In this document: positions 1 to 54,713 of the stretch, piece by piece | Position numbering within the stretch: position 1 is the stretch's first letter | Layout: every line of letters begins with the position of its first letter | Virus record (IMG/VR): IMGVR_UViG_3300030419_006746 | Location: 1-54,713 of that record | Strand: one strand, 5' to 3' | Origin: a virus | DNA length: 54,713 nucleotides | Program-made: the position numbers and the translations under genes | Notes under the pieces: generated by a model | What the model saw: only the letters and a program-made list of their open reading frames with translations | Told to the model about the DNA's origin: nothing | The model's database searches: none

Positions 1-2
1 GC

Positions 3-740
3 GGCGGTGTCGCCGGCGCCCTCAATCAGACTACTAGAAATATGTCTGGCTTTGGTGAAAGCGCCGGTCGTACTGTTAATCAAGTTAATAATGTCGGTAA
101 CGCAGCCAGAAATAGTGTCGGCGGCTTTAGGGCAATGAGCGGTGCAATGAGACTGGCCGCCGGCGCGGCAGGAGCCCTAGTTGGGGCATTGGGAAATGTT
201 GCAGCTGCTAAACTTAGAGCAGAAGGTAAAGAAGACGAAGCAAAGGTAGTGGGAGCTTTGTCTTCTGCGGCATCTGGCGCTGCAATGGGATTTGCTGCGG
301 GTGGCCCACTCGGCGCTGCCATCGGTGGTGGCCTCGGGCTCTTAACTGGATTGATGAGCTTTGAAAAAGGAACAGATAATCTTCCAAGATATGCAACTGG
401 CATTGATTCAATCAGTTCTAATGTGGCTATAGCAAGGTACGGCAAAGCAGTAATTACCGGTGATTCTAGTGATGGAAAAGCAAAACCAGAATTAACAGTT
501 GCACCACCAGCTAGCAGCGTTATAAATAATAAAAATCTAGAAACAATGTCTAATGTCATCAATAGCATTATAAATACAACTAACAATACAAACACTACTG
601 CAGATTTGGCTGCAGCTGATCGTAAACAAGTCATTAATGTGACTATGACTTTAGATGGTGAGGTGCTGGCGAAACATACACGCGAAATATCGCGTGATGT
701 GATGGAAACTTCACTCTCATTGGAAGGAAATATAGCTTAA
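3..740 (+). CDS. Tail tape-measure-like protein, C-terminal part (5' truncated by window)
   Basis: The reading frame is open to the left edge, so the methionine at 42 is probably internal. The first ~110 residues are Gly/Ala-rich and hydrophobic (many GAA/AAG/GGP steps), then comes a polar Asn/Thr-rich stretch and a charged end. Such low-complexity, membrane-like segments are typical of the C-terminal part of tail tape-measure proteins, which set tail length and are ejected with the DNA. The stop overlaps the next gene start by one base (TAATG), and that gene and the following ones look like baseplate genes, which fits. The family assignment is inference from composition and context. Confidence 0.5.
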   Translation, partial: GGVAGALNQTTRNMSGFGESAGRTVNQVNNVGNAARNSVGGFRAMSGAMRLAAGAAGALVGALGNVAAAKLRAEGKEDEAKVVGALSSAASGAAMGFAAGGPLGAAIGGGLGLLTGLMSFEKGTDNLPRYATGIDSISSNVAIARYGKAVITGDSSDGKAKPELTVAPPASSVINNKNLETMSNVINSIINTTNNTNTTADLAAADRKQVINVTMTLDGEVLAKHTREISRDVMETSLSLEGNIA

Positions 741-1546
741 TGGCTAATATAGTAACAGATTTTCAATCTTATTATAACAAACTTGAGCGTAGAGAGCGCG
801 GAGTTAGGACTACGGTTGGAATACAGGCATTGCATATCCCAAAGCAACCTACAATAGTGTTTGATACTATACATCTTGTGGCGCAACATAAGCTTGCTCC
901 TAAATGGTCGGAAGAGCAAGCTTATGGAAAAATGGACCCAATGGCGACATATTCTCATACAGGACGTTCAATAAAGTTTGATTTTACTGTTTTTGCAGAT
1001 AATGATGGAAGTTTAAGAAAGCTAACCAATGATGTTAATATGTTAGCTGAATTTAATTATCCATCATATGTAGCTGCAGGAGGTCGATCACCGACATTGC
1101 TGGCTCCTCCATTTTTTAGGATAAATCTGCTCGACGGAAAATATATCCCCCCAGCTGAAGGATATATTACCGATATTAGCATATCACCTGGATCATCCAA
1201 AGACATTACAACCGGTGGCGAACCAGGTGATGTTGTACGAGAAAGAATATTTCAAATTGAATTTAATTTCATCGTAATGCACGTTGTAAATCCCGGCTGG
1301 CACGGGGAAATATTTGAAGGGGCGGATCTAAATGGAGGATTTTTATATGTTACGGAAGAGATTTCCGGCGTCGAAGGTGTTGCTGCAAAATTATTTGGTA
1401 GCAAAACGGTCCAAGGTGTAAAGAAGCTTTTTAATGTTGGAGACGATCCCAATAAAAATATACAAAATGCAAAAAAAGACAAAACTAGAAAGAAGCGATC
1501 AAGCACAGATCCCACCAGTATACCATCAGGTTTAGAAACAAGGTAA
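740..1546 (+). CDS. Probable baseplate or tail-tube-end structural protein
   Basis: 268 aa. Residues ~70-150 have the beta-rich pattern of tail-tube/baseplate-hub proteins: a K-F-D-F-T-V-F-A-D strand, an F-N-Y-P-S-Y segment, then P-P-F-F-R-I-N-L-L. The C-terminus is a basic, disordered tail (KKDKTRKKR). It sits between the tape-measure-like gene and a gp53/LysM-like wedge gene, the usual place for tube-initiator or hub components. The structural role is well supported by context; the exact component is not. Confidence 0.55.
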   Translation: MANIVTDFQSYYNKLERRERGVRTTVGIQALHIPKQPTIVFDTIHLVAQHKLAPKWSEEQAYGKMDPMATYSHTGRSIKFDFTVFADNDGSLRKLTNDVNMLAEFNYPSYVAAGGRSPTLLAPPFFRINLLDGKYIPPAEGYITDISISPGSSKDITTGGEPGDVVRERIFQIEFNFIVMHVVNPGWHGEIFEGADLNGGFLYVTEEISGVEGVAAKLFGSKTVQGVKKLFNVGDDPNKNIQNAKKDKTRKKRSSTDPTSIPSGLETR

Positions 1547-1552
1547 TGATCA

Positions 1553-1894
1553 ATGGCTATTAGTAGATATAAAAATATAAATTTAATATTAAACGATAAT
1601 TCAAGATATAGTGATATGTTTTTACGCCGAGGTATTGATCAAATAGTTCACTACTCTTTTGATAGATTCAAAGAGATAAAATTAAAAGATGTGCCTGGAT
1701 TAGGCTATATTACACACATATGGACTTCTTCTGATAGATTTTTCAAACTGGCATACGAACATTATGGAGATTCTGAATATTGGTGGGTAATAGCCTATTT
1801 TAACGCTACACCTCTCGAAACTGATGTTAAAGTAGGCGATAGTTTATTGATTCCGACGCCGTTAGAGGTTCTATTATCAGCAATGGATATATAA
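1553..1894 (+). CDS. Baseplate wedge protein, gp53/LysM-like
   Basis: 113 aa. The core reads F-F-K-L-A-Y-E-H-Y-G-D-S-E-Y-W-W-V-I-A, followed by V-K-V-G-D-S-L-L-I-P near the C-terminus. This is the signature of short phage baseplate proteins of the T4 gp53 / LysM-like type (a tyrosine/tryptophan-rich helix, then a 'GD-L-IP' strand). Such proteins link baseplate wedges and the tail tube. It is co-directional with the preceding gene and separated from the next by one base. Confidence 0.75.
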   Translation: MAISRYKNINLILNDNSRYSDMFLRRGIDQIVHYSFDRFKEIKLKDVPGLGYITHIWTSSDRFFKLAYEHYGDSEYWWVIAYFNATPLETDVKVGDSLLIPTPLEVLLSAMDI

Positions 1895-1895
1895 T

Positions 1896-4886
1896 ATGGC
1901 GAAAGTAAAACCATCAGATAAGCCAGCAGCCGCAGCTGCGAACTCCGACAAGAACAACAAATCCGCTTCTGGTGTAAAAGAAGATGGTACAAATCTAATT
2001 GGCTTTAATCAACAAACATTTTTGTTGGATCTTATGGGCTACGATCCTGAAAAGCTAGGTGTGATATTTAAAGATAAAAGTGCGCCGGCGGGTTCGCCGG
2101 CGACCACCTGGAAAGGTATCGGCAAGCCCCAGATTGTAAAAGCTTCTGACGACTTCACTAACGTTACGGGCGATAATTATGCTAAATTTCAAGAATTCTT
2201 AACCGGGTTGACACCTCGCGAATATGCTCAAATAATTCCAACCTTCAAAATACAAGTTGTTGATGCTCGAACTGGTATGGTAATTGGCGACTTTCCATTA
2301 ACCGAGCCATCAAATATTGCTAAAGGTAACAGTATGTCACTAAAAACTGGGCATTATTATTCTGGCAATGCAGTGGGCTTAAAAAGCCTTGATATGGAGA
2401 TTGACGGACAAACTAACCCCCTAACTGGGAGAATTTATAATATCACTATACAATTGCTATTTGACTCAATTAATACGTTTTTAGGACAAATTCCGGGCAC
2501 CAAACATAGCTATTCTGACGTTTTGCGCGCAGTGGGACCAGCTAGCGGCGGGCATACTAGTAATGGCAAAGCTTATTTACGATTAACGATTGCATATTCA
2601 ACAAGTAATAAAGATATACAAACAAAATACAATATGCAACTAGGCTCGCCATTATATAGTTTTACTTCTTACTTGAATTTTATAAAAAGCGATTTAGAAA
2701 TAGATGAAAATCTAAAAACCACAGTAAAAGCTAAATTTATGGCTCACGAAGAGTCGTTGATCTCAAATAATGAAATATTTAATTGGCTACTTCACGACGG
2801 CTACGCTAAACCAGAGCGGGAAGCCATACAAAAAGAACTCAAAGACGCAGAAGAAAAGCTTGCTGGCAAAATTAAAGAGCAAAAAGCAAAGTTAAAGAAG
2901 GCCCGCGCGCGACGAGCACGCAGTATATTTGCCGGTACGCCGCCGGTCGGCACAATGGAGCGAACCTTAAAAAATGAGATGAAGCGAAGGGCACATAAAG
3001 CCGGCCTAGGCCCCGCCAGAGGTGGCTGGGATGCCGTACCAGATCATAAGGTGAGAAATTGGAAAAAAGGCCTTGGCCCCGAAGCGCACGATAAGCTTTT
3101 TGGACGCGGCGCCAAAACAGGCGCAGTTCAGCAATATGATAAAGAATATTTAGAATATGTAAAAGGAAATCGAAAGGAACCACCCCACCTTGACCTCAGA
3201 GCTTTAGGAATTACAGATGGAAAAGTTATAAGTGATTACGAAAGGGCTCGAAAAAAGCTAGAGATGAATGTTATAAAAGATAGTAGCGAAATCAATGAAG
3301 AAATAAAAAGACTCCAAGATGAATACAAAACACTTCGACAAACCAAACTAGCTTCATTAAATAACATTCGAATAAATTTTATTGGGGATATAATAGAAGA
3401 AGAGATATTTGGCAGGGAAGATTATATTTACACTGTACAAGTGGATTCTATTGAATTACAGGAATATCTAGACAGCATAAGATCAGACAAGGTTAAAGAT
3501 TATTTTGAACGTAAAGATTCACCCGCTGCGAGGGGGGCGAAGCGCGCTCCGAAGCGTAGGAAGTCGATGGCATTGTGGGGTCTTGAACGGAATGCCGATA
3601 AAGCTAAGATAAATTATATTAAAATTAGGCTTGACGTTGTACGAAAGCAGATAAGAGACTACGAAGCAGTGCTAGATAAAAAAAGATTAGCTGCTAAACG
3701 AGATCGTACCAAAAGAGGGCACACAAAAAGAGTTTACGTAGATCAACCTCCATTTGGCCCTCTGCTCAAAGATCTTCGCCAGCAAGAAAAAAAACTACAG
3801 GAAGAACTAAAATCAGTTAGTAAAAATTTATTTGTTGGACAAACAGCCGAACAACTAGAGAAAAGATTACAAGAGTTTAAGATTATTAAATTTATGCGTT
3901 TAGGGGATTTGCTGAATTTTGTTTTAGTCAGAGTGAATCACCTGAACCGGGATGGCAAGTTCGGGGACAATCTTGACGTTAAAAGAACTGTCTTAATTAT
4001 GGGTGATATAATACTAGAAAACATATTGACAAAAGGTCAAACCGAAAGATTTAATTTGGCAGATATACCTATTTCTATTGATGTTTTACGTAAAATGTTT
4101 TCTGACAGGCTAGTTGGAACTATGAAGACAACGTTCACTGTTTTAGAATTGCTAAATGAGGTGGTTAATATATTAAGACTATCGCAGAAAAGAAAATCAG
4201 TATTATTGGGTAAGGCTTCATTTCAAAATAATTTTACTGCTCAATATTACACTTATCCAGTGAATTACGAAGCCTCAAGAATATTGCGTAATTCTATAGA
4301 CGGCAAAGGAGCGAATATAGACAACTGGGATAAAAGAAACGGTGTTTATATATTTGCCAGAGACGATAAAAAGCAAAATTTAGCTAATTTAGGTGGTAAC
4401 TTTATTTCAAATATGCGAAAGAATGTTCCGCACTTTTTCTTTGGAGGCGCCAGCAAAGGCGCACAAAAGAAAATAAAAATAACTGAACACAGCAATACCG
4501 CACTAAAAAAAGCTGCTTTTGAAATGAATCAGGGGGCAATTGCTCAAGGAACAGCTAATGGGCATATTCCAATATTTTTCACTGTCGAGCTTACACTAGT
4601 TGGATGTCCGTGGTTTCAGATAGGAAGTTATTTTTATTTGGAATCTCCAACAATCGACAAATCGAACAGTAAAAGCTGGTTTTTTCTTGATGGATACTAC
4701 ACAACATATAAACTTTCTCACACTTACAAGGCTGGTGGCTCATATGAAACACGTGTTATCGGTAAGCTACAATTATCAAAACAACAAATTGATGGCACGC
4801 GGGGCTCCCCAAAAGAAAAAGCCAACTCTCTTTCGACAACCAAGCAAAAAGCAAAAAAGCATAAACGGGGCTTGAAAGGACCATGA
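1896..4886 (+). CDS. Large baseplate/hub-associated structural protein
   Basis: 996 aa. The N-terminal ~40 residues are Ala/Lys/Ser-rich. Residues ~60-290 look beta-rich. A long charged alpha/coiled-coil region (~300-680) is rich in Lys/Arg/Glu and includes Gly/Arg-rich loops. The C-terminal ~200 residues are beta-rich again (V-E-L-T-L-V-G-C-P-W-F, then a G-S-Y-F-Y-L-E-S-P segment), as in hub proteins that end in an OB- or gp27-like domain. It sits in the baseplate gene run, and its last four bases overlap the next start (ATGA). Function is inferred from position and architecture. Confidence 0.5.
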   Translation: MAKVKPSDKPAAAAANSDKNNKSASGVKEDGTNLIGFNQQTFLLDLMGYDPEKLGVIFKDKSAPAGSPATTWKGIGKPQIVKASDDFTNVTGDNYAKFQEFLTGLTPREYAQIIPTFKIQVVDARTGMVIGDFPLTEPSNIAKGNSMSLKTGHYYSGNAVGLKSLDMEIDGQTNPLTGRIYNITIQLLFDSINTFLGQIPGTKHSYSDVLRAVGPASGGHTSNGKAYLRLTIAYSTSNKDIQTKYNMQLGSPLYSFTSYLNFIKSDLEIDENLKTTVKAKFMAHEESLISNNEIFNWLLHDGYAKPEREAIQKELKDAEEKLAGKIKEQKAKLKKARARRARSIFAGTPPVGTMERTLKNEMKRRAHKAGLGPARGGWDAVPDHKVRNWKKGLGPEAHDKLFGRGAKTGAVQQYDKEYLEYVKGNRKEPPHLDLRALGITDGKVISDYERARKKLEMNVIKDSSEINEEIKRLQDEYKTLRQTKLASLNNIRINFIGDIIEEEIFGREDYIYTVQVDSIELQEYLDSIRSDKVKDYFERKDSPAARGAKRAPKRRKSMALWGLERNADKAKINYIKIRLDVVRKQIRDYEAVLDKKRLAAKRDRTKRGHTKRVYVDQPPFGPLLKDLRQQEKKLQEELKSVSKNLFVGQTAEQLEKRLQEFKIIKFMRLGDLLNFVLVRVNHLNRDGKFGDNLDVKRTVLIMGDIILENILTKGQTERFNLADIPISIDVLRKMFSDRLVGTMKTTFTVLELLNEVVNILRLSQKRKSVLLGKASFQNNFTAQYYTYPVNYEASRILRNSIDGKGANIDNWDKRNGVYIFARDDKKQNLANLGGNFISNMRKNVPHFFFGGASKGAQKKIKITEHSNTALKKAAFEMNQGAIAQGTANGHIPIFFTVELTLVGCPWFQIGSYFYLESPTIDKSNSKSWFFLDGYYTTYKLSHTYKAGGSYETRVIGKLQLSKQQIDGTRGSPKEKANSLSTTKQKAKKHKRGLKGP

Positions 4887-6139
4887 GTAGATTAATTACA
4901 GTTGAGCCTTTTGGTAAAAATGATTTACCATCGGACTATCTCTTTGTTCAGAGAAAATATTTCAAAACGTCACCATTGATTTACCCAGAAAGTGCGCCAA
5001 AACCTATTGATATTTGGTATGAACGGCCATTATTTGGAAAAGTGGATACAATGGGTCGACCTGTATATCCTGATTCAGACTTATTAAAGCCAATAAGAAA
5101 CAATTTATTTGCGATTAATTTTGTTGCAGATGCTTATAATGATTTTGCAAACGCCGCCGACGAAGCTGTTAAAAGTTTAAGAACGTGTATGTCCTCCATT
5201 TTGGATGTTACAAATCCAGTCAAAGCTTGGACTGATATAACTACTGAATATCATCAATATGTCACAAATGTAATCGATTCTGTTTTTCTTGATTATCTTT
5301 TAGATCCATCGGATAACAAAATCAATGATGTTCACACATTTGATGATTTTATGACTCAATTTTTATCTTTTGCTGTTGATAGACCACAGTTTTTATATAC
5401 CAAAACAGCGTATTTGATGTCTGCTGCCACAAGTAATTCTTGTAGTGGTTTAATAATAGAATTTTCAACTGATGGTTATGATGACGATAACCTTAAATGG
5501 ACAAAATATCTTTCTAATGTTTTTTTTGCTGATTATGCTAAATTAGCGGCATCATATGGTTTTTATGTTCATAAGTACATTCCTTGGTCTATTGTTGCAA
5601 ATTTAAATTCCAAAATTATGAAAAGATATATAGAACCTTATAATCTCACTGACAGAGAGGAAATATTTGCTACAAATTATTATCAATCAGAGTACTTAAG
5701 CTTTGAGGCTTTTAAAAGTTATTTATACGGTACTTACGTTACTGCTGTGACTGCGCGTCCTTATATTGACACCATTAAAACATCTAATTGTATGAGCCTC
5801 AGTACCGTGAATTCACAATACAGCACTAAAGTAATAAGAAAGCAGAGAAGACTGGAAAAAGAGTTTTTTGATATAATCGATAACAACTATGTGCCTTCGT
5901 ATGAAAAATTTTCAGAATTATACTCGGATGCTTATTTTATTAAAAAATACACTCACATAAGACTTTTTGAAGTGGAAATATTTCGAAATAGAGACAAAGC
6001 CATATATGATAAAATAACAGCCAAGGTGATTCGCGAGTACAATAGAAAAGGTGCTTTTTCCGCCACAATACTTCTTTCTGAATTAATTCTGAAGCATAAA
6101 AAATACTTGACTCCTTTAAAAGAAAATAATAATATATAG
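4883..6139 (+). CDS. Hypothetical virion-associated protein
   Basis: 418 aa, Tyr- and Asp-rich, with no transmembrane segment and no motif I recognise. It overlaps the preceding large structural gene by ATGA and is the last member of the tail cluster before replication genes begin, so a structural or assembly role is the simplest reading. The central part is predicted helical, with many Phe/Tyr residues. No enzymatic motif is visible. Confidence 0.45.
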   Translation: MSRLITVEPFGKNDLPSDYLFVQRKYFKTSPLIYPESAPKPIDIWYERPLFGKVDTMGRPVYPDSDLLKPIRNNLFAINFVADAYNDFANAADEAVKSLRTCMSSILDVTNPVKAWTDITTEYHQYVTNVIDSVFLDYLLDPSDNKINDVHTFDDFMTQFLSFAVDRPQFLYTKTAYLMSAATSNSCSGLIIEFSTDGYDDDNLKWTKYLSNVFFADYAKLAASYGFYVHKYIPWSIVANLNSKIMKRYIEPYNLTDREEIFATNYYQSEYLSFEAFKSYLYGTYVTAVTARPYIDTIKTSNCMSLSTVNSQYSTKVIRKQRRLEKEFFDIIDNNYVPSYEKFSELYSDAYFIKKYTHIRLFEVEIFRNRDKAIYDKITAKVIREYNRKGAFSATILLSELILKHKKYLTPLKENNNI

Positions 6140-6142
6140 CTC

Positions 6143-7327
6143 ATGTTATTTCAAATATTTGACGATAAAGCCAAATGTGCGTTAATTTACGTAAATGGAA
6201 AGTTTAGCGACGGACTCACGCCTTCTTGCGTACAAACTTGGGCATATATGCCTTATATGAAAGAAAAGAACGATATTGAATATGCTCAACTATATGCCTT
6301 GGGCAAAACGATTGATAATCTTTGTTCGGATACTTTAAAAGCAAAGTGGGAGAAAGCACAAACACGAGCCAAAGCAATATTGAAGGCATCTCACGAAGTT
6401 GGATTAAATTTGAATAATCATTGCGTATATGATTTACTTCCTCGTCATATTCTTATAGAGATAGCTAACATCAAAAATGAAATCTGTAGAAACGTCTTTA
6501 AAAATTATAAAAAGCCTGTCAATTATGATCATTTACTGAAGATTAATAAGATGATATCAGATATCAAAACGCAAAAATTAAATTTAGATCTTTCTACAAT
6601 AGTCAGAATAACCATACAGGATAAAAACACTTATAAGCTTATATCAGAAAGTCAGCCTTATATAGATTATGATATGTTTAAAACTGTTACAGGACGCTTA
6701 AGCACAAAGAAAGGCTCATTTCCTATAATGACTTTGGCAAAGAAATATCGCAGAATACTGTTACCAAACAACAATTGGTTATTTGAAATGGATTTTAATG
6801 CTTGCGAACTAAGAACAGCATTGGCTCTTTTGGGCCATAGGCAGCCAGAAGAAGATTTACACGATTGGAATCTTAAACACGTATTTAAAAGGGCAAAATC
6901 ACGCGATAATGCTAAAAAACGCATCTTCTCTTGGCTTTATAACCCAAATAGCAAGGATGAAGCCATTAGTAAGGTTTACGACCGAGAAAAACTCAAAAGT
7001 TTGTATTTTAAGGATAATAAAGTTATAACTCCATTTGGACGAGAAATAGAGTGTGATGAGGGTCACGCCATAAGTTATTTAGTTCAGTCTACAGCTGCAG
7101 ATATGGTTTTTGAGCAAATGTATAAAGTCTGGGAGTTTCTTAAAGATAAGAAAAGCTTTATTAAATTCTGTAATCACGATAGCGTTATGATTGATTTACA
7201 TACGGAACAAGAATATGAATTTAATGAGATTAAAGAACTATTTAGTAATACAAGATTTGGAAAGTTCAAGGTAAATTGTCTTGGTGGTAAAAATTGGGCA
7301 GAAATGAAAGACTTGTATATCAAATAG
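6143..7327 (+). CDS. Small family A DNA polymerase (palm/fingers only), motif C altered
   Basis: 394 aa. A family A polymerase core is readable. T-G-R-L-S begins the palm. Motif A is D-F-N-A-C-E-L-R (D217-R224). Motif B keeps the O-helix pattern R254-x3-K258-x3-F262-x3-Y266, with Ser and Asn where the family usually has Gly. T-P-F-G-R-E then Q-S-T-A-A-D-M follows. Motif C is N-H-D-S (H345, D346, S347), where most family A enzymes have H-D-E. Both metal-binding Asp residues (D217, D346) are kept. There is no 3'-5' exonuclease domain and the N-terminal ~160 residues are short. A separate Pol III alpha lies at 23.4 kb, so this may be a repair, primer-processing or accessory polymerase. Confidence 0.75.
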   Translation: MLFQIFDDKAKCALIYVNGKFSDGLTPSCVQTWAYMPYMKEKNDIEYAQLYALGKTIDNLCSDTLKAKWEKAQTRAKAILKASHEVGLNLNNHCVYDLLPRHILIEIANIKNEICRNVFKNYKKPVNYDHLLKINKMISDIKTQKLNLDLSTIVRITIQDKNTYKLISESQPYIDYDMFKTVTGRLSTKKGSFPIMTLAKKYRRILLPNNNWLFEMDFNACELRTALALLGHRQPEEDLHDWNLKHVFKRAKSRDNAKKRIFSWLYNPNSKDEAISKVYDREKLKSLYFKDNKVITPFGREIECDEGHAISYLVQSTAADMVFEQMYKVWEFLKDKKSFIKFCNHDSVMIDLHTEQEYEFNEIKELFSNTRFGKFKVNCLGGKNWAEMKDLYIK

Positions 7328-7337
7328 GGCAACAAAC

Positions 7338-7568
7338 ATGAAAATTACTAAACAATATTTAAAAGATTTGATCAAAGAAGAGATAAGTAATATCGAACAC
7401 GATAGTGTTCTTAACGAGGAAGCGCTTGATTTAGCAAAATTAGATCCTTCTGTGGAAAAAGCAGCAAGAGACGTCGAAGCTATGGCTAAAGCTATTTCAC
7501 CAAAAGAAGAAATACAGCAAATGGTTATTACGGCGGTGATTGTGAAATTAAACGAATTGATCAAATAA
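7338..7568 (+). CDS. Small protein with N-terminal L-K-x-L-I-K-E-E tag-like helix
   Basis: 76 aa, helical and charged. It starts M-K-I-T-K-Q-Y-L-K-D-L-I-K-E-E-I. A very similar start (L-K-Q-I-I-A-E-E-I) opens the protein at 12738. I know this type of N-terminus from many marine T4-like phage proteins. It may be a short virion-targeting or processing sequence, which is hypothesis only. The rest (LDPSVEKAARDVEAMAKAI) is amphipathic helix. Confidence 0.5.
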   Translation: MKITKQYLKDLIKEEISNIEHDSVLNEEALDLAKLDPSVEKAARDVEAMAKAISPKEEIQQMVITAVIVKLNELIK

Positions 7569-7584
7569 ACACAAAGAGGAATAA

Positions 7585-8433
7585 ATGCAAACCGTAATAG
7601 GTTTAGGTCAGGCAGGGTGTAATATCGCTGACCAATTAAAACAATACCCACAATATAAAATAATTAAATTGGACGAAGGACTAAAAAAGGCCAAGAATTC
7701 TTTTGGTCTGAAGCATCAGACATCACCAGAACTGTATGAAGAAAACTTACCGAGAGGTATAGTAAAATATTTACAAGAGGGGGTGATGCCTGAAACATTA
7801 TTTATCACCAGTTGTGGTATGGTGTCTGGCGCTTCCCTTTCTATTCTATCTAAAATTAAAGATCACACCAACATCACAGTAATGTATGTTATTCCCCAAC
7901 AAGCCGAATTAGTTGGAGACAAAAAACTCCAAAACAACTTACTTTTCAATGTATTCCAACAATATGCTCGTTCAAGCTTGTTTAAACGAGTTTATTTGCT
8001 TGACAATCAAAAAATCTCTGATATAATGGGACCAGTTCCAATAATGAAACGTTGGGAAACGATGAATAGTTTGATTGCTTCAACATATCACATGATTAAT
8101 GTATTTGAGCACACGCAGCCAGTTTTAACTACGACTACTAATCGTATTAACACTGCGCGTGTAAGCACGATTGGCCTTATGGATAGTGAAAACAATCAAG
8201 AAAAAATGTTTTTTGAGCTTGACATTCCAAGAGAAAAAAATTACTATTATGGTGTTCCAAAAAAACAACTAGAAGAAGATGAAAATTTGATGGAGGTGAT
8301 ACAAGCTAACTTAAAAGCACATATTGAACATGATAGAATGAAAACAACTTATTCGGTTTATTCAACCGATTATGATAAGCTAATTGCTTATTGCGAAAAA
8401 AGCAGCACTTTAATACAAAAATTAGCGTCTTAA
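7585..8433 (+). CDS. Possible divergent tubulin/FtsZ-superfamily protein
   Basis: 282 aa. The N-terminus V-I-G-L-G-Q-A-G-C-N-I-A-D-Q-L closely resembles the first nucleotide-binding loop of tubulins (alpha-tubulin has GQAGVQIG) and FtsZ (GVGGxGxNA). Residues 73-84, F-I-T-S-C-G-M-V-S-G-A-S, occupy the place of the GGGTG(T/S)G signature but keep only part of it. The family's usual later motifs are not obvious, and 282 aa is shorter than PhuZ (~315 aa). It lies directly before the gp32-like gene. It could instead be another Rossmann-like protein. The call rests on the first loop and order of elements only. Confidence 0.4.
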   Translation: MQTVIGLGQAGCNIADQLKQYPQYKIIKLDEGLKKAKNSFGLKHQTSPELYEENLPRGIVKYLQEGVMPETLFITSCGMVSGASLSILSKIKDHTNITVMYVIPQQAELVGDKKLQNNLLFNVFQQYARSSLFKRVYLLDNQKISDIMGPVPIMKRWETMNSLIASTYHMINVFEHTQPVLTTTTNRINTARVSTIGLMDSENNQEKMFFELDIPREKNYYYGVPKKQLEEDENLMEVIQANLKAHIEHDRMKTTYSVYSTDYDKLIAYCEKSSTLIQKLAS

Positions 8434-8448
8434 AAGACCATTAAGACG
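8426..8448 (+). promoter_or_regulatory. Hairpin before the ssDNA-binding-protein gene
   Basis: CGTCTTAA and TTAAGACG form a perfect 8-bp stem with a 7-nt loop. It spans the stop codon of the upstream gene and ends 25 nt before the gp32-like start. No T-run follows, so it is not a classical terminator. T4 gene 32 is autoregulated through RNA structure 5' of its start; a comparable operator or an mRNA-processing site is possible here. Confidence 0.45.
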
Positions 8449-8473
8449 ACTTTAACCAAAGGAGAAAATTAAT

Positions 8474-9211
8474 ATGGCTATTGATATGGAAAAAATGCGT
8501 GCTCGTCACGAGGCTCTTAAGAATAACGGCAAAAAGGGAAACAATAATTTTTGGAAGCCGCAAGAGGGAGAGCAAACTGTTCGTCTAGTTTGCCCTGCTG
8601 ACGGCGAGCCTTTTAAGGATTACTGGTTCCACTATATCGATGGAAATCCAGGCTTCCTTTCACCAAAACGTAATTTTGGAGAGAACTGTCCATTGGATAG
8701 TTATGTCCGTGCTCTTTGGAAAGAAGGGTCTGAAGAGTCCAAGCGTATGGCCAAGAAGATCGGCGCAAAGCAGCGTTTCTTTGCTCCTGTCGTGGTTCGT
8801 GGCGAAGAAGATCAAGGTGTAAAGGTCTGGGGCTTCGGCAAGCGTGCTTACGAGACTCTAGTTGGCCTTGTGATGAACCCGGAATACGGAGATATCACAG
8901 ATCCAGAGACTGGTACCGACTTGGTCGTTACTTATACCAAGCCAGCTGGAGCTTCTTTTCCAGAGACGAAGATTACTCCTCGCCGCCGTTCCTCTACTCT
9001 TCTTGAGGACAACTCTGCGGCTGCAGAGCTGCTGGAGGGAATTCCGGATTTCGATGAGCTTTTCGCTGCTTCACGCAAGACAGTGAATGAGGTTCAAGAC
9101 ATCTTGGACAATTTCCTAAACTCTGATAATTCAGATAGCGGAGCAGAGGTTACGTCAATGCCTTCTTCTGATAATCAGGTCGATAAGGCTTTTTCCGAGC
9201 TATTGGGTTAA
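8474..9211 (+). CDS. gp32-like single-stranded DNA-binding protein
   Basis: 245 aa. The opening helix M-A-I-D-M-E-K-M-R-A-R is followed by F-W-K-P-Q-E-G-E-Q-T-V-R-L-V, the start of the OB fold in T4-like gp32 proteins. Next come C-P-x-D-x-Y-V and W-G-F-G-K-R-A-Y-E-T-L. The last ~60 residues are acidic (IPDFDELFAA, Asp/Ser-rich, ending F-S-E-L-L-G), like the gp32 tail that recruits replication partners. The T4 zinc ligands are not all present. Codon choice is more G/C-rich than in neighbours, as expected for a highly expressed gene. A strong Shine-Dalgarno (AAAGGAG) precedes the start, and hairpins flank the gene on both sides. Confidence 0.85.
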   Translation: MAIDMEKMRARHEALKNNGKKGNNNFWKPQEGEQTVRLVCPADGEPFKDYWFHYIDGNPGFLSPKRNFGENCPLDSYVRALWKEGSEESKRMAKKIGAKQRFFAPVVVRGEEDQGVKVWGFGKRAYETLVGLVMNPEYGDITDPETGTDLVVTYTKPAGASFPETKITPRRRSSTLLEDNSAAAELLEGIPDFDELFAASRKTVNEVQDILDNFLNSDNSDSGAEVTSMPSSDNQVDKAFSELLG

Positions 9212-9226
9212 TCTCCAAACCGCAGG

Positions 9227-9250
9227 GGGGCACGGGTTTACAGGTGTCCC
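9227..9250 (+). promoter_or_regulatory. Hairpin after the ssDNA-binding-protein gene
   Basis: GGGGCAC pairs with GTGTCCC (7 bp, one G-U) around a 10-nt loop, 15 nt after the gp32-like stop. No T-run follows. It could protect the 3' end of the transcript or act as a weak terminator. Confidence 0.4.
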
Positions 9251-9278
9251 AAATCTAACCAAAAAGGAGATAATTTAG

Positions 9279-9563
9279 GTGCTAGTTAAAGCTGTTGAAT
9301 GCGGAGAGTGTAAAAGTATAGTCTATTCTAGAACAAAAGACGATGTAAGACAGTGTTCGTGTGGAAGAGTAATTGTTTCAGGAGGTTTGCAGCATTTCAA
9401 TTATGAAGCATTACACGGCACATTGCACGAAGTAAGAAAAATAGAAGTTAGAACAACACCTGATATGCTTTATGATGACTGGTATGAATCTACAGATGTT
9501 TTTGGTCTAATCTGTCCTGAAACATCTGATGATGTATCAACAAGTTCAGTATATATTGCTTAA
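9279..9563 (+). CDS. Small zinc-ribbon-like protein
   Basis: 94 aa, GTG start with AAGGAG upstream. C-G-E-C near the N-terminus and C-S-C about 20 residues later form a possible Zn-binding knuckle. The rest is acidic and polar. Similar small CxxC proteins are common near phage replication genes, but I cannot name the family. Confidence 0.6.
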   Translation: MLVKAVECGECKSIVYSRTKDDVRQCSCGRVIVSGGLQHFNYEALHGTLHEVRKIEVRTTPDMLYDDWYESTDVFGLICPETSDDVSTSSVYIA

Positions 9564-9580
9564 ATCAAAAGGAGAAGATA

Positions 9581-9880
9581 GTGAGCGTAAAGGTATACAA
9601 AAGGGGCGAAGAGAGCTTTTTAAAGAACATTAAGAAAGTGGCCAAGCGTTTTAAGGGAAAGGGCGGTGGCCCAGATAGCGAGACCGCTGTTAATGCACAC
9701 AAACAAGACATTCAAGATGGATGGGTTTGGTTTTGGTCCGATAATAGTGATATTACGAATCTTATTACTAGAAGTTCAAAATACATTCTTGAACTTAATG
9801 ATCACGGAGAAACAGTGGGAATGAAAATTGATAAAAAGGGCTTCCGCAGCTGTTATCACGCATTTAAAGTAGGTAAATAA
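9581..9880 (+). CDS. Hypothetical protein between SSB and UvsX genes
   Basis: 99 aa, GTG start with AAGGAGAAG upstream. The N-terminal ~35 residues are basic (K-N-I-K-K-V-A-K-R-F-K-G-K-G), the rest mixed, with aromatic W-V-W-F-W-S. It is one base from the recombinase start, so it is likely co-translated with recombination genes. No family recognised. Confidence 0.6.
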   Translation: MSVKVYKRGEESFLKNIKKVAKRFKGKGGGPDSETAVNAHKQDIQDGWVWFWSDNSDITNLITRSSKYILELNDHGETVGMKIDKKGFRSCYHAFKVGK

Positions 9881-9881
9881 T

Positions 9882-11021
9882 ATGGCTAAAAATAAAAAAA
9901 CTGCTGGTCGGCTGTCTATCGATCAAATGAGAAAGCTAATCAACAAGAAAGCAGGACAAGAAGTTGCTGTGGATCTTACAGACGAAAACAACCCAACAAT
10001 TGTAAAGAAATGGATTCCAACCGGTTCGCGATGGCTGGATAGTATTATTTGTCGCGGCAAGGTTGCTGGTATCCCAGTTGGAAAGGTAACCGAAATTGCT
10101 GGTTTAGAGGCCAGTGGCAAATCTTATATGGCTGCGCAAATTGCTGGAAATGCTCAAAAGATGGGCATTGATGTTGTTTATTTTGATTCAGAATCTTCAT
10201 TGGATTTCACATTTATGGAAAAAGCTGGATGTGACGCATCTAGTATTCTATATGTTCAAGCAAAGAGTGTTGAATTTGTAATGGAGACAATGGAAGAGCT
10301 TTTAAAGTCAAACGATAATCAAATGCTGTTTATTTGGGATAGTTTGGCTTTAACTCCCGCTATTTCAGACCTGGAAGGAGATTTTAATCCAAACTCTAGT
10401 ATGGCCGTGAAGCCTCGTATTCTTGCGAAGGCAATGTCTAAATTGACCATTCCATTGGCCAATAGCCAATCTACGTTTTTGGTGCTAAATCAGCTAAAGA
10501 CAAATATTCCTAGTGGCCCAACAGCTCGCACTCAAATTCTTACGACGCCATATACAACGCCAGGCGGCAAAGCTATGATATACGCTTATTCATTGCGTAT
10601 TTGGCTTACTAGGCCCAAAGCAAAAGCATCTTTTGTGTTGGACGAGCATGGATACAGAATAGGAAACACAGTAAAGGTAAAGCTTGAAAAGTCTCGTTTT
10701 GGCTCTCAAGGTCGCCAATGTCAATTTAAAATTTTATGGGGTGACAATGTTGGCGTGGCTGACGAAGAAAGCTGGTTTGATGCCATTCAGGGCTCAAAAC
10801 ATCTAGATCGTTCCGGTTCTTGGTACGAGTTACATTTTGCAGACGGCACTTCTGAAAAGTTCCAATCAGCACATTGGACGAAGAAACTTCAAAGCGAAAA
10901 GTTTAGAGCACGTGTTTTAGAGATTATGGATGAAGAAGTGGTTCTAAAATTTCACGATAGAACCGGTGATGCAGCTGATTTTTACGACACTGAAGAGACC
11001 AAGCAACTGCCTCCATCTTGA
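9882..11021 (+). CDS. uvsX: RecA/UvsX-like recombinase
   Basis: 379 aa. The Walker A motif is G-L-E-A-S-G-K-S (G74-S81) and Walker B is M-L-F-I-W-D-S-L (D153). Between them V-V-Y-F-D-S-E-S supplies the catalytic glutamate position. L-N-Q-L-K-T-N and T-P-G-G-K-A-M-I-Y-A-Y-S-L-R match the DNA-binding-loop region of UvsX/RecA proteins. It catalyses strand exchange in recombination-dependent replication and repair. Length matches T4 UvsX (~390 aa). It is downstream of the SSB gene, its usual partner, and followed by a new promoter. Confidence 0.9.
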   Translation: MAKNKKTAGRLSIDQMRKLINKKAGQEVAVDLTDENNPTIVKKWIPTGSRWLDSIICRGKVAGIPVGKVTEIAGLEASGKSYMAAQIAGNAQKMGIDVVYFDSESSLDFTFMEKAGCDASSILYVQAKSVEFVMETMEELLKSNDNQMLFIWDSLALTPAISDLEGDFNPNSSMAVKPRILAKAMSKLTIPLANSQSTFLVLNQLKTNIPSGPTARTQILTTPYTTPGGKAMIYAYSLRIWLTRPKAKASFVLDEHGYRIGNTVKVKLEKSRFGSQGRQCQFKILWGDNVGVADEESWFDAIQGSKHLDRSGSWYELHFADGTSEKFQSAHWTKKLQSEKFRARVLEIMDEEVVLKFHDRTGDAADFYDTEETKQLPPS

Positions 11022-11075
11022 CCACTACTCAAAGTTGGTTCCTTTTTTGCATTTAAATAGGGCGATCTTTTTCAA

Positions 11076-11104
11076 TTGACTTTTTTAGAGCAAAAAAGTA
11101 GTAT
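11076..11104 (+). promoter_or_regulatory. Sigma-70-type promoter, leaderless type
   Basis: -35 TTGACT, 17-bp spacer, -10 TAGTAT. Only 7 nt separate the -10 box from the ATG of the deaminase gene, so the predicted +1 falls at or next to the start codon. No Shine-Dalgarno site lies between. Confidence 0.7.
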
Positions 11105-11111
11105 AGTCATT

Positions 11112-11525
11112 ATGAATATCGAATCAAAAACCAAGCAACTATCTAAAAAAGAAAAGAAATATATAGAACTTGCTAAACGTATTTCTTATCAATCTGATTA
11201 CCCACACAGACACGGAGCTGTTTTGGTAAAAGGTTCAATTATTGTAAATGCGTCTTGCAATAAAAATAAATTTAGTTCTTTTGCAATGAGATTCAAAAAA
11301 AAGGATAAAATCCACGCTCGCGTTCACGCAGAGCTTGGTTCTATTCTAAATATAGAAAGATCCAGCACAGAAGGTGCTACAATTTATGTTGTAAGAACTA
11401 ATAACCAACAAGAGCTGCGTTTAAGCAAGCCTTGTTCAATGTGCGAAGCTGCGATGCGTTGGGTTGGAATAAAAAAGGTGGTTTACTCCACTAGTGAAGG
11501 TGAATTTAAGGAAATGAGATTGTGA
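11112..11525 (+). CDS. Cytidine/dCMP deaminase-family protein
   Basis: 137 aa from the ATG chosen here. The zinc site is complete: H72-A-E74 (in V-H-A-E-L-G) and P-C108-S-M-C111. This is the CDA/dCMP-deaminase fold; by context with ThyX and dUTPase it probably supplies dUMP for dTMP synthesis, but a different cytosine or adenine substrate cannot be excluded. An in-frame TTG at 11076 was rejected as start because it is part of the -35 box. The stop overlaps the next gene (GTGA). Confidence 0.75.
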   Translation: MNIESKTKQLSKKEKKYIELAKRISYQSDYPHRHGAVLVKGSIIVNASCNKNKFSSFAMRFKKKDKIHARVHAELGSILNIERSSTEGATIYVVRTNNQQELRLSKPCSMCEAAMRWVGIKKVVYSTSEGEFKEMRL

Positions 11526-11749
11526 AAGCAGCCAAAATTGGCGATTTAGTAAGATTAAATATTGACTTGGTCAGCTATGAAGCTGATAGAAACTATAGAC
11601 CTCCAATTGGAATAGTTTTAGCAGTAGAACTGTCACCAAAGCCTTTTGCACCCGATTCGCAATTTATATATAAAGTGCATTGGGAGGACATTGGAGATAC
11701 TTCTATATGGTACTGGGAAGATGAATTAGAATTTTTGGAGAAAAAATGA
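11522..11749 (+). CDS. GDLV-family small protein
   Basis: 75 aa, GTG start overlapping the deaminase stop. It begins M-K-A-A-K-I-G-D-L-V-R-L and ends with an acidic W-E-D-E-L-E-F-L. This is the pattern of the paralogous GDLV family repeated through the window: an N-terminal GDLV strand, a central G-I-V-L-x-V strand, a Val/Trp strand and a final L-E-x-L. The shape suggests a small SH3-like barrel. Function unknown. Confidence 0.65.
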   Translation: MKAAKIGDLVRLNIDLVSYEADRNYRPPIGIVLAVELSPKPFAPDSQFIYKVHWEDIGDTSIWYWEDELEFLEKK

Positions 11750-12726
11750 TTAAACAAGAAAGAGTAATGATTATTGACGGTTTAAATATGTTTTTGCGGA
11801 GCTATATTGTAGTTCCTCAATTATCAAAAGAAGGTCATCCAATTGGCGGAACAACCGGGTTTCTTAAGTCATTACAGAAACTTACGAGAGATATTAAGCC
11901 AACAAAAGTCATTGTTTGTTGGGACGGACCAGGCGGCAGTAGAAAGCGAAAGCAAAAGAATTCAAATTACAAAGAAGGACGTAGCCCAATTCGTCTAAAT
12001 CGTAATGTAAAAATATTATCAGAAGTGGAAGAACAAGAAAATAAAATGTGGCAAATGGAACGCCTCGTTGAATATTTGAATAATCTCCCAGTCATACAAA
12101 TATTAGCAAATGAAGTAGAAGCTGACGATATAATTTCATACATTTGTCGCTATTCAAACTATAAAGACCTGCAAAAGGTGATTGTTTCCAGCGATAAAGA
12201 TTTCTTTCAGCTTTTGGATGATCACACCATTCTTCATCGCCCTATTCAAAAGGTGTACTTAAATCGCAATGCGATTATCGAGAAATACAACATTCATCCA
12301 AATAACTTTGCTTTGGCACGTGCCATTGTGGGTGATAAATCAGATAATCTAGATGGCGTGCCTGGCATTGGCTTAAAAACAGTTGCAAATCGATTTCCCT
12401 TTTTTGTTGAAGAGAAAGATGTAATGATAGATGAAGTAATAGAATTTTGCAATAATCAAGAAAGCAAACTTAAGGCTTTTAAGGCGATCCCAGAAAACAA
12501 ACAACTAATAACTGAAAATTATGAATTAATGCAATTATACAGCCCAAGTTTGTCTTATCAAACTAAACAAAGCATTGATTGGACAATTGATGAGTTTGAG
12601 TTCACTTTTAATAAACTTAAGGTAGATATTATGATGTTTGAAGACGGCATCAATGAAATCAATTGGTCTTCGATGACTGAAGACTTTAAGCGAATTCAGC
12701 GTGATAATAAGAAAAATCCAAACTAA
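11746..12726 (+). CDS. FEN-type 5'-3' exonuclease / RNase H (T4 rnh-like)
   Basis: 326 aa. It starts M-I-I-D-G-L-N-M-F-L-R-S, the first acidic site of FEN nucleases. It continues with K-V-I-V-C-W-D-G, then E-V-E-A-D-D-I-I, then V-S-S-D-K-D-F-F-Q-L, then V-G-D-K-S-D-N-L-D-G-V-P-G-I-G-L-K, which is the metal-binding and helix-hairpin-helix core. Such enzymes remove RNA primers and 5' flaps behind the fork. It overlaps the preceding gene by four bases. Confidence 0.85.
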   Translation: MIKQERVMIIDGLNMFLRSYIVVPQLSKEGHPIGGTTGFLKSLQKLTRDIKPTKVIVCWDGPGGSRKRKQKNSNYKEGRSPIRLNRNVKILSEVEEQENKMWQMERLVEYLNNLPVIQILANEVEADDIISYICRYSNYKDLQKVIVSSDKDFFQLLDDHTILHRPIQKVYLNRNAIIEKYNIHPNNFALARAIVGDKSDNLDGVPGIGLKTVANRFPFFVEEKDVMIDEVIEFCNNQESKLKAFKAIPENKQLITENYELMQLYSPSLSYQTKQSIDWTIDEFEFTFNKLKVDIMMFEDGINEINWSSMTEDFKRIQRDNKKNPN

Positions 12727-12737
12727 TTATTACACTT

Positions 12738-13916
12738 ATGATAATTTTCAAAAGCCAACTAAAACAGATAATAGCTGAAGAGATCGTTAAAATAGTATTA
12801 GAAGACTTTAGAGATGATCTTCAATTGTTATCTGAAGGTCAATTAACAGAAGCAGAGTTTCTCAAAAAAATTAAAAGTCGATTGGGCAGATCAGCTGCTA
12901 GCATTGCTAGCAAGTTTTTACCTTATTTGCTAGCAGGAACTATTGGCGTCTCTTCGCTGTTTCCTGCTCAAGCAGAAGCTGCACCGCCGCCAAAAGATGT
13001 AGCAGTCCACGTTCAGAAGGCAAATAATCCTGACTTCTTCGAAGTTTTTTACAATGCACACCCGGAAGCAGCAGACGAAAAGAAGAGAAAAGACATAAAC
13101 AACAGATTACACAAATTAAGCGAAGAAGCCAAAAAGAACGCAAAAGAATATTATGATAGCGTCGTCGCAGGCGAAGCTTTTGTCAGAATGATGCAACAAT
13201 GGGGCAAAGCACCAGTAGAGCCTTCACCGAAACAACAAAGACAGGTAAAATCCAAGTATAGTATTTTGAAGGATAATTTTAAAAAAATCATTGACTTAAC
13301 ACCTGTTGAATCAATTAATCAAGGTGTGCATAGCTCATATGTATATGAACGTATGAAACCGGGTCACGAAGAAAGCGGAGGTTACCCAGTTGCTGTATAT
13401 GATCTTAATAAGAAAAAAATCATTGTTAACCCTTATGCTTTTATGGACAAGGATGGCAAGGTTAATTGGGATAATATCAAAAATAGCCTAATTGAAGAAC
13501 TTGTTCACGCTGTCGATCACCAAACCGAAGAAAATTTAGGCTTTCCGATGTCTAAAATGCATAAGAAAACTGCCGAAAAGCTTGATATAATTGCTTCAAA
13601 AGCCGAAACTGGTATGCCTAAAGAGCGGTATAATTATTTACTTTCCTATCCAGAATTATACGCAAAGATGGTTAGAGCTAAACAGATACTATTAAAGAAA
13701 AGGCCTGATGCATTTGACAGTCAGGGCAGGATTAACCTCGATATTTTAAAAAGCCTGATTAAAGGTGATTCTGAAGCTCAAAAAATATTTCCAGACACTT
13801 CCGTTTTGGAGCCGTTTCAGCTATTAAATTTAAAAAGTTTAGAAAGTGATGCTAAATTTTTCGATCAACTCGTTAAAGTTGATTTTCCAGCAAAAACTTC
13901 TACACAAGTTGCTTGA
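12738..13916 (+). CDS. Tagged, membrane/secretion-signal protein with metallopeptidase-like motif
   Basis: 392 aa. Residues 1-20 are F-K-S-Q-L-K-Q-I-I-A-E-E-I-V-K, similar to the start of the 7338 gene. A basic stretch then leads into a hydrophobic segment (~58-78) ending A-Q-A-E-A-A-P-P-P, like a signal peptide set behind a ~55-residue leader. Residues 253-261 are E-E-L-V-H-A-V-D-H, close to a zinc-peptidase helix but with Glu in place of the first His of HExxH. The stop TGA is inside the -35 box of the next promoter. A virion-delivered or envelope-acting peptidase is possible; activity is uncertain. Confidence 0.5.
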   Translation: MIIFKSQLKQIIAEEIVKIVLEDFRDDLQLLSEGQLTEAEFLKKIKSRLGRSAASIASKFLPYLLAGTIGVSSLFPAQAEAAPPPKDVAVHVQKANNPDFFEVFYNAHPEAADEKKRKDINNRLHKLSEEAKKNAKEYYDSVVAGEAFVRMMQQWGKAPVEPSPKQQRQVKSKYSILKDNFKKIIDLTPVESINQGVHSSYVYERMKPGHEESGGYPVAVYDLNKKKIIVNPYAFMDKDGKVNWDNIKNSLIEELVHAVDHQTEENLGFPMSKMHKKTAEKLDIIASKAETGMPKERYNYLLSYPELYAKMVRAKQILLKKRPDAFDSQGRINLDILKSLIKGDSEAQKIFPDTSVLEPFQLLNLKSLESDAKFFDQLVKVDFPAKTSTQVA

Positions 13917-13941
13917 CATTGAATAAAAAAAGAATTAGTAT
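13913..13941 (+). promoter_or_regulatory. Sigma-70-type promoter for the small secreted protein
   Basis: -35 TTGACA, 17-bp A-rich spacer, -10 TAGTAT. The TGA stop of the upstream gene lies in the -35 box. The downstream leader carries a strong GAGGAGG site. Confidence 0.75.
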
Positions 13942-13961
13942 AGAAGAGGAGGTAGACAACT

Positions 13962-14216
13962 ATGAGAGTTTTTTTCGTTACACTATTTGTTAGTTTCATC
14001 ATCGCGGGCAGTGCAATCGGAGCCCCACCAAAAAATAAGAATGTAAAGTCAAAGTTTTACGACTTTGGTGAACAGATTGTTGACGGTGAAGTAAGAAAGC
14101 CTACAGGCACCTATACTAGCGGTAGACAGGCTGTAAAATTTAAGCGCCTTTTGGGCCTTAAAAAATCGTTCCTTCCCAAACTTTATCGCACATCCAAGAA
14201 TAAAATCTTTAAGTAA
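13962..14216 (+). CDS. Small secreted protein with signal peptide
   Basis: 84 aa. The first ~20 residues are a clear signal peptide (M-R-V-F-F-V-T-L-F-V, cleavage near I-G-A-P). The mature part F-Y-D-F-G-E-Q-I-V-D-G-E-V-R, then K-P-T-G, and a basic F-K-R-L-L-G-L-K-K-S-F-L-P-K-L, resembles a 'F-D-F, I-x-G, P-x-G, F-x-x-L, R-x-x-F' domain I associate with secreted/motility proteins of delta-type bacteria. That family memory is not verified. It has its own promoter and a strong ribosome-binding site, so it is probably well expressed alone. Confidence 0.6.
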   Translation: MRVFFVTLFVSFIIAGSAIGAPPKNKNVKSKFYDFGEQIVDGEVRKPTGTYTSGRQAVKFKRLLGLKKSFLPKLYRTSKNKIFK

Positions 14217-14255
14217 ACTTTTTTTATTTTACCTTTCAGTGAGTTATAAAATAGA

Positions 14256-14284
14256 TTGACTTTTAGAAAATCATAGGTTATACT
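14256..14284 (+). promoter_or_regulatory. Sigma-70-type promoter for the helicase gene
   Basis: -35 TTGACT, 17-bp spacer, -10 TATACT. A ~30-nt leader with AGAGGT precedes the TTG start. Confidence 0.75.
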
Positions 14285-14318
14285 TACTACACTCATTAAA
14301 AACATCAAAGAGGTTAAA

Positions 14319-15686
14319 TTGGAAAATTTAGGTGTATTTGGAAAGTCTTTCCAAGAAAATTTGTGTAAGCTTTTAGTTTACGATCGATCCTTTTGTGATC
14401 AAATGCAAGAAGTGTTAGATGTAGGTTTTTTAGAGTTAAAATATCTACAAGTGTTTGCTCGAAAACTGTTTGAATACAAAGACACTTATAAAACACATCC
14501 AACAAATGGAACTCTAAATTCTATTTTCAACACAGAGTTGGAAGTGGAAAATGCTGTAATTCAAAAGCAAATTAATGATTATTTTGTTCGTATTCAAGCA
14601 TTTCCAGACGTTAAAGATAAAGAGTATGTAAAGAATAAAAGTTTAGATTTCTGTAAAAAACAAGTATTAAAGAATGCTATGATGAAGTCAGTTCCACTGC
14701 TAAATGAGTGTTCTTTTGAAGAAATCGAAACTTTAATCACAAAAGCATTACGTTTAGGTGCAGATAACAACTTTGGATATGATTATATGAAGGATTTTGA
14801 AATGCGATTTATAGAAAAAGCTAGAAATCCTATTTCCACTGGTTGGAAAAAAATAGATCAAATCACAAAAGGAGGCTTGGGCACAGGAGAGCTTTGTGTG
14901 GTCATTGCTCCAACCGGCGCAGGAAAATCACACGTATTGGTTCACTTGGGCGCCCAGGCCTTAAAACAAGGCAAAAATGTTGTTCATTTTACATTAGAAT
15001 TGGCCGATACTTCCGTTGCAAGACGTTATGATGCCTGTCTTACCGATATCAATTTAGATGCGCTTATAGATCAAAAAGAAGCCGTTTATGATAAAATTAA
15101 AGATATTGACGGACAACTCATTGTAAAAGAGTATCCAACCAAATCTGCGTCTACTGTAACTCTTAAAAACCATTTGGAAAAGATTAGACAAACCCAAATG
15201 GAAATTGATATGATTATCGTTGATTATGGCGATCTTTTAAGAAGCACGACAAATAGGCGAAATTCAGAGAAAAGACACGAGCTAGAGTCAATATATGAAG
15301 AATTGCGAGGAATAGCGCAAGAGTTTGAATGCCCAGTAATTACTGCTTCTCAAACAAACAGAAGCGGCCTTAATGCCGAAGTAATTACAATGGAGTCTAT
15401 TTCAGAAGCATTTAATAAATGTTTCGTAGCGGATTTTATTATAAGTCTTTCAAGAACTATTAAAGATAGAAATTGTAATATAGGTCGTATCTTTGTTGCA
15501 AAAAATAGAAATGGCCCTGATGGAATTATATATTCTGTATTTATGGATACCGGAACTGTTACTATTAAAGTACTTGAGCAAGATGATGTTGTAAAATTGC
15601 AGAACAAAGAAAGAGAAAAAAAGAACAAGTTAGATATGAACGCAGCGCGGCAAGTTTATAAAAAGATGAAGGAGGGACAAACATGA
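14319..15686 (+). CDS. DnaB/gp41-type replicative helicase
   Basis: 455 aa, TTG start five bases after AGAGGT. The N-terminal ~150 residues are helical. A RecA-type core follows: G-W-K-K-I-D before Walker A, A-P-T-G-A-G-K-S (A197-S204), then F-T-L-E-L-A, Walker B M-I-I-V-D-Y-G-D-L-L, then S-Q-T-N-R-S-G and the arginine-finger region K-N-R-N-G. This is the T4 gp41/DnaB hexameric helicase family that unwinds DNA at the fork. Length is close to gp41 (475 aa). The last four bases overlap the reductase start. Confidence 0.88.
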   Translation: MENLGVFGKSFQENLCKLLVYDRSFCDQMQEVLDVGFLELKYLQVFARKLFEYKDTYKTHPTNGTLNSIFNTELEVENAVIQKQINDYFVRIQAFPDVKDKEYVKNKSLDFCKKQVLKNAMMKSVPLLNECSFEEIETLITKALRLGADNNFGYDYMKDFEMRFIEKARNPISTGWKKIDQITKGGLGTGELCVVIAPTGAGKSHVLVHLGAQALKQGKNVVHFTLELADTSVARRYDACLTDINLDALIDQKEAVYDKIKDIDGQLIVKEYPTKSASTVTLKNHLEKIRQTQMEIDMIIVDYGDLLRSTTNRRNSEKRHELESIYEELRGIAQEFECPVITASQTNRSGLNAEVITMESISEAFNKCFVADFIISLSRTIKDRNCNIGRIFVAKNRNGPDGIIYSVFMDTGTVTIKVLEQDDVVKLQNKEREKKNKLDMNAARQVYKKMKEGQT

Positions 15687-17551
15687 CGCAACAATTAGCT
15701 AATGATATTCTATCAGGCATCACAGTACATATGAAATATGCTAAATATTTAGCAGACAAAGAGCGCAGAGAGACTTGGGCAGAACTGGTCGACAGAAACA
15801 AAAACACACATATTAAGAAGTTTCCATTTTTAAAAGATGAAATAGAGGCTGCATACACTTACGTGCATCAAAAGAAAGTTCTTCCTTCAATGCGTTCAAT
15901 GCAATTTGCCGGCAAGCCTATTGAAGTAGCACCAAATAGAATTTTTAATTGTGCGTATTTGCCCATTGATGATTGGCGTTCTTTTCACGAAGTAATGTTT
16001 CTCCTCCTAGGCGGCACCGGCGTTGGCTATAGTGTACAATTTCATCACGTAGAAAAACTACCAGAAATAGTTAAGCCTTCCACCAAACGCACTCGGCGTC
16101 ATCTTATTGGCGATAGTATTGAAGGATGGGCTGATGCTGTGAAAGTATTGATGAAATCTTATTTTCTTGGTGGTTCAAAAATTCGCTTTGATTATAGTGA
16201 TATTCGTCCAAAAGGTGCGCGCCTAGTTACTTCTGGCGGCAAAGCACCAGGCCCTCAGCCGCTTCGCGAGTGTCTTGTTAAGCTAGAAGGTATTTTAGCT
16301 GAAAAAGAGGTAGGCGACAAGCTTACGCCTATTGAAGTCCACGATATGATTTGTTATATTGCCGATGCAGTATTGGCTGGCGGTATTCGCAGAGCAGCAC
16401 TTATTTCTCTTTTTAGCGCTGATGATGATGAGATGATAGCAGCAAAAACTGGAAATTGGTGGGAAAAGAACCCTCAAAGAGGCCGGGCCAATAATTCAGT
16501 TGTTCTAATGCGCCATCGTATTACAAAAGAATATTTTATGAATCTTTGGGATAGAGTACAAGCTAGCGGAGCTGGCGAACCAGGATTTTATTTCTCAAAT
16601 GATAAGGACTACGGAACGAATCCTTGTTGTGAAATTGGATTGAGACCTTATCAGTTTTGCAATCTTACAGAGGTTAATGCTTCTGATTTGAGTTCTCAAG
16701 AGGAATACGAAGCAAGAGTTAAAGTTGCTTCTTTTATCGGCACTCTTCAAGCTAGTTATACAGACTTTCACTATCTTCGCGATGTCTGGCGAAGAAACAC
16801 AGAAAAAGATGCTTTAATTGGAGTATCAATGACTGGCATTGCGTCGGGTAAAGTTTTAAAGCTGGATATGAAAAAAGCAGCAAAAGTAGTAAAAGATGAA
16901 AACAAAAGAGTTGCCGCTCTTGTCGGTATTAAACAAGCTGCGAGAACTACGTGTGTTAAGCCAGCTGGAACTACTAGCTTGACTCTCGGCACTTCAAGTG
17001 GAATTCACGCTTGGCACAATGACTACTATATTCGTAGAATTCGTGTAGGTAAAGGCGAAGCAATATATACTCATTTATCAATCCATCATCCAGAATTGCT
17101 TGAAGATGAGTACTTTAGACCGCACGATACGGCAGTTATCTCTGTGCCTCAAAGAGCGCCGGAAGGGGCGATTACAAGAAATGAAACGGCTTTAGATCTC
17201 TTAAAGCGTGTGAAAAAAGTCAGCAGCGAGTGGGTAAGATCGGGCCATCGCAGAGGACAAAACACACACAATGTTTCAGCAACCATTTCTATTAAAGAAG
17301 GTGAATGGGATGCAGTTGGAGAATGGATGTGGGAAAATAGAGATATTTACAATGGACTTTCTGTTTTGCCTTATGATGGTGGCAATTACGTTCAGGCGCC
17401 ATTTCAGGACTGCACGAAAGAGGAATACGAAAAATCAATTTCTGATATTACAGCTGTTGATGTATCTAAAGTAATAGAAATCGAGGACAATACAAATTTA
17501 CAAGGCGAATTAGCTTGTGCAGGCGGTAGTTGTACCGTAGTTCAGCTATAA
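15683..17551 (+). CDS. nrdJ: Adenosylcobalamin-dependent ribonucleotide reductase (class II, monomeric type)
   Basis: 622 aa. The radical-site segment N313-P-C-C-E-I-G-L is followed by F-C326-N-L, matching the thiyl-radical cysteine and one redox cysteine of class II reductases; the partner is in R-I-F-N-C near residue 90. The C-terminus A-C-A-G-G-S-C is the swinging dithiol. L-L-G-G-T-G-V-G-Y-S is the substrate loop region. The pattern fits the single-chain triphosphate reductase of Lactobacillus but is ~115 residues shorter. It makes dNTPs and needs host B12 cofactor. It overlaps the helicase gene by four bases. Confidence 0.85.
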   Translation: MTQQLANDILSGITVHMKYAKYLADKERRETWAELVDRNKNTHIKKFPFLKDEIEAAYTYVHQKKVLPSMRSMQFAGKPIEVAPNRIFNCAYLPIDDWRSFHEVMFLLLGGTGVGYSVQFHHVEKLPEIVKPSTKRTRRHLIGDSIEGWADAVKVLMKSYFLGGSKIRFDYSDIRPKGARLVTSGGKAPGPQPLRECLVKLEGILAEKEVGDKLTPIEVHDMICYIADAVLAGGIRRAALISLFSADDDEMIAAKTGNWWEKNPQRGRANNSVVLMRHRITKEYFMNLWDRVQASGAGEPGFYFSNDKDYGTNPCCEIGLRPYQFCNLTEVNASDLSSQEEYEARVKVASFIGTLQASYTDFHYLRDVWRRNTEKDALIGVSMTGIASGKVLKLDMKKAAKVVKDENKRVAALVGIKQAARTTCVKPAGTTSLTLGTSSGIHAWHNDYYIRRIRVGKGEAIYTHLSIHHPELLEDEYFRPHDTAVISVPQRAPEGAITRNETALDLLKRVKKVSSEWVRSGHRRGQNTHNVSATISIKEGEWDAVGEWMWENRDIYNGLSVLPYDGGNYVQAPFQDCTKEEYEKSISDITAVDVSKVIEIEDNTNLQGELACAGGSCTVVQL

Positions 17552-17556
17552 AAATC

Positions 17557-17584
17557 TTGACTTTTAAAAAATATATATTATAAT
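17557..17584 (+). promoter_or_regulatory. Sigma-70-type promoter
   Basis: -35 TTGACT, 16-bp A/T spacer, consensus -10 TATAAT, six bases after the reductase stop. The leader ends in a strong AAGGAGG. Confidence 0.8.
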
Positions 17585-17615
17585 GTCGGTAATGGCTTAA
17601 CCAAAAGGAGGTATT

Positions 17616-17912
17616 ATGAGTCAACCTAATCTATCCGTAGTTGAAAACGCCAATGAGGAAGTTTCAAAGGAACAATATGTAATTAATTATCTTAAATCTA
17701 TGGTGGCTTTGGAAGAGGCTATGGAGCCTTATAAAGAGCAAAAAAAGGATCTTCGTAAAGAGTACATCGATAATGACTGGCTTTCAAAAGATGATATTTG
17801 GGCAGCAGTTAGGGCTTTTCGCTTGTACAAGAAAGCTGCGGACATTGACGATATCAACGATATGTTTGACATCATTGAAAGGCAATTTGGCGCTCCGGAG
17901 GCAAATGTATGA
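17616..17912 (+). CDS. Hypothetical small helical protein
   Basis: 98 aa. The first ~18 residues are polar; the rest is helical and charged (Y-K-E-Q-K-K-D-L-R-K-E-Y), ending D-I-N-D-M-F-D-I-I-E-R-Q-F-G. A similar ending (I-E-D-I-F-D-I-I-E-R-E-E-G) closes the protein at 29993. Strong promoter and ribosome-binding site suggest abundant expression. It overlaps the GroES-like start by ATGA. Function unknown. Confidence 0.65.
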   Translation: MSQPNLSVVENANEEVSKEQYVINYLKSMVALEEAMEPYKEQKKDLRKEYIDNDWLSKDDIWAAVRAFRLYKKAADIDDINDMFDIIERQFGAPEANV

Positions 17913-18205
17913 AATTTAACCCACGAAATCGCTATATTCTTTTAGGAGATGTTCCAAAGGCATTTGATGACAATGATAACGACATGTCGACCATTCTCTT
18001 GCCAGAAGAGTACACAGTTAAATCGAGCCCATATGGCGTTTACCAAATTCAGCAATATTCAGCTGATTGTACCAAATTAAGCATAGATGATGTTGGAAAA
18101 TTGGTAGTGGTTAATGATTCAATGGTCGAGACGGCCAGTCTAGATCAAGGCGAATTTCTCTTGATTCAAGAGAATCACGTATACGGAGTATTGGGGGCTG
18201 ATTAG
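17909..18205 (+). CDS. GroES-like co-chaperonin
   Basis: 98 aa, the size of GroES. N-R-Y-I-L-L-G-D-V-P at the N-terminus corresponds to the first GroES strand. An acidic flexible stretch ending T-I-L-L-P-E-E-Y stands where GroES has its mobile loop (GIVLP). Then G-K-L-V-V-V-N and G-E-F-L-L-I-Q-E-N-H-V-Y-G-V-L match the last strands (G-E-E-Y-L-I-L-R-E-S-D-I-L-A). Sequence identity is low, as for T4 gp31. It would cap GroEL; a phage GroEL lies at 33.2 kb. Confidence 0.6.
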   Translation: MKFNPRNRYILLGDVPKAFDDNDNDMSTILLPEEYTVKSSPYGVYQIQQYSADCTKLSIDDVGKLVVVNDSMVETASLDQGEFLLIQENHVYGVLGAD

Positions 18206-18910
18206 GTGTTTAAGACGATTAAGACCGTGCAGTTGTTTGATGATGAGATAGGAAAAGTAGAGTATGTTTCCCATATGGGAAGCGACGTAAGCGTTGTTAA
18301 TGCGGCAAGAGTTTCCTTTGGTAAAGAAGTTGAAGAGGTAAGCGATAAAGATAAGAAACTTATTAACTATCTTATCAAGCACCGACATACCTCTACGCTT
18401 GAACACTGCACGGTCACCTTTCGTGTAAAGGTTCCGCTTTTTATTCGCTCGCAGCACCACAGGCACCGCACTTGGTCTTACAATGAGATTAGTCGGAGAT
18501 ATACAGATTTTAATCTAGAGTTTTACGAACCAAAACAATTTAGAAAGCAAAGTGAATCTAATAGACAAGCATCTACCGATTGTTTATTTGATCCACATTT
18601 AGGTGATGCTCTGGGTTTAGCCTCGGAGGTTGTTAAAGAGCATCATGAGACTTCGCTCTATTTTTATGAAAGGCTTTTAGAAGCAGGAGTATGCAGAGAA
18701 CAAGCAAGAGGCGTGCTCCCTCAAAACCTTTACACAGAATATTATGCGACAGCCTCGTTGCTGAATATTTTAAAATTCATCTCATTGAGAATACACGAAG
18801 GTGCTCAATGGGAAATCCAACAACTCGCAAAAGGTATGCTGGACATTGTGTCTGATTTGTACCCTATCACAGTAGAAGCTTTTAAAAAACACAATAATTG
18901 GACACAATAA
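18206..18910 (+). CDS. thyX: Flavin-dependent thymidylate synthase
   Basis: 234 aa, GTG start directly after the upstream stop. The ThyX motif R86-H-R88-T-W-S-Y-N-E-I-S-R-R-Y is intact, preceded by T-S-T-L-E-H and followed later by C-R-E-Q-A-R. It converts dUMP to dTMP with FAD, NADPH and methylene-tetrahydrofolate. With the deaminase and dUTPase here it completes a dTMP route. Confidence 0.9.
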   Translation: MFKTIKTVQLFDDEIGKVEYVSHMGSDVSVVNAARVSFGKEVEEVSDKDKKLINYLIKHRHTSTLEHCTVTFRVKVPLFIRSQHHRHRTWSYNEISRRYTDFNLEFYEPKQFRKQSESNRQASTDCLFDPHLGDALGLASEVVKEHHETSLYFYERLLEAGVCREQARGVLPQNLYTEYYATASLLNILKFISLRIHEGAQWEIQQLAKGMLDIVSDLYPITVEAFKKHNNWTQ

Positions 18911-18968
18911 TTATTAAAATTATAACTTTAATATCACTACTTACAAGGGTAAAAAAGGAAATTTAATT

Positions 18969-19559
18969 ATGAATTCATTGATAGTAACTTTGTGTATGTG
19001 CTTGCCATCACAGCAACCACACTATAATTATTCTGATTTAATTGTTGAAGCATATAAATGCTCAAATGCGAAAAAAGAAAAAATCAATCCAGAGGTGATT
19101 GCAACGTTGTCCTCTATCGAAAATGACTTTTTTCTAAAACATAACATTCCCATCGAATTAAGAGGAATGTTGCTAGCAGCTGCTTGTAATGAAAGCGGCT
19201 ATAATCCAGCAGCAAGGGGCGACTGGCGCGTTGGGAAAAATGGCAAGAAATTTCCTATGGCGAAGGGGATTTTACAATTTTGGCCTTGGGCTGAAAGGAA
19301 ATATAAATTTACTCGCGGCGATTATAAATTATCAGCTCATTTCTGGATGACCCACATTGTTAAGCAAAGAAAAAGAGATCGTTGCCCTGGCTTTTTTTCT
19401 GAATTAAAAAAGTGGGTTGGAGCGTGGACTCAAGCTATAAGAGCAAAGGCCACAAAAAAGAACAGATATCACTGCTATAGTGGAAATCAGCACTATACAC
19501 GTTTGAAAAAATGGCACAAACGAATTGATTCTAGAAATGACGACACGTCAAATAAGTAA
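18969..19559 (+). CDS. SLT-type lytic transglycosylase
   Basis: 196 aa. A short hydrophobic N-terminus (M-N-S-L-I-V-T-L-C-M-C-L) is a possible signal or lipoprotein-like segment. The catalytic helix A-A-A-C-N-E-S-G-Y-N-P carries the single Glu of SLT enzymes, followed by A-K-G-I-L-Q-F-W. It would cleave peptidoglycan glycan chains at entry or lysis. The 3' end overlaps the next gene by 23 bases in another frame. Confidence 0.65.
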   Translation: MNSLIVTLCMCLPSQQPHYNYSDLIVEAYKCSNAKKEKINPEVIATLSSIENDFFLKHNIPIELRGMLLAAACNESGYNPAARGDWRVGKNGKKFPMAKGILQFWPWAERKYKFTRGDYKLSAHFWMTHIVKQRKRDRCPGFFSELKKWVGAWTQAIRAKATKKNRYHCYSGNQHYTRLKKWHKRIDSRNDDTSNK

Positions 19560-20220
19560 GGTTACATTTGGTTCGAATCTAGCTGCATTGCAGTTTGCTT
19601 ATCAAAACAATACTCATATTATTTTAAATAAACCTAATTTTCCCCACGTCTTTGAACCAGAATATGTTCATCGTGCGTGGGGCCTCTTATATACCAAATT
19701 AATGTTAGACGGTCGCACAATTGGTGGTGATACTGTTAAGATGACCAAAATAACAGAAGAGGAGATAATTGTTGTTTGCGAAAGCAATGTTGTAAATCGA
19801 TTTGAGTATGATTTGTTGTTTGTATTTGATGACAACAATGTCATAGGTCTTCCTGATGTTGTAGAAAAAAACAACACACATAAGGTAATAGACATTCTAA
19901 AAGTAAAAGCGTTAGTGGCGTATGATATAAAAACTGTTATTAAAACTGACGATGAGCTTGTAAATGAGCTATATGTTATGAGACCTTATTCAAGTAGTCC
20001 TATTGAGATTTACTCTGTGTCAACATTGGACGAAAAACAGTTGCAAAACTTTGATTATTCTGATACAATGGTTAGGTTCAAGAGTGAAGATTTGCTTAAA
20101 CAGCACGGCTTTGTCGGCTTTCACAAAAATAGAAGTAAAATCACTTTAGAGACAGTTGAGCGCATAGTTCAGAAAAATATGGATAAATACGAAGAAACAG
20201 ACAAAATAAAGTTTATATGA
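19537..20220 (+). CDS. Hypothetical protein upstream of nucleotidyltransferase
   Basis: 227 aa from the ATG M-T-T-R-Q-I-S (an upstream in-frame TTG is possible). Mixed alpha/beta composition with G-G-D-T-V-K and Y-D-L-L-F-V-F-D-D; no catalytic motif recognised. It overlaps the transglycosylase gene at its 5' end and the nucleotidyltransferase-like gene by ATGA at its 3' end, so it belongs to the same translational unit as the two following enzymes. Function unknown. Confidence 0.6.
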   Translation: MTTRQISKVTFGSNLAALQFAYQNNTHIILNKPNFPHVFEPEYVHRAWGLLYTKLMLDGRTIGGDTVKMTKITEEEIIVVCESNVVNRFEYDLLFVFDDNNVIGLPDVVEKNNTHKVIDILKVKALVAYDIKTVIKTDDELVNELYVMRPYSSSPIEIYSVSTLDEKQLQNFDYSDTMVRFKSEDLLKQHGFVGFHKNRSKITLETVERIVQKNMDKYEETDKIKFI

Positions 20221-21131
20221 AATTATTACCAGAGAAAGTAAAAAACCAGCAACAGTTTAATCTTGCCGGCATTATACCTGTTGCCGGTCAGCCATTAGAT
20301 TTTAATTTTCCATGGCACGATTGCCTTGCTCCAATTGGCCAAAATTATCTTGCAATTGAAAAAGCCGTGTATGATTGCGCAATTGCCGGTTGTAATTCTA
20401 TTTGGATTGTATGTCCGCAACAAATGCAGCCTTTAATTCGTCATAGACTTGGCGATTGGATTTTAGACCCAGTTAAATATATTACTGGTGCTAAATTTGG
20501 AAACTTTCCTCGTACATATGAAATACCAATATACTACGCTCCAATGCTTCCGAAAGATGTTGACAGAAGGGACTGTTTGGCGTGGAGTATAATTACAGGA
20601 GCACAATATTCCTGGTTCGTTGGGACCAAGATATCTAGATTTACAGCTCCTGATCGATATTTTGTATCATTTCCATATGGAATGTTTTCAGCGTGGTGGA
20701 TGCAAGACGAGCGCGCAAGAATACGTTCTGATGTCCCATTTCACGCAATATATGACAATAAAAGCTACAAAGACGGTCTTTGGTTACCTTTTACTTTTGG
20801 GCCTGAAGACTTTATAACTTGCCGAAATCACTTCCGAAAACACGAAGCAACAGGCCACGATGCAGAAGGTAATAAGTTGGGGCCGAAAGAAAGATATACA
20901 GGCAGATATTTTACTCACGATTTTGTTTTTAGCAAAGTCAATTCAGAAAATGCCGTAACTTGCGAGGTTCCTTGGTATTATGATATTTCAAGTTGGGACG
21001 GATTAAAAAGATGGCTTGGTAGTGATAATAAGCTCGTAAGACCACCCAAATTTTTGTTATCATATAACGAATGGAATCCTTTAGGAATAGATTTAGAGCC
21101 AGAGGAGGAGGGTGATGAAGTTGATGTTTAA
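20217..21131 (+). CDS. Sugar-nucleotidyltransferase-like protein
   Basis: 304 aa. L-A-G-I-I-P-V-A-G-Q-P near residue 17 stands for the nucleotide-binding loop of GlmU/RmlA-type enzymes (A-x-G-x-G-x-R), with C-L-A-P-I-G and A-I-E-K-A-V-Y-D-C-A-I-A-G-C then I-W-I-V matching the next strand-helix-strand. The usual loop arginine is not clear, so activity is uncertain. An acidic tail (EPEEEGDEVDV) overlaps the aminomutase gene. It may act in surface or nucleotide modification. Confidence 0.5.
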   Translation: MKLLPEKVKNQQQFNLAGIIPVAGQPLDFNFPWHDCLAPIGQNYLAIEKAVYDCAIAGCNSIWIVCPQQMQPLIRHRLGDWILDPVKYITGAKFGNFPRTYEIPIYYAPMLPKDVDRRDCLAWSIITGAQYSWFVGTKISRFTAPDRYFVSFPYGMFSAWWMQDERARIRSDVPFHAIYDNKSYKDGLWLPFTFGPEDFITCRNHFRKHEATGHDAEGNKLGPKERYTGRYFTHDFVFSKVNSENAVTCEVPWYYDISSWDGLKRWLGSDNKLVRPPKFLLSYNEWNPLGIDLEPEEEGDEVDV

Positions 21132-22416
21132 AAAAGATGAATTTTGGAAATCTATTCCATTATGGAAAGATATAGACTATGAAACATTTATTGATCATAA
21201 ATGGCAAGATAAGAATGCAATTACAAACCATAAAAAACTCTTGCGCACAATTGAAGAACTGGTAGATAATGATTTTCTAGAGGACGCCAGAAAGGGTTTT
21301 GAAAAGGCACCGATGGCCACTCGAATAACGCCGTATCTTCTTTCTTTAATGGATTGGGACGATCCTGTAAATTGTCCGATAAGAAAACAATTTTTATCTT
21401 TAGAGTCAACACTTCAGCCGGATCACCCAATGCTTAGGTTTGATAGCTTGAACGAACAACAAGACTCACCGGTAAAAGGATTGACACATCGTTATGAAGA
21501 TAAGGTGCTGTTTCTTGCTTTAGATACTTGCCCTGTTTATTGCCGATTCTGCACCCGCGCATATGCCGTTGGCAACGCAACAGCAACAGCAGAGAAAATT
21601 TCTCTTAAAGCCTCTAGATCACGTTGGAAAGAAGTTTTTAGATATTTACAAGAAAATGAAAAAATACAAGACGTTGTGATATCAGGAGGTGACGCTTTTC
21701 GTCTTAAGGCATCTCAAATTAATGAAATTGGGCAAGAGCTTTTAAAGATCGATCATATAAGGCGTTTTCGCTTTGCTACAAAAGGCTTGTCTGTAATGCC
21801 TATGAAGATTTTATCCGATAAACGATGGGCAGAGACAATAGTTAAGTTAGCCGACAAGGCAAGGAAAGAATATAAAGAAGTATGCATTCATACACACTTT
21901 AATCATTCAAATGAAATAACAAAAATCACCAAAGATGCGATGAATTACTTTTTTTTAGAGGGAGTAAAAGTTAGAAATCAATCTGTTTTTCAAAATGGCG
22001 TGAATGATACGTCAGAAAGTATGATAACGCTTGTTAAAGATTTAAGTTATATTAACGCGCAACCATATTACGTTTATGTACATGATTTAACTGGAGGCAC
22101 AGAAGATATGAGAACGTCAGTTAAAAAAGCAATGAATGTTGAAAAACACGTTCGCGGAATAACAGCAGGATTCAACACCCCGCTGTTTGTGGTTGATGCA
22201 CCAGGCGGTGGCGGGAAGCGTGATGTACATTCTTGCGAGTGGTACGATACATACACAGGAATCAGTGTATGGGAAGCTCCCTCTGTCAAGCCTGATCAAA
22301 AGTTTCTTTACTTTGACCCTCTTCATTCACTTGAACCCGGAGCAATTAAAAATTGGCAAAATGAAGAAATGCAAAAAGAAATGATTGATTGCGCGATACA
22401 ACATATTGACTTCTAA
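21115..22416 (+). CDS. kamA: KamA-type radical SAM lysine 2,3-aminomutase family enzyme
   Basis: 433 aa from the ATG placed 5 nt after GGAGGAGGG. The radical SAM cluster motif is C139-P-V-Y-C143-R-F-C146. V-I-S-G-G-D-A follows. The PLP lysine is in V-D361-A-P-G-G-G-G-K368, and V-H-D-L-T-G-G supplies the second substrate-binding aspartate, as in lysine rather than glutamate aminomutases. The reaction would turn L-lysine into beta-lysine; EF-P-modifying EpmB is a relative. It is coupled to a nucleotidyltransferase-like gene. Rare in phages. Confidence 0.8.
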   Translation: MKLMFKKDEFWKSIPLWKDIDYETFIDHKWQDKNAITNHKKLLRTIEELVDNDFLEDARKGFEKAPMATRITPYLLSLMDWDDPVNCPIRKQFLSLESTLQPDHPMLRFDSLNEQQDSPVKGLTHRYEDKVLFLALDTCPVYCRFCTRAYAVGNATATAEKISLKASRSRWKEVFRYLQENEKIQDVVISGGDAFRLKASQINEIGQELLKIDHIRRFRFATKGLSVMPMKILSDKRWAETIVKLADKARKEYKEVCIHTHFNHSNEITKITKDAMNYFFLEGVKVRNQSVFQNGVNDTSESMITLVKDLSYINAQPYYVYVHDLTGGTEDMRTSVKKAMNVEKHVRGITAGFNTPLFVVDAPGGGGKRDVHSCEWYDTYTGISVWEAPSVKPDQKFLYFDPLHSLEPGAIKNWQNEEMQKEMIDCAIQHIDF

Positions 22417-22434
22417 AAAAAACTATATTACACT
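22406..22434 (+). promoter_or_regulatory. Sigma-70-type promoter
   Basis: -35 TTGACT, 17-bp spacer, -10 TACACT. The -35 lies inside the last codons of the aminomutase gene, whose TAA follows. The leader ends TTGGAGTAAAGA, like the two repeated promoters 600-900 bp downstream. Confidence 0.7.
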
Positions 22435-22458
22435 AGTAGAGACTTATTGGAGTAAAGA

Positions 22459-22683
22459 ATGAGCGCACCACGATTTGGAGTGATGTTCTGGATACGAGGT
22501 TTGGAACACAAAGAAAAATGGAAACTTTACCGGTTTATGAGTGCTGTGCCGGGTACGGAACACTTTGGCTTAAAGGATAATCTTCAAAAATGGATTGATA
22601 ACGGCACCATTGATAAAATCGAGCAATACTTCAATAAAGATGAAATGAGAGATGATTTTTTTAAACGCTTGGAGAAAGAATGA
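22459..22683 (+). CDS. Hypothetical small protein
   Basis: 74 aa, Trp/Lys-rich and helical (K-E-K-W-K-L-Y-R-F-M). It is the first gene behind its own promoter and overlaps the first GDLV-family copy by ATGA. No family recognised. Confidence 0.6.
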   Translation: MSAPRFGVMFWIRGLEHKEKWKLYRFMSAVPGTEHFGLKDNLQKWIDNGTIDKIEQYFNKDEMRDDFFKRLEKE

Positions 22684-22874
22684 AACCCGGTGATTTGGTA
22701 AAGTGGCATAGAGATTGGTCACCACCCAGCAATAAAGCTAAAGCGAGTGCTTGTAAAATCGGTGTGGTCCTTGAAAAACCATCCACATTTGCTGCGTATG
22801 AACGAGGTTGGTGGGTTTATTTTCCCCCTCATCGAATGATTCTCTACGAAGAGGATTTGGAGTTATTAAAATGA
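22680..22874 (+). CDS. GDLV-family small protein (MKPGDLV copy 1)
   Basis: 64 aa: M-K-P-G-D-L-V-K-W, then K-I-G-V-V-L, W-W-V-Y-F and a final E-E-D-L-E-L-L. Its first 21 bases are identical to those at 22871, 23044 and 23117. It overlaps the next copy by ATGA. Predicted small beta-barrel; function unknown. Confidence 0.65.
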   Translation: MKPGDLVKWHRDWSPPSNKAKASACKIGVVLEKPSTFAAYERGWWVYFPPHRMILYEEDLELLK

Positions 22875-23047
22875 AACCCGGTGATTTGGTAAAGTTTGCG
22901 AAGACGTTTAATATTTATACTTTCTATCCAGAAAAGATAAATAAAATAGGGATATTTCTTGAAGAGCATAAAGGTGATGTTTGCGTTTTTAGCGAGAATA
23001 AAAAACAATGGTTTGAGTATAACGATGTGGAGGAGTATATAAAATGA
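22871..23047 (+). CDS. GDLV-family small protein (MKPGDLV copy 2)
   Basis: 58 aa. M-K-P-G-D-L-V-K-F, then K-I-G-I-F-L, and a C-terminal Y-N-D-V-E-E-Y-I. A start further upstream in the frame was rejected because the shared 21-base start and ATGA overlap mark this ATG. It ends in ATGA with a truncated copy. Confidence 0.65.
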   Translation: MKPGDLVKFAKTFNIYTFYPEKINKIGIFLEEHKGDVCVFSENKKQWFEYNDVEEYIK

Positions 23048-23064
23048 AACCCGGTGATTTGGTA

Positions 23065-23093
23065 TTGACTTTTAATAAAAACTATATTACATT
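23065..23093 (+). promoter_or_regulatory. Sigma-70-type promoter, repeat copy 1
   Basis: -35 TTGACT, 17-bp spacer, -10 TACATT, part of a perfect 53-bp direct repeat. It drives GDLV copy 4 with a CTGGAG ribosome-binding site. Confidence 0.7.
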
Positions 23094-23117
23094 AATGAAA
23101 ACCAACTGGAGTAAAGA
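23065..23117 (+). repeat. 53-bp direct repeat, copy 1 (promoter plus leader)
   Basis: Identical over its full length to the segment at 23307. It runs from the -35 box through the Shine-Dalgarno to the base before or at the ATG. Confidence 0.9.
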
Positions 23118-23290
23118 TGAAACCCGGTGATTTGGTAATTACTAAATATTCTCTAAAAAATGATAAATATCCAAAATATGCGCTTGTGCTGGGGACTTCT
23201 AAAGGCGCAGGTTTGTGTGAGGTTCTTTTTGCTCATACGAATAAGAGAGGGCACCAATGGATAAGTCGGTTAGTTCTTGTTGATAAGTAA
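23117..23290 (+). CDS. GDLV-family small protein (MKPGDLV copy 4)
   Basis: 57 aa: M-K-P-G-D-L-V-I-T, then Y-A-L-V-L-G, C-E-V-L-F, and a final W-I-S-R-L-V-L-V-D. Complete by comparison with the other copies. It is enclosed by the two copies of the 53-bp promoter repeat. Confidence 0.65.
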   Translation: MKPGDLVITKYSLKNDKYPKYALVLGTSKGAGLCEVLFAHTNKRGHQWISRLVLVDK

Positions 23291-23306
23291 GGCTATTCTT
23301 GTTTCC

Positions 23307-23335
23307 TTGACTTTTAATAAAAACTATATTACATT
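23307..23335 (+). promoter_or_regulatory. Sigma-70-type promoter, repeat copy 2, for dnaE
   Basis: -35 TTGACT, 17-bp spacer, -10 TACATT. It drives the DNA polymerase III alpha gene from a leader with CTGGAG. Confidence 0.75.
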
Positions 23336-23359
23336 AATGAAAACCAACTGGAGTAAAGA
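23307..23359 (+). repeat. 53-bp direct repeat, copy 2 (promoter plus leader)
   Basis: Exact match to the copy at 23065; the flanks differ on both sides, so the repeat unit is the promoter-leader itself. Confidence 0.9.
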
Positions 23360-26300
23360 ATGACTGAAAGAGTAAAAAGCAGTATCCCTTTTGTGGGATT
23401 ACACGCACATACAGGAGTAGGTAGTCCATTTGATGGATTAGGTTATCCGCAGGAGCATTTTGATTTTGCTTACAATAATGGGATGGATGCTCTTGCTATA
23501 ACCGACCACGGAAATCAAAATGCGTTAGCCTATTCGGTTGAAGCAGCCCAGAAAATGATGCAGGAAGGCAAAGATTTCAAGCCTATTTTCGGCGTAGAAG
23601 CCTACTTCCTTCCAAGTATCAATGAATGGCGAGAAGAGTTAGAAAAAGCAAAAGCAGATAAAAAAGCCAAGAAAGCCATTGATAAGTCCTCTTCTGGAAC
23701 AACTATTGAAGATGAAGGCAACAAGCGTGAAGTAAAAAACATTCTTAATCGTCGTAGACATCTGATCCTTTTGGCTCAAAATCAAAAGGGCCTCAATAAT
23801 ATATTTTCTTTGGTCTCCAAATCCTACAGTACTGATAACTTTTATCGTTTTCCAAGAATGGATTACGATATGCTCAAAGAGCACAACGAAGGTGTGATTG
23901 CTGCGTCAGCTTGCCTAGGCGGCGTACTTGCTGGAAACTATTGGGAAAACATAGAAAGTGGCGAAAAAGCAGTATTAACAGCGATGCGCGATACAACTGA
24001 AAATATGGTATCTGTTTTCGGTGATCGTTGGTATGGCGAACTGCAATGGAATAATGTCAAAGAACAACATCACTTAAATAAACTAATAATTCAGGTTTGT
24101 GCTGAATACGGCGTAGAACTTATTTCTACAGCTGATAGTCATTATCCGTCCAGAACAGCTTGGAAAGACAGAGAGCTATATAAACGTTTGGGCTGGCTTG
24201 GTAAAGGTCGTATGCCGACGTGGTTAAGCACAGAGCTTCCAATCGACGTGGAGGAAATTGGCTATGAGCTGTTTCCAAAAAATGGCGAACAAATGTGGGA
24301 GGCATATAAAAAATACTCAAACGACGTTGGCTGTGAATTCAATGACGACCTAGTACGCGATAGTATCGAACGAACACATCATATTGCTCATAATCGTATT
24401 GAACGATTTATGCCTGATAACACAGTGCGTCTTCCAAGTTTTGTCATTCCAGCTGGCCAGACGGCCGATAGAACATTGATTGCGGCGTGTATTGATGGTG
24501 TACGTGATTTAGGATTAAAAGATAATCCAGAATACATTAATCGGTTAAAGGAAGAATTGAGCGTAATAGGCGATAGAGGTTTTAGCAAGTACTTTCTTAC
24601 TATGAAAGCTATAGCAGATAGAGCTACAGATGTTCAGCTAGCAGGAGCTGGTAGAGGTTCAGCTGCTGGCTCTCTCGTTGCATATGCTTTAGGAATCACA
24701 CAAGTTGATCCCATTAAATACAACTTGTTGTTTTCGCGTTTTATGACGAAAGATTCAAAAGAATATCCAGATATTGACTTCGATGTTTCTAATCCAATGC
24801 AGCTAAAAGAAAAGTTGATTGATGAGTGGGGCAAGAACACTGTTGTTCCTATATCTAACTTTAATAAGCTGCAGCTTCGATCTTTGGTCAAAGACATTTC
24901 AAAGTTCTATGACGTTCCGTTTACGGAGGTCAACCCTGTAACTTCTAAAATGATGGCTGAAGCAACGCCAATTGCTAAAAAAATGCACGGCATTAAAGCT
25001 GGTGTATATAATCCGACATTCGAAGAAGTTATGGAATATTCCGATAGCTTAAAAAGATTTTTGTACAAATATCCGAAAATTAAAACACATATCGAAGCAT
25101 TAGTTGGAGAAGTCCGCTCAGTCTCTAGACACGCTGGAGGCGTTGTTATTGGCGAAGATCTAGACAAACATATGCCGCTTATTAATAGCGGCGGCGTAAC
25201 TCAAACGCCTTGGTCAGAAGGACAGCACGTAAGACAACTAGAGCCAATGGGCTTCATTAAGTTCGATATTCTTGGCTTATCCACTCTTAAAATGATTGAG
25301 GGCGCGATTACTCATATTTTGCGCAGACATAAAGGAATTGAAAATCCAACGTTTGAAGACGTTAGAGGATTTTATGATGAATATTTGCATCCAGAAAAAA
25401 TTAATCTCAACGACCAGAAAGTATATAAAAACATATTCTGGAAAGGTAAGTGGGCTGGAATATTTCAATTTGCTGAAATTGGTGCTCAAAAGTTTTGTAA
25501 ACGCGCGAGACCAAAAAACATTATTGATGTAGCAGCTATTACAGCCGTTTACAGGCCTGGCCCATTGAGTGCCAATGTGCATGAAACATTTATTAAAACA
25601 AAAGAAAACCCAAGAGATGTTCATTATGGGCACGATATCGTAAAGGAGATTACAAAAGAAACTTATGGCTTCCTTATCTTCCAAGAACAAATTGCACTTT
25701 TGGCTCACAAGCTAGGCAAAGATTTAAGTCTGGATGAGGGCAATAAGCTTCGTAAACTCTTGACCAAGAAAGGCACAGGAGCGGTAGCCAAGCAGAAAGC
25801 TAAACTAAAAGTTAAGTTTGTCACAGGCTGTATGGAAAAAGGCTTAACAGAAGAATGGGCAGATAAGATGTGGCAGAAGTTTGAATTCTTCTCGGGTTAC
25901 GGCTTTAACAAATCACACGCAGTATCTTATTCGATCATATCTTTCCAGTGTGCCTGGTTGTTTAATTATTATCCAGAGTGCTGGATTGCTGCGTTTCTTG
26001 ATAAAGAACCTGAATCAAGAAAAGAAAAAGCTATCAACATTGCAAAGAAGTTTGGCTTTAAAATAGCCCCAGTTAGTGTCAATACGTCTGGAATTGTTTG
26101 GGAGATTGGCAAAGATGGCAAAACCTTAATTCAGCCGTTATCTTCAATTAAGGGTTTAGGAGATAAAGCAATTGAGCAAATAATCGAACACAGACCGTTT
26201 AACACTGTTGAGGAGTTTCTTTTTAATAAAGAAATTGTATACTCCAAACTAAACAAAAAAGCGATTAATGTGCTCATTAAAGCAGAAGCTTTAAATGACT

Positions 26301-26794
26301 TGATAGATGATAGATTCAACAATTTAAAGCACTTTTGGACAGCGGTCGCAGATAACCGGCCGACAACAAAAAAGAAATTAGCAGCACTTATCGAAGAACA
26401 TAAAGATGTTGAAGACTTTACGCGAGATGAATACATTGAAACAAAAGTTGATATTACTGGCATTTTTCCCTTTAATTTGATAATGTCGGATGATATAATC
26501 AAGCGGCTAGAGTATAACAAGGTCCCAACTATTTCAGAGTGGGACAATGATCTTGGCATTGCTTGGTTTATTCCGCGTGAAATAATTAAGCGTAAAACAG
26601 TAAAGGGTCGCCCATACTATATTGTTAAAACAATTGATAAAAACTCGGCAATGATTAGTATTCGTTGCTGGGGCATTAATCCAGATAAAGATAGAATATT
26701 CATTAACAGGCCTTATATGGCCAAATTAAATTATCAAGAGCAATGGGGATTTTCTACTAGAGGAGGTCTCGGAAATTGGAGATTATTAGGATAA
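23360..26794 (+). CDS. dnaE: DNA polymerase III alpha subunit (family C)
   Basis: 1144 aa, close to E. coli DnaE (1160). The PHP domain opens with G-L-H-A-H-T-G-V-G-S-P-F-D-G-L-G and I-T-D-H-G-N. The polymerase site has G-R-G-S-A-A-G-S-L-V-A-Y and Y-P-D-I-D-F-D, the paired catalytic aspartates. R-H-A-G-G-V-V-I and F-N-K-S-H-A-V-S-Y are typical of the fingers region. A C-terminal HhH/OB part follows. It is the likely replicative polymerase; no sliding clamp or exonuclease subunit gene is visible in the window. Confidence 0.93.
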   Translation: MTERVKSSIPFVGLHAHTGVGSPFDGLGYPQEHFDFAYNNGMDALAITDHGNQNALAYSVEAAQKMMQEGKDFKPIFGVEAYFLPSINEWREELEKAKADKKAKKAIDKSSSGTTIEDEGNKREVKNILNRRRHLILLAQNQKGLNNIFSLVSKSYSTDNFYRFPRMDYDMLKEHNEGVIAASACLGGVLAGNYWENIESGEKAVLTAMRDTTENMVSVFGDRWYGELQWNNVKEQHHLNKLIIQVCAEYGVELISTADSHYPSRTAWKDRELYKRLGWLGKGRMPTWLSTELPIDVEEIGYELFPKNGEQMWEAYKKYSNDVGCEFNDDLVRDSIERTHHIAHNRIERFMPDNTVRLPSFVIPAGQTADRTLIAACIDGVRDLGLKDNPEYINRLKEELSVIGDRGFSKYFLTMKAIADRATDVQLAGAGRGSAAGSLVAYALGITQVDPIKYNLLFSRFMTKDSKEYPDIDFDVSNPMQLKEKLIDEWGKNTVVPISNFNKLQLRSLVKDISKFYDVPFTEVNPVTSKMMAEATPIAKKMHGIKAGVYNPTFEEVMEYSDSLKRFLYKYPKIKTHIEALVGEVRSVSRHAGGVVIGEDLDKHMPLINSGGVTQTPWSEGQHVRQLEPMGFIKFDILGLSTLKMIEGAITHILRRHKGIENPTFEDVRGFYDEYLHPEKINLNDQKVYKNIFWKGKWAGIFQFAEIGAQKFCKRARPKNIIDVAAITAVYRPGPLSANVHETFIKTKENPRDVHYGHDIVKEITKETYGFLIFQEQIALLAHKLGKDLSLDEGNKLRKLLTKKGTGAVAKQKAKLKVKFVTGCMEKGLTEEWADKMWQKFEFFSGYGFNKSHAVSYSIISFQCAWLFNYYPECWIAAFLDKEPESRKEKAINIAKKFGFKIAPVSVNTSGIVWEIGKDGKTLIQPLSSIKGLGDKAIEQIIEHRPFNTVEEFLFNKEIVYSKLNKKAINVLIKAEALNDLIDDRFNNLKHFWTAVADNRPTTKKKLAALIEEHKDVEDFTRDEYIETKVDITGIFPFNLIMSDDIIKRLEYNKVPTISEWDNDLGIAWFIPREIIKRKTVKGRPYYIVKTIDKNSAMISIRCWGINPDKDRIFINRPYMAKLNYQEQWGFSTRGGLGNWRLLG

Positions 26795-26804
26795 AGGAGA
26801 TCAA

Positions 26805-27275
26805 ATGAATTTAAGAGTTTTTAGAATCAGGCCAGAAGCCAAATTGCCAGTCCGCGCATATCATTCAGATGCCGGAATGGATTTATTTTATTGTCCAAAT
26901 GGAGAAAGAAGTGATATTATTTTTGAGGAAGGATTAGCAATTAATCCTCGCGAATCAAAAGTTATCCCAACAGGTATCAAAGTAGAGGTGCCATATGGAT
27001 ATATGCTTGAAATTAAAAATAAGTCAGGCATCGCGTCAAAACGCAAGCTAATTACTGGTGCGTGCGTTGTAGATTCAGGATATAATGGAGAACTGTATGT
27101 CAATCTTCACAATATCGGACTAGACACGCAGTATATTAAACCAGGTGATAAAATAGCACAAGCAGTGCTTATACCAATTGAATATTGCGGTATTGAAGAG
27201 GTATTTGAAGCTGAAGTGTTAAATATTGATAGCGTGAGAGGCGCCGGAGGCTTTGGGAGCACTGGTGCTAGTTAA
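26805..27275 (+). CDS. dut: dUTP pyrophosphatase
   Basis: 156 aa with all five dUTPase motifs: S-D-A-G-M-D-L, K-S-G-I-A-S-K, V-V-D-S-G-Y-N-G-E-L, G-D-K-I-A-Q-A, and the C-terminal R-G-A-G-G-F-G-S-T-G. It hydrolyses dUTP to dUMP, feeding ThyX and keeping uracil out of DNA. Eleven bases after dnaE with AAAGGAG upstream. Confidence 0.92.
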   Translation: MNLRVFRIRPEAKLPVRAYHSDAGMDLFYCPNGERSDIIFEEGLAINPRESKVIPTGIKVEVPYGYMLEIKNKSGIASKRKLITGACVVDSGYNGELYVNLHNIGLDTQYIKPGDKIAQAVLIPIEYCGIEEVFEAEVLNIDSVRGAGGFGSTGAS

Positions 27276-27302
27276 AACAAGGTTATTCAAAGGAGAAACA
27301 AT

Positions 27303-28148
27303 ATGAGCTTTAAATATATATTAAGACAAGGCGATAAAGGTCAAGAGGTCGCGAGACTTCAAGCAAGAGTAGGCGCCAGAGTAGATGGCAACTATGGACC
27401 CAATACCAAATTTCAGGTAGAGAGCTATCAAGAAAAGCATCAGGAACTGGAAATAGATGGTATTGCTGGGCCAAAAACGCTTGGTTTGTTGGGGATAGAA
27501 GTACTACCTGGCATTGATCTTTCCAGTTGGAATGGTACCGTGGATTTTAAAAAGGTTGCGGATGCTGGAGTGAAATATGCTTGGATTAAAGTAACAGAAG
27601 GCACAACTCACATTAATCCAAGGCACGAGAAGAAGTTTGAAGATGCCAGAAAAGAAGGCATTATAGTTGGCGCTTATCATTTTGGGCGTCCCGATACTTC
27701 TTCAAATGATCCTAAAGACTGGGAAAAAGAAGCAGATAATTTTTTAAAGCGACTTGACAAGGTCGGCCTAGAATGTGGAGATCTTATTCCAGTACTAGAT
27801 GTAGAGAAAGGAATGAAGACTGACGACAATCACAATGTTGACTGGTGCCTTAAATGGTTGGATAAAGTGGGATGTGAGACCAAAACACGCCCTGTGATTT
27901 ACACAGCTCGATGGGCGTGGCAGCTTTACATTATGAAGGCTGATGAAGGCGCACAAAATGAATTGGCTTCGTATCCATTGTGGCTTGCAAGTTACAATAG
28001 TGGCGTAGAGCCAAAGCGTAAAACAGGCCTTTGGAGTAAGTGGGATATTTGGCAATGGTCAGGCAGTGGTGCAGTACCAGGCGTTAAAGGGAAGTGCGAT
28101 CAAAACTGGATGGCTGGTGGCCAATTAGACAAGTTGAGGGTTCCGTGA
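27303..28148 (+). CDS. Endolysin: peptidoglycan-binding domain plus GH25 lysozyme
   Basis: 281 aa. Residues ~5-60 form a PG-binding_1 domain (G-D-K-G-Q-E-V-A-R-L-Q and D-G-I-A-G-P-K-T-L). From ~65 the GH25 muramidase barrel starts P-G-I-D-L-S-S-W-N-G, with the catalytic pair in P-V-L-D-V-E-K. G-A-Y-H-F-G and W-D-I-W-Q-W-S are family markers. No signal peptide, so release would need a holin. The stop overlaps the next GTG start. Confidence 0.88.
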   Translation: MSFKYILRQGDKGQEVARLQARVGARVDGNYGPNTKFQVESYQEKHQELEIDGIAGPKTLGLLGIEVLPGIDLSSWNGTVDFKKVADAGVKYAWIKVTEGTTHINPRHEKKFEDARKEGIIVGAYHFGRPDTSSNDPKDWEKEADNFLKRLDKVGLECGDLIPVLDVEKGMKTDDNHNVDWCLKWLDKVGCETKTRPVIYTARWAWQLYIMKADEGAQNELASYPLWLASYNSGVEPKRKTGLWSKWDIWQWSGSGAVPGVKGKCDQNWMAGGQLDKLRVP

Positions 28149-28432
28149 GTTTTAAAAGAAAATTAAGAAGAGCGCAAGCAGTTAAAGGCAAAAAGAACGC
28201 AGAAAAGGCGTTAGCAGAAAAAGTAGCTCTTTTTGGTCATTTAGGCAATAAATGCTTGACTTGTGAAAAGCCTTTTGATAGACTTAATAGAGAACAGGTT
28301 ATGACTTGGAATGTAGTCGTGACACAGAACAAAGAAGCGGTGCGGCTTTATTGCCCAACGTGTTGGGATAAGGCAATTAAATTAATCAAAGAAACTAAAG
28401 AAGAATTATTAAACAGACAAAAGGAGAAATAA
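28145..28432 (+). CDS. Small zinc-finger protein
   Basis: 95 aa from the GTG that overlaps the lysozyme stop (GTGA). C-L-T-C and C-P-T-C, ~40 residues apart, can bind one zinc. The rest is basic and helical. Similar two-knuckle proteins are frequent in T4-like marine phages. A longer upstream frame would overlap the lysozyme gene by 50 bases and was not chosen. Confidence 0.6.
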   Translation: MSFKRKLRRAQAVKGKKNAEKALAEKVALFGHLGNKCLTCEKPFDRLNREQVMTWNVVVTQNKEAVRLYCPTCWDKAIKLIKETKEELLNRQKEK

Positions 28433-28780
28433 ATGCAATACTATCCGCAATCTCGTAAAGGATTTATGATCAATTATGATTTGGCTGATCAATTGAATCT
28501 TTTAGACGAATTTGTTTTATGGGAAGAAGAGTACAATGAACTTCCACTTATGGAAGTGATTGAAGAGAAGTTTGGTGTAGAGCCTGCAGGCGTACAACAT
28601 TTTGAATACAGACGCGGCGGCTACGTTCAAGGACTTCAAGGTTTTGATTACGACACAACTTACGTTCTATTTGATCAAGATTCAGAGCAATTTTATCCTG
28701 AAGAGTGGGAAAGTTTAGTTAACGTTTTGGAAGATAACGATGTCAATGTTGTCCACGGCAGCTGGGCAGAGTTGGGATAA
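28433..28780 (+). CDS. Hypothetical acidic protein
   Basis: 115 aa, acidic (Asp/Glu-rich) with Y-Y-P-Q-S at the start. Good AAGGAG site. It abuts the next gene without a gap (TAA-ATG). No motif recognised. Confidence 0.55.
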   Translation: MQYYPQSRKGFMINYDLADQLNLLDEFVLWEEEYNELPLMEVIEEKFGVEPAGVQHFEYRRGGYVQGLQGFDYDTTYVLFDQDSEQFYPEEWESLVNVLEDNDVNVVHGSWAELG

Positions 28781-29020
28781 ATGCTGGAAGACCAAGTAAA
28801 CCGTCCAAATCACTACAACATCAATTGGAAAGGCGAACAAGCCATAGAAACGTATGAATATATTCGTTCTTGGAAAATGGATTATCCAGAAAGTAATATT
28901 ATTAAATACGTAACGAGACATCCTTACAAAGGGCAATCTCTTAAAGATCTAAAGAAAGCACGTTGGTATTTAAACAAACTTATTGAAGAGGTGGAAAATG
29001 AAGCAAGCTCTAACTTATGA
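28781..29020 (+). CDS. DUF3310-type protein
   Basis: 79 aa: V-N-R-P-N-H-Y then E-Q-A-I-E-T-Y-E, N-I-I-K-Y-V-T-R-H and D-L-K-K-A-R-W-Y-L. This is the DUF3310 pattern found in T7 gp1.7, a nucleotide kinase, and in many phages, often near nucleotide metabolism genes. It overlaps the IMPDH-family gene by 23 bases. Confidence 0.75.
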   Translation: MLEDQVNRPNHYNINWKGEQAIETYEYIRSWKMDYPESNIIKYVTRHPYKGQSLKDLKKARWYLNKLIEEVENEASSNL

Positions 29021-29996
29021 CGATGTATTATTAGTACCACAATATTCAGATATTAAAAGCAGAAAAGAAGTTGACATTGGAAATAATCTAGATAAGCATT
29101 GGCGTTTAGAGTTGCCTATAATCTCTTCACCAATGGACACTGTGACTGAAAGCGATATGAGCATTGCAATGTATAATGCCGGCGGCCTGGGCATTATACA
29201 TCGTTACAATACAATACAAGAGCAATGTGATTTGGTTCGTAAATGCACTTGGCCAGGCGCAGCAGTCGGAGTTACGGGAGACTATCTTAAGCGCGCTATT
29301 AACTTGTTTGAGGTAGGCGTTAAAGTGCTTTGTATTGACGTTGCGCACGGTCACCATGTTTTAATGAAAAATGCCATTACAGCAATCAAAGAAGAGTTGG
29401 GTGATATGGTACACATTATGGCTGGTAACGTCGCAACTCTTCAAGGTTTTAATGATTTATCAGATTGGGGCGCAGATAGTGTTAGATGTAACATTGGCGG
29501 CGGAAGCATATGTTCTACTCGAATTCAAACCGGTCATGGCTTACCAGGCCTTCAAACGATTATAGACTGCGCACAAAGCGATAGAGATACCAAAATCATT
29601 GCTGACGGAGGTATTAGGTCTAGCGGCGATATCGTTAAAGCTCTAGCAGCTGGAGCAGATTTTGTTATGCTTGGTTCTATGCTGGCTGGAACAACCGAAT
29701 CGCCCGGAGAAAAAGTAGTTACTATGGCTGGTACAAAAAAGAAGTACCGTGGAATGGCCAGTAAAGATGCACAAATGGATTGGCGAGGCAAGTATAGTTC
29801 AAATGAAGGAGTAAGTACGCTGATTGACTTTAAAGGTCCGGTTGAGTTAATATTGGATGACTTGGCTAATGGTATTAAATCTGGATTGTCTTATTCAGGT
29901 TGCCGCACAATCGCTGAACTTCAATCAAAGGCACAGTTTGTGCAGCAAACAAGTGCAGGTTTAGGTGAAAGTCGTACTCATATTTTGTCAAAATGA
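28998..29996 (+). CDS. IMP dehydrogenase / GMP reductase family enzyme
   Basis: 332 aa from the ATG after [20 protein letters not shown] opens the barrel, with [21 protein letters not shown], the catalytic-Cys loop [10 protein letters not shown], and D-G-G-I-R-S-S-G-D. No CBS domains. The flap region reads [14 protein letters not shown] and lacks the Arg-Tyr pair that IMP dehydrogenase needs, so GMP reductase activity is more likely. It would recycle GMP to IMP and shift the purine pool. Confidence 0.82.
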
Positions 29997-30331
29997 GAAA
30001 AAGAAAAGCACCACCAGCAGACGCAAAATACATTCAGGTTCCAAGTTTGGAGAGTCTTGACGCTAATTTAAGAATTAAGCTTCGATTCGATGATATAACT
30101 AAATTTTGGTTTTTCAATGAATATATTAAGGCTTATCTGACCGATGATCCAGATTTGGCACCGTTTATTGCAAAAATAAAAGAAAGTAGCATGTTGTCGC
30201 GCAAATTTCGCTTGAAGAAGCATAAAGAAATTAAAAAGAAAGAACAAGATATAATTAATCGTTTTGGATTAAATCAAGATGAGATAGAAGACATATTTGA
30301 CATAATTGAAAGGGAAGAAGGTGATGTATGA
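29993..30331 (+). CDS. Hypothetical basic/helical protein
   Basis: 112 aa, Lys-rich, ATGA overlap with both neighbours. The last part (F-G-L-N-Q-D-E-I-E-D-I-F-D-I-I) resembles the end of the protein at 17616. No known domain. Confidence 0.55.
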   Translation: MRKRKAPPADAKYIQVPSLESLDANLRIKLRFDDITKFWFFNEYIKAYLTDDPDLAPFIAKIKESSMLSRKFRLKKHKEIKKKEQDIINRFGLNQDEIEDIFDIIEREEGDV

Positions 30332-30582
30332 GATGTGTAGAAGTTTGTGAAAAAAGCAATAGTCCTTGTGAACAAAAAAAATGTAGAATGTGGATAGATT
30401 ACGATGACGATTTGAACTGTGTTGACATAGCTGTCAAGAAAAATGGCCCGATGAGCTTGAAACAAATAGGGGCCAGATTGGGTATATCCTATGTCCGCGT
30501 CACTCAAATAGAAAAAGAAGTATTAAGGAAAATAAAAAAAACTAACTTTAGCAAAAATGATACTATTTATAGCATTGAATAA
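30328..30582 (+). CDS. Small sigma-70 region-4-like HTH protein with Cys-rich N-terminus
   Basis: 84 aa. The C-terminal half M-S-L-K-Q-I-G-A-R-L-G-I-S, then V-R-V-T-Q-I-E-K-E-V-L-R-K-I, is the helix-turn-helix of sigma-70 region 4, which binds -35 DNA. The N-terminus has four cysteines in C-V-E-V-C, then C-E-Q-K-K-C, a likely zinc knuckle. No region 2 is present, so it cannot be a full sigma factor; it may be a promoter-specificity or late-transcription factor. Confidence 0.65.
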   Translation: MRCVEVCEKSNSPCEQKKCRMWIDYDDDLNCVDIAVKKNGPMSLKQIGARLGISYVRVTQIEKEVLRKIKKTNFSKNDTIYSIE

Positions 30583-30586
30583 ACCA

Positions 30587-30602
30587 AAGATGTTAGCATC
30601 TT
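30587..30602 (+). other. Short hairpin before the acidic scaffold-like gene
   Basis: AAGATG-TTAG-CATCTT, a perfect 6-bp stem with a 4-nt loop in the 46-nt gap, ahead of the GAGGAG site. Function unknown. Confidence 0.3.
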
Positions 30603-30628
30603 GATATGATCATTTGAGGAGAAAGCGC

Positions 30629-31177
30629 ATGTCTAACAAAACTTTACTAAATGAAGCCACTATTCGTCGCTTCATGAAACTCGCGGAGATCGCACCGCTA
30701 GCCAATAATTTCATTGGTGAAATGGAAGTCTATAAGGACGATGAAGATCTTCCAGGCGAGGAGCTTGCCGGCGAAGAAGAATTGGATGTTGAACTCGAAG
30801 AGCCAGTTGACGTTGAAGAGCCAGCACCAGAAATGGATGTCGAATACGAAGAGCCAGCAGAAGAAGGCGAAGTAGAGCTAACTTTAACTCCGGAACAGGC
30901 TGACGCACTCGTTACTCTTTTACAACAAGTCGAAGCAGCCCAAGACGTCGCACCAGAGCCAGAGGCACTCCCAGCACCTGATATGGGCGATGAGCTGGAA
31001 GCCGAAGAAGAGATGGATGTTGAACTGGAAGAGCCAGCTGGCGAAGAAGAGGAAGAGCTAGAAGAGCTAGAAGAGCTAGAAGAGCTAGAAGAGACTGATG
31101 TAGTTGATGATGATCAACTTGTTAACGAACTTGCCCGCCGAGTTGCTAAAAGACTATTGACAAAGAAAAATAGTTAA
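30629..31177 (+). CDS. Very acidic scaffold/prohead-core-like protein
   Basis: 182 aa from the ATG after GAGGAGA. The N-terminus L-L-N-E-A-T-I-R-R-F-M-K-L-A is a type I know from T4-like marine phage proteins. The middle is almost all Glu/Asp/Pro/Val, with repeated E-L-E-E-P units and a run of E-E-L repeats. The C-terminus is basic (E-L-A-R-R-V-A-K-R-L-L). Such charge layout suits a prohead core or DNA-mimic protein. Capsid genes are not in view, so the role is inferred. A promoter lies in its last codons. Confidence 0.5.
   Translation: MSNKTLLNEATIRRFMKLAEIAPLANNFIGEMEVYKDDEDLPGEELAGEEELDVELEEPVDVEEPAPEMDVEYEEPAEEGEVELTLTPEQADALVTLLQQVEAAQDVAPEPEALPAPDMGDELEAEEEMDVELEEPAGEEEEELEELEELEELEETDVVDDDQLVNELARRVAKRLLTKKNS
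31052..31093 (+). repeat. Tandem 9-bp repeat GAAGAGCTA
   Basis: Four exact units plus a 6-bp partial, coding for E-E-L repeats. Likely variable in copy number by slippage without frameshift. Confidence 0.9.
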
Positions 31178-31185
31178 TATATACT
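31157..31185 (+). promoter_or_regulatory. Sigma-70-type promoter inside the end of the acidic gene
   Basis: -35 TTGACA, 17-bp spacer, -10 TATACT. The -35 and most of the spacer are coding (L-T-K-K-N-S). The leader has GTGAGG before the next ATG. Confidence 0.7.
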
Positions 31186-31212
31186 TTCTATAACATTAAC
31201 AGTGAGGTCAAT

Positions 31213-31608
31213 ATGCAAGAACTTTTTTGGTTTTTTCTAGGCGGTGTAGTTTATTATGTCATTGATAAAACTATCTCTATTTACAAAAAAGTAAAATTTA
31301 TTAACGATGTTAAGATATTTTCTTATCAATTGATCGGATACGCATATGAGCAATTGGTATTTGCTATGACTGCAAAATATATGATGCTAGAAACCAGCAG
31401 TGACTTTGATAAAGAAAAATTAAAGTCATTTCGAAATGATGATGAGGCTGTTTTTAGTAATTGGAAAAAAGAAGCAACGCTGGGTCTCAAAAACTCTCTT
31501 CCAGTAACTTACAGAGAAGCTCTTGAGCTTGAAAACTGGGATGATATTATGGGCGCATTAGACACCCATTACAAAAAAGCGCTACAAAAAACATATCTTA
31601 AGGATTGA
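31213..31608 (+). CDS. Membrane-anchored hypothetical protein
   Basis: 131 aa. The first ~20 residues (L-F-W-F-F-L-G-G-V-V-Y-Y-V-I) form one transmembrane helix, followed by a basic then helical cytoplasmic-type domain. Own promoter. No family recognised. Confidence 0.6.
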   Translation: MQELFWFFLGGVVYYVIDKTISIYKKVKFINDVKIFSYQLIGYAYEQLVFAMTAKYMMLETSSDFDKEKLKSFRNDDEAVFSNWKKEATLGLKNSLPVTYREALELENWDDIMGALDTHYKKALQKTYLKD

Positions 31609-31644
31609 TAGTTAACTTATCATCTTTAAAGGACTAATTATATT

Positions 31645-33102
31645 ATGGACATAAATAAATTAGTAGAAAATTACTTTGCCCCTAAAAACTTGCTAACTAA
31701 AGAAAAACTTTGGAACCTGTTTGATGAGGTGATACAAGAAAGACGGGTCTTAGGCGGCGCCGAAGAAGATCTAGATGTAAGCGAAAAAAGCCCAAATATC
31801 AACATATCCTTTCCTAAACTGCGTATCACAGAAGACTTTGGCAAACTAGGAACTCAAGATCGTGCTATGATTGAGAAATTCGCCAGAAATATTCCTGGTG
31901 AAACATTGGACGACAAACTAGCAGCGCTCAATTCTATTTTAAGAACTAAAAAAGAAGGGGCCAGCATTTCTGAAATTTTATCAACTATGGTTATATGTGA
32001 AATACTGGCTGTTATTATTACAAACTTTACTGAAAGCGCTGGCGGATTTATTTTTGAAGGCTTTCTTGCCGGATTATTTGGTGGCAAATCAGTGCAGATT
32101 GTAGACCCTGAAGATATCCCGGGTATGGAAGCTGCTGGTAAGCCCATCACAGATGTAATTTTAGGAGATAAGCACTATTCATTAAAGCTGCTTGGTGCCA
32201 CGCGACCGGTAAAAGGGTCATTTAAAAATATGGTTGAGCATTTTAAAGTAATCGATCACGTTGTTTATTTAGATGCCCGCCGTGTTGACCACAATCAAGG
32301 TCTACAATTTAGCGAATTTACAATCACATTGGATAATTTTTTAGATGTATTTGTCACTCCATATCTTAAACAAGTGTGGAAGAAGAAACCTGAAGTCGCC
32401 AACAAAGCAGTTGAATTTAAAAAGCTGCTGAATAAATTAATTAAAGGCCAAAAAGCTGTTAAAGAAATCAGAACATCGGTAAAAGTCCCAGAACTAAACA
32501 ATCAGCGTATTTTTACTTATTCCCCAGCACAAGAAACAGGACAACTTAACGAAATAAGATTAAGCGCTGAAGATTTAAATATGGTTATTGATAGACTTTT
32601 TAAAATGCCTAACAAAGAATTGGATCAATATGGTCCGTTTTCAGTAGTATATGCTGAAGAGAGGTTTGAAGACACCAGAGCAAACAAACTATTTGGCGCT
32701 TTCAATATAGTCGAACGATTAAAGCTGGCCATTGATGCTGGAAATAAAGAAGAGATAATTAAACTATTAGAACAGACACCTGGATATCAAAAGGAAATGC
32801 AATTTGAATTCACGCATCTGCAGGTTGCGAGAATCGGCTCATTTAGAGAGATAGGCACATTGCTTATTGGTCCTAAATATATGAACGATACTTTGGCTAA
32901 TTATACTAATTTGCTAAAAGAAACAATATCACCAGTTTATGAACAGTTACAATTGTTTACAGACAATATCAATGATTACTTTTTAGGTGTTAGTGGTGAG
33001 AAGACACCAGCTGATAGAAAGCAATATGCACTAGATGCGATTGAAAATGCCGAGCAGCTGAAAGTAGCTACTGATGATGCTGTAAAAGCAATTGAAAAAT
33101 AA
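31645..33102 (+). CDS. Hypothetical protein with PD-(D/E)XK-like core
   Basis: 485 aa. Residues ~136-190 read F-I-F-E138-G-F-L-A-G-L-F-G-G, then K-P-I-T-D170-V-I-L-G-D-K-H-Y-S-L-K181-L-L, then K-G-S. The spacing of E, D and K resembles the restriction-endonuclease fold seen in several phage proteins. The rest is helical. The start M-D-I-N-K-L-V-E-N-Y is again an amphipathic helix. It might be a nuclease packaged with or acting on DNA; activity is not demonstrated by the motif alone. Confidence 0.4.
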   Translation: MDINKLVENYFAPKNLLTKEKLWNLFDEVIQERRVLGGAEEDLDVSEKSPNINISFPKLRITEDFGKLGTQDRAMIEKFARNIPGETLDDKLAALNSILRTKKEGASISEILSTMVICEILAVIITNFTESAGGFIFEGFLAGLFGGKSVQIVDPEDIPGMEAAGKPITDVILGDKHYSLKLLGATRPVKGSFKNMVEHFKVIDHVVYLDARRVDHNQGLQFSEFTITLDNFLDVFVTPYLKQVWKKKPEVANKAVEFKKLLNKLIKGQKAVKEIRTSVKVPELNNQRIFTYSPAQETGQLNEIRLSAEDLNMVIDRLFKMPNKELDQYGPFSVVYAEERFEDTRANKLFGAFNIVERLKLAIDAGNKEEIIKLLEQTPGYQKEMQFEFTHLQVARIGSFREIGTLLIGPKYMNDTLANYTNLLKETISPVYEQLQLFTDNINDYFLGVSGEKTPADRKQYALDAIENAEQLKVATDDAVKAIEK

Positions 33103-33105
33103 TAC

Positions 33106-33134
33106 TTGACAAAGTTATAATACTTCCTTATAAT
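33106..33134 (+). promoter_or_regulatory. Consensus sigma-70 promoter for groEL
   Basis: -35 TTGACA, 17-bp spacer, -10 TATAAT: full consensus. No heat-shock inverted repeat (CIRCE) is visible in the leader. Confidence 0.85.
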
Positions 33135-33157
33135 ATAGAAACAACATAGAGGTGTGA

Positions 33158-34735
33158 ATGAAACAATATACTAATTCTCAAACCCTTCGCCAAAGTTTGG
33201 AGGAGGGCATAAGGATTGTTGCTGAAAATGTAGCATCAACTCTTGGCCCAAAAGGGCGCACAGTTATTTTACATCAAAAAGGCAAAAATCCTATCACAAC
33301 AAAAGACGGTGTAACAGTTGCTAAATTTATTGATTTAGAGGACCCTTTCCAGAATACCGGCGCGCAGATTGTAAAACAAGCTGCGGAGAAAACTAATCAA
33401 GAAGCTGGCGACGGCACAACAACCACAACAGTATTGACTTATGCGATGTATCGCGAAGCACAAAAGTATTTGACTGCTGGCGCTCCTCCAGTTGAATTAA
33501 GGAAGGGAATGGAGTTGGCAATTGAACATCTTGTGGCGCAAATCGAAGATACAACTACTCCTATTAAGTCTATTGACGACGTGCAAAACATAGCGACAAT
33601 TGCAGCAAATGGCGATGAGGTTATTGGTAAACTTGTCGCCAAGGCTGTTGATCTTGCTGGTAAAGATGGCTCTGTAACAATTGAAGATGCACGTTCAGTT
33701 GAAACTAGTCTAGACCTTGTAGAAGGTTTCCGCTTTGATTCTGGATATTTAGCAACAGCTTTTATCAATGATGAACAAAGAGGGTTCGTCAAATACGATA
33801 ACCCAATTGTTATGGTTACAGATGAAAAAATAGAAACTGTTGAAGATATGTATCCAGCTCTTGAAATTGCTTCGCGCGAAGGAAGGCCTTTTGTTATTGT
33901 AGCTGAAAACATTGAAGGTCAAGCGCTAGCGGCGCTGATTATGAATGCTATGCGCGGGACAATGCGAGTATGCGGCATTAAAGCTCCAAAATATGGAGAA
34001 GAAAGAAGAAGCATTCTTAAGGATTTAGCTGTATCAGTTGGCGCGACTCTTGTTTCAAGAGAAATGGGAATTAAGTTACGAGATGTAAAGCTGACTCATT
34101 TTGGCGAAGTAAAAAAACTAGAAGTAACCAAGAATTTCACAACAATGGTCGGCGGAGCAGGAGATCTAGGTGAAATAGAAAAACAGATTGACAAGCTAAA
34201 GGCAATAATGCAAGATACTGATAGCTTGCACGAGTGCGAAAAGCTTCAAGAACGAATTACAAGGTTGGCTTCCGGTGTCTCTGTAATCCGAGTCGGTGGT
34301 GCCACTGAAATAGAAATGATTGAAAAACGCCACAGAATTGAAGATGCACTAGAATCAGTGCGTTCGGCACAGTTAGAGGGCATTCTCCCCGGCGGCGGCT
34401 CCTTCTTGGTGCAGCAATCTGTTGACTTGTTTGACAACGTAAAAGAGCAAACTTCAAATGAATGGCAAGAACTTGGTGTAAAAATTGTACAACAAGCAAT
34501 AAAAGAGCCGTTGCGCCAAATGTGTAAAAATGCTGGAGAATCAGCTGATTTGATTCTTGATCAAGTTGCACAAGAAGAGTTGAATTACGGGTATGACTTT
34601 AAGTTAAATGTAGTGGTAAATGTGTTTGATTCTGGCATTGTAGACCCTGCTAGAGTAACAAGATGTGCTCTTCAGAATGCTGTTTCGGTAGCGGGAACCC
34701 TTATTACTTCTAACTATGCTATTGTTGAACATTAA
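33158..34735 (+). CDS. groL: GroEL chaperonin
   Basis: 525 aa, full length (E. coli 548). Signature segments: S-T-L-G-P-K-G-R-T-V, T-K-D-G-V-T-V-A-K, A-G-D-G-T-T-T-T-T-V-L, P-V-E-L-R-K-G-M. The nucleotide-site Asp residues are in place. The C-terminal GGM tail is missing. It folds proteins in a 14-mer with a GroES cap; the phage GroES-like protein at 17909 may be its partner. Confidence 0.93.
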   Translation: MKQYTNSQTLRQSLEEGIRIVAENVASTLGPKGRTVILHQKGKNPITTKDGVTVAKFIDLEDPFQNTGAQIVKQAAEKTNQEAGDGTTTTTVLTYAMYREAQKYLTAGAPPVELRKGMELAIEHLVAQIEDTTTPIKSIDDVQNIATIAANGDEVIGKLVAKAVDLAGKDGSVTIEDARSVETSLDLVEGFRFDSGYLATAFINDEQRGFVKYDNPIVMVTDEKIETVEDMYPALEIASREGRPFVIVAENIEGQALAALIMNAMRGTMRVCGIKAPKYGEERRSILKDLAVSVGATLVSREMGIKLRDVKLTHFGEVKKLEVTKNFTTMVGGAGDLGEIEKQIDKLKAIMQDTDSLHECEKLQERITRLASGVSVIRVGGATEIEMIEKRHRIEDALESVRSAQLEGILPGGGSFLVQQSVDLFDNVKEQTSNEWQELGVKIVQQAIKEPLRQMCKNAGESADLILDQVAQEELNYGYDFKLNVVVNVFDSGIVDPARVTRCALQNAVSVAGTLITSNYAIVEH

Positions 34736-34754
34736 TACTAATTAATGTTATGAT
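34725..34754 (+). promoter_or_regulatory. Possible promoter overlapping the end of groEL
   Basis: -35 TTGAAC in the last codons, 18-bp spacer, -10 TATGAT. Weaker than the others; the leader has AAGGAG. Confidence 0.45.
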
Positions 34755-34782
34755 GCCATATTAGGCAAACAAGGAGTGTTTG

Positions 34783-35061
34783 ATGAGCGATGGTGGAACA
34801 ATAGAAGGGGCAGTAGCCTGGGCAGAAATAAATGGGAAATTTGATAGAATGATTCAATCAATAGATACAGTGAAAGAAAAACAAGAAGAAATGGCAGAAG
34901 ACATTGGCAAAATTAAAGAGGCTGTTTACAATCCAGATTCTGGTCTTTATGCTAGGCTGCGTGAATTGGAGAACTGGAAAGAGACATCATCTCGACTAAT
35001 TTGGATAATTATTACAACAGTAGTAACTTTAACTGTTGCGACACTATACAAATCATTGTAA
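34783..35061 (+). CDS. Coiled-coil protein with C-terminal membrane anchor (holin/XhlA-like)
   Basis: 92 aa from the ATG M-S-D-G-G-T. A charged helical part with E-N-W-K-E is followed by one transmembrane helix (I-W-I-I-I-T-T-V-V-T-L-T-V-A). This layout matches XhlA-type haemolysin/holin-associated proteins. A lysis role is possible since the endolysin lacks a signal peptide, but the lysozyme gene is 6.6 kb away. Confidence 0.45.
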   Translation: MSDGGTIEGAVAWAEINGKFDRMIQSIDTVKEKQEEMAEDIGKIKEAVYNPDSGLYARLRELENWKETSSRLIWIIITTVVTLTVATLYKSL

Positions 35062-35066
35062 AACAC

Positions 35067-35095
35067 TTGACTTATAAAAAAATATAATATAAATT
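35067..35095 (+). promoter_or_regulatory. Sigma-70-type promoter
   Basis: -35 TTGACT, 17-bp A/T spacer, -10 TAAATT. The leader carries AGAGGTG. Confidence 0.6.
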
Positions 35096-35114
35096 AGCTT
35101 AAAGAGGTGAAAAA

Positions 35115-35411
35115 ATGAGAGTAACCGTATCCTATTCAGTTGAATTAGGTGAAGTACTGAAAGAGTTGCAAATGCTGTACATTCGCGAAAGAAACAAACT
35201 GCATTCAACGTTAATTCAAGCCGATAAAATCTTAAAAGAGCATTATTCGGATAAAAACTTAAGCAACGTTGCGGCATCAATCGAGGAATGTCGCACTGCC
35301 GTTAGTAATTTTGATATTAAACTTACTGAAATTAGCAATATTTTGAATGGCTACGGCACGATAAAGAGAGATTTGAAGCAAGAGCCTGTGAAACAAGCAG
35401 AAGAGAAATAG
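35115..35411 (+). CDS. Hypothetical helical protein
   Basis: 98 aa, starting with a beta strand (R-V-T-V-S-Y-S-V-E) then two long helices. No motif recognised. First gene of a compact run ending with the 36198 gene. Confidence 0.55.
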   Translation: MRVTVSYSVELGEVLKELQMLYIRERNKLHSTLIQADKILKEHYSDKNLSNVAASIEECRTAVSNFDIKLTEISNILNGYGTIKRDLKQEPVKQAEEK

Positions 35412-35423
35412 AATACAAAAGTT

Positions 35424-35675
35424 ATGAAATATGATGTAGGAGATTTGGTTTGGATACCAGATGGAACTGAAAACTGGAAAAGTTTTCCAGGCTGGATGGA
35501 ACCAGAGTTACCAATTAAAGGCCCGATATATGGTTTGGTGCTAAACTCCATTGATCTTGGCGAATATCATAATGGCAATGGTCGATGGTTGAATATACAA
35601 ATAGAAACTGGATCTCGTGTGATTCACGAAAAATATTTAAAAAAAATAGAACAAAGGGAGGAAATCTATGGTTAA
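35424..35675 (+). CDS. GDLV-family-like small protein
   Basis: 83 aa: M-K-Y-D-V-G-D-L-V-W-I-P at the start, Y-G-L-V-L in the centre. It fits the GDLV family, though the C-terminus differs (K-Y-L-K-K-I-E-Q). It overlaps the next gene by 8 bases. Confidence 0.6.
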   Translation: MKYDVGDLVWIPDGTENWKSFPGWMEPELPIKGPIYGLVLNSIDLGEYHNGNGRWLNIQIETGSRVIHEKYLKKIEQREEIYG

Positions 35676-35946
35676 GTTAGTGGAAGTAGTACAAACTTTT
35701 AAGGATCAATACGCTCTTCGAGAGATATTTGTTAATCCTGCACACGTTGTATATTTACGGGAAGATTTATTAATGAAACAGCGCCTAACAGAAGGCAAAC
35801 TTCCCGCAGATTTGGACACGCGCCAAAGCTTTACTAGGCTACAAGTGCGCAATGGCTCTACCGGTTCAGAATTTATTATAATTGGATCACCTTCCCTTGT
35901 TGAATCGAAGTTGAAAGGTACCGGCGCGGAGTTGCTACATGGCTAA
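35668..35946 (+). CDS. FlbD-like conserved phage protein
   Basis: 92 aa. I-F-V-N-P-A-H-V-V-Y-L-R-E-D and a later F-I-I-I-G-S-P-S-L-V-E-S-K-L resemble the small FlbD/YlzI fold (N-x-x-x-I, V-x-E). Often found as single genes in marine phages. Function unknown. Confidence 0.5.
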   Translation: MVKLVEVVQTFKDQYALREIFVNPAHVVYLREDLLMKQRLTEGKLPADLDTRQSFTRLQVRNGSTGSEFIIIGSPSLVESKLKGTGAELLHG

Positions 35947-36205
35947 TCAACATTACACTTTATGGGTTAAAACTCATTGTCCATTTTGTATTAAGGCAAA
36001 AGACGAACTATACAGAAGAAAATTGGACCACACTGTATATGTGATGGATGACAGGCCGGATGATTTAAATACAACAAAGCAAGTGCTTAATCACCCAACT
36101 GTGCCAATTATTGTATTACAAGAGAATGATAAAGAGAAATTAATCGGAGGCTACACAGATTTGTTGATGTGGCTTACAGAACAAAGCGAGGGACAAAGTG
36201 ATTGA
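35939..36205 (+). CDS. Glutaredoxin
   Basis: 88 aa. The active site is H-C-P-F-C-I-K-A-K, the cis-Pro is in P-T-V-P-I-I-V, and L-I-G-G-Y-T-D-L follows: the thioredoxin fold of NrdC/Grx proteins. It can reduce the phage ribonucleotide reductase's C-terminal dithiol. It overlaps both neighbours by 8 bases. Confidence 0.85.
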   Translation: MANQHYTLWVKTHCPFCIKAKDELYRRKLDHTVYVMDDRPDDLNTTKQVLNHPTVPIIVLQENDKEKLIGGYTDLLMWLTEQSEGQSD

Positions 36206-36596
36206 GTGCGAACTACAGCCTATAATTTCAAGATATTACAACTCTAATGATAAGAAGCCAAGGTATGGGGTCTACCTTCAGTCAATGTATTGGGGCGTCA
36301 AGGGCTTTGGAAAGACGACGTGGGTTGTAGCTGCAAGAATCGAACTGGACTACGACAAGGCCAGAGAAGAGTGCGAAACTGATGACGAAATAGTGGCGCG
36401 ATGTATTGAGTTTCTGAATACGCCTCCAAAAAGCAAATACGGAAAGCATAGAAAGCGCAAGCCGTTATATACTTTTGATCCTAAACCATACAACTACGAG
36501 GTGAAAGAAAGAAATGGTAAACAAATCATTTCTGCGAAACTAGTTGTAAGAGAGCGAAAGAACAAATACTTTTGGAGCCAAGGGCCTTCTGTGTAA
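36198..36596 (+). CDS. Hypothetical basic protein
   Basis: 132 aa, GTG start inside the end of the glutaredoxin gene. Lys/Arg/Tyr-rich (K-S-K-Y-G-K-H-R-K-R-K). No family recognised; nucleic-acid contact is conceivable from charge only. Confidence 0.5.
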   Translation: MIECELQPIISRYYNSNDKKPRYGVYLQSMYWGVKGFGKTTWVVAARIELDYDKAREECETDDEIVARCIEFLNTPPKSKYGKHRKRKPLYTFDPKPYNYEVKERNGKQIISAKLVVRERKNKYFWSQGPSV

Positions 36597-36633
36597 TGTA
36601 CTCTTTTCAATTAAAGCTACTATTTATTGAGAG

Positions 36634-36639
36634 TATAAT
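36634..36639 (+). promoter_or_regulatory. Isolated TATAAT box with poor -35
   Basis: A consensus -10 lies 27 bases before the next ATG, but the -35 position is TTAAAG. It may be a weak or activator-dependent promoter. Confidence 0.35.
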
Positions 36640-36666
36640 GTATACGGCGAGAGCAGAGGTATGCCA

Positions 36667-37284
36667 ATGAAAGACTTAATGGAAAATTGGAAAAGATACT
36701 TAACTGAAACTTCCTTAACAAGAATCATATGTATGCATATGGATGATTATGATAACGCAATTATTTCTGCTTTTAGAAGTGCGTACTCTAGAGCTGAAAA
36801 TCGAGAGCGAAATAGAAATTTAAAAGCAATATTGCTTGAACAAGGTTACGGGGTCACACGAATATTTGGCTCTTACATAGAAAACTTTCAAACTCCGCAA
36901 GCATTAGAAGTACAAGAGGAAAGCTTCGTCGTCCATAATAGACACCAAGACCCAGAATTTATAGCAAATGTCGCCGCGCTGGGCGAAGATTTTAATCAGG
37001 ATTCTGTTCTCATAGTGCCTATAGGCGCCGAAGGTGCTTACTTGTTGGGCACAAATCCAGAAGGCGAGTTTCCTGAATATGGAAAGCAAATATCAGTTGG
37101 TGCTTTGAAGGCAGGTTGCGAAGCAGAGTTTATGTCGCGAGTTGGCAAAACCAAAAAGCCATTCACCTTTGCAGAAAATATGGAAACATACGAGAACCTC
37201 TCCAGAAACTCCAAATGGGCAGTTAAGAAAATTGTAGAACGAATCAAAAAAGAAAAAGCCGCCAAAAACTCTCCAAAATCATAA
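36667..37284 (+). CDS. DUF3293-like protein with N-terminal tag
   Basis: 205 aa from the second ATG, six bases after AGAGGT. The start M-K-D-L-M-E-N-W-K-R-Y-L-T-E resembles T4 capsid-targeting sequences (short helix ending in x-x-E). Then R-N-L-K-A-I-L-L-E-Q-G-Y-G, an E-S-F-V-V segment and F-N-Q-D-S-V-L-I-V-P suggest the DUF3293 fold. Basic C-terminus. Function unknown; virion delivery is a hypothesis. Confidence 0.5.
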   Translation: MKDLMENWKRYLTETSLTRIICMHMDDYDNAIISAFRSAYSRAENRERNRNLKAILLEQGYGVTRIFGSYIENFQTPQALEVQEESFVVHNRHQDPEFIANVAALGEDFNQDSVLIVPIGAEGAYLLGTNPEGEFPEYGKQISVGALKAGCEAEFMSRVGKTKKPFTFAENMETYENLSRNSKWAVKKIVERIKKEKAAKNSPKS

Positions 37285-37439
37285 TATCAGATAAAAATTA
37301 TGAAAAAACATCACTAACTGCGAACTTTTGTTCACACCTGTATAGTTATTTATGTAACCCACCAGCTTATTGTTGTTAAATTTGGTTTACTTGTTGTTTA
37401 TTTACATTTGAATGTATTATTCTATGGAGGGATGAATTT

Positions 37440-37904
37440 ATGCTCTTATACCCAGCTCTATTCTTGTTAGCTTTTGTATATGCTAACTTATTGGAGTGGG
37501 TAATTCATAAATATCTTTTTCACGGTTTAGGCAAAAATAAGAAAAGTTTATTCTCTTCTCACTGGAACACACATCATAAACTTTGTAGAAAAAACAACAA
37601 CGCAGACGCAACATACAACGAGTTCCCGCCTCATCCAGCTGTAAGGCAAGAGTTGGTTTCATTGTTTGTGTTAGTTTTGCTTCATACGCCACTTCTTTAC
37701 TTTAGTCCCTTCTTCTTTGGAAGTTTAGTATACTTTACAGCTCGTTATTTCTATATTCATAGGCGATGCCACACAGATGTTGAATGGGGTAAGAGAAATT
37801 TTCCTTGGCATTATGATCATCATATGGGCAAAGATCAGGATGCTAATTGGGGAGTGACAAATCCTTTATGGGATCATATTCTAGGAACGCGCAAGCGTGA
37901 TTAA
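37440..37904 (+). CDS. Fatty-acid-hydroxylase / sterol-desaturase-superfamily membrane enzyme
   Basis: 154 aa. Three or four membrane segments carry the di-iron histidine boxes in order: H-K-Y-L-F-H, H-W-N-T-H-H, H-R-R-C-H and W-H-Y-D-H-H. The end W-G-V-T-N-P-L-W-D-H-I-L-G-T is typical of the family. Such enzymes hydroxylate or desaturate lipids or carotenoids with O2. Full length for a minimal member. A lipid-modifying enzyme in a phage is unusual; it may alter the host envelope. GGAGGGATGA precedes the start. Confidence 0.8.
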   Translation: MLLYPALFLLAFVYANLLEWVIHKYLFHGLGKNKKSLFSSHWNTHHKLCRKNNNADATYNEFPPHPAVRQELVSLFVLVLLHTPLLYFSPFFFGSLVYFTARYFYIHRRCHTDVEWGKRNFPWHYDHHMGKDQDANWGVTNPLWDHILGTRKRD

Positions 37905-37935
37905 TAACTAATTACATCGAGGTGTGTATTAAACA

Positions 37936-38139
37936 ATGTCTAATACCATTAAGGTTGGGGACTTGGTTATTCAACGAAATAGTATACATACGCTAGTCGG
38001 CCTCGTTTTGGATATCAAATATGGTCGAAGCACTATGCCTAAAAATGAACCTGATATGCTTTATAAATACGCCAGCGTTCATTGGTCTAATGGCCACAGA
38101 AGCACAATCAAGATTTCACTTTTAAGAAAATATTCTTGA
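37936..38139 (+). CDS. GDLV-family small protein
   Basis: 67 aa: I-K-V-G-D-L-V-I-Q, L-V-G-L-V-L-D, A-S-V-H-W, ending L-L-R-K-Y-S. The stop TGA sits inside the -35 box of the following promoter. Confidence 0.65.
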   Translation: MSNTIKVGDLVIQRNSIHTLVGLVLDIKYGRSTMPKNEPDMLYKYASVHWSNGHRSTIKISLLRKYS

Positions 38140-38164
38140 CTAATAATTATATTTTGATTAAGAT
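38136..38164 (+). promoter_or_regulatory. Sigma-70-type promoter, leaderless type
   Basis: -35 TTGACT (containing the upstream TGA stop), 17-bp spacer, -10 TAAGAT, then exactly 6 nt to an ATG. Confidence 0.7.
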
Positions 38165-38170
38165 ATCTCT

Positions 38171-38257
38171 ATGAAAAAGAAAATTGCAAAAAGCATTATG
38201 TATATTCCAGCAGCAATTGTATACTCTTTGTTGAAACTGGCTAATAATTATACTTAA
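38171..38257 (+). CDS. Possible leaderless 28-residue membrane peptide
   Basis: M-K-K-K-I-A-K then a hydrophobic stretch (S-I-M-Y-I-P-A-A-I-V-Y-S-L-L) ending N-N-Y-T. The only support is the promoter 6 nt upstream and the single-helix layout. No Shine-Dalgarno. Confidence 0.45.
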   Translation: MKKKIAKSIMYIPAAIVYSLLKLANNYT

Positions 38258-38288
38258 TAAATAAAAAAGAATCAGTTAATATGCTTCT

Positions 38289-38555
38289 GTGAACAGTAAA
38301 GGCAAGCTTTGGTTTTTATACGTTGTTCGTTGCAAAGATAACACATTTTACACTGGAATAACAACAGATATAACAAGGCGCCTGAATGAACACAACTCCA
38401 GCAAGCAGGGGGCAAAGTATACTAAAACCAGAAGACCTGTTAAGCTAGTATACTGGACCAGTTTTAAGAATCGTTCAGAGGCACAAAAAGCAGAATATAG
38501 ATTTAAAAAACTAAATCGCACACAAAAGGAGAAAATCATTAATGCAATGGGATGA
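38289..38555 (+). CDS. GIY-YIG nuclease-domain protein (UPF0213 type)
   Basis: 88 aa, GTG start. W-F-L-Y-V-V-R-C-K-D, then Y-T-G-I-T-T-D-I-T-R-R-L-N-E-H-N, and a C-terminal S-E-A-Q-K-A-E: the single GIY-YIG domain of YhbQ-like proteins (Tyr, Arg and Glu present). Stand-alone members may be DNA-repair or homing-related. The end overlaps the next gene by 14 bases. Confidence 0.75.
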   Translation: MNSKGKLWFLYVVRCKDNTFYTGITTDITRRLNEHNSSKQGAKYTKTRRPVKLVYWTSFKNRSEAQKAEYRFKKLNRTQKEKIINAMG

Positions 38556-38799
38556 AGTTTCAACATTAGGTAAATTAGCAGGTTTGTTTTTTATTATTGG
38601 AAAAATACATTTCATTCCGGCAGCCGGCGCAGCTTTTGCATCATCAAGCTATGCGTTGCCCTTGATAGTCATTTATGCAACGTGTGTTGGTTTATCTATC
38701 ATCCTTGCTTTAATTGATATGAAGTTTATGACAATGAATCGAATACCTTCTGAAGAAAAAGTCCGAGAGTGGATGAGGCATTATGAGAGTCGGGGATAG
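38542..38799 (+). CDS. Small membrane protein, two helices
   Basis: 85 aa. Hydrophobic stretches at ~10-35 and ~38-60 (A-L-P-L-I-V-I-Y-A-T-C-V-G-L), then a charged tail. Could be holin-like, but no family marker. Overlaps both neighbours. Confidence 0.5.
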   Translation: MQWDEVSTLGKLAGLFFIIGKIHFIPAAGAAFASSSYALPLIVIYATCVGLSIILALIDMKFMTMNRIPSEEKVREWMRHYESRG

Positions 38800-39028
38800 A
38801 ATAAGAGATTGCTTGTGGAACAATACCTGTTTCGATCGAGGCAAAGGAACAATAATTGAGATTGTTCCTTTTGACGAGCCAGACCCAGATAGCGATATAC
38901 AGCATTTAAATTATTATTGTGTGATTCGCTGGGACGAGCCATTAGACAGTTTTTCTGCCTGGTCTGAAGATTTACACATTAGCAAAGATTATTTGAATGA
39001 TATTGAGCTGTTGGAGTACGAAGAATGA
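38783..39028 (+). CDS. GDLV-family-like small protein (MRVGDRI variant)
   Basis: 81 aa. M-R-V-G-D-R-I-R-D, G-K-G-T-I-I-E-I-V, V-I-R-W, ending D-I-E-L-L-E-Y. The family layout is kept with 'GDRI' instead of 'GDLV'. ATGA overlap with the next copy. Confidence 0.6.
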   Translation: MRVGDRIRDCLWNNTCFDRGKGTIIEIVPFDEPDPDSDIQHLNYYCVIRWDEPLDSFSAWSEDLHISKDYLNDIELLEYEE

Positions 39029-39189
39029 AAGTCGGTGATTTGGTAAGGCTGAAATACGCAAAATATACGGAGAAGGTTGCAATTGTGACTAAATACAATA
39101 GTTGGAGCGGAGACTGTAGAATTGTATTTGTAGATACAGGCCGGATATGGAATGCAGCCGAATCAGCATTAGTAATAATAAGCCAATGA
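39025..39189 (+). CDS. GDLV-family small protein
   Basis: 54 aa: M-K-V-G-D-L-V-R-L, K-V-A-I-V-T, C-R-I-V-F-V-D-T, and A-E-S-A-L-V-I-I. Closest to the copy at 40441 (C-K-I-V-F-V-D-T, K-A-A-L-I-V), so these two are recent duplicates. Confidence 0.65.
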   Translation: MKVGDLVRLKYAKYTEKVAIVTKYNSWSGDCRIVFVDTGRIWNAAESALVIISQ

Positions 39190-39191
39190 GC

Positions 39192-39220
39192 TTGACTTCC
39201 ATAAAAAAATATAATATTAT
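39192..39220 (+). promoter_or_regulatory. Sigma-70-type promoter for candidate ncRNA
   Basis: -35 TTGACT, 17-bp spacer, -10 TATTAT; predicted start about 39227. Confidence 0.65.
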
Positions 39221-39226
39221 GTAGTC

Positions 39227-39375
39227 AGTAAATAAAGGATTGTGAGCAGGGTAGCTGTAATATATTGATTAAAATTGATCTTCAATGGTTCTGATGAAGA
39301 AGGTACAACCAAATTAAAACGAACCTAGCCTGTTCTCTAGGTAAAAAACAAAAAGAGAGCTACCCTGCATTTTTT
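39227..39375 (+). ncRNA. Candidate structured non-coding RNA
   Basis: About 150 nt without a gene. GCAGGGTAGCT (39246-39256) pairs perfectly over 11 bp with AGCTACCCTGC (39358-39368), closing the whole element, and ATTTTTT follows, as in an intrinsic terminator. Inside, ACCTAG (39323-39328) pairs with CTAGGT (39337-39342), and TCTTCA can pair with TGAAGA. It has its own promoter. The next gene starts 9 nt after the closing stem and has no Shine-Dalgarno, so the element could also be a 5' control region. No known RNA class recognised. Confidence 0.6.
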
Positions 39376-39377
39376 AT

Positions 39378-39638
39378 ATGAACGAAGATACTGATTGGGG
39401 CCAATTTAATATCGGAGATTTAGTATTAGTAGGCCCAAAAGATGGTCTTGCTAGTGATGGTTTTATCTTTAAAGTCAATCCACTATACCAATCTGGCAGT
39501 CTCATAGCGATTATTGTTGGCAAAAGAAAAGCCAATCCAAAAAGTCATTGTGATTTCTTTTATAAGGTTCATTTTTGTGATGAAGATTGCCCAGACGATA
39601 GGTGGGTATTTGCTGATGAAATCACACTGATACAATAA
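39378..39638 (+). CDS. GDLV-family small protein
   Basis: 86 aa: acidic start (M-N-E-D-T-D-W) then F-N-I-G-D-L-V-L-V, I-A-I-I-V-G-K, Y-K-V-H-F, ending D-E-I-T-L-I. It follows the candidate ncRNA directly and lacks a ribosome-binding site. Confidence 0.6.
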   Translation: MNEDTDWGQFNIGDLVLVGPKDGLASDGFIFKVNPLYQSGSLIAIIVGKRKANPKSHCDFFYKVHFCDEDCPDDRWVFADEITLIQ

Positions 39639-39643
39639 TTCTC

Positions 39644-39672
39644 TTGACTGTTCAAATAATATATAATAGAAT
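39644..39672 (+). promoter_or_regulatory. Sigma-70-type promoter
   Basis: -35 TTGACT, 17-bp spacer, -10 TAGAAT; 30-nt leader with AAAGGAG. Confidence 0.8.
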
Positions 39673-39702
39673 AGAGTTAGACAAATCAAAGGAGTTATAC
39701 AA

Positions 39703-40203
39703 ATGAATGCCGGTGACGTTTTGATGAAGAAATGGTGTTTTGGTACTGGCCGCGCGAAAGCTCGTGAAGAAGCAGTTCAAGGTGCCAATGGCGAACTGAA
39801 GACTTACGTGACCTATCCCAAATACCGCACTATCGTCTTTAAAGTCGACTCGGTTTCAAAGAGCGAAGAGACTTTGACGGTGAAAGGCAAGCAGTATGCT
39901 TCTCTAAAAGCACCAGGAAAGGCTACGACGCTCAAACTCATTGAAAGGAATGGATGTTTTTATCCGATTGGACAGAAGCGACCGTTCCTGAAGGTGCAAA
40001 ACCCTGATATTCCAATCACTTCTGGACTTCCTCCGGTTGGAAGCTTGATTTCGGTTAACAAGAAGCACGCCATCGTCACAGAAGTCGGCCGAAATTCTTT
40101 GAAGGTCTGGGTCAACAACGCTTTCAAAACCATCACTTGTAAGCCTGGAACTATCAAGTGGTTCAGCGACAAAGTCCTTTTGAGCGCGATGAAAAAAGCT
40201 TGA
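39703..40203 (+). CDS. Hypothetical protein, possible double SH3-like domain
   Basis: 166 aa. It starts M-N-A-G-D-V-L-M-K and has a second similar unit, P-V-G-S-L-I-S-V-N-K then A-I-V-T-E-V, near residue 108. It may be a distant two-domain relative of the GDLV family. Basic C-terminus. The TGA stop lies inside the next -35 box. Codons are richer in G/C than in its neighbours. Confidence 0.5.
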   Translation: MNAGDVLMKKWCFGTGRAKAREEAVQGANGELKTYVTYPKYRTIVFKVDSVSKSEETLTVKGKQYASLKAPGKATTLKLIERNGCFYPIGQKRPFLKVQNPDIPITSGLPPVGSLISVNKKHAIVTEVGRNSLKVWVNNAFKTITCKPGTIKWFSDKVLLSAMKKA

Positions 40204-40228
40204 CAACCAAAAAACAATAAAGTAGAAT
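40200..40228 (+). promoter_or_regulatory. Sigma-70-type promoter, leaderless type
   Basis: -35 TTGACA (containing the upstream TGA), 17-bp spacer, -10 TAGAAT, then 6 nt to the ATG of the next GDLV gene. Confidence 0.75.
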
Positions 40229-40234
40229 ATGGGT

Positions 40235-40444
40235 ATGAAGGTTGGAGATTTAATTCAGTTTGATTATATCAACGCTCATTGTCGCGAGATTAACAAAAAG
40301 ATGGGCATTTTTTTAGGTGAACGTCCTTTAAAGCGCGCTGATGGGACTTTGATTGAAAACTTCGAAATTATGCTGTTTGGAGAAGACATACCGCGATTGT
40401 GCGATAAAGGTCTGAAACGTTGGCTACAAGTGGTGGAAGAATGA
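40235..40444 (+). CDS. GDLV-family small protein
   Basis: 69 aa: M-K-V-G-D-L-I-Q-F, K-M-G-I-F-L-G, F-E-I-M-L-F, ending R-W-L-Q-V-V-E-E. The in-frame ATG six bases earlier touches the -10 box, so it would not be transcribed. ATGA overlap with the next copy. Confidence 0.7.
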   Translation: MKVGDLIQFDYINAHCREINKKMGIFLGERPLKRADGTLIENFEIMLFGEDIPRLCDKGLKRWLQVVEE

Positions 40445-40620
40445 AAGTAGGCGATCTGGTTCAATTGAGAGCACATTATAAAGATCGCGATCGTTGGGCT
40501 ATAATCTCGGAAGATTGGGGTTATAGTAGCTTTTGTAAAATTGTCTTTGTTGATACGAACGAGACAGCTGAAATTGTAAAAGCAGCTTTGATTGTATACA
40601 GCTGTAAGGACGAAGAATGA
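40441..40620 (+). CDS. GDLV-family small protein
   Basis: 59 aa: M-K-V-G-D-L-V-Q-L, W-A-I-I-S-E, C-K-I-V-F-V-D-T, K-A-A-L-I-V-Y-S. Near relative of the copy at 39025. Seven bases before a tRNA gene. Confidence 0.65.
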   Translation: MKVGDLVQLRAHYKDRDRWAIISEDWGYSSFCKIVFVDTNETAEIVKAALIVYSCKDEE

Positions 40621-40626
40621 ATTTAT

Positions 40627-40700
40627 GCGCCCGTAGCTCAGTAGGTTAGAGCACCACTCTTATAAGGTGGATGTCCTTGGTTCAAGTCCAAGCGGGCGTA
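40627..40700 (+). tRNA. tRNA-Ile (anticodon UAU)
   Basis: Acceptor GCGCCCG/CGGGCGT, anticodon stem CCACT/GGTGG, loop CTTATAA, T-loop TTCAAGT. No encoded CCA. The UAU anticodon reads AUA, which is common in the AT-rich phage genes. Confidence 0.92.
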
Positions 40701-40716
40701 CTGAAAAGGAAAAGAA

Positions 40717-40950
40717 ATGAAAAAAAGAATTCACGTCAATCAACATATAATTCGGCGCAACGGCAAAACTGGTGAAAGAGAACCAGTTATCACGGTTAAG
40801 ACATACAAATCAAACGATTATTGTTACGAAGCGTTGATTGATGGACCTTGTAAGGTCATATATTCACCAGATAAGCCACTATCGTGCGGCGCAAAAGTTT
40901 GGATAGAAACTGAATCAGAAGTTATTTGTGTGCCGGGGAAAGAGGAATAA
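40717..40950 (+). CDS. Conserved hypothetical phage protein
   Basis: 77 aa. K-K-R-I-H-V-N-Q-H-I-I-R-R-N, V-I-T-V-K-T-Y-K-S-N and P-L-S-C-G-A-K-V-W-I-E-T form a pattern I recognise from many unrelated phages; function is not known. AAAGGAAAAG precedes the start. Confidence 0.65.
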   Translation: MKKRIHVNQHIIRRNGKTGEREPVITVKTYKSNDYCYEALIDGPCKVIYSPDKPLSCGAKVWIETESEVICVPGKEE

Positions 40951-40975
40951 AATGGAGCTAATAAGTATCAAAAGG

Positions 40976-41004
40976 TTGACATCTAGCGCCAATTGGAGTA
41001 ATAT
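40976..41004 (+). promoter_or_regulatory. Sigma-70-type promoter, leaderless type, for uvsE
   Basis: -35 TTGACA, 17-bp spacer (here not A-rich), -10 TAATAT, 6 nt to the ATG. Confidence 0.7.
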
Positions 41005-41010
41005 ATATCC

Positions 41011-41925
41011 ATGAACTTAGGTTACGCATGTATCAATACACATTTCTCCTCTCTGCCCAAGTCGCAGAGAGTTACTACTAACCGTTCTATGATTCGACGC
41101 ACGTTCGACCAACGCGGCATTGCTTATGCTTCCGAACTTGCGCTCCAAAATATCAAAGACCTTTACACAATCCTACAATGGAACGAAGACAACGACATCA
41201 AGTTTTTTCGTTTGTCTTCCGAGTTCTTTCCTTGGGCATCTGAGTATGACTTCGAGCAACTACCTCACTACAAAAGTATCCAATATTGGGCAAAAAAGTG
41301 TGGTGATTACGCGCGCCTTCACGGTCATCGACTAACCAGTCATCCCGGTCCATTCAACAAGCTTACAAGTCCAAACGAACGTGTTGTTCGAAATACAATC
41401 AAGGACTTAGAAATACATGGTAGGTTTTTTGATTTGTTGGGCTTGCCCCGTTCACCATATGCCAAACTTAACATTCACGTTGGCGCGCACTACAACGACA
41501 AACAGATGGCGTTGTCTAACTTCTGTCGCAACTTCGAGCGGCTATCTGACGGTGTGCGCTCTCGTTTAACTGTGGAGAACGACGACAAGGCATCCTTATA
41601 CAGCACCAAAGAATTGTATGATGAGGTCTACCAACGCATCGGCATTCCTATTGTCCACGATGTTCACCATCACAAGTTTTGTACTGGTGGTATCGACGAC
41701 GAAGAAGCAATGCTTACTGCCGCTATGACTTGGGGTGACGTCAAGCCTGTCATTCACTACTCTCAGTCCCGTGCTATCGAGCACAATGATCCCAAGATTC
41801 GGGGCAATGCGCATTCGGATTCTTATTGGGAACCTGTGGATACTTATGGACTTGATCTTGACGTTATGCTAGAATGTAAACACAAAGAACTTGGCTTGTT
41901 CAAAATGCGTGAGCTTTTATCTTGA
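41011..41925 (+). CDS. uvsE: UV damage endonuclease (UvdE/UvsE)
   Basis: 304 aa. Typical opening L-G-Y-A-C-I-N, then R-L-S-S-E-F-F-P-W, H-P-G-P-F, N-I-H-V-G, L-T-V-E-N-D-D, V-H-D-V-H-H-H and V-I-H-Y-S: the TIM-barrel metal ligands of UVDE. It nicks DNA 5' of UV photoproducts. Full length. Predicted leaderless. The TGA stop is within the next -35 box. Confidence 0.92.
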   Translation: MNLGYACINTHFSSLPKSQRVTTNRSMIRRTFDQRGIAYASELALQNIKDLYTILQWNEDNDIKFFRLSSEFFPWASEYDFEQLPHYKSIQYWAKKCGDYARLHGHRLTSHPGPFNKLTSPNERVVRNTIKDLEIHGRFFDLLGLPRSPYAKLNIHVGAHYNDKQMALSNFCRNFERLSDGVRSRLTVENDDKASLYSTKELYDEVYQRIGIPIVHDVHHHKFCTGGIDDEEAMLTAAMTWGDVKPVIHYSQSRAIEHNDPKIRGNAHSDSYWEPVDTYGLDLDVMLECKHKELGLFKMRELLS

Positions 41926-41950
41926 CAAATAAAAAAGAATAAGATAGAAT
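41922..41950 (+). promoter_or_regulatory. Sigma-70-type promoter for tRNA
   Basis: -35 TTGACA, 17-bp A-rich spacer, -10 TAGAAT; the predicted start is about 5 nt before the tRNA. Confidence 0.75.
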
Positions 41951-41961
41951 ATAGAAAATAT

Positions 41962-42035
41962 GCTCCCGTAGCTCAGTTGGTCAGAGCAAGCGGCTCATAA
42001 CCGCCAGGTCGTAGGTTCAAGTCCTACCGGGGGTA
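41962..42035 (+). tRNA. tRNA with CAU anticodon (Met, elongator type, or Ile2)
   Basis: Acceptor GCTCCCG/CGGGGGT, anticodon loop CTCATAA, T-loop TTCAAGT. The first anticodon-stem pair is an A-C mismatch. It lacks the three G-C pairs of initiator tRNA. If its C34 is changed to lysidine it would read AUA instead of AUG. No encoded CCA. Confidence 0.9.
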
Positions 42036-42045
42036 CTAAAAACTC

Positions 42046-42074
42046 TTGACAAGTAAATAAAAGCAATTTAAGAT
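42046..42074 (+). promoter_or_regulatory. Sigma-70-type promoter
   Basis: -35 TTGACA, 17-bp spacer, -10 TAAGAT; a ~30-nt leader with AAAGGAAC precedes the nuclease-like gene. Confidence 0.7.
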
Positions 42075-42107
42075 ACATAAATAACCAAAACAAAGGAACA
42101 AAAGATT

Positions 42108-42599
42108 ATGACACCAGAACGCGAATATCTTAATTGTTATAAGCGAATGGCAGAGATTTGCGAAGAGCAAGGATGGGGAGATCCATTTAGCTATGCTCGC
42201 TCAAAAGAAATCTATGCAGCAATTAAGCTAGGCCACAAAATTGCCGATACTTATAGCGGAGCAGATGCCTTTTGTCAACAAGGAACACCACTAGAATATA
42301 AATCAACCATTCAGGATAAGGTGCAAGGCAGTTATACTGGCATCTCTGTGCAAGATACCTGGAAAGAACAGGAGAAGTACCTGAAGGAAGAAAAAATCCT
42401 TCCATACGAGCATTTTTACAACAGATTTAAAAATGGAAAACTGGTTGAATCTTGGAGTATGTCTGGAGAGAAAGTTTTGCAAATTCTTCTTCCTAAACTA
42501 AAGAAAGCATATCCAAGCGTGCTTAAGAAAAAGGACCCTCGTTTGAGTGCTAATGTTACTTGGGCAGAGATTCAAAAACACGGAAAAAAGGTGATTTAA
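42108..42599 (+). CDS. Probable restriction-endonuclease-like protein
   Basis: 163 aa. A PD-(D/E)XK-type core is readable: G-A-D53-A-F-C, then L-E63-Y-K65-S-T, with an upstream helix containing K-E-I-Y-A-A-I-K. It is directly followed by a DNA methyltransferase, the layout of a type II restriction-modification pair. Small for a complete type II enzyme but possible. Specificity unknown. Confidence 0.6.
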   Translation: MTPEREYLNCYKRMAEICEEQGWGDPFSYARSKEIYAAIKLGHKIADTYSGADAFCQQGTPLEYKSTIQDKVQGSYTGISVQDTWKEQEKYLKEEKILPYEHFYNRFKNGKLVESWSMSGEKVLQILLPKLKKAYPSVLKKKDPRLSANVTWAEIQKHGKKVI

Positions 42600-42652
42600 G
42601 TTTTAGCTTAAATTGTAGTACAATAATCATAAACTGTAGGAGGAGCTTCCTT

Positions 42653-43549
42653 TTGTTTAACATAAAATTATCTGATGGTCTGTCTTTTCTAGAAAACATT
42701 CCAGACAATTCCGTTGATTTAGTATTAACTGATCCGCCCTACATCACATCCAGAGAAACTGGTATGGATAAATGGGTGGATCACGTCAATAAGCAAGATG
42801 GCGAGAATGCCCAAAATGTAAAAACAGAACAAGAGTGGTTAAATTATAAAACAAGCGAAGAATGGTCGGCCTGGATGGATAGCGGCAATGTTGCTCAAGA
42901 AAAAAGGGAAAAGAAGCTAAAAGGATTAAGAAATAATTTTTTAAAGTATGGAAGCATTTATGGCAAAAGGTATGCAGTGAGAACCAATTATGGCGAATGG
43001 GACTCCAAGTTTACAATGGAAAAGCTGAATTTATTTATTAAGCACTTTTATCGTGTTCTTCGTCCTGGCGGAACTTGTATTGTTTTTTTTGATATTTGGA
43101 AATTGTCTTACCTGAAAGAACAACTTGAAGGTGCAAAGTTTAAACAATTGAGATTCATTGAGTGGATAAAGACAAATCCGCAGCCTTTGAATAGCAGCAT
43201 AAACTATCTTACCAATTGCAGAGAGATTGCACTTCTTGGTGTAAAAAAGGGAAGCCCAACTTTTAATAGTAAATATGATAATGCCATTTATGAATATCCG
43301 ATTCAAGGTGGCAAAGACAGGTTTCATCCAACGCAAAAGAGTCTGCCTTTGTTTGAGGAATTAGTCAAAAAACATTCAAATGAGGGAGACACCGTGTTGG
43401 ATTGTTTTTTAGGATCGGGGACTACCGCTGTTGCCGCCTTGAATTCAAATAGAAAATTTACTGGATGTGAACTGGACAAAGAATATTACACGAAAAGCTT
43501 GGAGAGAATAAATAAACACATACGAGAAGATAAAACACTTGACATTTAA
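42653..43549 (+). CDS. DNA methyltransferase (N6-adenine / N4-cytosine, beta class)
   Basis: 298 aa from the TTG located six bases after AGGAGGAG; a longer frame overlapping the nuclease was rejected. The catalytic T-D-P-P-Y (D27-Y30) comes first and the SAM-binding D-C-F-L-G-S-G-T-T last, with F-H-P-T-Q-K-S before it: the beta-class order. With the upstream nuclease-like gene it may form a restriction-modification pair, or protect phage DNA from host enzymes. Confidence 0.85.
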   Translation: MFNIKLSDGLSFLENIPDNSVDLVLTDPPYITSRETGMDKWVDHVNKQDGENAQNVKTEQEWLNYKTSEEWSAWMDSGNVAQEKREKKLKGLRNNFLKYGSIYGKRYAVRTNYGEWDSKFTMEKLNLFIKHFYRVLRPGGTCIVFFDIWKLSYLKEQLEGAKFKQLRFIEWIKTNPQPLNSSINYLTNCREIALLGVKKGSPTFNSKYDNAIYEYPIQGGKDRFHPTQKSLPLFEELVKKHSNEGDTVLDCFLGSGTTAVAALNSNRKFTGCELDKEYYTKSLERINKHIREDKTLDI

Positions 43550-43566
43550 ATAAAGTTTATTATAAT
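43539..43566 (+). promoter_or_regulatory. Sigma-70-type promoter for hsp20
   Basis: -35 TTGACA in the last codons of the methyltransferase, 16-bp spacer, -10 TATAAT. Predicted start about 43573. Confidence 0.8.
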
Positions 43567-43572
43567 ATAGAT

Positions 43573-43635
43573 ATCTTCATCATTGCCTTTTGGAATGGTG
43601 GAGATTTTACTTGCTTATTATAAGGAGAAAATACT
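43573..43635 (+). promoter_or_regulatory. Candidate ROSE-like RNA thermometer in the hsp20 leader
   Basis: The 63-nt leader folds into two hairpins. Hairpin I (43573-43605) has about 14 bp, one bulged G and a UUUU loop. Hairpin II pairs CTTGCTT (43610-43616) with the Shine-Dalgarno AAGGAG (43622-43627), leaving a bulged G. UUGCU opposite AGGA with a bulged G is the hallmark of ROSE thermometers, which melt on heating and control small heat-shock genes. Confidence 0.65.
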
Positions 43636-44070
43636 ATGAGCACAACACTTACAACTTATCGCCCAGGTCTGTTGGGCAGTCGCGTCTTTGATGACGTATT
43701 CGATTCATTCTTTGTTGATTTTCCGAGACATCTGAAACAATCAACACAAGGCTACCCAGTCGCTGATATTTATCGGGACGATAATGGAAACACTGTGATG
43801 GAATTTGCTTTGGCTGGATTTAACAAAGAGCAACTCTCAATCGACATTCGACCAGATAAAAGAAGTATCACGGTTTCTGCCAATACGGATGTTGATGAGG
43901 ATAGCAATGGCTTCAGAAGGATTGCGCGTCGAAATTTCACTAAAACTTACGTAAATTACGACAACAATCTTGACCTTTCGGAGGCAAAAGCATCCTTTGA
44001 AAATGGGCTGCTGACTGTGGTGGTACCTCCTCGCGCTGAACTACAGCCCGTTAAGATCGCCATTTCCTAA
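43636..44070 (+). CDS. Small heat-shock protein (Hsp20 / alpha-crystallin)
   Basis: 144 aa. Short N-terminal arm (F-D-D-V-F-D-S-F-F), then the alpha-crystallin domain with Y-P-V-A-D-I-Y, M-E-F-A-L-A-G-F, S-I-T-V-S-A and A-S-F-E-N-G-L-L-T-V-V-V-P. The C-terminal I-A-I motif for oligomer contacts is present. It holds unfolding proteins in solution. Single-gene unit: own promoter, thermometer-like leader and a strong terminator. Confidence 0.92.
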   Translation: MSTTLTTYRPGLLGSRVFDDVFDSFFVDFPRHLKQSTQGYPVADIYRDDNGNTVMEFALAGFNKEQLSIDIRPDKRSITVSANTDVDEDSNGFRRIARRNFTKTYVNYDNNLDLSEAKASFENGLLTVVVPPRAELQPVKIAIS

Positions 44071-44077
44071 ATGATTT

Positions 44078-44105
44078 GGGGCGGCTCCATCGCCGCCCCT
44101 TTTTT
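44078..44105 (+). terminator. Rho-independent terminator after hsp20
   Basis: GGGGCGGC-tccatc-GCCGCCCC, perfect 8-bp stem, followed by six T. Confidence 0.93.
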
Positions 44106-44106
44106 C

Positions 44107-44135
44107 TTGACTTCCTAAAAAACTTAAATTAGAAT
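44107..44135 (+). promoter_or_regulatory. Sigma-70-type promoter, leaderless type
   Basis: -35 TTGACT, 17-bp A-rich spacer, -10 TAGAAT, 6 nt to the ATG. It begins two bases after the hsp20 terminator. Confidence 0.75.
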
Positions 44136-44141
44136 ACACTC

Positions 44142-44327
44142 ATGAATAGAAAAGCTCCCAAAGTTGGCGATCTTGTATCGTGGAACGATGACCTCGCTTT
44201 GGTGATAGGTACGAGAGGCCTTGTAGTAAACCTTTGCTTTCTCAACGAGGACCACCCATTCAACGGGCGCACACTCGGCTCGTGGTTTAGCCGGGGCGCT
44301 GTTAAAATAATTTCGAGGGCCAGATGA
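44142..44327 (+). CDS. GDLV-family small protein
   Basis: 61 aa: P-K-V-G-D-L-V-S-W, L-A-L-V-I-G, L-C-F-L, G-A-V-K-I-I-S. First of three overlapping copies; ATGA overlap with the next. Predicted leaderless. Confidence 0.7.
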   Translation: MNRKAPKVGDLVSWNDDLALVIGTRGLVVNLCFLNEDHPFNGRTLGSWFSRGAVKIISRAR

Positions 44328-44518
44328 AAGTAGGCGACTTGGTGATGATCAAAGATAACGGAGTACTGGAAGGCCAATTGGCACTTGTCGTTCGTGAGGT
44401 GTCCAATAATTTGAGGCTTTCGAAACGATATAACATATCAGCAGTTGGGTCTTGGTATTGGCCTCCAAATTTGCCTTTCTTTCAACATCAACTAGAGATC
44501 ATCAATGAAAGTAGGTGA
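44324..44518 (+). CDS. GDLV-family small protein
   Basis: 64 aa: M-K-V-G-D-L-V-M-I, L-A-L-V-V-R-E-V, W-Y-W-P, ending Q-L-E-I-I-N-E. Overlaps the next copy by 14 bases. Confidence 0.65.
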   Translation: MKVGDLVMIKDNGVLEGQLALVVREVSNNLRLSKRYNISAVGSWYWPPNLPFFQHQLEIINESR

Positions 44519-44708
44519 TCTGGTTCGTTGCCCCGGCCTCACCGTCGACGTGGTGCCCTGGTTCGGTGTAGTCATCGATGTCCTGCAAGAAGTTGATGAG
44601 TTTGGCTTTGTGAAGGATCCAAATGACTGGGCTTACATAGTGTTGACGACACACCAGCCGGCTTTACGCCGCAAAGTATTCGAGTGCGAAGTGGAAAAGG
44701 TTTCCTAA
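44505..44708 (+). CDS. GDLV-family small protein
   Basis: 67 aa: M-K-V-G-D-L-V-R-C, W-F-G-V-V-I-D-V-L, Y-I-V-L-T, ending F-E-C-E-V-E-K-V-S. The start lies within the end of the previous copy. Confidence 0.65.
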   Translation: MKVGDLVRCPGLTVDVVPWFGVVIDVLQEVDEFGFVKDPNDWAYIVLTTHQPALRRKVFECEVEKVS

Positions 44709-44729
44709 TGACTAAATACCTACGTTATG

Positions 44730-44969
44730 ATGGAGGTTGGCGACCTAGTAAAATGGCCCCTTTTTTTTGGAGAAGGGTGGGACTACGGGATCATTACCGA
44801 CATCATACACGAGAAAATGCCTGATGGCGAAGCAGTGTATGTACATTGGGTAAAATTTCCTCAAAATAACAGTTATATTTCACCTCATTGGCTTCTTGAT
44901 GCCGCAGGCAAGGATATGGACCTAGAAAACTTTAACAAGCTTCTTGACATCAAAAAAGACTTAAATTAA
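44730..44969 (+). CDS. GDLV-family small protein
   Basis: 79 aa: M-E-V-G-D-L-V-K-W, Y-G-I-I-T-D-I-I, V-Y-V-H-W-V, extended helical end L-L-D-I-K-K-D-L-N. The C-terminal codons contain the next promoter, and its TAA stop is the start of that -10 box. No clear ribosome-binding site. Confidence 0.65.
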   Translation: MEVGDLVKWPLFFGEGWDYGIITDIIHEKMPDGEAVYVHWVKFPQNNSYISPHWLLDAAGKDMDLENFNKLLDIKKDLN

Positions 44970-44972
44970 AAT
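44944..44972 (+). promoter_or_regulatory. Sigma-70-type promoter, leaderless type, inside coding sequence
   Basis: -35 TTGACA, 17-bp spacer, -10 TAAAAT containing the upstream TAA stop, 6 nt to the ATG. Confidence 0.75.
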
Positions 44973-44978
44973 AGAATT

Positions 44979-45161
44979 ATGAAGGTTGGGGATTTAGTTA
45001 AATACAGAACCAATGCGGACTATTTCGGGCCCGAGGTGTATGGTATTATCACTCATTATAAAGAAAAGCCACACACACTAACCATTTTATGGAGTCTAGA
45101 CGGGGGCTTCTTCACGCAGAGACGCCAGAAATCCGACAGGATAGAGGTTGTTAGTGAGTAA
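44979..45161 (+). CDS. GDLV-family small protein
   Basis: 60 aa: M-K-V-G-D-L-V-K-Y, V-Y-G-I-I-T-H-Y, L-T-I-L-W-S, ending S-D-R-I-E-V-V-S. Predicted leaderless. Confidence 0.68.
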   Translation: MKVGDLVKYRTNADYFGPEVYGIITHYKEKPHTLTILWSLDGGFFTQRRQKSDRIEVVSE

Positions 45162-45180
45162 TTTAAACTAGTTATTATAT

Positions 45181-45759
45181 ATGCCGAATTATCCACCTAC
45201 AGTAATTGAACAAACAAATCACGGCGAACGTGCTTACGATATATACTCACGTTTATTGATGGAAAGAATTATATTTCTTGGAACTCCAATTAACGATAGT
45301 ATAGCAAATTCGATTATAGCACAACTTTTATTTCTTGACCAAGATTCAGATGACGATATTTTATTATATATTAATTCTCCAGGCGGTATCGTTACAGCTG
45401 GTTTAGGAATATTAGATACGATGGACCACGTTAAGTCTGATATATCAACTATTTGTATCGGGCAGGCAGCTTCAATGGGCGCTTTGCTTTTGTGTTCAGG
45501 AGAAAAGGGAAAACGAATGATTCTTCCAAATGCGCGAGTGCTTATACATCAACCTCTCGGTGGCGCTAGTGGTCAAGCTAGCGATATTGAAATCCAAGCA
45601 CACGAAATCGTGCGATTGAAAAACCGATTAAATAAAATAATGGCTGCAGCTACAGGAAAAACAGAAGAGCAAATCAGGATAGACACAGACCGCGACAACA
45701 TTATGAATGCTGAAGAAGCATTGGCCTACGGATTAGTCGATAAAATACTTTACAAATAA
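45181..45759 (+). CDS. clpP: ClpP-type serine protease
   Basis: 192 aa, full length. L-Y-I-N-S-P-G-G, the nucleophile in G-Q-A-A-S98-M-G-A, the His in L-I-H123-Q-P, and the Asp in D-T-D-R-D near residue 175. [11 protein letters not shown] ends the domain. It forms the proteolytic barrel served by Clp ATPases; no phage ClpX/ClpA is seen, so host ATPases may be used or diverted. Little propeptide. No obvious Shine-Dalgarno. Confidence 0.92.
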
Positions 45760-45777
45760 ATAAAACAAAATTAGAAT
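45749..45777 (+). promoter_or_regulatory. Sigma-70-type promoter, leaderless type
   Basis: -35 TTTACA in the last clpP codons, 17-bp spacer, -10 TAGAAT, 6 nt to the ATG. Confidence 0.68.
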
Positions 45778-45783
45778 AGGGAT

Positions 45784-46011
45784 ATGAAAGTCGGTGATTT
45801 AGTAAAGATCAAACGAGCTGGGATTGGAGTGCCAAAAGATACACTTGGCCTGATTATTCGCTGCTCGCCAACTTCGACGTTGACGGCCGACGGTACGCGC
45901 TTGATCAGCCTCTTCGAAGTTCAAATTTGCGATTCACACAGAATCGTGAGACGGATCGACCGGGACCTGGAAGTCGTCAATAGAGGGTCAGAATCTTTTT
46001 GTTCGAACTAA
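45784..46011 (+). CDS. GDLV-family small protein
   Basis: 75 aa: M-K-V-G-D-L-V-K-I, L-G-L-I-I-R-C, F-E-V-Q-I, D-L-E-V-V-N with a short polar tail. Predicted leaderless. Confidence 0.68.
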   Translation: MKVGDLVKIKRAGIGVPKDTLGLIIRCSPTSTLTADGTRLISLFEVQICDSHRIVRRIDRDLEVVNRGSESFCSN

Positions 46012-46039
46012 TTAAATACTTATTCAAAGGGGAGAATAA

Positions 46040-46177
46040 ATGTTTTATACTATAACCTGTACAGCACTAGTAGTCGTAGCTTTTGTAATACGGCTATCGA
46101 TCAAACGAGAAGAACTTCACAACCGCCTTCTACAAAATCTTGATAATCCTGTTGACAATCAAAAAAACTTAAATTAG
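46040..46177 (+). CDS. Small single-helix membrane protein
   Basis: 45 aa, GGGGAG before the ATG. T-A-L-V-V-V-A-F-V-I-R-L is one membrane helix. The last codons (V-D-N-Q-K-N-L-N) and the TAG stop are also the following promoter: the stop is the first half of its TAGAAT. Confidence 0.55.
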   Translation: MFYTITCTALVVVAFVIRLSIKREELHNRLLQNLDNPVDNQKNLN

Positions 46178-46180
46178 AAT
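46152..46180 (+). promoter_or_regulatory. Sigma-70-type promoter overlapping coding end and stop
   Basis: -35 TTGACA, 17-bp A-rich spacer, -10 TAGAAT. The leader has the right-arm motif AGAACGATCGAGGGAG. Confidence 0.78.
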
Positions 46181-46207
46181 ATTCACAGAACGATCGAGGG
46201 AGACGAA

Positions 46208-46372
46208 GTGAGCAAACGACAGCTTTATAAGATTATTCGTTTTTACGCAGCGCAGTGGAGATCTCCTGATATTATCAAAAGAAATCTCACTCTCGATGAG
46301 GCACAGGCGCATTGTCGCGACCCTTTGACTATGAAAGAGGGTCAGTGGTTCGATGGCTATGCCGCACAATAA
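46208..46372 (+). CDS. Small conserved protein with L-T-x-D-E-A-Q-A-H-C-R-D-P motif
   Basis: 54 aa, GTG start after GAGGGAG. L-T-L-D-E-A-Q-A-H-C-R-D-P, then W-F-D-G-Y, is a pattern common to small proteins of many phages and bacteria. Function unknown. One base before the next GDLV copy. Confidence 0.65.
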   Translation: MSKRQLYKIIRFYAAQWRSPDIIKRNLTLDEAQAHCRDPLTMKEGQWFDGYAAQ

Positions 46373-46373
46373 A

Positions 46374-46520
46374 ATGAAAGTCGGTGATTTAGTCAAAAAA
46401 CGAAGCAATTACAATATCATCGGAGTGGTGGTGAAAGTTGAAGGCAGTTATTGTCGCGTAAACTTTGGAGATTACGGCACTTTCTGGCAATCTCCATCAC
46501 GGATCGCGCTTTTGAGCTAA
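46374..46520 (+). CDS. GDLV-family small protein (minimal copy)
   Basis: 48 aa, the shortest full copy: M-K-V-G-D-L-V-K-K, I-G-V-V-V-K-V, C-R-V-N-F, R-I-A-L-L-S. It defines the core of the family: four strands and little else. Confidence 0.68.
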   Translation: MKVGDLVKKRSNYNIIGVVVKVEGSYCRVNFGDYGTFWQSPSRIALLS

Positions 46521-46529
46521 TGAAAAGAT

Positions 46530-46601
46530 GCCCCTATAGTCTAGTGGAAAGGCAACGGTCTTCTAAACCGTCATACGCTGGTTCGAATCCAGCTAGGGGT
46601 A
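46530..46601 (+). tRNA. tRNA-Arg (anticodon UCU)
   Basis: Acceptor GCCCCTA/TAGGGGT, anticodon loop CTTCTAA, T-loop TTCGAAT. Reads AGA/AGG, frequent in the AT-rich part of the window. No encoded CCA. Confidence 0.92.
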
Positions 46602-46612
46602 CTATATATAAC

Positions 46613-46641
46613 TTGACAAAGAAAAAAAGATAAAATAGAAT
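46613..46641 (+). promoter_or_regulatory. Sigma-70-type promoter, leaderless type
   Basis: -35 TTGACA, 17-bp A-rich spacer, -10 TAGAAT, 6 nt to the ATG. Confidence 0.75.
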
Positions 46642-46647
46642 ATAATA

Positions 46648-46806
46648 ATGATCGTTGGAGACCTGGTAAAGATTGTTCAGGCGGGCCTGATCGGAGTGAT
46701 AATAAAAACCGAGATGTCTTGTGAACTCAAGCTATATTGGGTCAAACTATGCGGCAAACATATGGGACTTTATCCTTTTTCAATCAATCAATTGGAGAAA
46801 ATATAA
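46648..46806 (+). CDS. GDLV-family small protein
   Basis: 52 aa: M-I-V-G-D-L-V-K-I, I-G-V-I-I-K-T, Y-W-V-K-L, N-Q-L-E-K-I. Its last codons carry the Shine-Dalgarno (TTGGAGAAA) of the next gene, which starts on the following base. Confidence 0.66.
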   Translation: MIVGDLVKIVQAGLIGVIIKTEMSCELKLYWVKLCGKHMGLYPFSINQLEKI

Positions 46807-46986
46807 ATGGATTATGTAGACTACAAAGTTCGAACTCATCTCACTCAAAGCCTTGAAGGTCAACATCCTTGCGACGATTGGGATGCCCTTAATCGAAGCC
46901 TGCTCGATCTTTACGACAACAAGAGGCTCAACGTGCGATGGAACGAGAAGAACGAGCCCGCCTTTTCCCTGAAAAAGACCACCTAG
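46807..46986 (+). CDS. Hypothetical small protein
   Basis: 59 aa, acidic/polar (C-D-D-W-D-A-L-N, L-L-D-L-Y-D). Coupled to the preceding copy. No family recognised. Confidence 0.5.
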   Translation: MDYVDYKVRTHLTQSLEGQHPCDDWDALNRSLLDLYDNKRLNVRWNEKNEPAFSLKKTT

Positions 46987-47005
46987 CTTCCCTGAAATTT
47001 CTTTC

Positions 47006-47034
47006 TTGACTTCCAAAAAAACATAAATTAGAAT
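47006..47034 (+). promoter_or_regulatory. Sigma-70-type promoter
   Basis: -35 TTGACT, 17-bp A-rich spacer, -10 TAGAAT; leader GATAGAACCATCAAAGGAG. Confidence 0.78.
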
Positions 47035-47061
47035 AGTGATAGAACCATCAAAGGAGAAAAA

Positions 47062-47214
47062 ATGATTCCACAAATTCTTGTTCTTATTCTTTTGTCCCTG
47101 AATGTCGGGGCAGCCATCGTCGGCCACGGTCAGGAGATGAGGCGAAACGCATTTCTCACCGGCTTTGACGCTGCAGCTACGCTCGGACTGCTGTATTGGG
47201 GCGGCTTTTTCTAA
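47062..47214 (+). CDS. Small membrane protein
   Basis: 50 aa. Hydrophobic N-terminal helix (I-L-V-L-I-L-L-S-L) and a second at the C-terminus (A-T-L-G-L-L-Y-W-G-G-F-F). Strong AAAGGAG. Function unknown. Confidence 0.55.
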   Translation: MIPQILVLILLSLNVGAAIVGHGQEMRRNAFLTGFDAAATLGLLYWGGFF

Positions 47215-47236
47215 TAACCATTCTTCCACAATTTTC

Positions 47237-47265
47237 TTGACAACGAAAAAAAGATAAATTAAAAT
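47237..47265 (+). promoter_or_regulatory. Sigma-70-type promoter, leaderless type
   Basis: -35 TTGACA, 17-bp A-rich spacer, -10 TAAAAT, 6 nt to the ATG. Confidence 0.75.
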
Positions 47266-47271
47266 ATAATC

Positions 47272-47442
47272 ATGAAAGTTGGCGACTTATTGAGTAAAAG
47301 GTCAACGGGCGACGTATGCATTCTTGTTGAGTTTGCGCTGCCCAAATTTGGAACGGAGTGGATCAAGGTGATGCGCGATGGCGAAATTTACAAGAAGTGG
47401 GTATTGGCCTCCAAATACGAGGTGATAGAACTTTATCCTTGA
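47272..47442 (+). CDS. GDLV-family small protein
   Basis: 56 aa: M-K-V-G-D-L-L-S-K, V-C-I-L-V-E-F, W-I-K-V-M, Y-E-V-I-E-L. The stop TGA lies in the next -35 box. Confidence 0.66.
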   Translation: MKVGDLLSKRSTGDVCILVEFALPKFGTEWIKVMRDGEIYKKWVLASKYEVIELYP

Positions 47443-47467
47443 CAAATAAAAAAAAGAAAACTAGAAT
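47439..47467 (+). promoter_or_regulatory. Sigma-70-type promoter
   Basis: -35 TTGACA (contains upstream TGA), 17-bp A-rich spacer, -10 TAGAAT; leader with TCGAGGAGGG. Confidence 0.78.
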
Positions 47468-47503
47468 GGTATCAGGATAGTCGAGGAGGGAAAGAAAAAT
47501 AAA

Positions 47504-48115
47504 ATGTCTTACAACGGAACGGTCTATTGCGGTTGGTGTGGACACAGAGGGCACAATCGGGCCGGGTGCCAGGAGCGAAAACAGTTCATTAAGGATAACC
47601 CCGAGTCGTCGGCGGCAAGAGCAGAAGCGCACAAGGTTCAACGACGTAAGAACCGGCCACGTGCGTGTTCGTATTGTCGTGCTGCCGGTCATACTCGGCG
47701 CACGTGTTCTGTGATTAAAGAAGATCGCGCGCTATTGGCCAAAAAACTGACTAAATCGCGAGCATCAATGCTGGCCATGGCTGCGCATAAAGGGTTTGGT
47801 CTTGGGGCACTCGTTAATGTGGCTATAGGCTGGAATGGTCCGGAGCCAGCGCTTGTAAGATCGATCAATTGGACCTTCTGCGATGAACCCTTTTTCACTG
47901 TTAACTTGGAATGGGTCAGGGATTCAATCAATCGAGTTCGAAGTATTGATATCCGTCGATTGGGCACGCCCGACGAATTAGGTGACCACAAGGTACTTTC
48001 GAAAAGCGCTTCGCTGAATGCGCCTGAAAACTGGAAAAACGGTACGCTGTATCGCGAAGATGAATATTTTCCGAAAGGTGAATCACGCCGGTCGTGGCTC
48101 TTTCATGATGTTTAA
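47504..48115 (+). CDS. Protein with two CCHC zinc knuckles
   Basis: 203 aa. Two retroviral-type knuckles: C-G-W-C-G-H-R-G-H-N-R-A-G-C (residues 9-22) and C-S-Y-C-R-A-A-G-H-T-R-R-T-C (~55-68), joined by a basic linker. From ~95 a G-A-L-V-N-V-A-I-G strand suggests a small beta domain. CCHC knuckles bind single-stranded nucleic acid; RNA or ssDNA binding is likely. From about here genes become richer in G/C. Confidence 0.75.
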   Translation: MSYNGTVYCGWCGHRGHNRAGCQERKQFIKDNPESSAARAEAHKVQRRKNRPRACSYCRAAGHTRRTCSVIKEDRALLAKKLTKSRASMLAMAAHKGFGLGALVNVAIGWNGPEPALVRSINWTFCDEPFFTVNLEWVRDSINRVRSIDIRRLGTPDELGDHKVLSKSASLNAPENWKNGTLYREDEYFPKGESRRSWLFHDV

Positions 48116-48118
48116 TCC

Positions 48119-48147
48119 TTGACTTCCAAAAAAGAATAAAATAAAAT
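48119..48147 (+). promoter_or_regulatory. Sigma-70-type promoter
   Basis: -35 TTGACT, 17-bp A-rich spacer, -10 TAAAAT; leader with TAGAACGATTGGGGAAGGG. Confidence 0.78.
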
Positions 48148-48179
48148 AGCTATAGAACGATTGGGGAAGGGAAAAAACG

Positions 48180-48857
48180 ATGGAATCAGATGAGACCCGG
48201 CAACGCATCGAGAAAATCAGTAAAAAAAGTGACTGCCTCTCGCAATGGGAACAAGGCTACATCGAGTCGATTTCCGAGCAGATTGCTCGCGGTCGTCGTC
48301 TTTCGCATCGTCAGATAGAGATTGTTGAGCGCATCGAAAAAAAGGTGATGAATGCTGCTCCAGCTGACCCCAACTGGGAAGCCAACTGGGATGAAGCCAA
48401 GGCTTGGGCGTGGAAAACTGCCTGCAATTATTACGATAACAGTACTCCACGCTACTACGGTTTCATCATCGACCAGGCAAAAGCCAATCCGGATATGATC
48501 CCAAGTGAGCGGAATTACAAGAAGATTGTTGAGAACAAGTACGCTCAACGTGTGATTAACGCTCTTCGCGAAGATCCCAAATATTCGGGCGGTGATGCGG
48601 TCCAGCTTCGACCAGGCGCTCGCAAGGCGATGAGCCACAGGCAGTACGAAGGGCTCAAAGATATTCCGCTGTTTGTGGTCGAAGCTACCAGCCGTGTGAA
48701 TACTGCCTGCGCAGGTTGCCGGATTTACAGGCTTTTGCCTTCCGTTACGATGGAAGTTATTGAAATTGAAGAACGTTACATCAAGAAGTTCAAGGCTCCG
48801 AAAAAAAAGGCAACAAAATCAAAGACTAGCCGGCTCATCAAGGAAATTTCACTTTGA
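48180..48857 (+). CDS. Conserved hypothetical phage protein
   Basis: 225 aa. S-Q-W-E-Q-G-Y-I-E-S-I-S-E-Q and L-S-H-R-Q-I-E-I-V-E-R-I-E-K-K form an N-terminal helical module seen in many phages. C-A-G-C near residue 185 may bind metal. Basic C-terminus (K-A-P-K-K-K-A-T-K-S-K). Function unknown. Confidence 0.6.
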   Translation: MESDETRQRIEKISKKSDCLSQWEQGYIESISEQIARGRRLSHRQIEIVERIEKKVMNAAPADPNWEANWDEAKAWAWKTACNYYDNSTPRYYGFIIDQAKANPDMIPSERNYKKIVENKYAQRVINALREDPKYSGGDAVQLRPGARKAMSHRQYEGLKDIPLFVVEATSRVNTACAGCRIYRLLPSVTMEVIEIEERYIKKFKAPKKKATKSKTSRLIKEISL

Positions 48858-48859
48858 AC

Positions 48860-48888
48860 TTGACAAAGAAAAAAATATAAATGAGAAT
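48860..48888 (+). promoter_or_regulatory. Sigma-70-type promoter
   Basis: -35 TTGACA, 17-bp A-rich spacer, -10 GAGAAT; leader with TAGAACGACTGGGGAAG. Confidence 0.72.
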
Positions 48889-48915
48889 ACTTGTAGAACG
48901 ACTGGGGAAGACGAA

Positions 48916-49143
48916 ATGCAAGTCGGTGATTTGGTTAAATGCGCTCCCACGCTGCCAGATGGACGCGAGCTGGCGGTTAATCTCCGGTCGATGATGGGTC
49001 TCGTAGTCTACGTGAACGAGAATCCGCCTGCAGGCCTGGACCCTTTGCCGTATAGGGTGCATTGGATTAATCCACCCGATGGACATCCGGCAATTCAGAG
49101 CCTCAAGGGCAAAATGTTGAGGCTCGCCAATAAAAGTGCTTGA
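48916..49143 (+). CDS. GDLV-family small protein
   Basis: 75 aa: M-Q-V-G-D-L-V-K-C, M-G-L-V-V-Y-V, Y-R-V-H-W-I. G/C-rich codons, unlike the family copies further left. The TGA stop is part of the next -35 box. Confidence 0.66.
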   Translation: MQVGDLVKCAPTLPDGRELAVNLRSMMGLVVYVNENPPAGLDPLPYRVHWINPPDGHPAIQSLKGKMLRLANKSA

Positions 49144-49168
49144 CAAAGAAAAAAATATAAATGAGAAT
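49140..49168 (+). promoter_or_regulatory. Sigma-70-type promoter, leaderless type
   Basis: -35 TTGACA (contains upstream TGA), spacer identical to the promoter at 48860, -10 GAGAAT, 6 nt to the ATG. Confidence 0.72.
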
Positions 49169-49174
49169 GGTATC

Positions 49175-50389
49175 ATGATGAACGAAAAAACGACATTCAA
49201 CCTTGATCACCACATCATCAAGCTGCTTGAGCGCGAGCCTTTCTTCGCTGCCCTCTCGCGCAGGATTAATAAGGCACCGAGCAAGCTCATTCCGACTGCA
49301 GGCGTCCGAGTTAATCCTCAAAGCCTTCAATTCGAAATGCTCTACAATCCTGAATTCTTTGCGAAATTGACGAACGAAGAGCGTCTCGCCGTACTGATGC
49401 ACGAGTTCTATCACTTGATTTTCGAGCACGTAACTGGTCGAAAGCCAAAGGATATCAATCCGCGCGTCTGGAATTTCGCAACCGATCTCGCCATCAATAG
49501 CCATTTGGAGAATCTGCCGGAAGGCTGCTTGATGCCTGGTGTCGGTCATTTTGCCGATTTTCCGAAAGGCTTGAGTGCGGAGCAGTACCTTGCACTGCTT
49601 CTCAAGAAGATGAAGGAGCAGGAAAAAGACAAAGGCGAGGGCGGTGGCGAAGGCCAGCAAGGCCTGGCTGAAGATGGCTTGCCCAAAGAGGGGCAGTTCG
49701 ATTCGCATGATGAATGGACCGATGGCGAAGGTGGAGACCAAGACGGTGAAATTGCTGGTGAGCGCATCAAGGACTTCGTCAAAAAGGCAGCAGAAGAGGC
49801 TCTGAAGCAGGGCTCATCTGGTTGGGGCTCGGTGCCGGCCAGTATGCGAAAGGACATCATGGCTCGGCTAGAGAGCAAGGTGGACTGGAAAAAGGTGCTG
49901 CGCTACTTCATCAAGACCAGTCGCCGTTCCGATAGTCGAAGCACGCCGAGAAAGGTTAACAAGCGATATCGGTACATCCATCCAGGCAAGAAGGTCAACA
50001 GGCACGCGAATATTGCGGTATCCATCGACCAATCCGGCTCTGTGAGCGATGCGATGTTGGTGGCTTTCTTCAGCGAACTGAACAAGCTTTCGGACCTGGC
50101 CAGCTTCACGGTTGTACCTTTCGACACGCGAGTCGATGAAAGCCTGGTCTTCGAATGGAAGAAAGGTCAGAAGGTCAAGAAAGAGCGGGTGATGCACGGT
50201 GGTACCGACTTCAATGCTCCAACTAAGTACGTGAACGAGAAAGGCTTCGACGGTCACATCGTTCTTACTGATATGGCTGCACCCAAGCCCGTCGCGTCCA
50301 AGTGCCAGCGAATGTGGATGACGACCAAAGATTGCTTGCGTTACCAGTACTTCCAAACCAACGAGCGAATTCTCGCAATTGATGCTTGA
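49175..50389 (+). CDS. Metallopeptidase-like + VWA domain protein (DUF2201 type)
   Basis: 404 aa from the first of two ATG codons; earlier in-frame TTG is in the promoter. The N-terminal domain has M-H76-E-F-Y-H80, a zinc HExxH, with E-H following. A Gly/Glu/Asp-rich linker (~150-195) leads to a basic segment and then a VWA domain with the MIDAS S-I-D285-Q-S-G-S. This N-peptidase/VWA fusion partners MoxR ATPases in bacteria. The MoxR-type gene is the next-but-one. Substrate unknown; remodelling of host proteins is plausible. Confidence 0.78.
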   Translation: MMNEKTTFNLDHHIIKLLEREPFFAALSRRINKAPSKLIPTAGVRVNPQSLQFEMLYNPEFFAKLTNEERLAVLMHEFYHLIFEHVTGRKPKDINPRVWNFATDLAINSHLENLPEGCLMPGVGHFADFPKGLSAEQYLALLLKKMKEQEKDKGEGGGEGQQGLAEDGLPKEGQFDSHDEWTDGEGGDQDGEIAGERIKDFVKKAAEEALKQGSSGWGSVPASMRKDIMARLESKVDWKKVLRYFIKTSRRSDSRSTPRKVNKRYRYIHPGKKVNRHANIAVSIDQSGSVSDAMLVAFFSELNKLSDLASFTVVPFDTRVDESLVFEWKKGQKVKKERVMHGGTDFNAPTKYVNEKGFDGHIVLTDMAAPKPVASKCQRMWMTTKDCLRYQYFQTNERILAIDA

Positions 50390-50414
50390 CAGGTAAAAAA
50401 GAATTAATTAGAAT
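50386..50414 (+). promoter_or_regulatory. Sigma-70-type promoter, near-leaderless
   Basis: -35 TTGACA (contains upstream TGA), 17-bp spacer, -10 TAGAAT, 9 nt to the ATG. Confidence 0.72.
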
Positions 50415-50423
50415 AGGTACACG

Positions 50424-50633
50424 ATGAAGATTGGAGAAAACATTTTGATTGCCCCTGCTTCCGACGCGCGCCGACGAACGAAGAATCGCTTGCGTGAACA
50501 CGGCCCGAGCTTCAAGGTCCGCGCCGTCAAAAAGTCGGTGCAGTGCTTCAATGGAGCAGCAGGGGTCTTCCTTGACGCACCAGACGGTTGGTTCGGCTGG
50601 CTGCGCCTTGATGAAATAGTTGTTGACAAATAA
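50424..50633 (+). CDS. Small SH3-like protein, distant GDLV relative
   Basis: 69 aa: M-K-I-G-E-N-I-L-I, F-K-V-R-A-V, G-V-F-L-D, W-L-R-L-D-E-I-V-V. The layout is that of the family although the 'GDLV' core is 'GENI'. It lies between the VWA and MoxR genes. Its last codons form the next -35 box. Confidence 0.55.
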   Translation: MKIGENILIAPASDARRRTKNRLREHGPSFKVRAVKKSVQCFNGAAGVFLDAPDGWFGWLRLDEIVVDK

Positions 50634-50651
50634 AAAAGAATAAACGATAAT
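50623..50651 (+). promoter_or_regulatory. Sigma-70-type promoter for MoxR gene
   Basis: -35 TTGACA, 17-bp spacer, -10 GATAAT; leader TAGAACGATCGAAACAGGAG. Confidence 0.76.
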
Positions 50652-50686
50652 ATTCATAGAACGATCGAAACAGGAGAATACAAAAC

Positions 50687-51841
50687 ATGGCGATCGACTT
50701 TAAAACCTTTCTGAAAGCGGTGCCTTATGTTATTCACTCGCGCAAGCCCATTATGCTTCGCGGGCGACACGGTATCGGCAAGAGTGAGTTGGCCTATCAA
50801 ATCGCCAGTTCGCTCGGCCTGCCGGTTGTAGAGCGCCGTGTCAGTCAAATGACCGAGGGCGATCTTCTGGGTATGCCTTCGCCTGAATCGGTCGAAGTGA
50901 ATGGCCATATGGCATCCAATTTCCGGCCTTTCGCCTGGTTCCTTCGCTCTTGTACGGAGGCTACCGTCTTGTTCTTGGACGAGTGCGACCGAGCGACGCA
51001 CGAGGTGGGGCAGTCCATCATGGAATTGACCGACTCGCGCAAGCTTGCGGGTTGGACGCTCCACCCGGATACCGTGATCGTCGCAGCGATTAACGGCGGC
51101 GAGCACGGCTCTCAATATCAAGTGAGCGAGATGGACCCGGCGCAGCTGGACCGCTTTGTGGTCTTTGATGTCGAGCCGTCCGTCGAAGACTGGCTGGAAT
51201 GGGGCAATGAAGCTTCCGACGCGCAGACTAGCGGTGAACTGGAAAGTGACGGCTGGGCTCTGGTTCGCTCCAAGGCCGAATGGAAGGCTGGAAAGGGAAT
51301 CAACAGCATCGTTTGGGACTTCATCAATCAAAACCGGGCTCACTTGGAGCATTCGGATGATTATGAGCCGAACAAGGTCTATCCGAGCCGCCGCAGCTGG
51401 AAGCGGCTCAACGATTGCCTGCTTAACGGGTCGCTGCTGGAAGAAAACGCGGACCAGACCGTCTTCTTCACGCTATCGCAGGCCCACTGCGGCCTGGAAG
51501 CGGCGGTGGCCTTCCTTGATTTTTTCAAGGCTTATGACCGACAGGTGACGTGGGAGCAGGTTGTGAACGAGGGACAGGTCGAGAAGACCAAGAACTTCGA
51601 CATCAACGAACATGCCGCAATGGTTGAGAAAATCGACGCTGCGGGTGCCTTGTCGGAGGACTTGTCCGCTGTCCAGCTGGATAACTTGGCGGAATACTTC
51701 AAGATTCTGCCGGCTGAAATCGCGATGAAGCTCTGGTCTGCCGTTGGAAAGCACACTGCGACCAGTCGCGAGAACATTGTTGGTTTCCACGCTCGCGTTC
51801 GCGAGGCTATCATTCCGCTGTTGGGAGGCACCGAGGAGTAG
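50687..51841 (+). CDS. MoxR-type AAA+ ATPase
   Basis: 384 aa. Walker A G26-R-H-G-I-G-K32-S33, Walker B V-L-F-L-D98-E99-C-D-R-A, sensor 1 A-A-I-N, then M-D-P-A-Q-L-D-R-F: the MoxR order. The C-terminal ~170 residues are helical. With the metallopeptidase-VWA protein it makes a complete MoxR-VWA chaperone pair, here inside a phage. G/C-rich codons. Ends before a terminator. Confidence 0.88.
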   Translation: MAIDFKTFLKAVPYVIHSRKPIMLRGRHGIGKSELAYQIASSLGLPVVERRVSQMTEGDLLGMPSPESVEVNGHMASNFRPFAWFLRSCTEATVLFLDECDRATHEVGQSIMELTDSRKLAGWTLHPDTVIVAAINGGEHGSQYQVSEMDPAQLDRFVVFDVEPSVEDWLEWGNEASDAQTSGELESDGWALVRSKAEWKAGKGINSIVWDFINQNRAHLEHSDDYEPNKVYPSRRSWKRLNDCLLNGSLLEENADQTVFFTLSQAHCGLEAAVAFLDFFKAYDRQVTWEQVVNEGQVEKTKNFDINEHAAMVEKIDAAGALSEDLSAVQLDNLAEYFKILPAEIAMKLWSAVGKHTATSRENIVGFHARVREAIIPLLGGTEE

Positions 51842-51859
51842 AATTCGTGAGAGGGGAAA

Positions 51860-51894
51860 GGGGTCCAGGGCTTTTCGCTTTGGGCCCCGCTTTT
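51860..51894 (+). terminator. Rho-independent terminator after MoxR gene
   Basis: 12-bp stem (GGGGTCCAGGGC with GCTTTGGGCCCC, some G-U), loop TTTTC, then GCTTTTCTCTT. Confidence 0.75.
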
Positions 51895-51897
51895 CTC

Positions 51898-51926
51898 TTG
51901 ACAAAGAAAAAAAAATAAATGAGAAT
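51898..51926 (+). promoter_or_regulatory. Sigma-70-type promoter
   Basis: -35 TTGACA, 17-bp A-rich spacer, -10 GAGAAT; leader AAGTAACGTCGAGAAAGGG. Confidence 0.72.
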
Positions 51927-51960
51927 ATACAAGTAACGTCGAGAAAGGGACTCGGACAGG

Positions 51961-52191
51961 ATGAAAGTAGCCACGCCTTTGGAAAATGCACTTGTCGTTC
52001 GCGATGCGCTGACGCTGCCTGACGGAGTCGGGGTCGTTATGATCGACTGCTATGACTACGTCGAATACAAGCGGACTCCGTCTGGAATCGTATATGATGG
52101 CAAGGTCTACGGCCGAACGGGATGGAACAGCGACAAGCACGTTGTTTACTACCGAACTGACGCCAAGCCTGCTTTCGGACTTGACAGGTAA
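51961..52191 (+). CDS. Hypothetical small protein
   Basis: 76 aa. Beta-rich (V-G-V-V-M-I-D-C-Y, Y-D-G-K-V-Y-G). The last codons F-G-L-D-R are also the -35 region of the next promoter. No family recognised. Confidence 0.55.
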   Translation: MKVATPLENALVVRDALTLPDGVGVVMIDCYDYVEYKRTPSGIVYDGKVYGRTGWNSDKHVVYYRTDAKPAFGLDR

Positions 52192-52209
52192 AAAGAATTA
52201 AATTAGAAT
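52181..52209 (+). promoter_or_regulatory. Sigma-70-type promoter overlapping coding end
   Basis: -35 TTGACA within the last codons, 17-bp spacer containing the TAA stop, -10 TAGAAT; leader AAGTAACGTCAAGAAAGCG. Confidence 0.76.
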
Positions 52210-52243
52210 ACTCAAGTAACGTCAAGAAAGCGAGCGCTCAAAA

Positions 52244-52432
52244 ATGACCAAAAAGATGACCAAAGTTCAAGCCGAAAAGATTTTCAAAGTTTACGTTCTG
52301 CCCTTTCTCAATAACCAGAACGACTCCGGAGCGCGCCGACAAGCTTGGGCCTTCTTTGTCGACGGTCTTGAGCGAGATGGCAGCATCTCCCAGTCGCAGG
52401 CAATGCGCTGGTCGACTCCTTCGTATTGTTAA
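52244..52432 (+). CDS. Hypothetical small protein
   Basis: 62 aa, helical: K-V-Q-A-E-K-I-F-K-V-Y-V-L-P-F-L, then R-R-Q-A-W-A-F-F-V-D-G-L, and S-Q-A-M-R-W. No family recognised; own promoter. Confidence 0.55.
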   Translation: MTKKMTKVQAEKIFKVYVLPFLNNQNDSGARRQAWAFFVDGLERDGSISQSQAMRWSTPSYC

Positions 52433-52443
52433 ATAAAAACTTC

Positions 52444-52472
52444 TTGACAGCCAAAAAAGAATAAATTAGAAT
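52444..52472 (+). promoter_or_regulatory. Sigma-70-type promoter
   Basis: -35 TTGACA, 17-bp A-rich spacer, -10 TAGAAT; leader AATAGACGTTCAGAGGAG. Confidence 0.78.
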
Positions 52473-52501
52473 ACCAATAGACGTTCAGAGGAGAACAAAA
52501 A

Positions 52502-52738
52502 ATGACCGAATCAGATATCTTGACCTGCCTCGCAGCCCAAACATTCGCAGCCGAGAGCAGAGGCGATGAGACCGAGGCAGCCGTCGCAGCTGCGCTATTC
52601 GAGATGTACGACCACGGCTTGGTTAACGTTGGGTCCTATGACGAGAATGGAGAGCCCCTCTTCGTTTTGAGCGAATTCGGGACCGACGAGGACTGGCAAG
52701 AGGCTTTCGAGGACTTCATGATTAAGGAGGGTTGCTAG
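52502..52738 (+). CDS. Hypothetical acidic small protein
   Basis: 78 aa, strongly acidic (E-F-G-T-D-E-D-W-Q-E-A-F-E-D-F). The charge and aromatic pattern would suit a DNA-mimic or inhibitor, but nothing else supports that. Its last codons contain AAGGAGGG for the next gene. Confidence 0.55.
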   Translation: MTESDILTCLAAQTFAAESRGDETEAAVAAALFEMYDHGLVNVGSYDENGEPLFVLSEFGTDEDWQEAFEDFMIKEGC

Positions 52739-52739
52739 C

Positions 52740-52919
52740 ATGACACGTAAAGACTTCAAAATCGTGGCCCAGATTCTGGCCGAGATCAGCGACCCGTGGG
52801 CCCGCTCGCAAGCCATCAATCAAGCTTGCTTTCGACTGGGGCAGGCCTTCCCACGTTTTGACGCATCGCGCTTCCAAAAGTTCGTTCGGGATATGGAGAA
52901 AAGCGAGGGTCCCGCCTAA
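52740..52919 (+). CDS. Hypothetical small protein
   Basis: 59 aa, helical: F-K-I-V-A-Q-I-L-A-E-I, then W-A-R-S-Q-A-I-N-Q-A-C-F-R-L. One base after the previous stop, with a strong ribosome-binding site. No family recognised. Confidence 0.6.
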   Translation: MTRKDFKIVAQILAEISDPWARSQAINQACFRLGQAFPRFDASRFQKFVRDMEKSEGPA

Positions 52920-52997
52920 TTAGAGCCGAGAGGCGAGGCGAGATGATAGAAGAAAGCGCCCAGCGCGTAACAAGGAAACGAGAGGGAGGAATTATAA

Positions 52998-53147
52998 GTG
53001 TTTTCCAGTATTTACCAAATCAATCGCGCCACCCGGCAAGAGCTTATCGAATACCTCGAAAGCTGGGGTACCGCGTGCTACGACGACGAGCCCACCTCGC
53101 TGCTGCGCGAAGCAGCTATCGATACCTTCCGCACTGAAGGCTGTTAA
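52998..53147 (+). CDS. Small conserved phage protein (R-x-E-L-I-E-Y-L-E-S-W-G type)
   Basis: 49 aa, GTG start after GGGAGGA. R-Q-E-L-I-E-Y-L-E-S-W-G, C-Y-D-D-E, L-L-R-E-A-A: a motif found in short proteins of many phages. A different frame in the same place lacks a ribosome-binding site. The 78 bases before it hold no gene that I can support. Confidence 0.65.
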   Translation: MFSSIYQINRATRQELIEYLESWGTACYDDEPTSLLREAAIDTFRTEGC

Positions 53148-53175
53148 CTTTCTTTTCCCTTCGCGACGAATTTTC

Positions 53176-53204
53176 TTGACAAAAGAAAAGAAAAAAGCGA
53201 TAAT
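53176..53204 (+). promoter_or_regulatory. Sigma-70-type promoter
   Basis: -35 TTGACA, 17-bp A/G spacer, -10 GATAAT; leader TATAGACGGTTGAGAAAAGG. Confidence 0.75.
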
Positions 53205-53240
53205 ACCTATAGACGGTTGAGAAAAGGAAACAAAAAACTC

Positions 53241-53507
53241 ATGACCCATCCCTTCATTTGCTTCCCAGCTCCCAGCGACAAGGTTGTTGAGCTTGCCAAG
53301 CTCGACAGCAACATTCCTGCTGCCAAGGTCTATCGCGCCGAGACTACTGCAACGTTGCTCGATGGTACCGTTGTTCGTCCATCTCTTCGCCTGGCCTACA
53401 ATGTGGTTCGATGCTTGAAGCTAGGCATGCCTCCCCTTCTCGTTTCCGTCGAAGAAGGCTTTTACGTTCTCGACTCGCATTACAATGAGGCTCGCGATTA
53501 TCCGTAA
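53241..53507 (+). CDS. Hypothetical small protein
   Basis: 88 aa. F-P-A-P-S-D-K-V-V-E-L-A, then L-R-L-A-Y-N-V-V-R-C-L-K-L-G, V-S-V-E-E-G-F-Y-V-L. Mixed alpha/beta, own promoter. No family recognised. Confidence 0.55.
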   Translation: MTHPFICFPAPSDKVVELAKLDSNIPAAKVYRAETTATLLDGTVVRPSLRLAYNVVRCLKLGMPPLLVSVEEGFYVLDSHYNEARDYP

Positions 53508-53516
53508 AAGACGCAC

Positions 53517-53579
53517 AACTTTCTTTTCAACGATATTAAAGACTTACAGCAAGTACCCGATATCATTGAAAAGAAAGTT
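53517..53579 (+). other. Long hairpin in the gene gap
   Basis: AACTTTCTTTTCAA pairs over 14 bp with TTGAAAAGAAAGTT, then a C-A mismatch and five more pairs plus a G-U, around a 21-nt loop. It lies between the stop at 53507 and the next -35 box. No T-run follows. It could be an RNase III site, a small RNA, or a protein-binding inverted repeat. Confidence 0.6.
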
Positions 53580-53580
53580 C

Positions 53581-53609
53581 TCGACAAAAGAAAAGAATCA
53601 TGAGATAAT
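53581..53609 (+). promoter_or_regulatory. Sigma-70-type promoter, TCGACA variant
   Basis: -35 TCGACA, 17-bp spacer, -10 GATAAT. It begins two bases after the long hairpin. Confidence 0.6.
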
Positions 53610-53655
53610 GGTGTTCAGGAAGTCAAAAAAGCCTTTGAGGCAGGAGAAAAAAACA

Positions 53656-54183
53656 ATGTTCGAGAATTTCATGCTTGCAGTCACCGTCGCCACAGACCTC
53701 AACCTTGACAGCATCGACCTTCCGGCCGATACGCTCGACACCAAGATTCTCAAACAGTCCGAGCCCGGCGCACCTGTTCGCGAGCACGTGTCGACGGAAG
53801 AAGAAGAAGATGCGCGAATGGCTGAAATCGACGCCATCAACGCCTTCATCGCCAAGCACGGCGTTAAGAAGCCTGTGGCCGAGGATTTTACTCCCAAATC
53901 GCAGGCCTGGCGGTCCAAAAAGTCCGCAGAAAAGTTTTCCAAGAAAACGAAGACCAGCTCCAGCAACGAAGGTCGTGGACGTCCGCGTACTACTTTCGTC
54001 AAAGACCTGGCCTTCATCGTTCTGGAAGACGGCAACTTCAAGCGCGCTGGTCGTGGTCGAGCCAAGAAAGGCCAAGTGCGCGAAGTCTTCAGCATCCATC
54101 ACACTAACGTCGACAAGGCCGGCGAAGGCGTACATACTCGTTCTGCTCTGGTCGCAATGGGCAAGGAGGTCAAGTCTAGCTAA
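53656..54183 (+). CDS. Hypothetical basic protein with AT-hook-like motif
   Basis: 175 aa from the ATG after CAGGAG. Acidic N-terminal half with an E-E-E-E-D run, then a basic half: S-K-K-T-K-T-S-S-S-N-E, G-R-G-R-P-R (an AT-hook-like core), later A-G-R-G-R-A-K-K-G. DNA binding is plausible. The stop TAA shares its last A with the next ATG. Confidence 0.55.
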   Translation: MFENFMLAVTVATDLNLDSIDLPADTLDTKILKQSEPGAPVREHVSTEEEEDARMAEIDAINAFIAKHGVKKPVAEDFTPKSQAWRSKKSAEKFSKKTKTSSSNEGRGRPRTTFVKDLAFIVLEDGNFKRAGRGRAKKGQVREVFSIHHTNVDKAGEGVHTRSALVAMGKEVKSS

Positions 54184-54317
54184 TGTTAGAACACGCTGAC
54201 TGGGAAGCCATCGCGCACGTAATTGGCTGGGCTATGTGCGCGATACTTCTTGGCTTTCATCTCGATAGAACAAATACCGGCGAGACCACAACAAATAAAA
54301 AGGTAAAAACACAATGA
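54183..54317 (+). CDS. Small single-helix membrane protein
   Basis: 44 aa. H-V-I-G-W-A-M-C-A-I-L-L-G-F is one membrane helix. The C-terminus E-T-T-T-N-K-K-V-K is repeated in the next protein. ATGA overlap. Confidence 0.55.
   Translation: MLEHADWEAIAHVIGWAMCAILLGFHLDRTNTGETTTNKKVKTQ
54280..54308 (+). repeat. 29-bp gene-end repeat, copy 1
   Basis: GCGAGACCACAACAAA, then AAAAAGGT and A-rich bases. Codes E-T-T-T-N-K-K-V-K and supplies an AAAAAGGT ribosome-binding site. Near-identical to 54606. Confidence 0.8.
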
Positions 54318-54643
54318 GCAGCTATGAAAACGTCGTATACGAACTCGAAGAGAATGGTTACGAGAGCGCTTGTGAAATTGGAGCCCGAACCTATCGTAAA
54401 CTCGAAACCCGCGCTGGTCACATCGCTACACGAATCTACGAACTTCAAATGCTCCAGCTTGAACTCGACAAAGAAAGCGAGAGTGTCTATGCGCTCCTGG
54501 CCAAATTGGCCTTGACCGAGTCCGAGTCTGTTTGTTCCGAGAAGCTTGGAACCAAGGCCGAGTGCTTCGACTACTACTTTGGTGAAGAGCCTCACAGTAG
54601 TTATCGCGAGACCACAACAAACAAAAAGGTTAAATCACGATGA
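54314..54643 (+). CDS. Hypothetical helical protein
   Basis: 109 aa, acidic and helical (L-Q-M-L-Q-L-E-L-D-K-E-S-E). It ends R-E-T-T-T-N-K-K-V-K-S-R, sharing nine residues with the preceding small protein. ATGA overlaps on both sides. No family recognised. Confidence 0.55.
   Translation: MSSYENVVYELEENGYESACEIGARTYRKLETRAGHIATRIYELQMLQLELDKESESVYALLAKLALTESESVCSEKLGTKAECFDYYFGEEPHSSYRETTTNKKVKSR
54606..54634 (+). repeat. 29-bp gene-end repeat, copy 2
   Basis: Same E-T-T-T-N-K-K-V-K codons as copy 1 with synonymous changes (AAC for AAT, GTT for GTA), again just before an ATGA start. Confidence 0.8.
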
Positions 54644-54713
54644 ACCAAAACAGAAGACAACCCTTTAAAGTCGAGTATTCCTTTCAGCATAACACGGCAC
54701 CCGCTCATCGTTC
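54640..54713 (+). CDS. Partial gene, cut by the window end
   Basis: Begins at an ATGA overlap: M-N-Q-N-R-R-Q-P-F-K-V-E-Y-S. The frame is open to the end of the window. Too short to identify. Confidence 0.5.
   Translation, partial: MNQNRRQPFKVEYSFQHNTAPAHR

Follow-up and report, generated by a model that had tools for sequence, protein, structure and literature searches.

A ROSE-like leader, and probable RNA thermometer, upstream of Hsp20 genes in aquatic phages

In a virus record of 54,713 bases, which was analyzed at full length and is called the window here, a 63-nt leader (43573-43635) lies between a promoter and an open reading frame for the small heat-shock protein Hsp20. This arrangement raises the question of whether the gene is governed by an RNA thermometer and, more broadly, whether RNA of their own might let phages detect heat or damaged protein directly. 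The first phage thermometer, that of lambda cIII, reportedly goes back to work done in 1989. About three such elements are now known (PMC11182007), namely lambda cIII, the fourU element of SPbeta blyA, which was described as only the second in a phage, and the added fourU element of Caudoviricetes sigma-70. These are likewise phage RNA thermometers, but they belong to other structural classes and precede other genes, none being ROSE-like and none residing on a chaperone gene (PMC11182007). A phage ROSE element was absent from the open-access literature searched. Covariation, conservation across more than 100 loci, and a match to the proven ibpA elements of Pseudomonas together support the presence of a ROSE-like element on the phage Hsp20 gene, and this short leader probably acts as a thermometer that gates translation by temperature.

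Architecture and folding of the leader

An earlier note on this DNA had proposed that the gene is isolated by its own promoter and a strong terminator, and both are readily located on the + strand. Perfect consensus hexamers at -35 (TTGACA, 43539-43544) and -10 (TATAAT, 43561-43566), separated by a 16-nt spacer, constitute a sigma-70 promoter that matches 12 of 12 consensus positions and whose location predicts a +1 at about 43573. The reading frame (43636-44070, 144 amino acids; Pfam HSP20, E 2.9e-10; PHROG 432, Hsp20) begins with an ATG at 43636 and is followed by an intrinsic terminator (44078-44105) composed of an 8-bp all-GC stem (44078-44099) and a T tract.

The two hairpins described in that note, one of about 14 bp beginning at the predicted +1 and another that sequesters the Shine-Dalgarno (SD) sequence with a single bulged G, are also present on this strand. 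Hairpin I (43573-43605) starts at the predicted +1 and has 12 pairs, a bulged G43585, two further pairs (14 in all), and a UUUU loop. In hairpin II, the anti-SD strand CUUGCUU (43610-43616), which contains the ROSE motif UUGCU, pairs across an AUUAU loop with the SD sequence AAGGAG (43622-43627), leaving G43613 bulged adjacent to a U-G wobble. The tip of hairpin I, UUGCC...GGAA, is similar to this anti-SD/SD core. A role for the leader as an attenuator or terminator was rejected because no conserved U tract follows hairpin I.

Folding calculations must be read with care. The 88-nt region formed by the leader and the first 25 coding bases has a predicted energy of -20.5 kcal/mol (z -3.74), which none of 200 shuffled sequences equaled. 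When the first coding bases are included, the single-sequence fold favors a GCUUAU/AUGAGC pairing over hairpin II, but this start-codon pairing was rejected as a real switch because it is not conserved, many relatives beginning with ATGACT, ATGACA, or ATGAAT. Without the coding bases hairpin II dominates, its share being 0.93 at 10 C and 0.49 at 42 C. When 20 other genes of the window served as controls, the SD of the hsp20 leader was predicted to open with temperature no more than theirs, the control genes opening at least as much. Since the calculation neither distinguishes this leader from others in the window nor gives the same outcome irrespective of the fragment chosen, it was not counted as proof of thermosensing. 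Nearest-neighbor parameters make the isolated hairpin II of the window a weak helix, with energies of -3.1 kcal/mol at 20 C, -0.6 at 37 C, about 0 near 41 C, and 0.15 at 42 C.

Comparative evidence from phages and bacteria

The search with Rfam models that had been suggested earlier put ROSE_3 first among 4,227 families at the leader (E 0.024 for the whole library), with UUACU-GCU...AGGAG aligned onto the terminal hairpin of that family, but its 20.7 bits do not attain the family's gathering score of 43; ROSE_2 reaches 14 bits against a threshold of 65. The leader is therefore not filed as a member of ROSE_3 (RF02523) or ROSE_2 (RF01832). ROSE_3 is also the best family at the corresponding sites of phages Melnitz-3 (34.1 bits) and C48C1 (26.8 bits), both likewise below 43, and the ibpA leader of E. 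coli, used as a positive control, was recovered as ROSE_2 at 100 bits. Other matches at the leader, including freshwater-2, LhrC, and snoRNAs, have E-values of 1.6 or more and were set aside.

Relatives of the leader were then compared directly. When all leaders were aligned with MAFFT (A1, A2, and A3), the fast-changing arms of hairpin I were misplaced, and for this reason a gap-poor seed (A4) with a covariance model was used. The model, R1, was seeded from 13 other leaders, with the window excluded, and it matches the window at 43578-43628 (+) with 37.7 bits and an E-value of 2.9e-15, R1 E-values being rough owing to a short calibration; the next-best site in the window scores 8.8 bits. Nearly all of 39 IMG/VR loci, which were fetched via Hsp20 protein homology only, carry a promoter, a hairpin whose arms differ wholly between phages, and then (A)CUUGCUU...AAGGAG. 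R1 matches 33 of 37 protein-selected loci (the window and 36 others) at E<=1e-4, in every case directly before the Hsp20 ATG.

Covariation was evaluated in 53 leaders of phages selected by protein, and the figures should be viewed with the caution that the alignment was fitted to the structure and that its rows are related. Paired cells make up 95.9% of the total, compared with 77.8% in shuffled alignments and 54-64% when partners are slid; cells with double changes number 141 versus 45 in shuffles, and the covariation score is 0.488 versus 0.162. Both sides change at six of the eight hairpin I pairs, most of which show four to six pair types. The sequence of hairpin II hardly varies, and this hairpin is paired in 99.3% of cells, its wobble pair being U-G in 34 leaders and C-G in 17, with rare double changes at two of its pairs. 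Covariation support at hairpin II is limited, as most of this hairpin never varies.

The element is not restricted to loci selected by protein. The pattern ACTTGCTT-N2..8-AAGGAGAAA-N3..10-ATG matched at least 119 stretches in IMG/VR, and among the 119 matches listed, a profile search placed 99 upstream of Hsp20 and 8 upstream of DnaK, while several others are Hsp20 starts at a contig edge. The two motifs are found together in 92 of 124 Hsp20 leaders but in 1 of 551 other leaders of the same contigs, a comparison that is partly biased because many contigs were selected via the hairpin II pattern. In six contigs (L072, L074, L089, L124, L130, and L150), dnaK is followed by hsp20 and each gene has its own two-hairpin leader; judging by sequence, these represent a phage chaperone module with repeated ROSE-like elements that are putative thermometers. 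Three listed matches precede a small protein of no known function, the leader standing at L083:696-751, L129:1603-1650, and L140:1314-1368 before proteins of 69-85 amino acids (MFNSVIEAVQTAQKTF..., MFDYVIDYVQNSKKTA..., and MFKNFTPTFPELIMP...), which are possible further members of the regulon.

Named phages give a similar picture. A relative of the commoner phage Hsp20 occurs in 508 INPHARED records, and 24 leaders of named phages, chosen for their spread and not for their leader, were inspected. R1 matches the leader in 22 of the 24, although in HTVC115P over hairpin II only and weakly in Atu_ph07, PAC2, and ACG-2014f. The Phosso leader was added through inspection, and 23 of the 24 show a hairpin I with a bulged G together with the motif of the SD hairpin or a variant close to it. 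Vibrio phage PWH3a-P1 is the sole phage of this set without the element. The hosts of those that carry it are Synechococcus, Prochlorococcus, Pelagibacter, Methylophilales, Agrobacterium, Sinorhizobium, and Pseudomonas. Across entire phage genomes, R1 matches are almost confined to the hsp20 leader site. A second, weak match (13.8 bits, E 0.0024) lies away from hsp20 in S-CRM01 (HQ615693.1:79131-79177, - strand), and a second match in S-CAM9 (L290 1061-1102) was rejected as an element because it resembles a terminator hairpin. The C form CUCGCUU prevails in cyanophages (L281, L282, L287, L289, L290, L346-L348, and L351-L356), with the U form CUUGCUU elsewhere, and the C-type forms of hairpin II are predicted to be clearly more stable than the U form of the window.

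The DNA polymerase III of the window shares about 30% identity or less with the best records listed, and by this measure its phage is far from all named phages examined. One class of element recurs before the hsp20 genes of varied aquatic phages, both cultured and uncultured, and before phage dnaK as well. The earlier note had regarded a thermometer in a phage gene as unusual, an expectation that does not hold for the element, which is the rule before the phage hsp20 genes examined. What is new is the presence of ROSE-like members in phages, an unexpected place, where they are far more widespread than that note supposed.

Bacteria carry related leaders. A genome scan with the same pattern yielded 25 hsp20 leaders among 119 matches listed for that scan, with SAR86, Polynucleobacter, and SAR11 contributing many of these leaders; genome matches outside Hsp20 and DnaK were dismissed as mostly due to chance. 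R1 matches 25 of 58 genomes of the order that contains a Pelagibacteraceae genome, and all five of the matches fetched from this order beyond the centre adjoin Hsp20. A scan of 30 cyanobacterial hsp20 loci with R1 found the element in none (best E 0.3), and weak whole-genome matches in 12 of 146 cyanobacterial genomes were put down to chance, since none of the 10 fetched is near an Hsp20 ORF. Because the element is missing from these cyanobacterial loci and present in some proteobacteria, cyanophages carry an element of proteobacterial type, a cis-element of a kind not seen at the hsp20 loci of their hosts. The best reading of these sequences is that the element is common to proteobacteria and phages. 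In an alphaproteobacterial metagenome-assembled genome (L198), both the model and the pattern match upstream of dnaK, which suggests that ROSE-like control of dnaK may extend beyond phages too.

Likeness to known thermometers and competing explanations

The ibpA leaders of P. putida and P. aeruginosa are proven two-hairpin thermometers of 62 and 61 nt, in which U(U/C)GCU lies opposite the SD; U38-G39-C40 face the SD, with U38 paired to G and G39 unpaired (PMC3669281). Melting is confined to hairpin II, with hairpin I remaining intact; U38C stabilizes the P. putida element, and deletion of G39 together with U38C locks the leader (PMC3669281). The phage leader shares with these RNAs the 5' UTR of about 62 nt, the stable hairpin I, the small heat-shock gene, and a hairpin II with U(U/C)GCU/SD pairing, a bulged G, and a U-G wobble. 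It differs from them in its occurrence in phages, where it is also found on dnaK, in an AT-rich and weaker hairpin II, and in the use of phage or host-type promoters, which are of the sigma-70 consensus in the window and TATAAATA-like in many T4-like relatives. By eye, the ibpA leader of E. coli (ROSE_2) likewise has a hairpin with a bulged G and a CC/GG tip.

Structural traits that characterize ROSE-like elements (PMC3669281; PMC11182007) are found in the window, where the leader is the 5' UTR of a small heat-shock gene, has two hairpins (the class having two to four) with the SD in the last, and pairs U(U/C)GCU imperfectly with the SD, leaving a G bulged, with UUGCU and UCGCU variants among relatives. 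A further trait of the class is that melting of the SD hairpin raises translation on warming, a behavior proposed for the phage leader too. The suggestion that UUGCU facing the SD represents a ROSE core is supported by the sequence and the Pseudomonas ibpA match. A fourU assignment does not fit, as the SD lies opposite CUUGCUU and not UUUU. The cyanobacterium Synechocystis, a host of the sort infected by cyanophages, also has a thermometer on a small heat-shock gene, hsp17, but this element is a single short hairpin (PMC3669281); on the sequences compared, cyanophages do not carry the thermometer type of their hosts.

The feature-by-feature match to the Pseudomonas ibpA leader is the basis for proposing temperature-gated translation. 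Transcription is predicted from the promoter to run from hairpin I onward. At low temperature, the SD would be held in the imperfect helix of hairpin II, with its UUGCU, U-G wobble, and bulged G, and little Hsp20 would be produced. On warming, hairpin II would melt while hairpin I stayed folded, so that the ribosome could bind and the holding chaperone be made. By this analogy, the leader is expected to melt with temperature and to control translation, and we infer that hairpin I has a stabilizing or folding role and that the arrangement benefits the phage.

Self-repression, whether alone or together with thermosensing, is a live rival suggested by IbpA of gamma-proteobacteria, which binds leaders of this type and represses itself (PMC10474464). 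In E. coli, IbpA binds the ibpA 5' UTR and represses its own translation, which makes it an aggregation sensor, and its R93 is essential, with even lysine being no substitute (PMC10474464). The phage leader might similarly be mainly a binding site at which free Hsp20 blocks translation until aggregates titrate the protein away, in which case the RNA would report protein aggregation, such as that accompanying virion protein synthesis, more than temperature. An arginine is aligned with R93 in 146 of 154 Hsp20 sequences, that of the window among them, and nearly all of these sequences are linked to such leaders. A bulged-G motif (YGCY/RGG) is common to both hairpins, as two binding sites might have, and can be seen by eye in E. 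coli ibpA too; temperature swings are also modest for marine hosts. However, a clade with lysine at this position (L052, L097, L131, L195, and L288) keeps the leader, and the element is found upstream of phage dnaK too; DnaK is not known to bind it, although Hsp20 could act there in trans. As the main function of the leader, self-repression is judged unlikely. The lysine-bearing clade would be useful for separating thermosensing from self-repression.

Still less probable is that hairpin I merely stabilizes the 5' end of the mRNA, the UUGCU-SD pairing being incidental and expression constitutive. Its position at +1 would suit such a role, given that 5' stem-loops can stabilize transcripts (PMC3669281), and the low predicted stability of hairpin II is compatible with it. 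But the arms of hairpin I vary freely whereas the anti-SD strand hardly changes, the U-G to C-G exchange and the double changes preserve pairing in hairpin II, and almost every leader, phage or bacterial, retains the bulged G and the motif. That the structure is misread or due to chance, and without function, finds an argument only in the ambiguous single-sequence fold; this notion has almost no likelihood and is already refuted by the comparative data, which include the independent-model E-value of 2.9e-15, the covariation, and the specificity for the gene. Temperature-gated translation through a ROSE-like hairpin II is accordingly the reading we prefer.

Wider meaning and neighboring genes

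The recurrence of this element makes it testable whether the timing of chaperone production in phages follows temperature or protein damage. It also provides many natural variants for studying the melting point of ROSE elements, for example UUGCU and UCGCU, which differ at the position of P. putida U38C. More speculatively, and less likely than not, aquatic phages as a group may carry a self-contained proteostasis circuit in which a ROSE leader, having a bulged-G motif in both hairpins, gates hsp20, and sometimes dnaK, and senses both temperature and free Hsp20, so that chaperone synthesis would track aggregation during virion production; in cyanophages this would be a proteobacterial-type circuit that the host itself lacks.

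The window also encodes GroEL (33158-34735; PHROG 5725, E 3e-138) as well as a ClpP-like protease (45181-45759), and neither gene has a ROSE-like leader. At least eight small paralogous ORFs whose products start with M(K/E)VGDLV are found on the + strand at 39025, 40441, 44324, 44505, 44727, 44979, 45784, and 46374, and they cluster around hsp20 and clpP.
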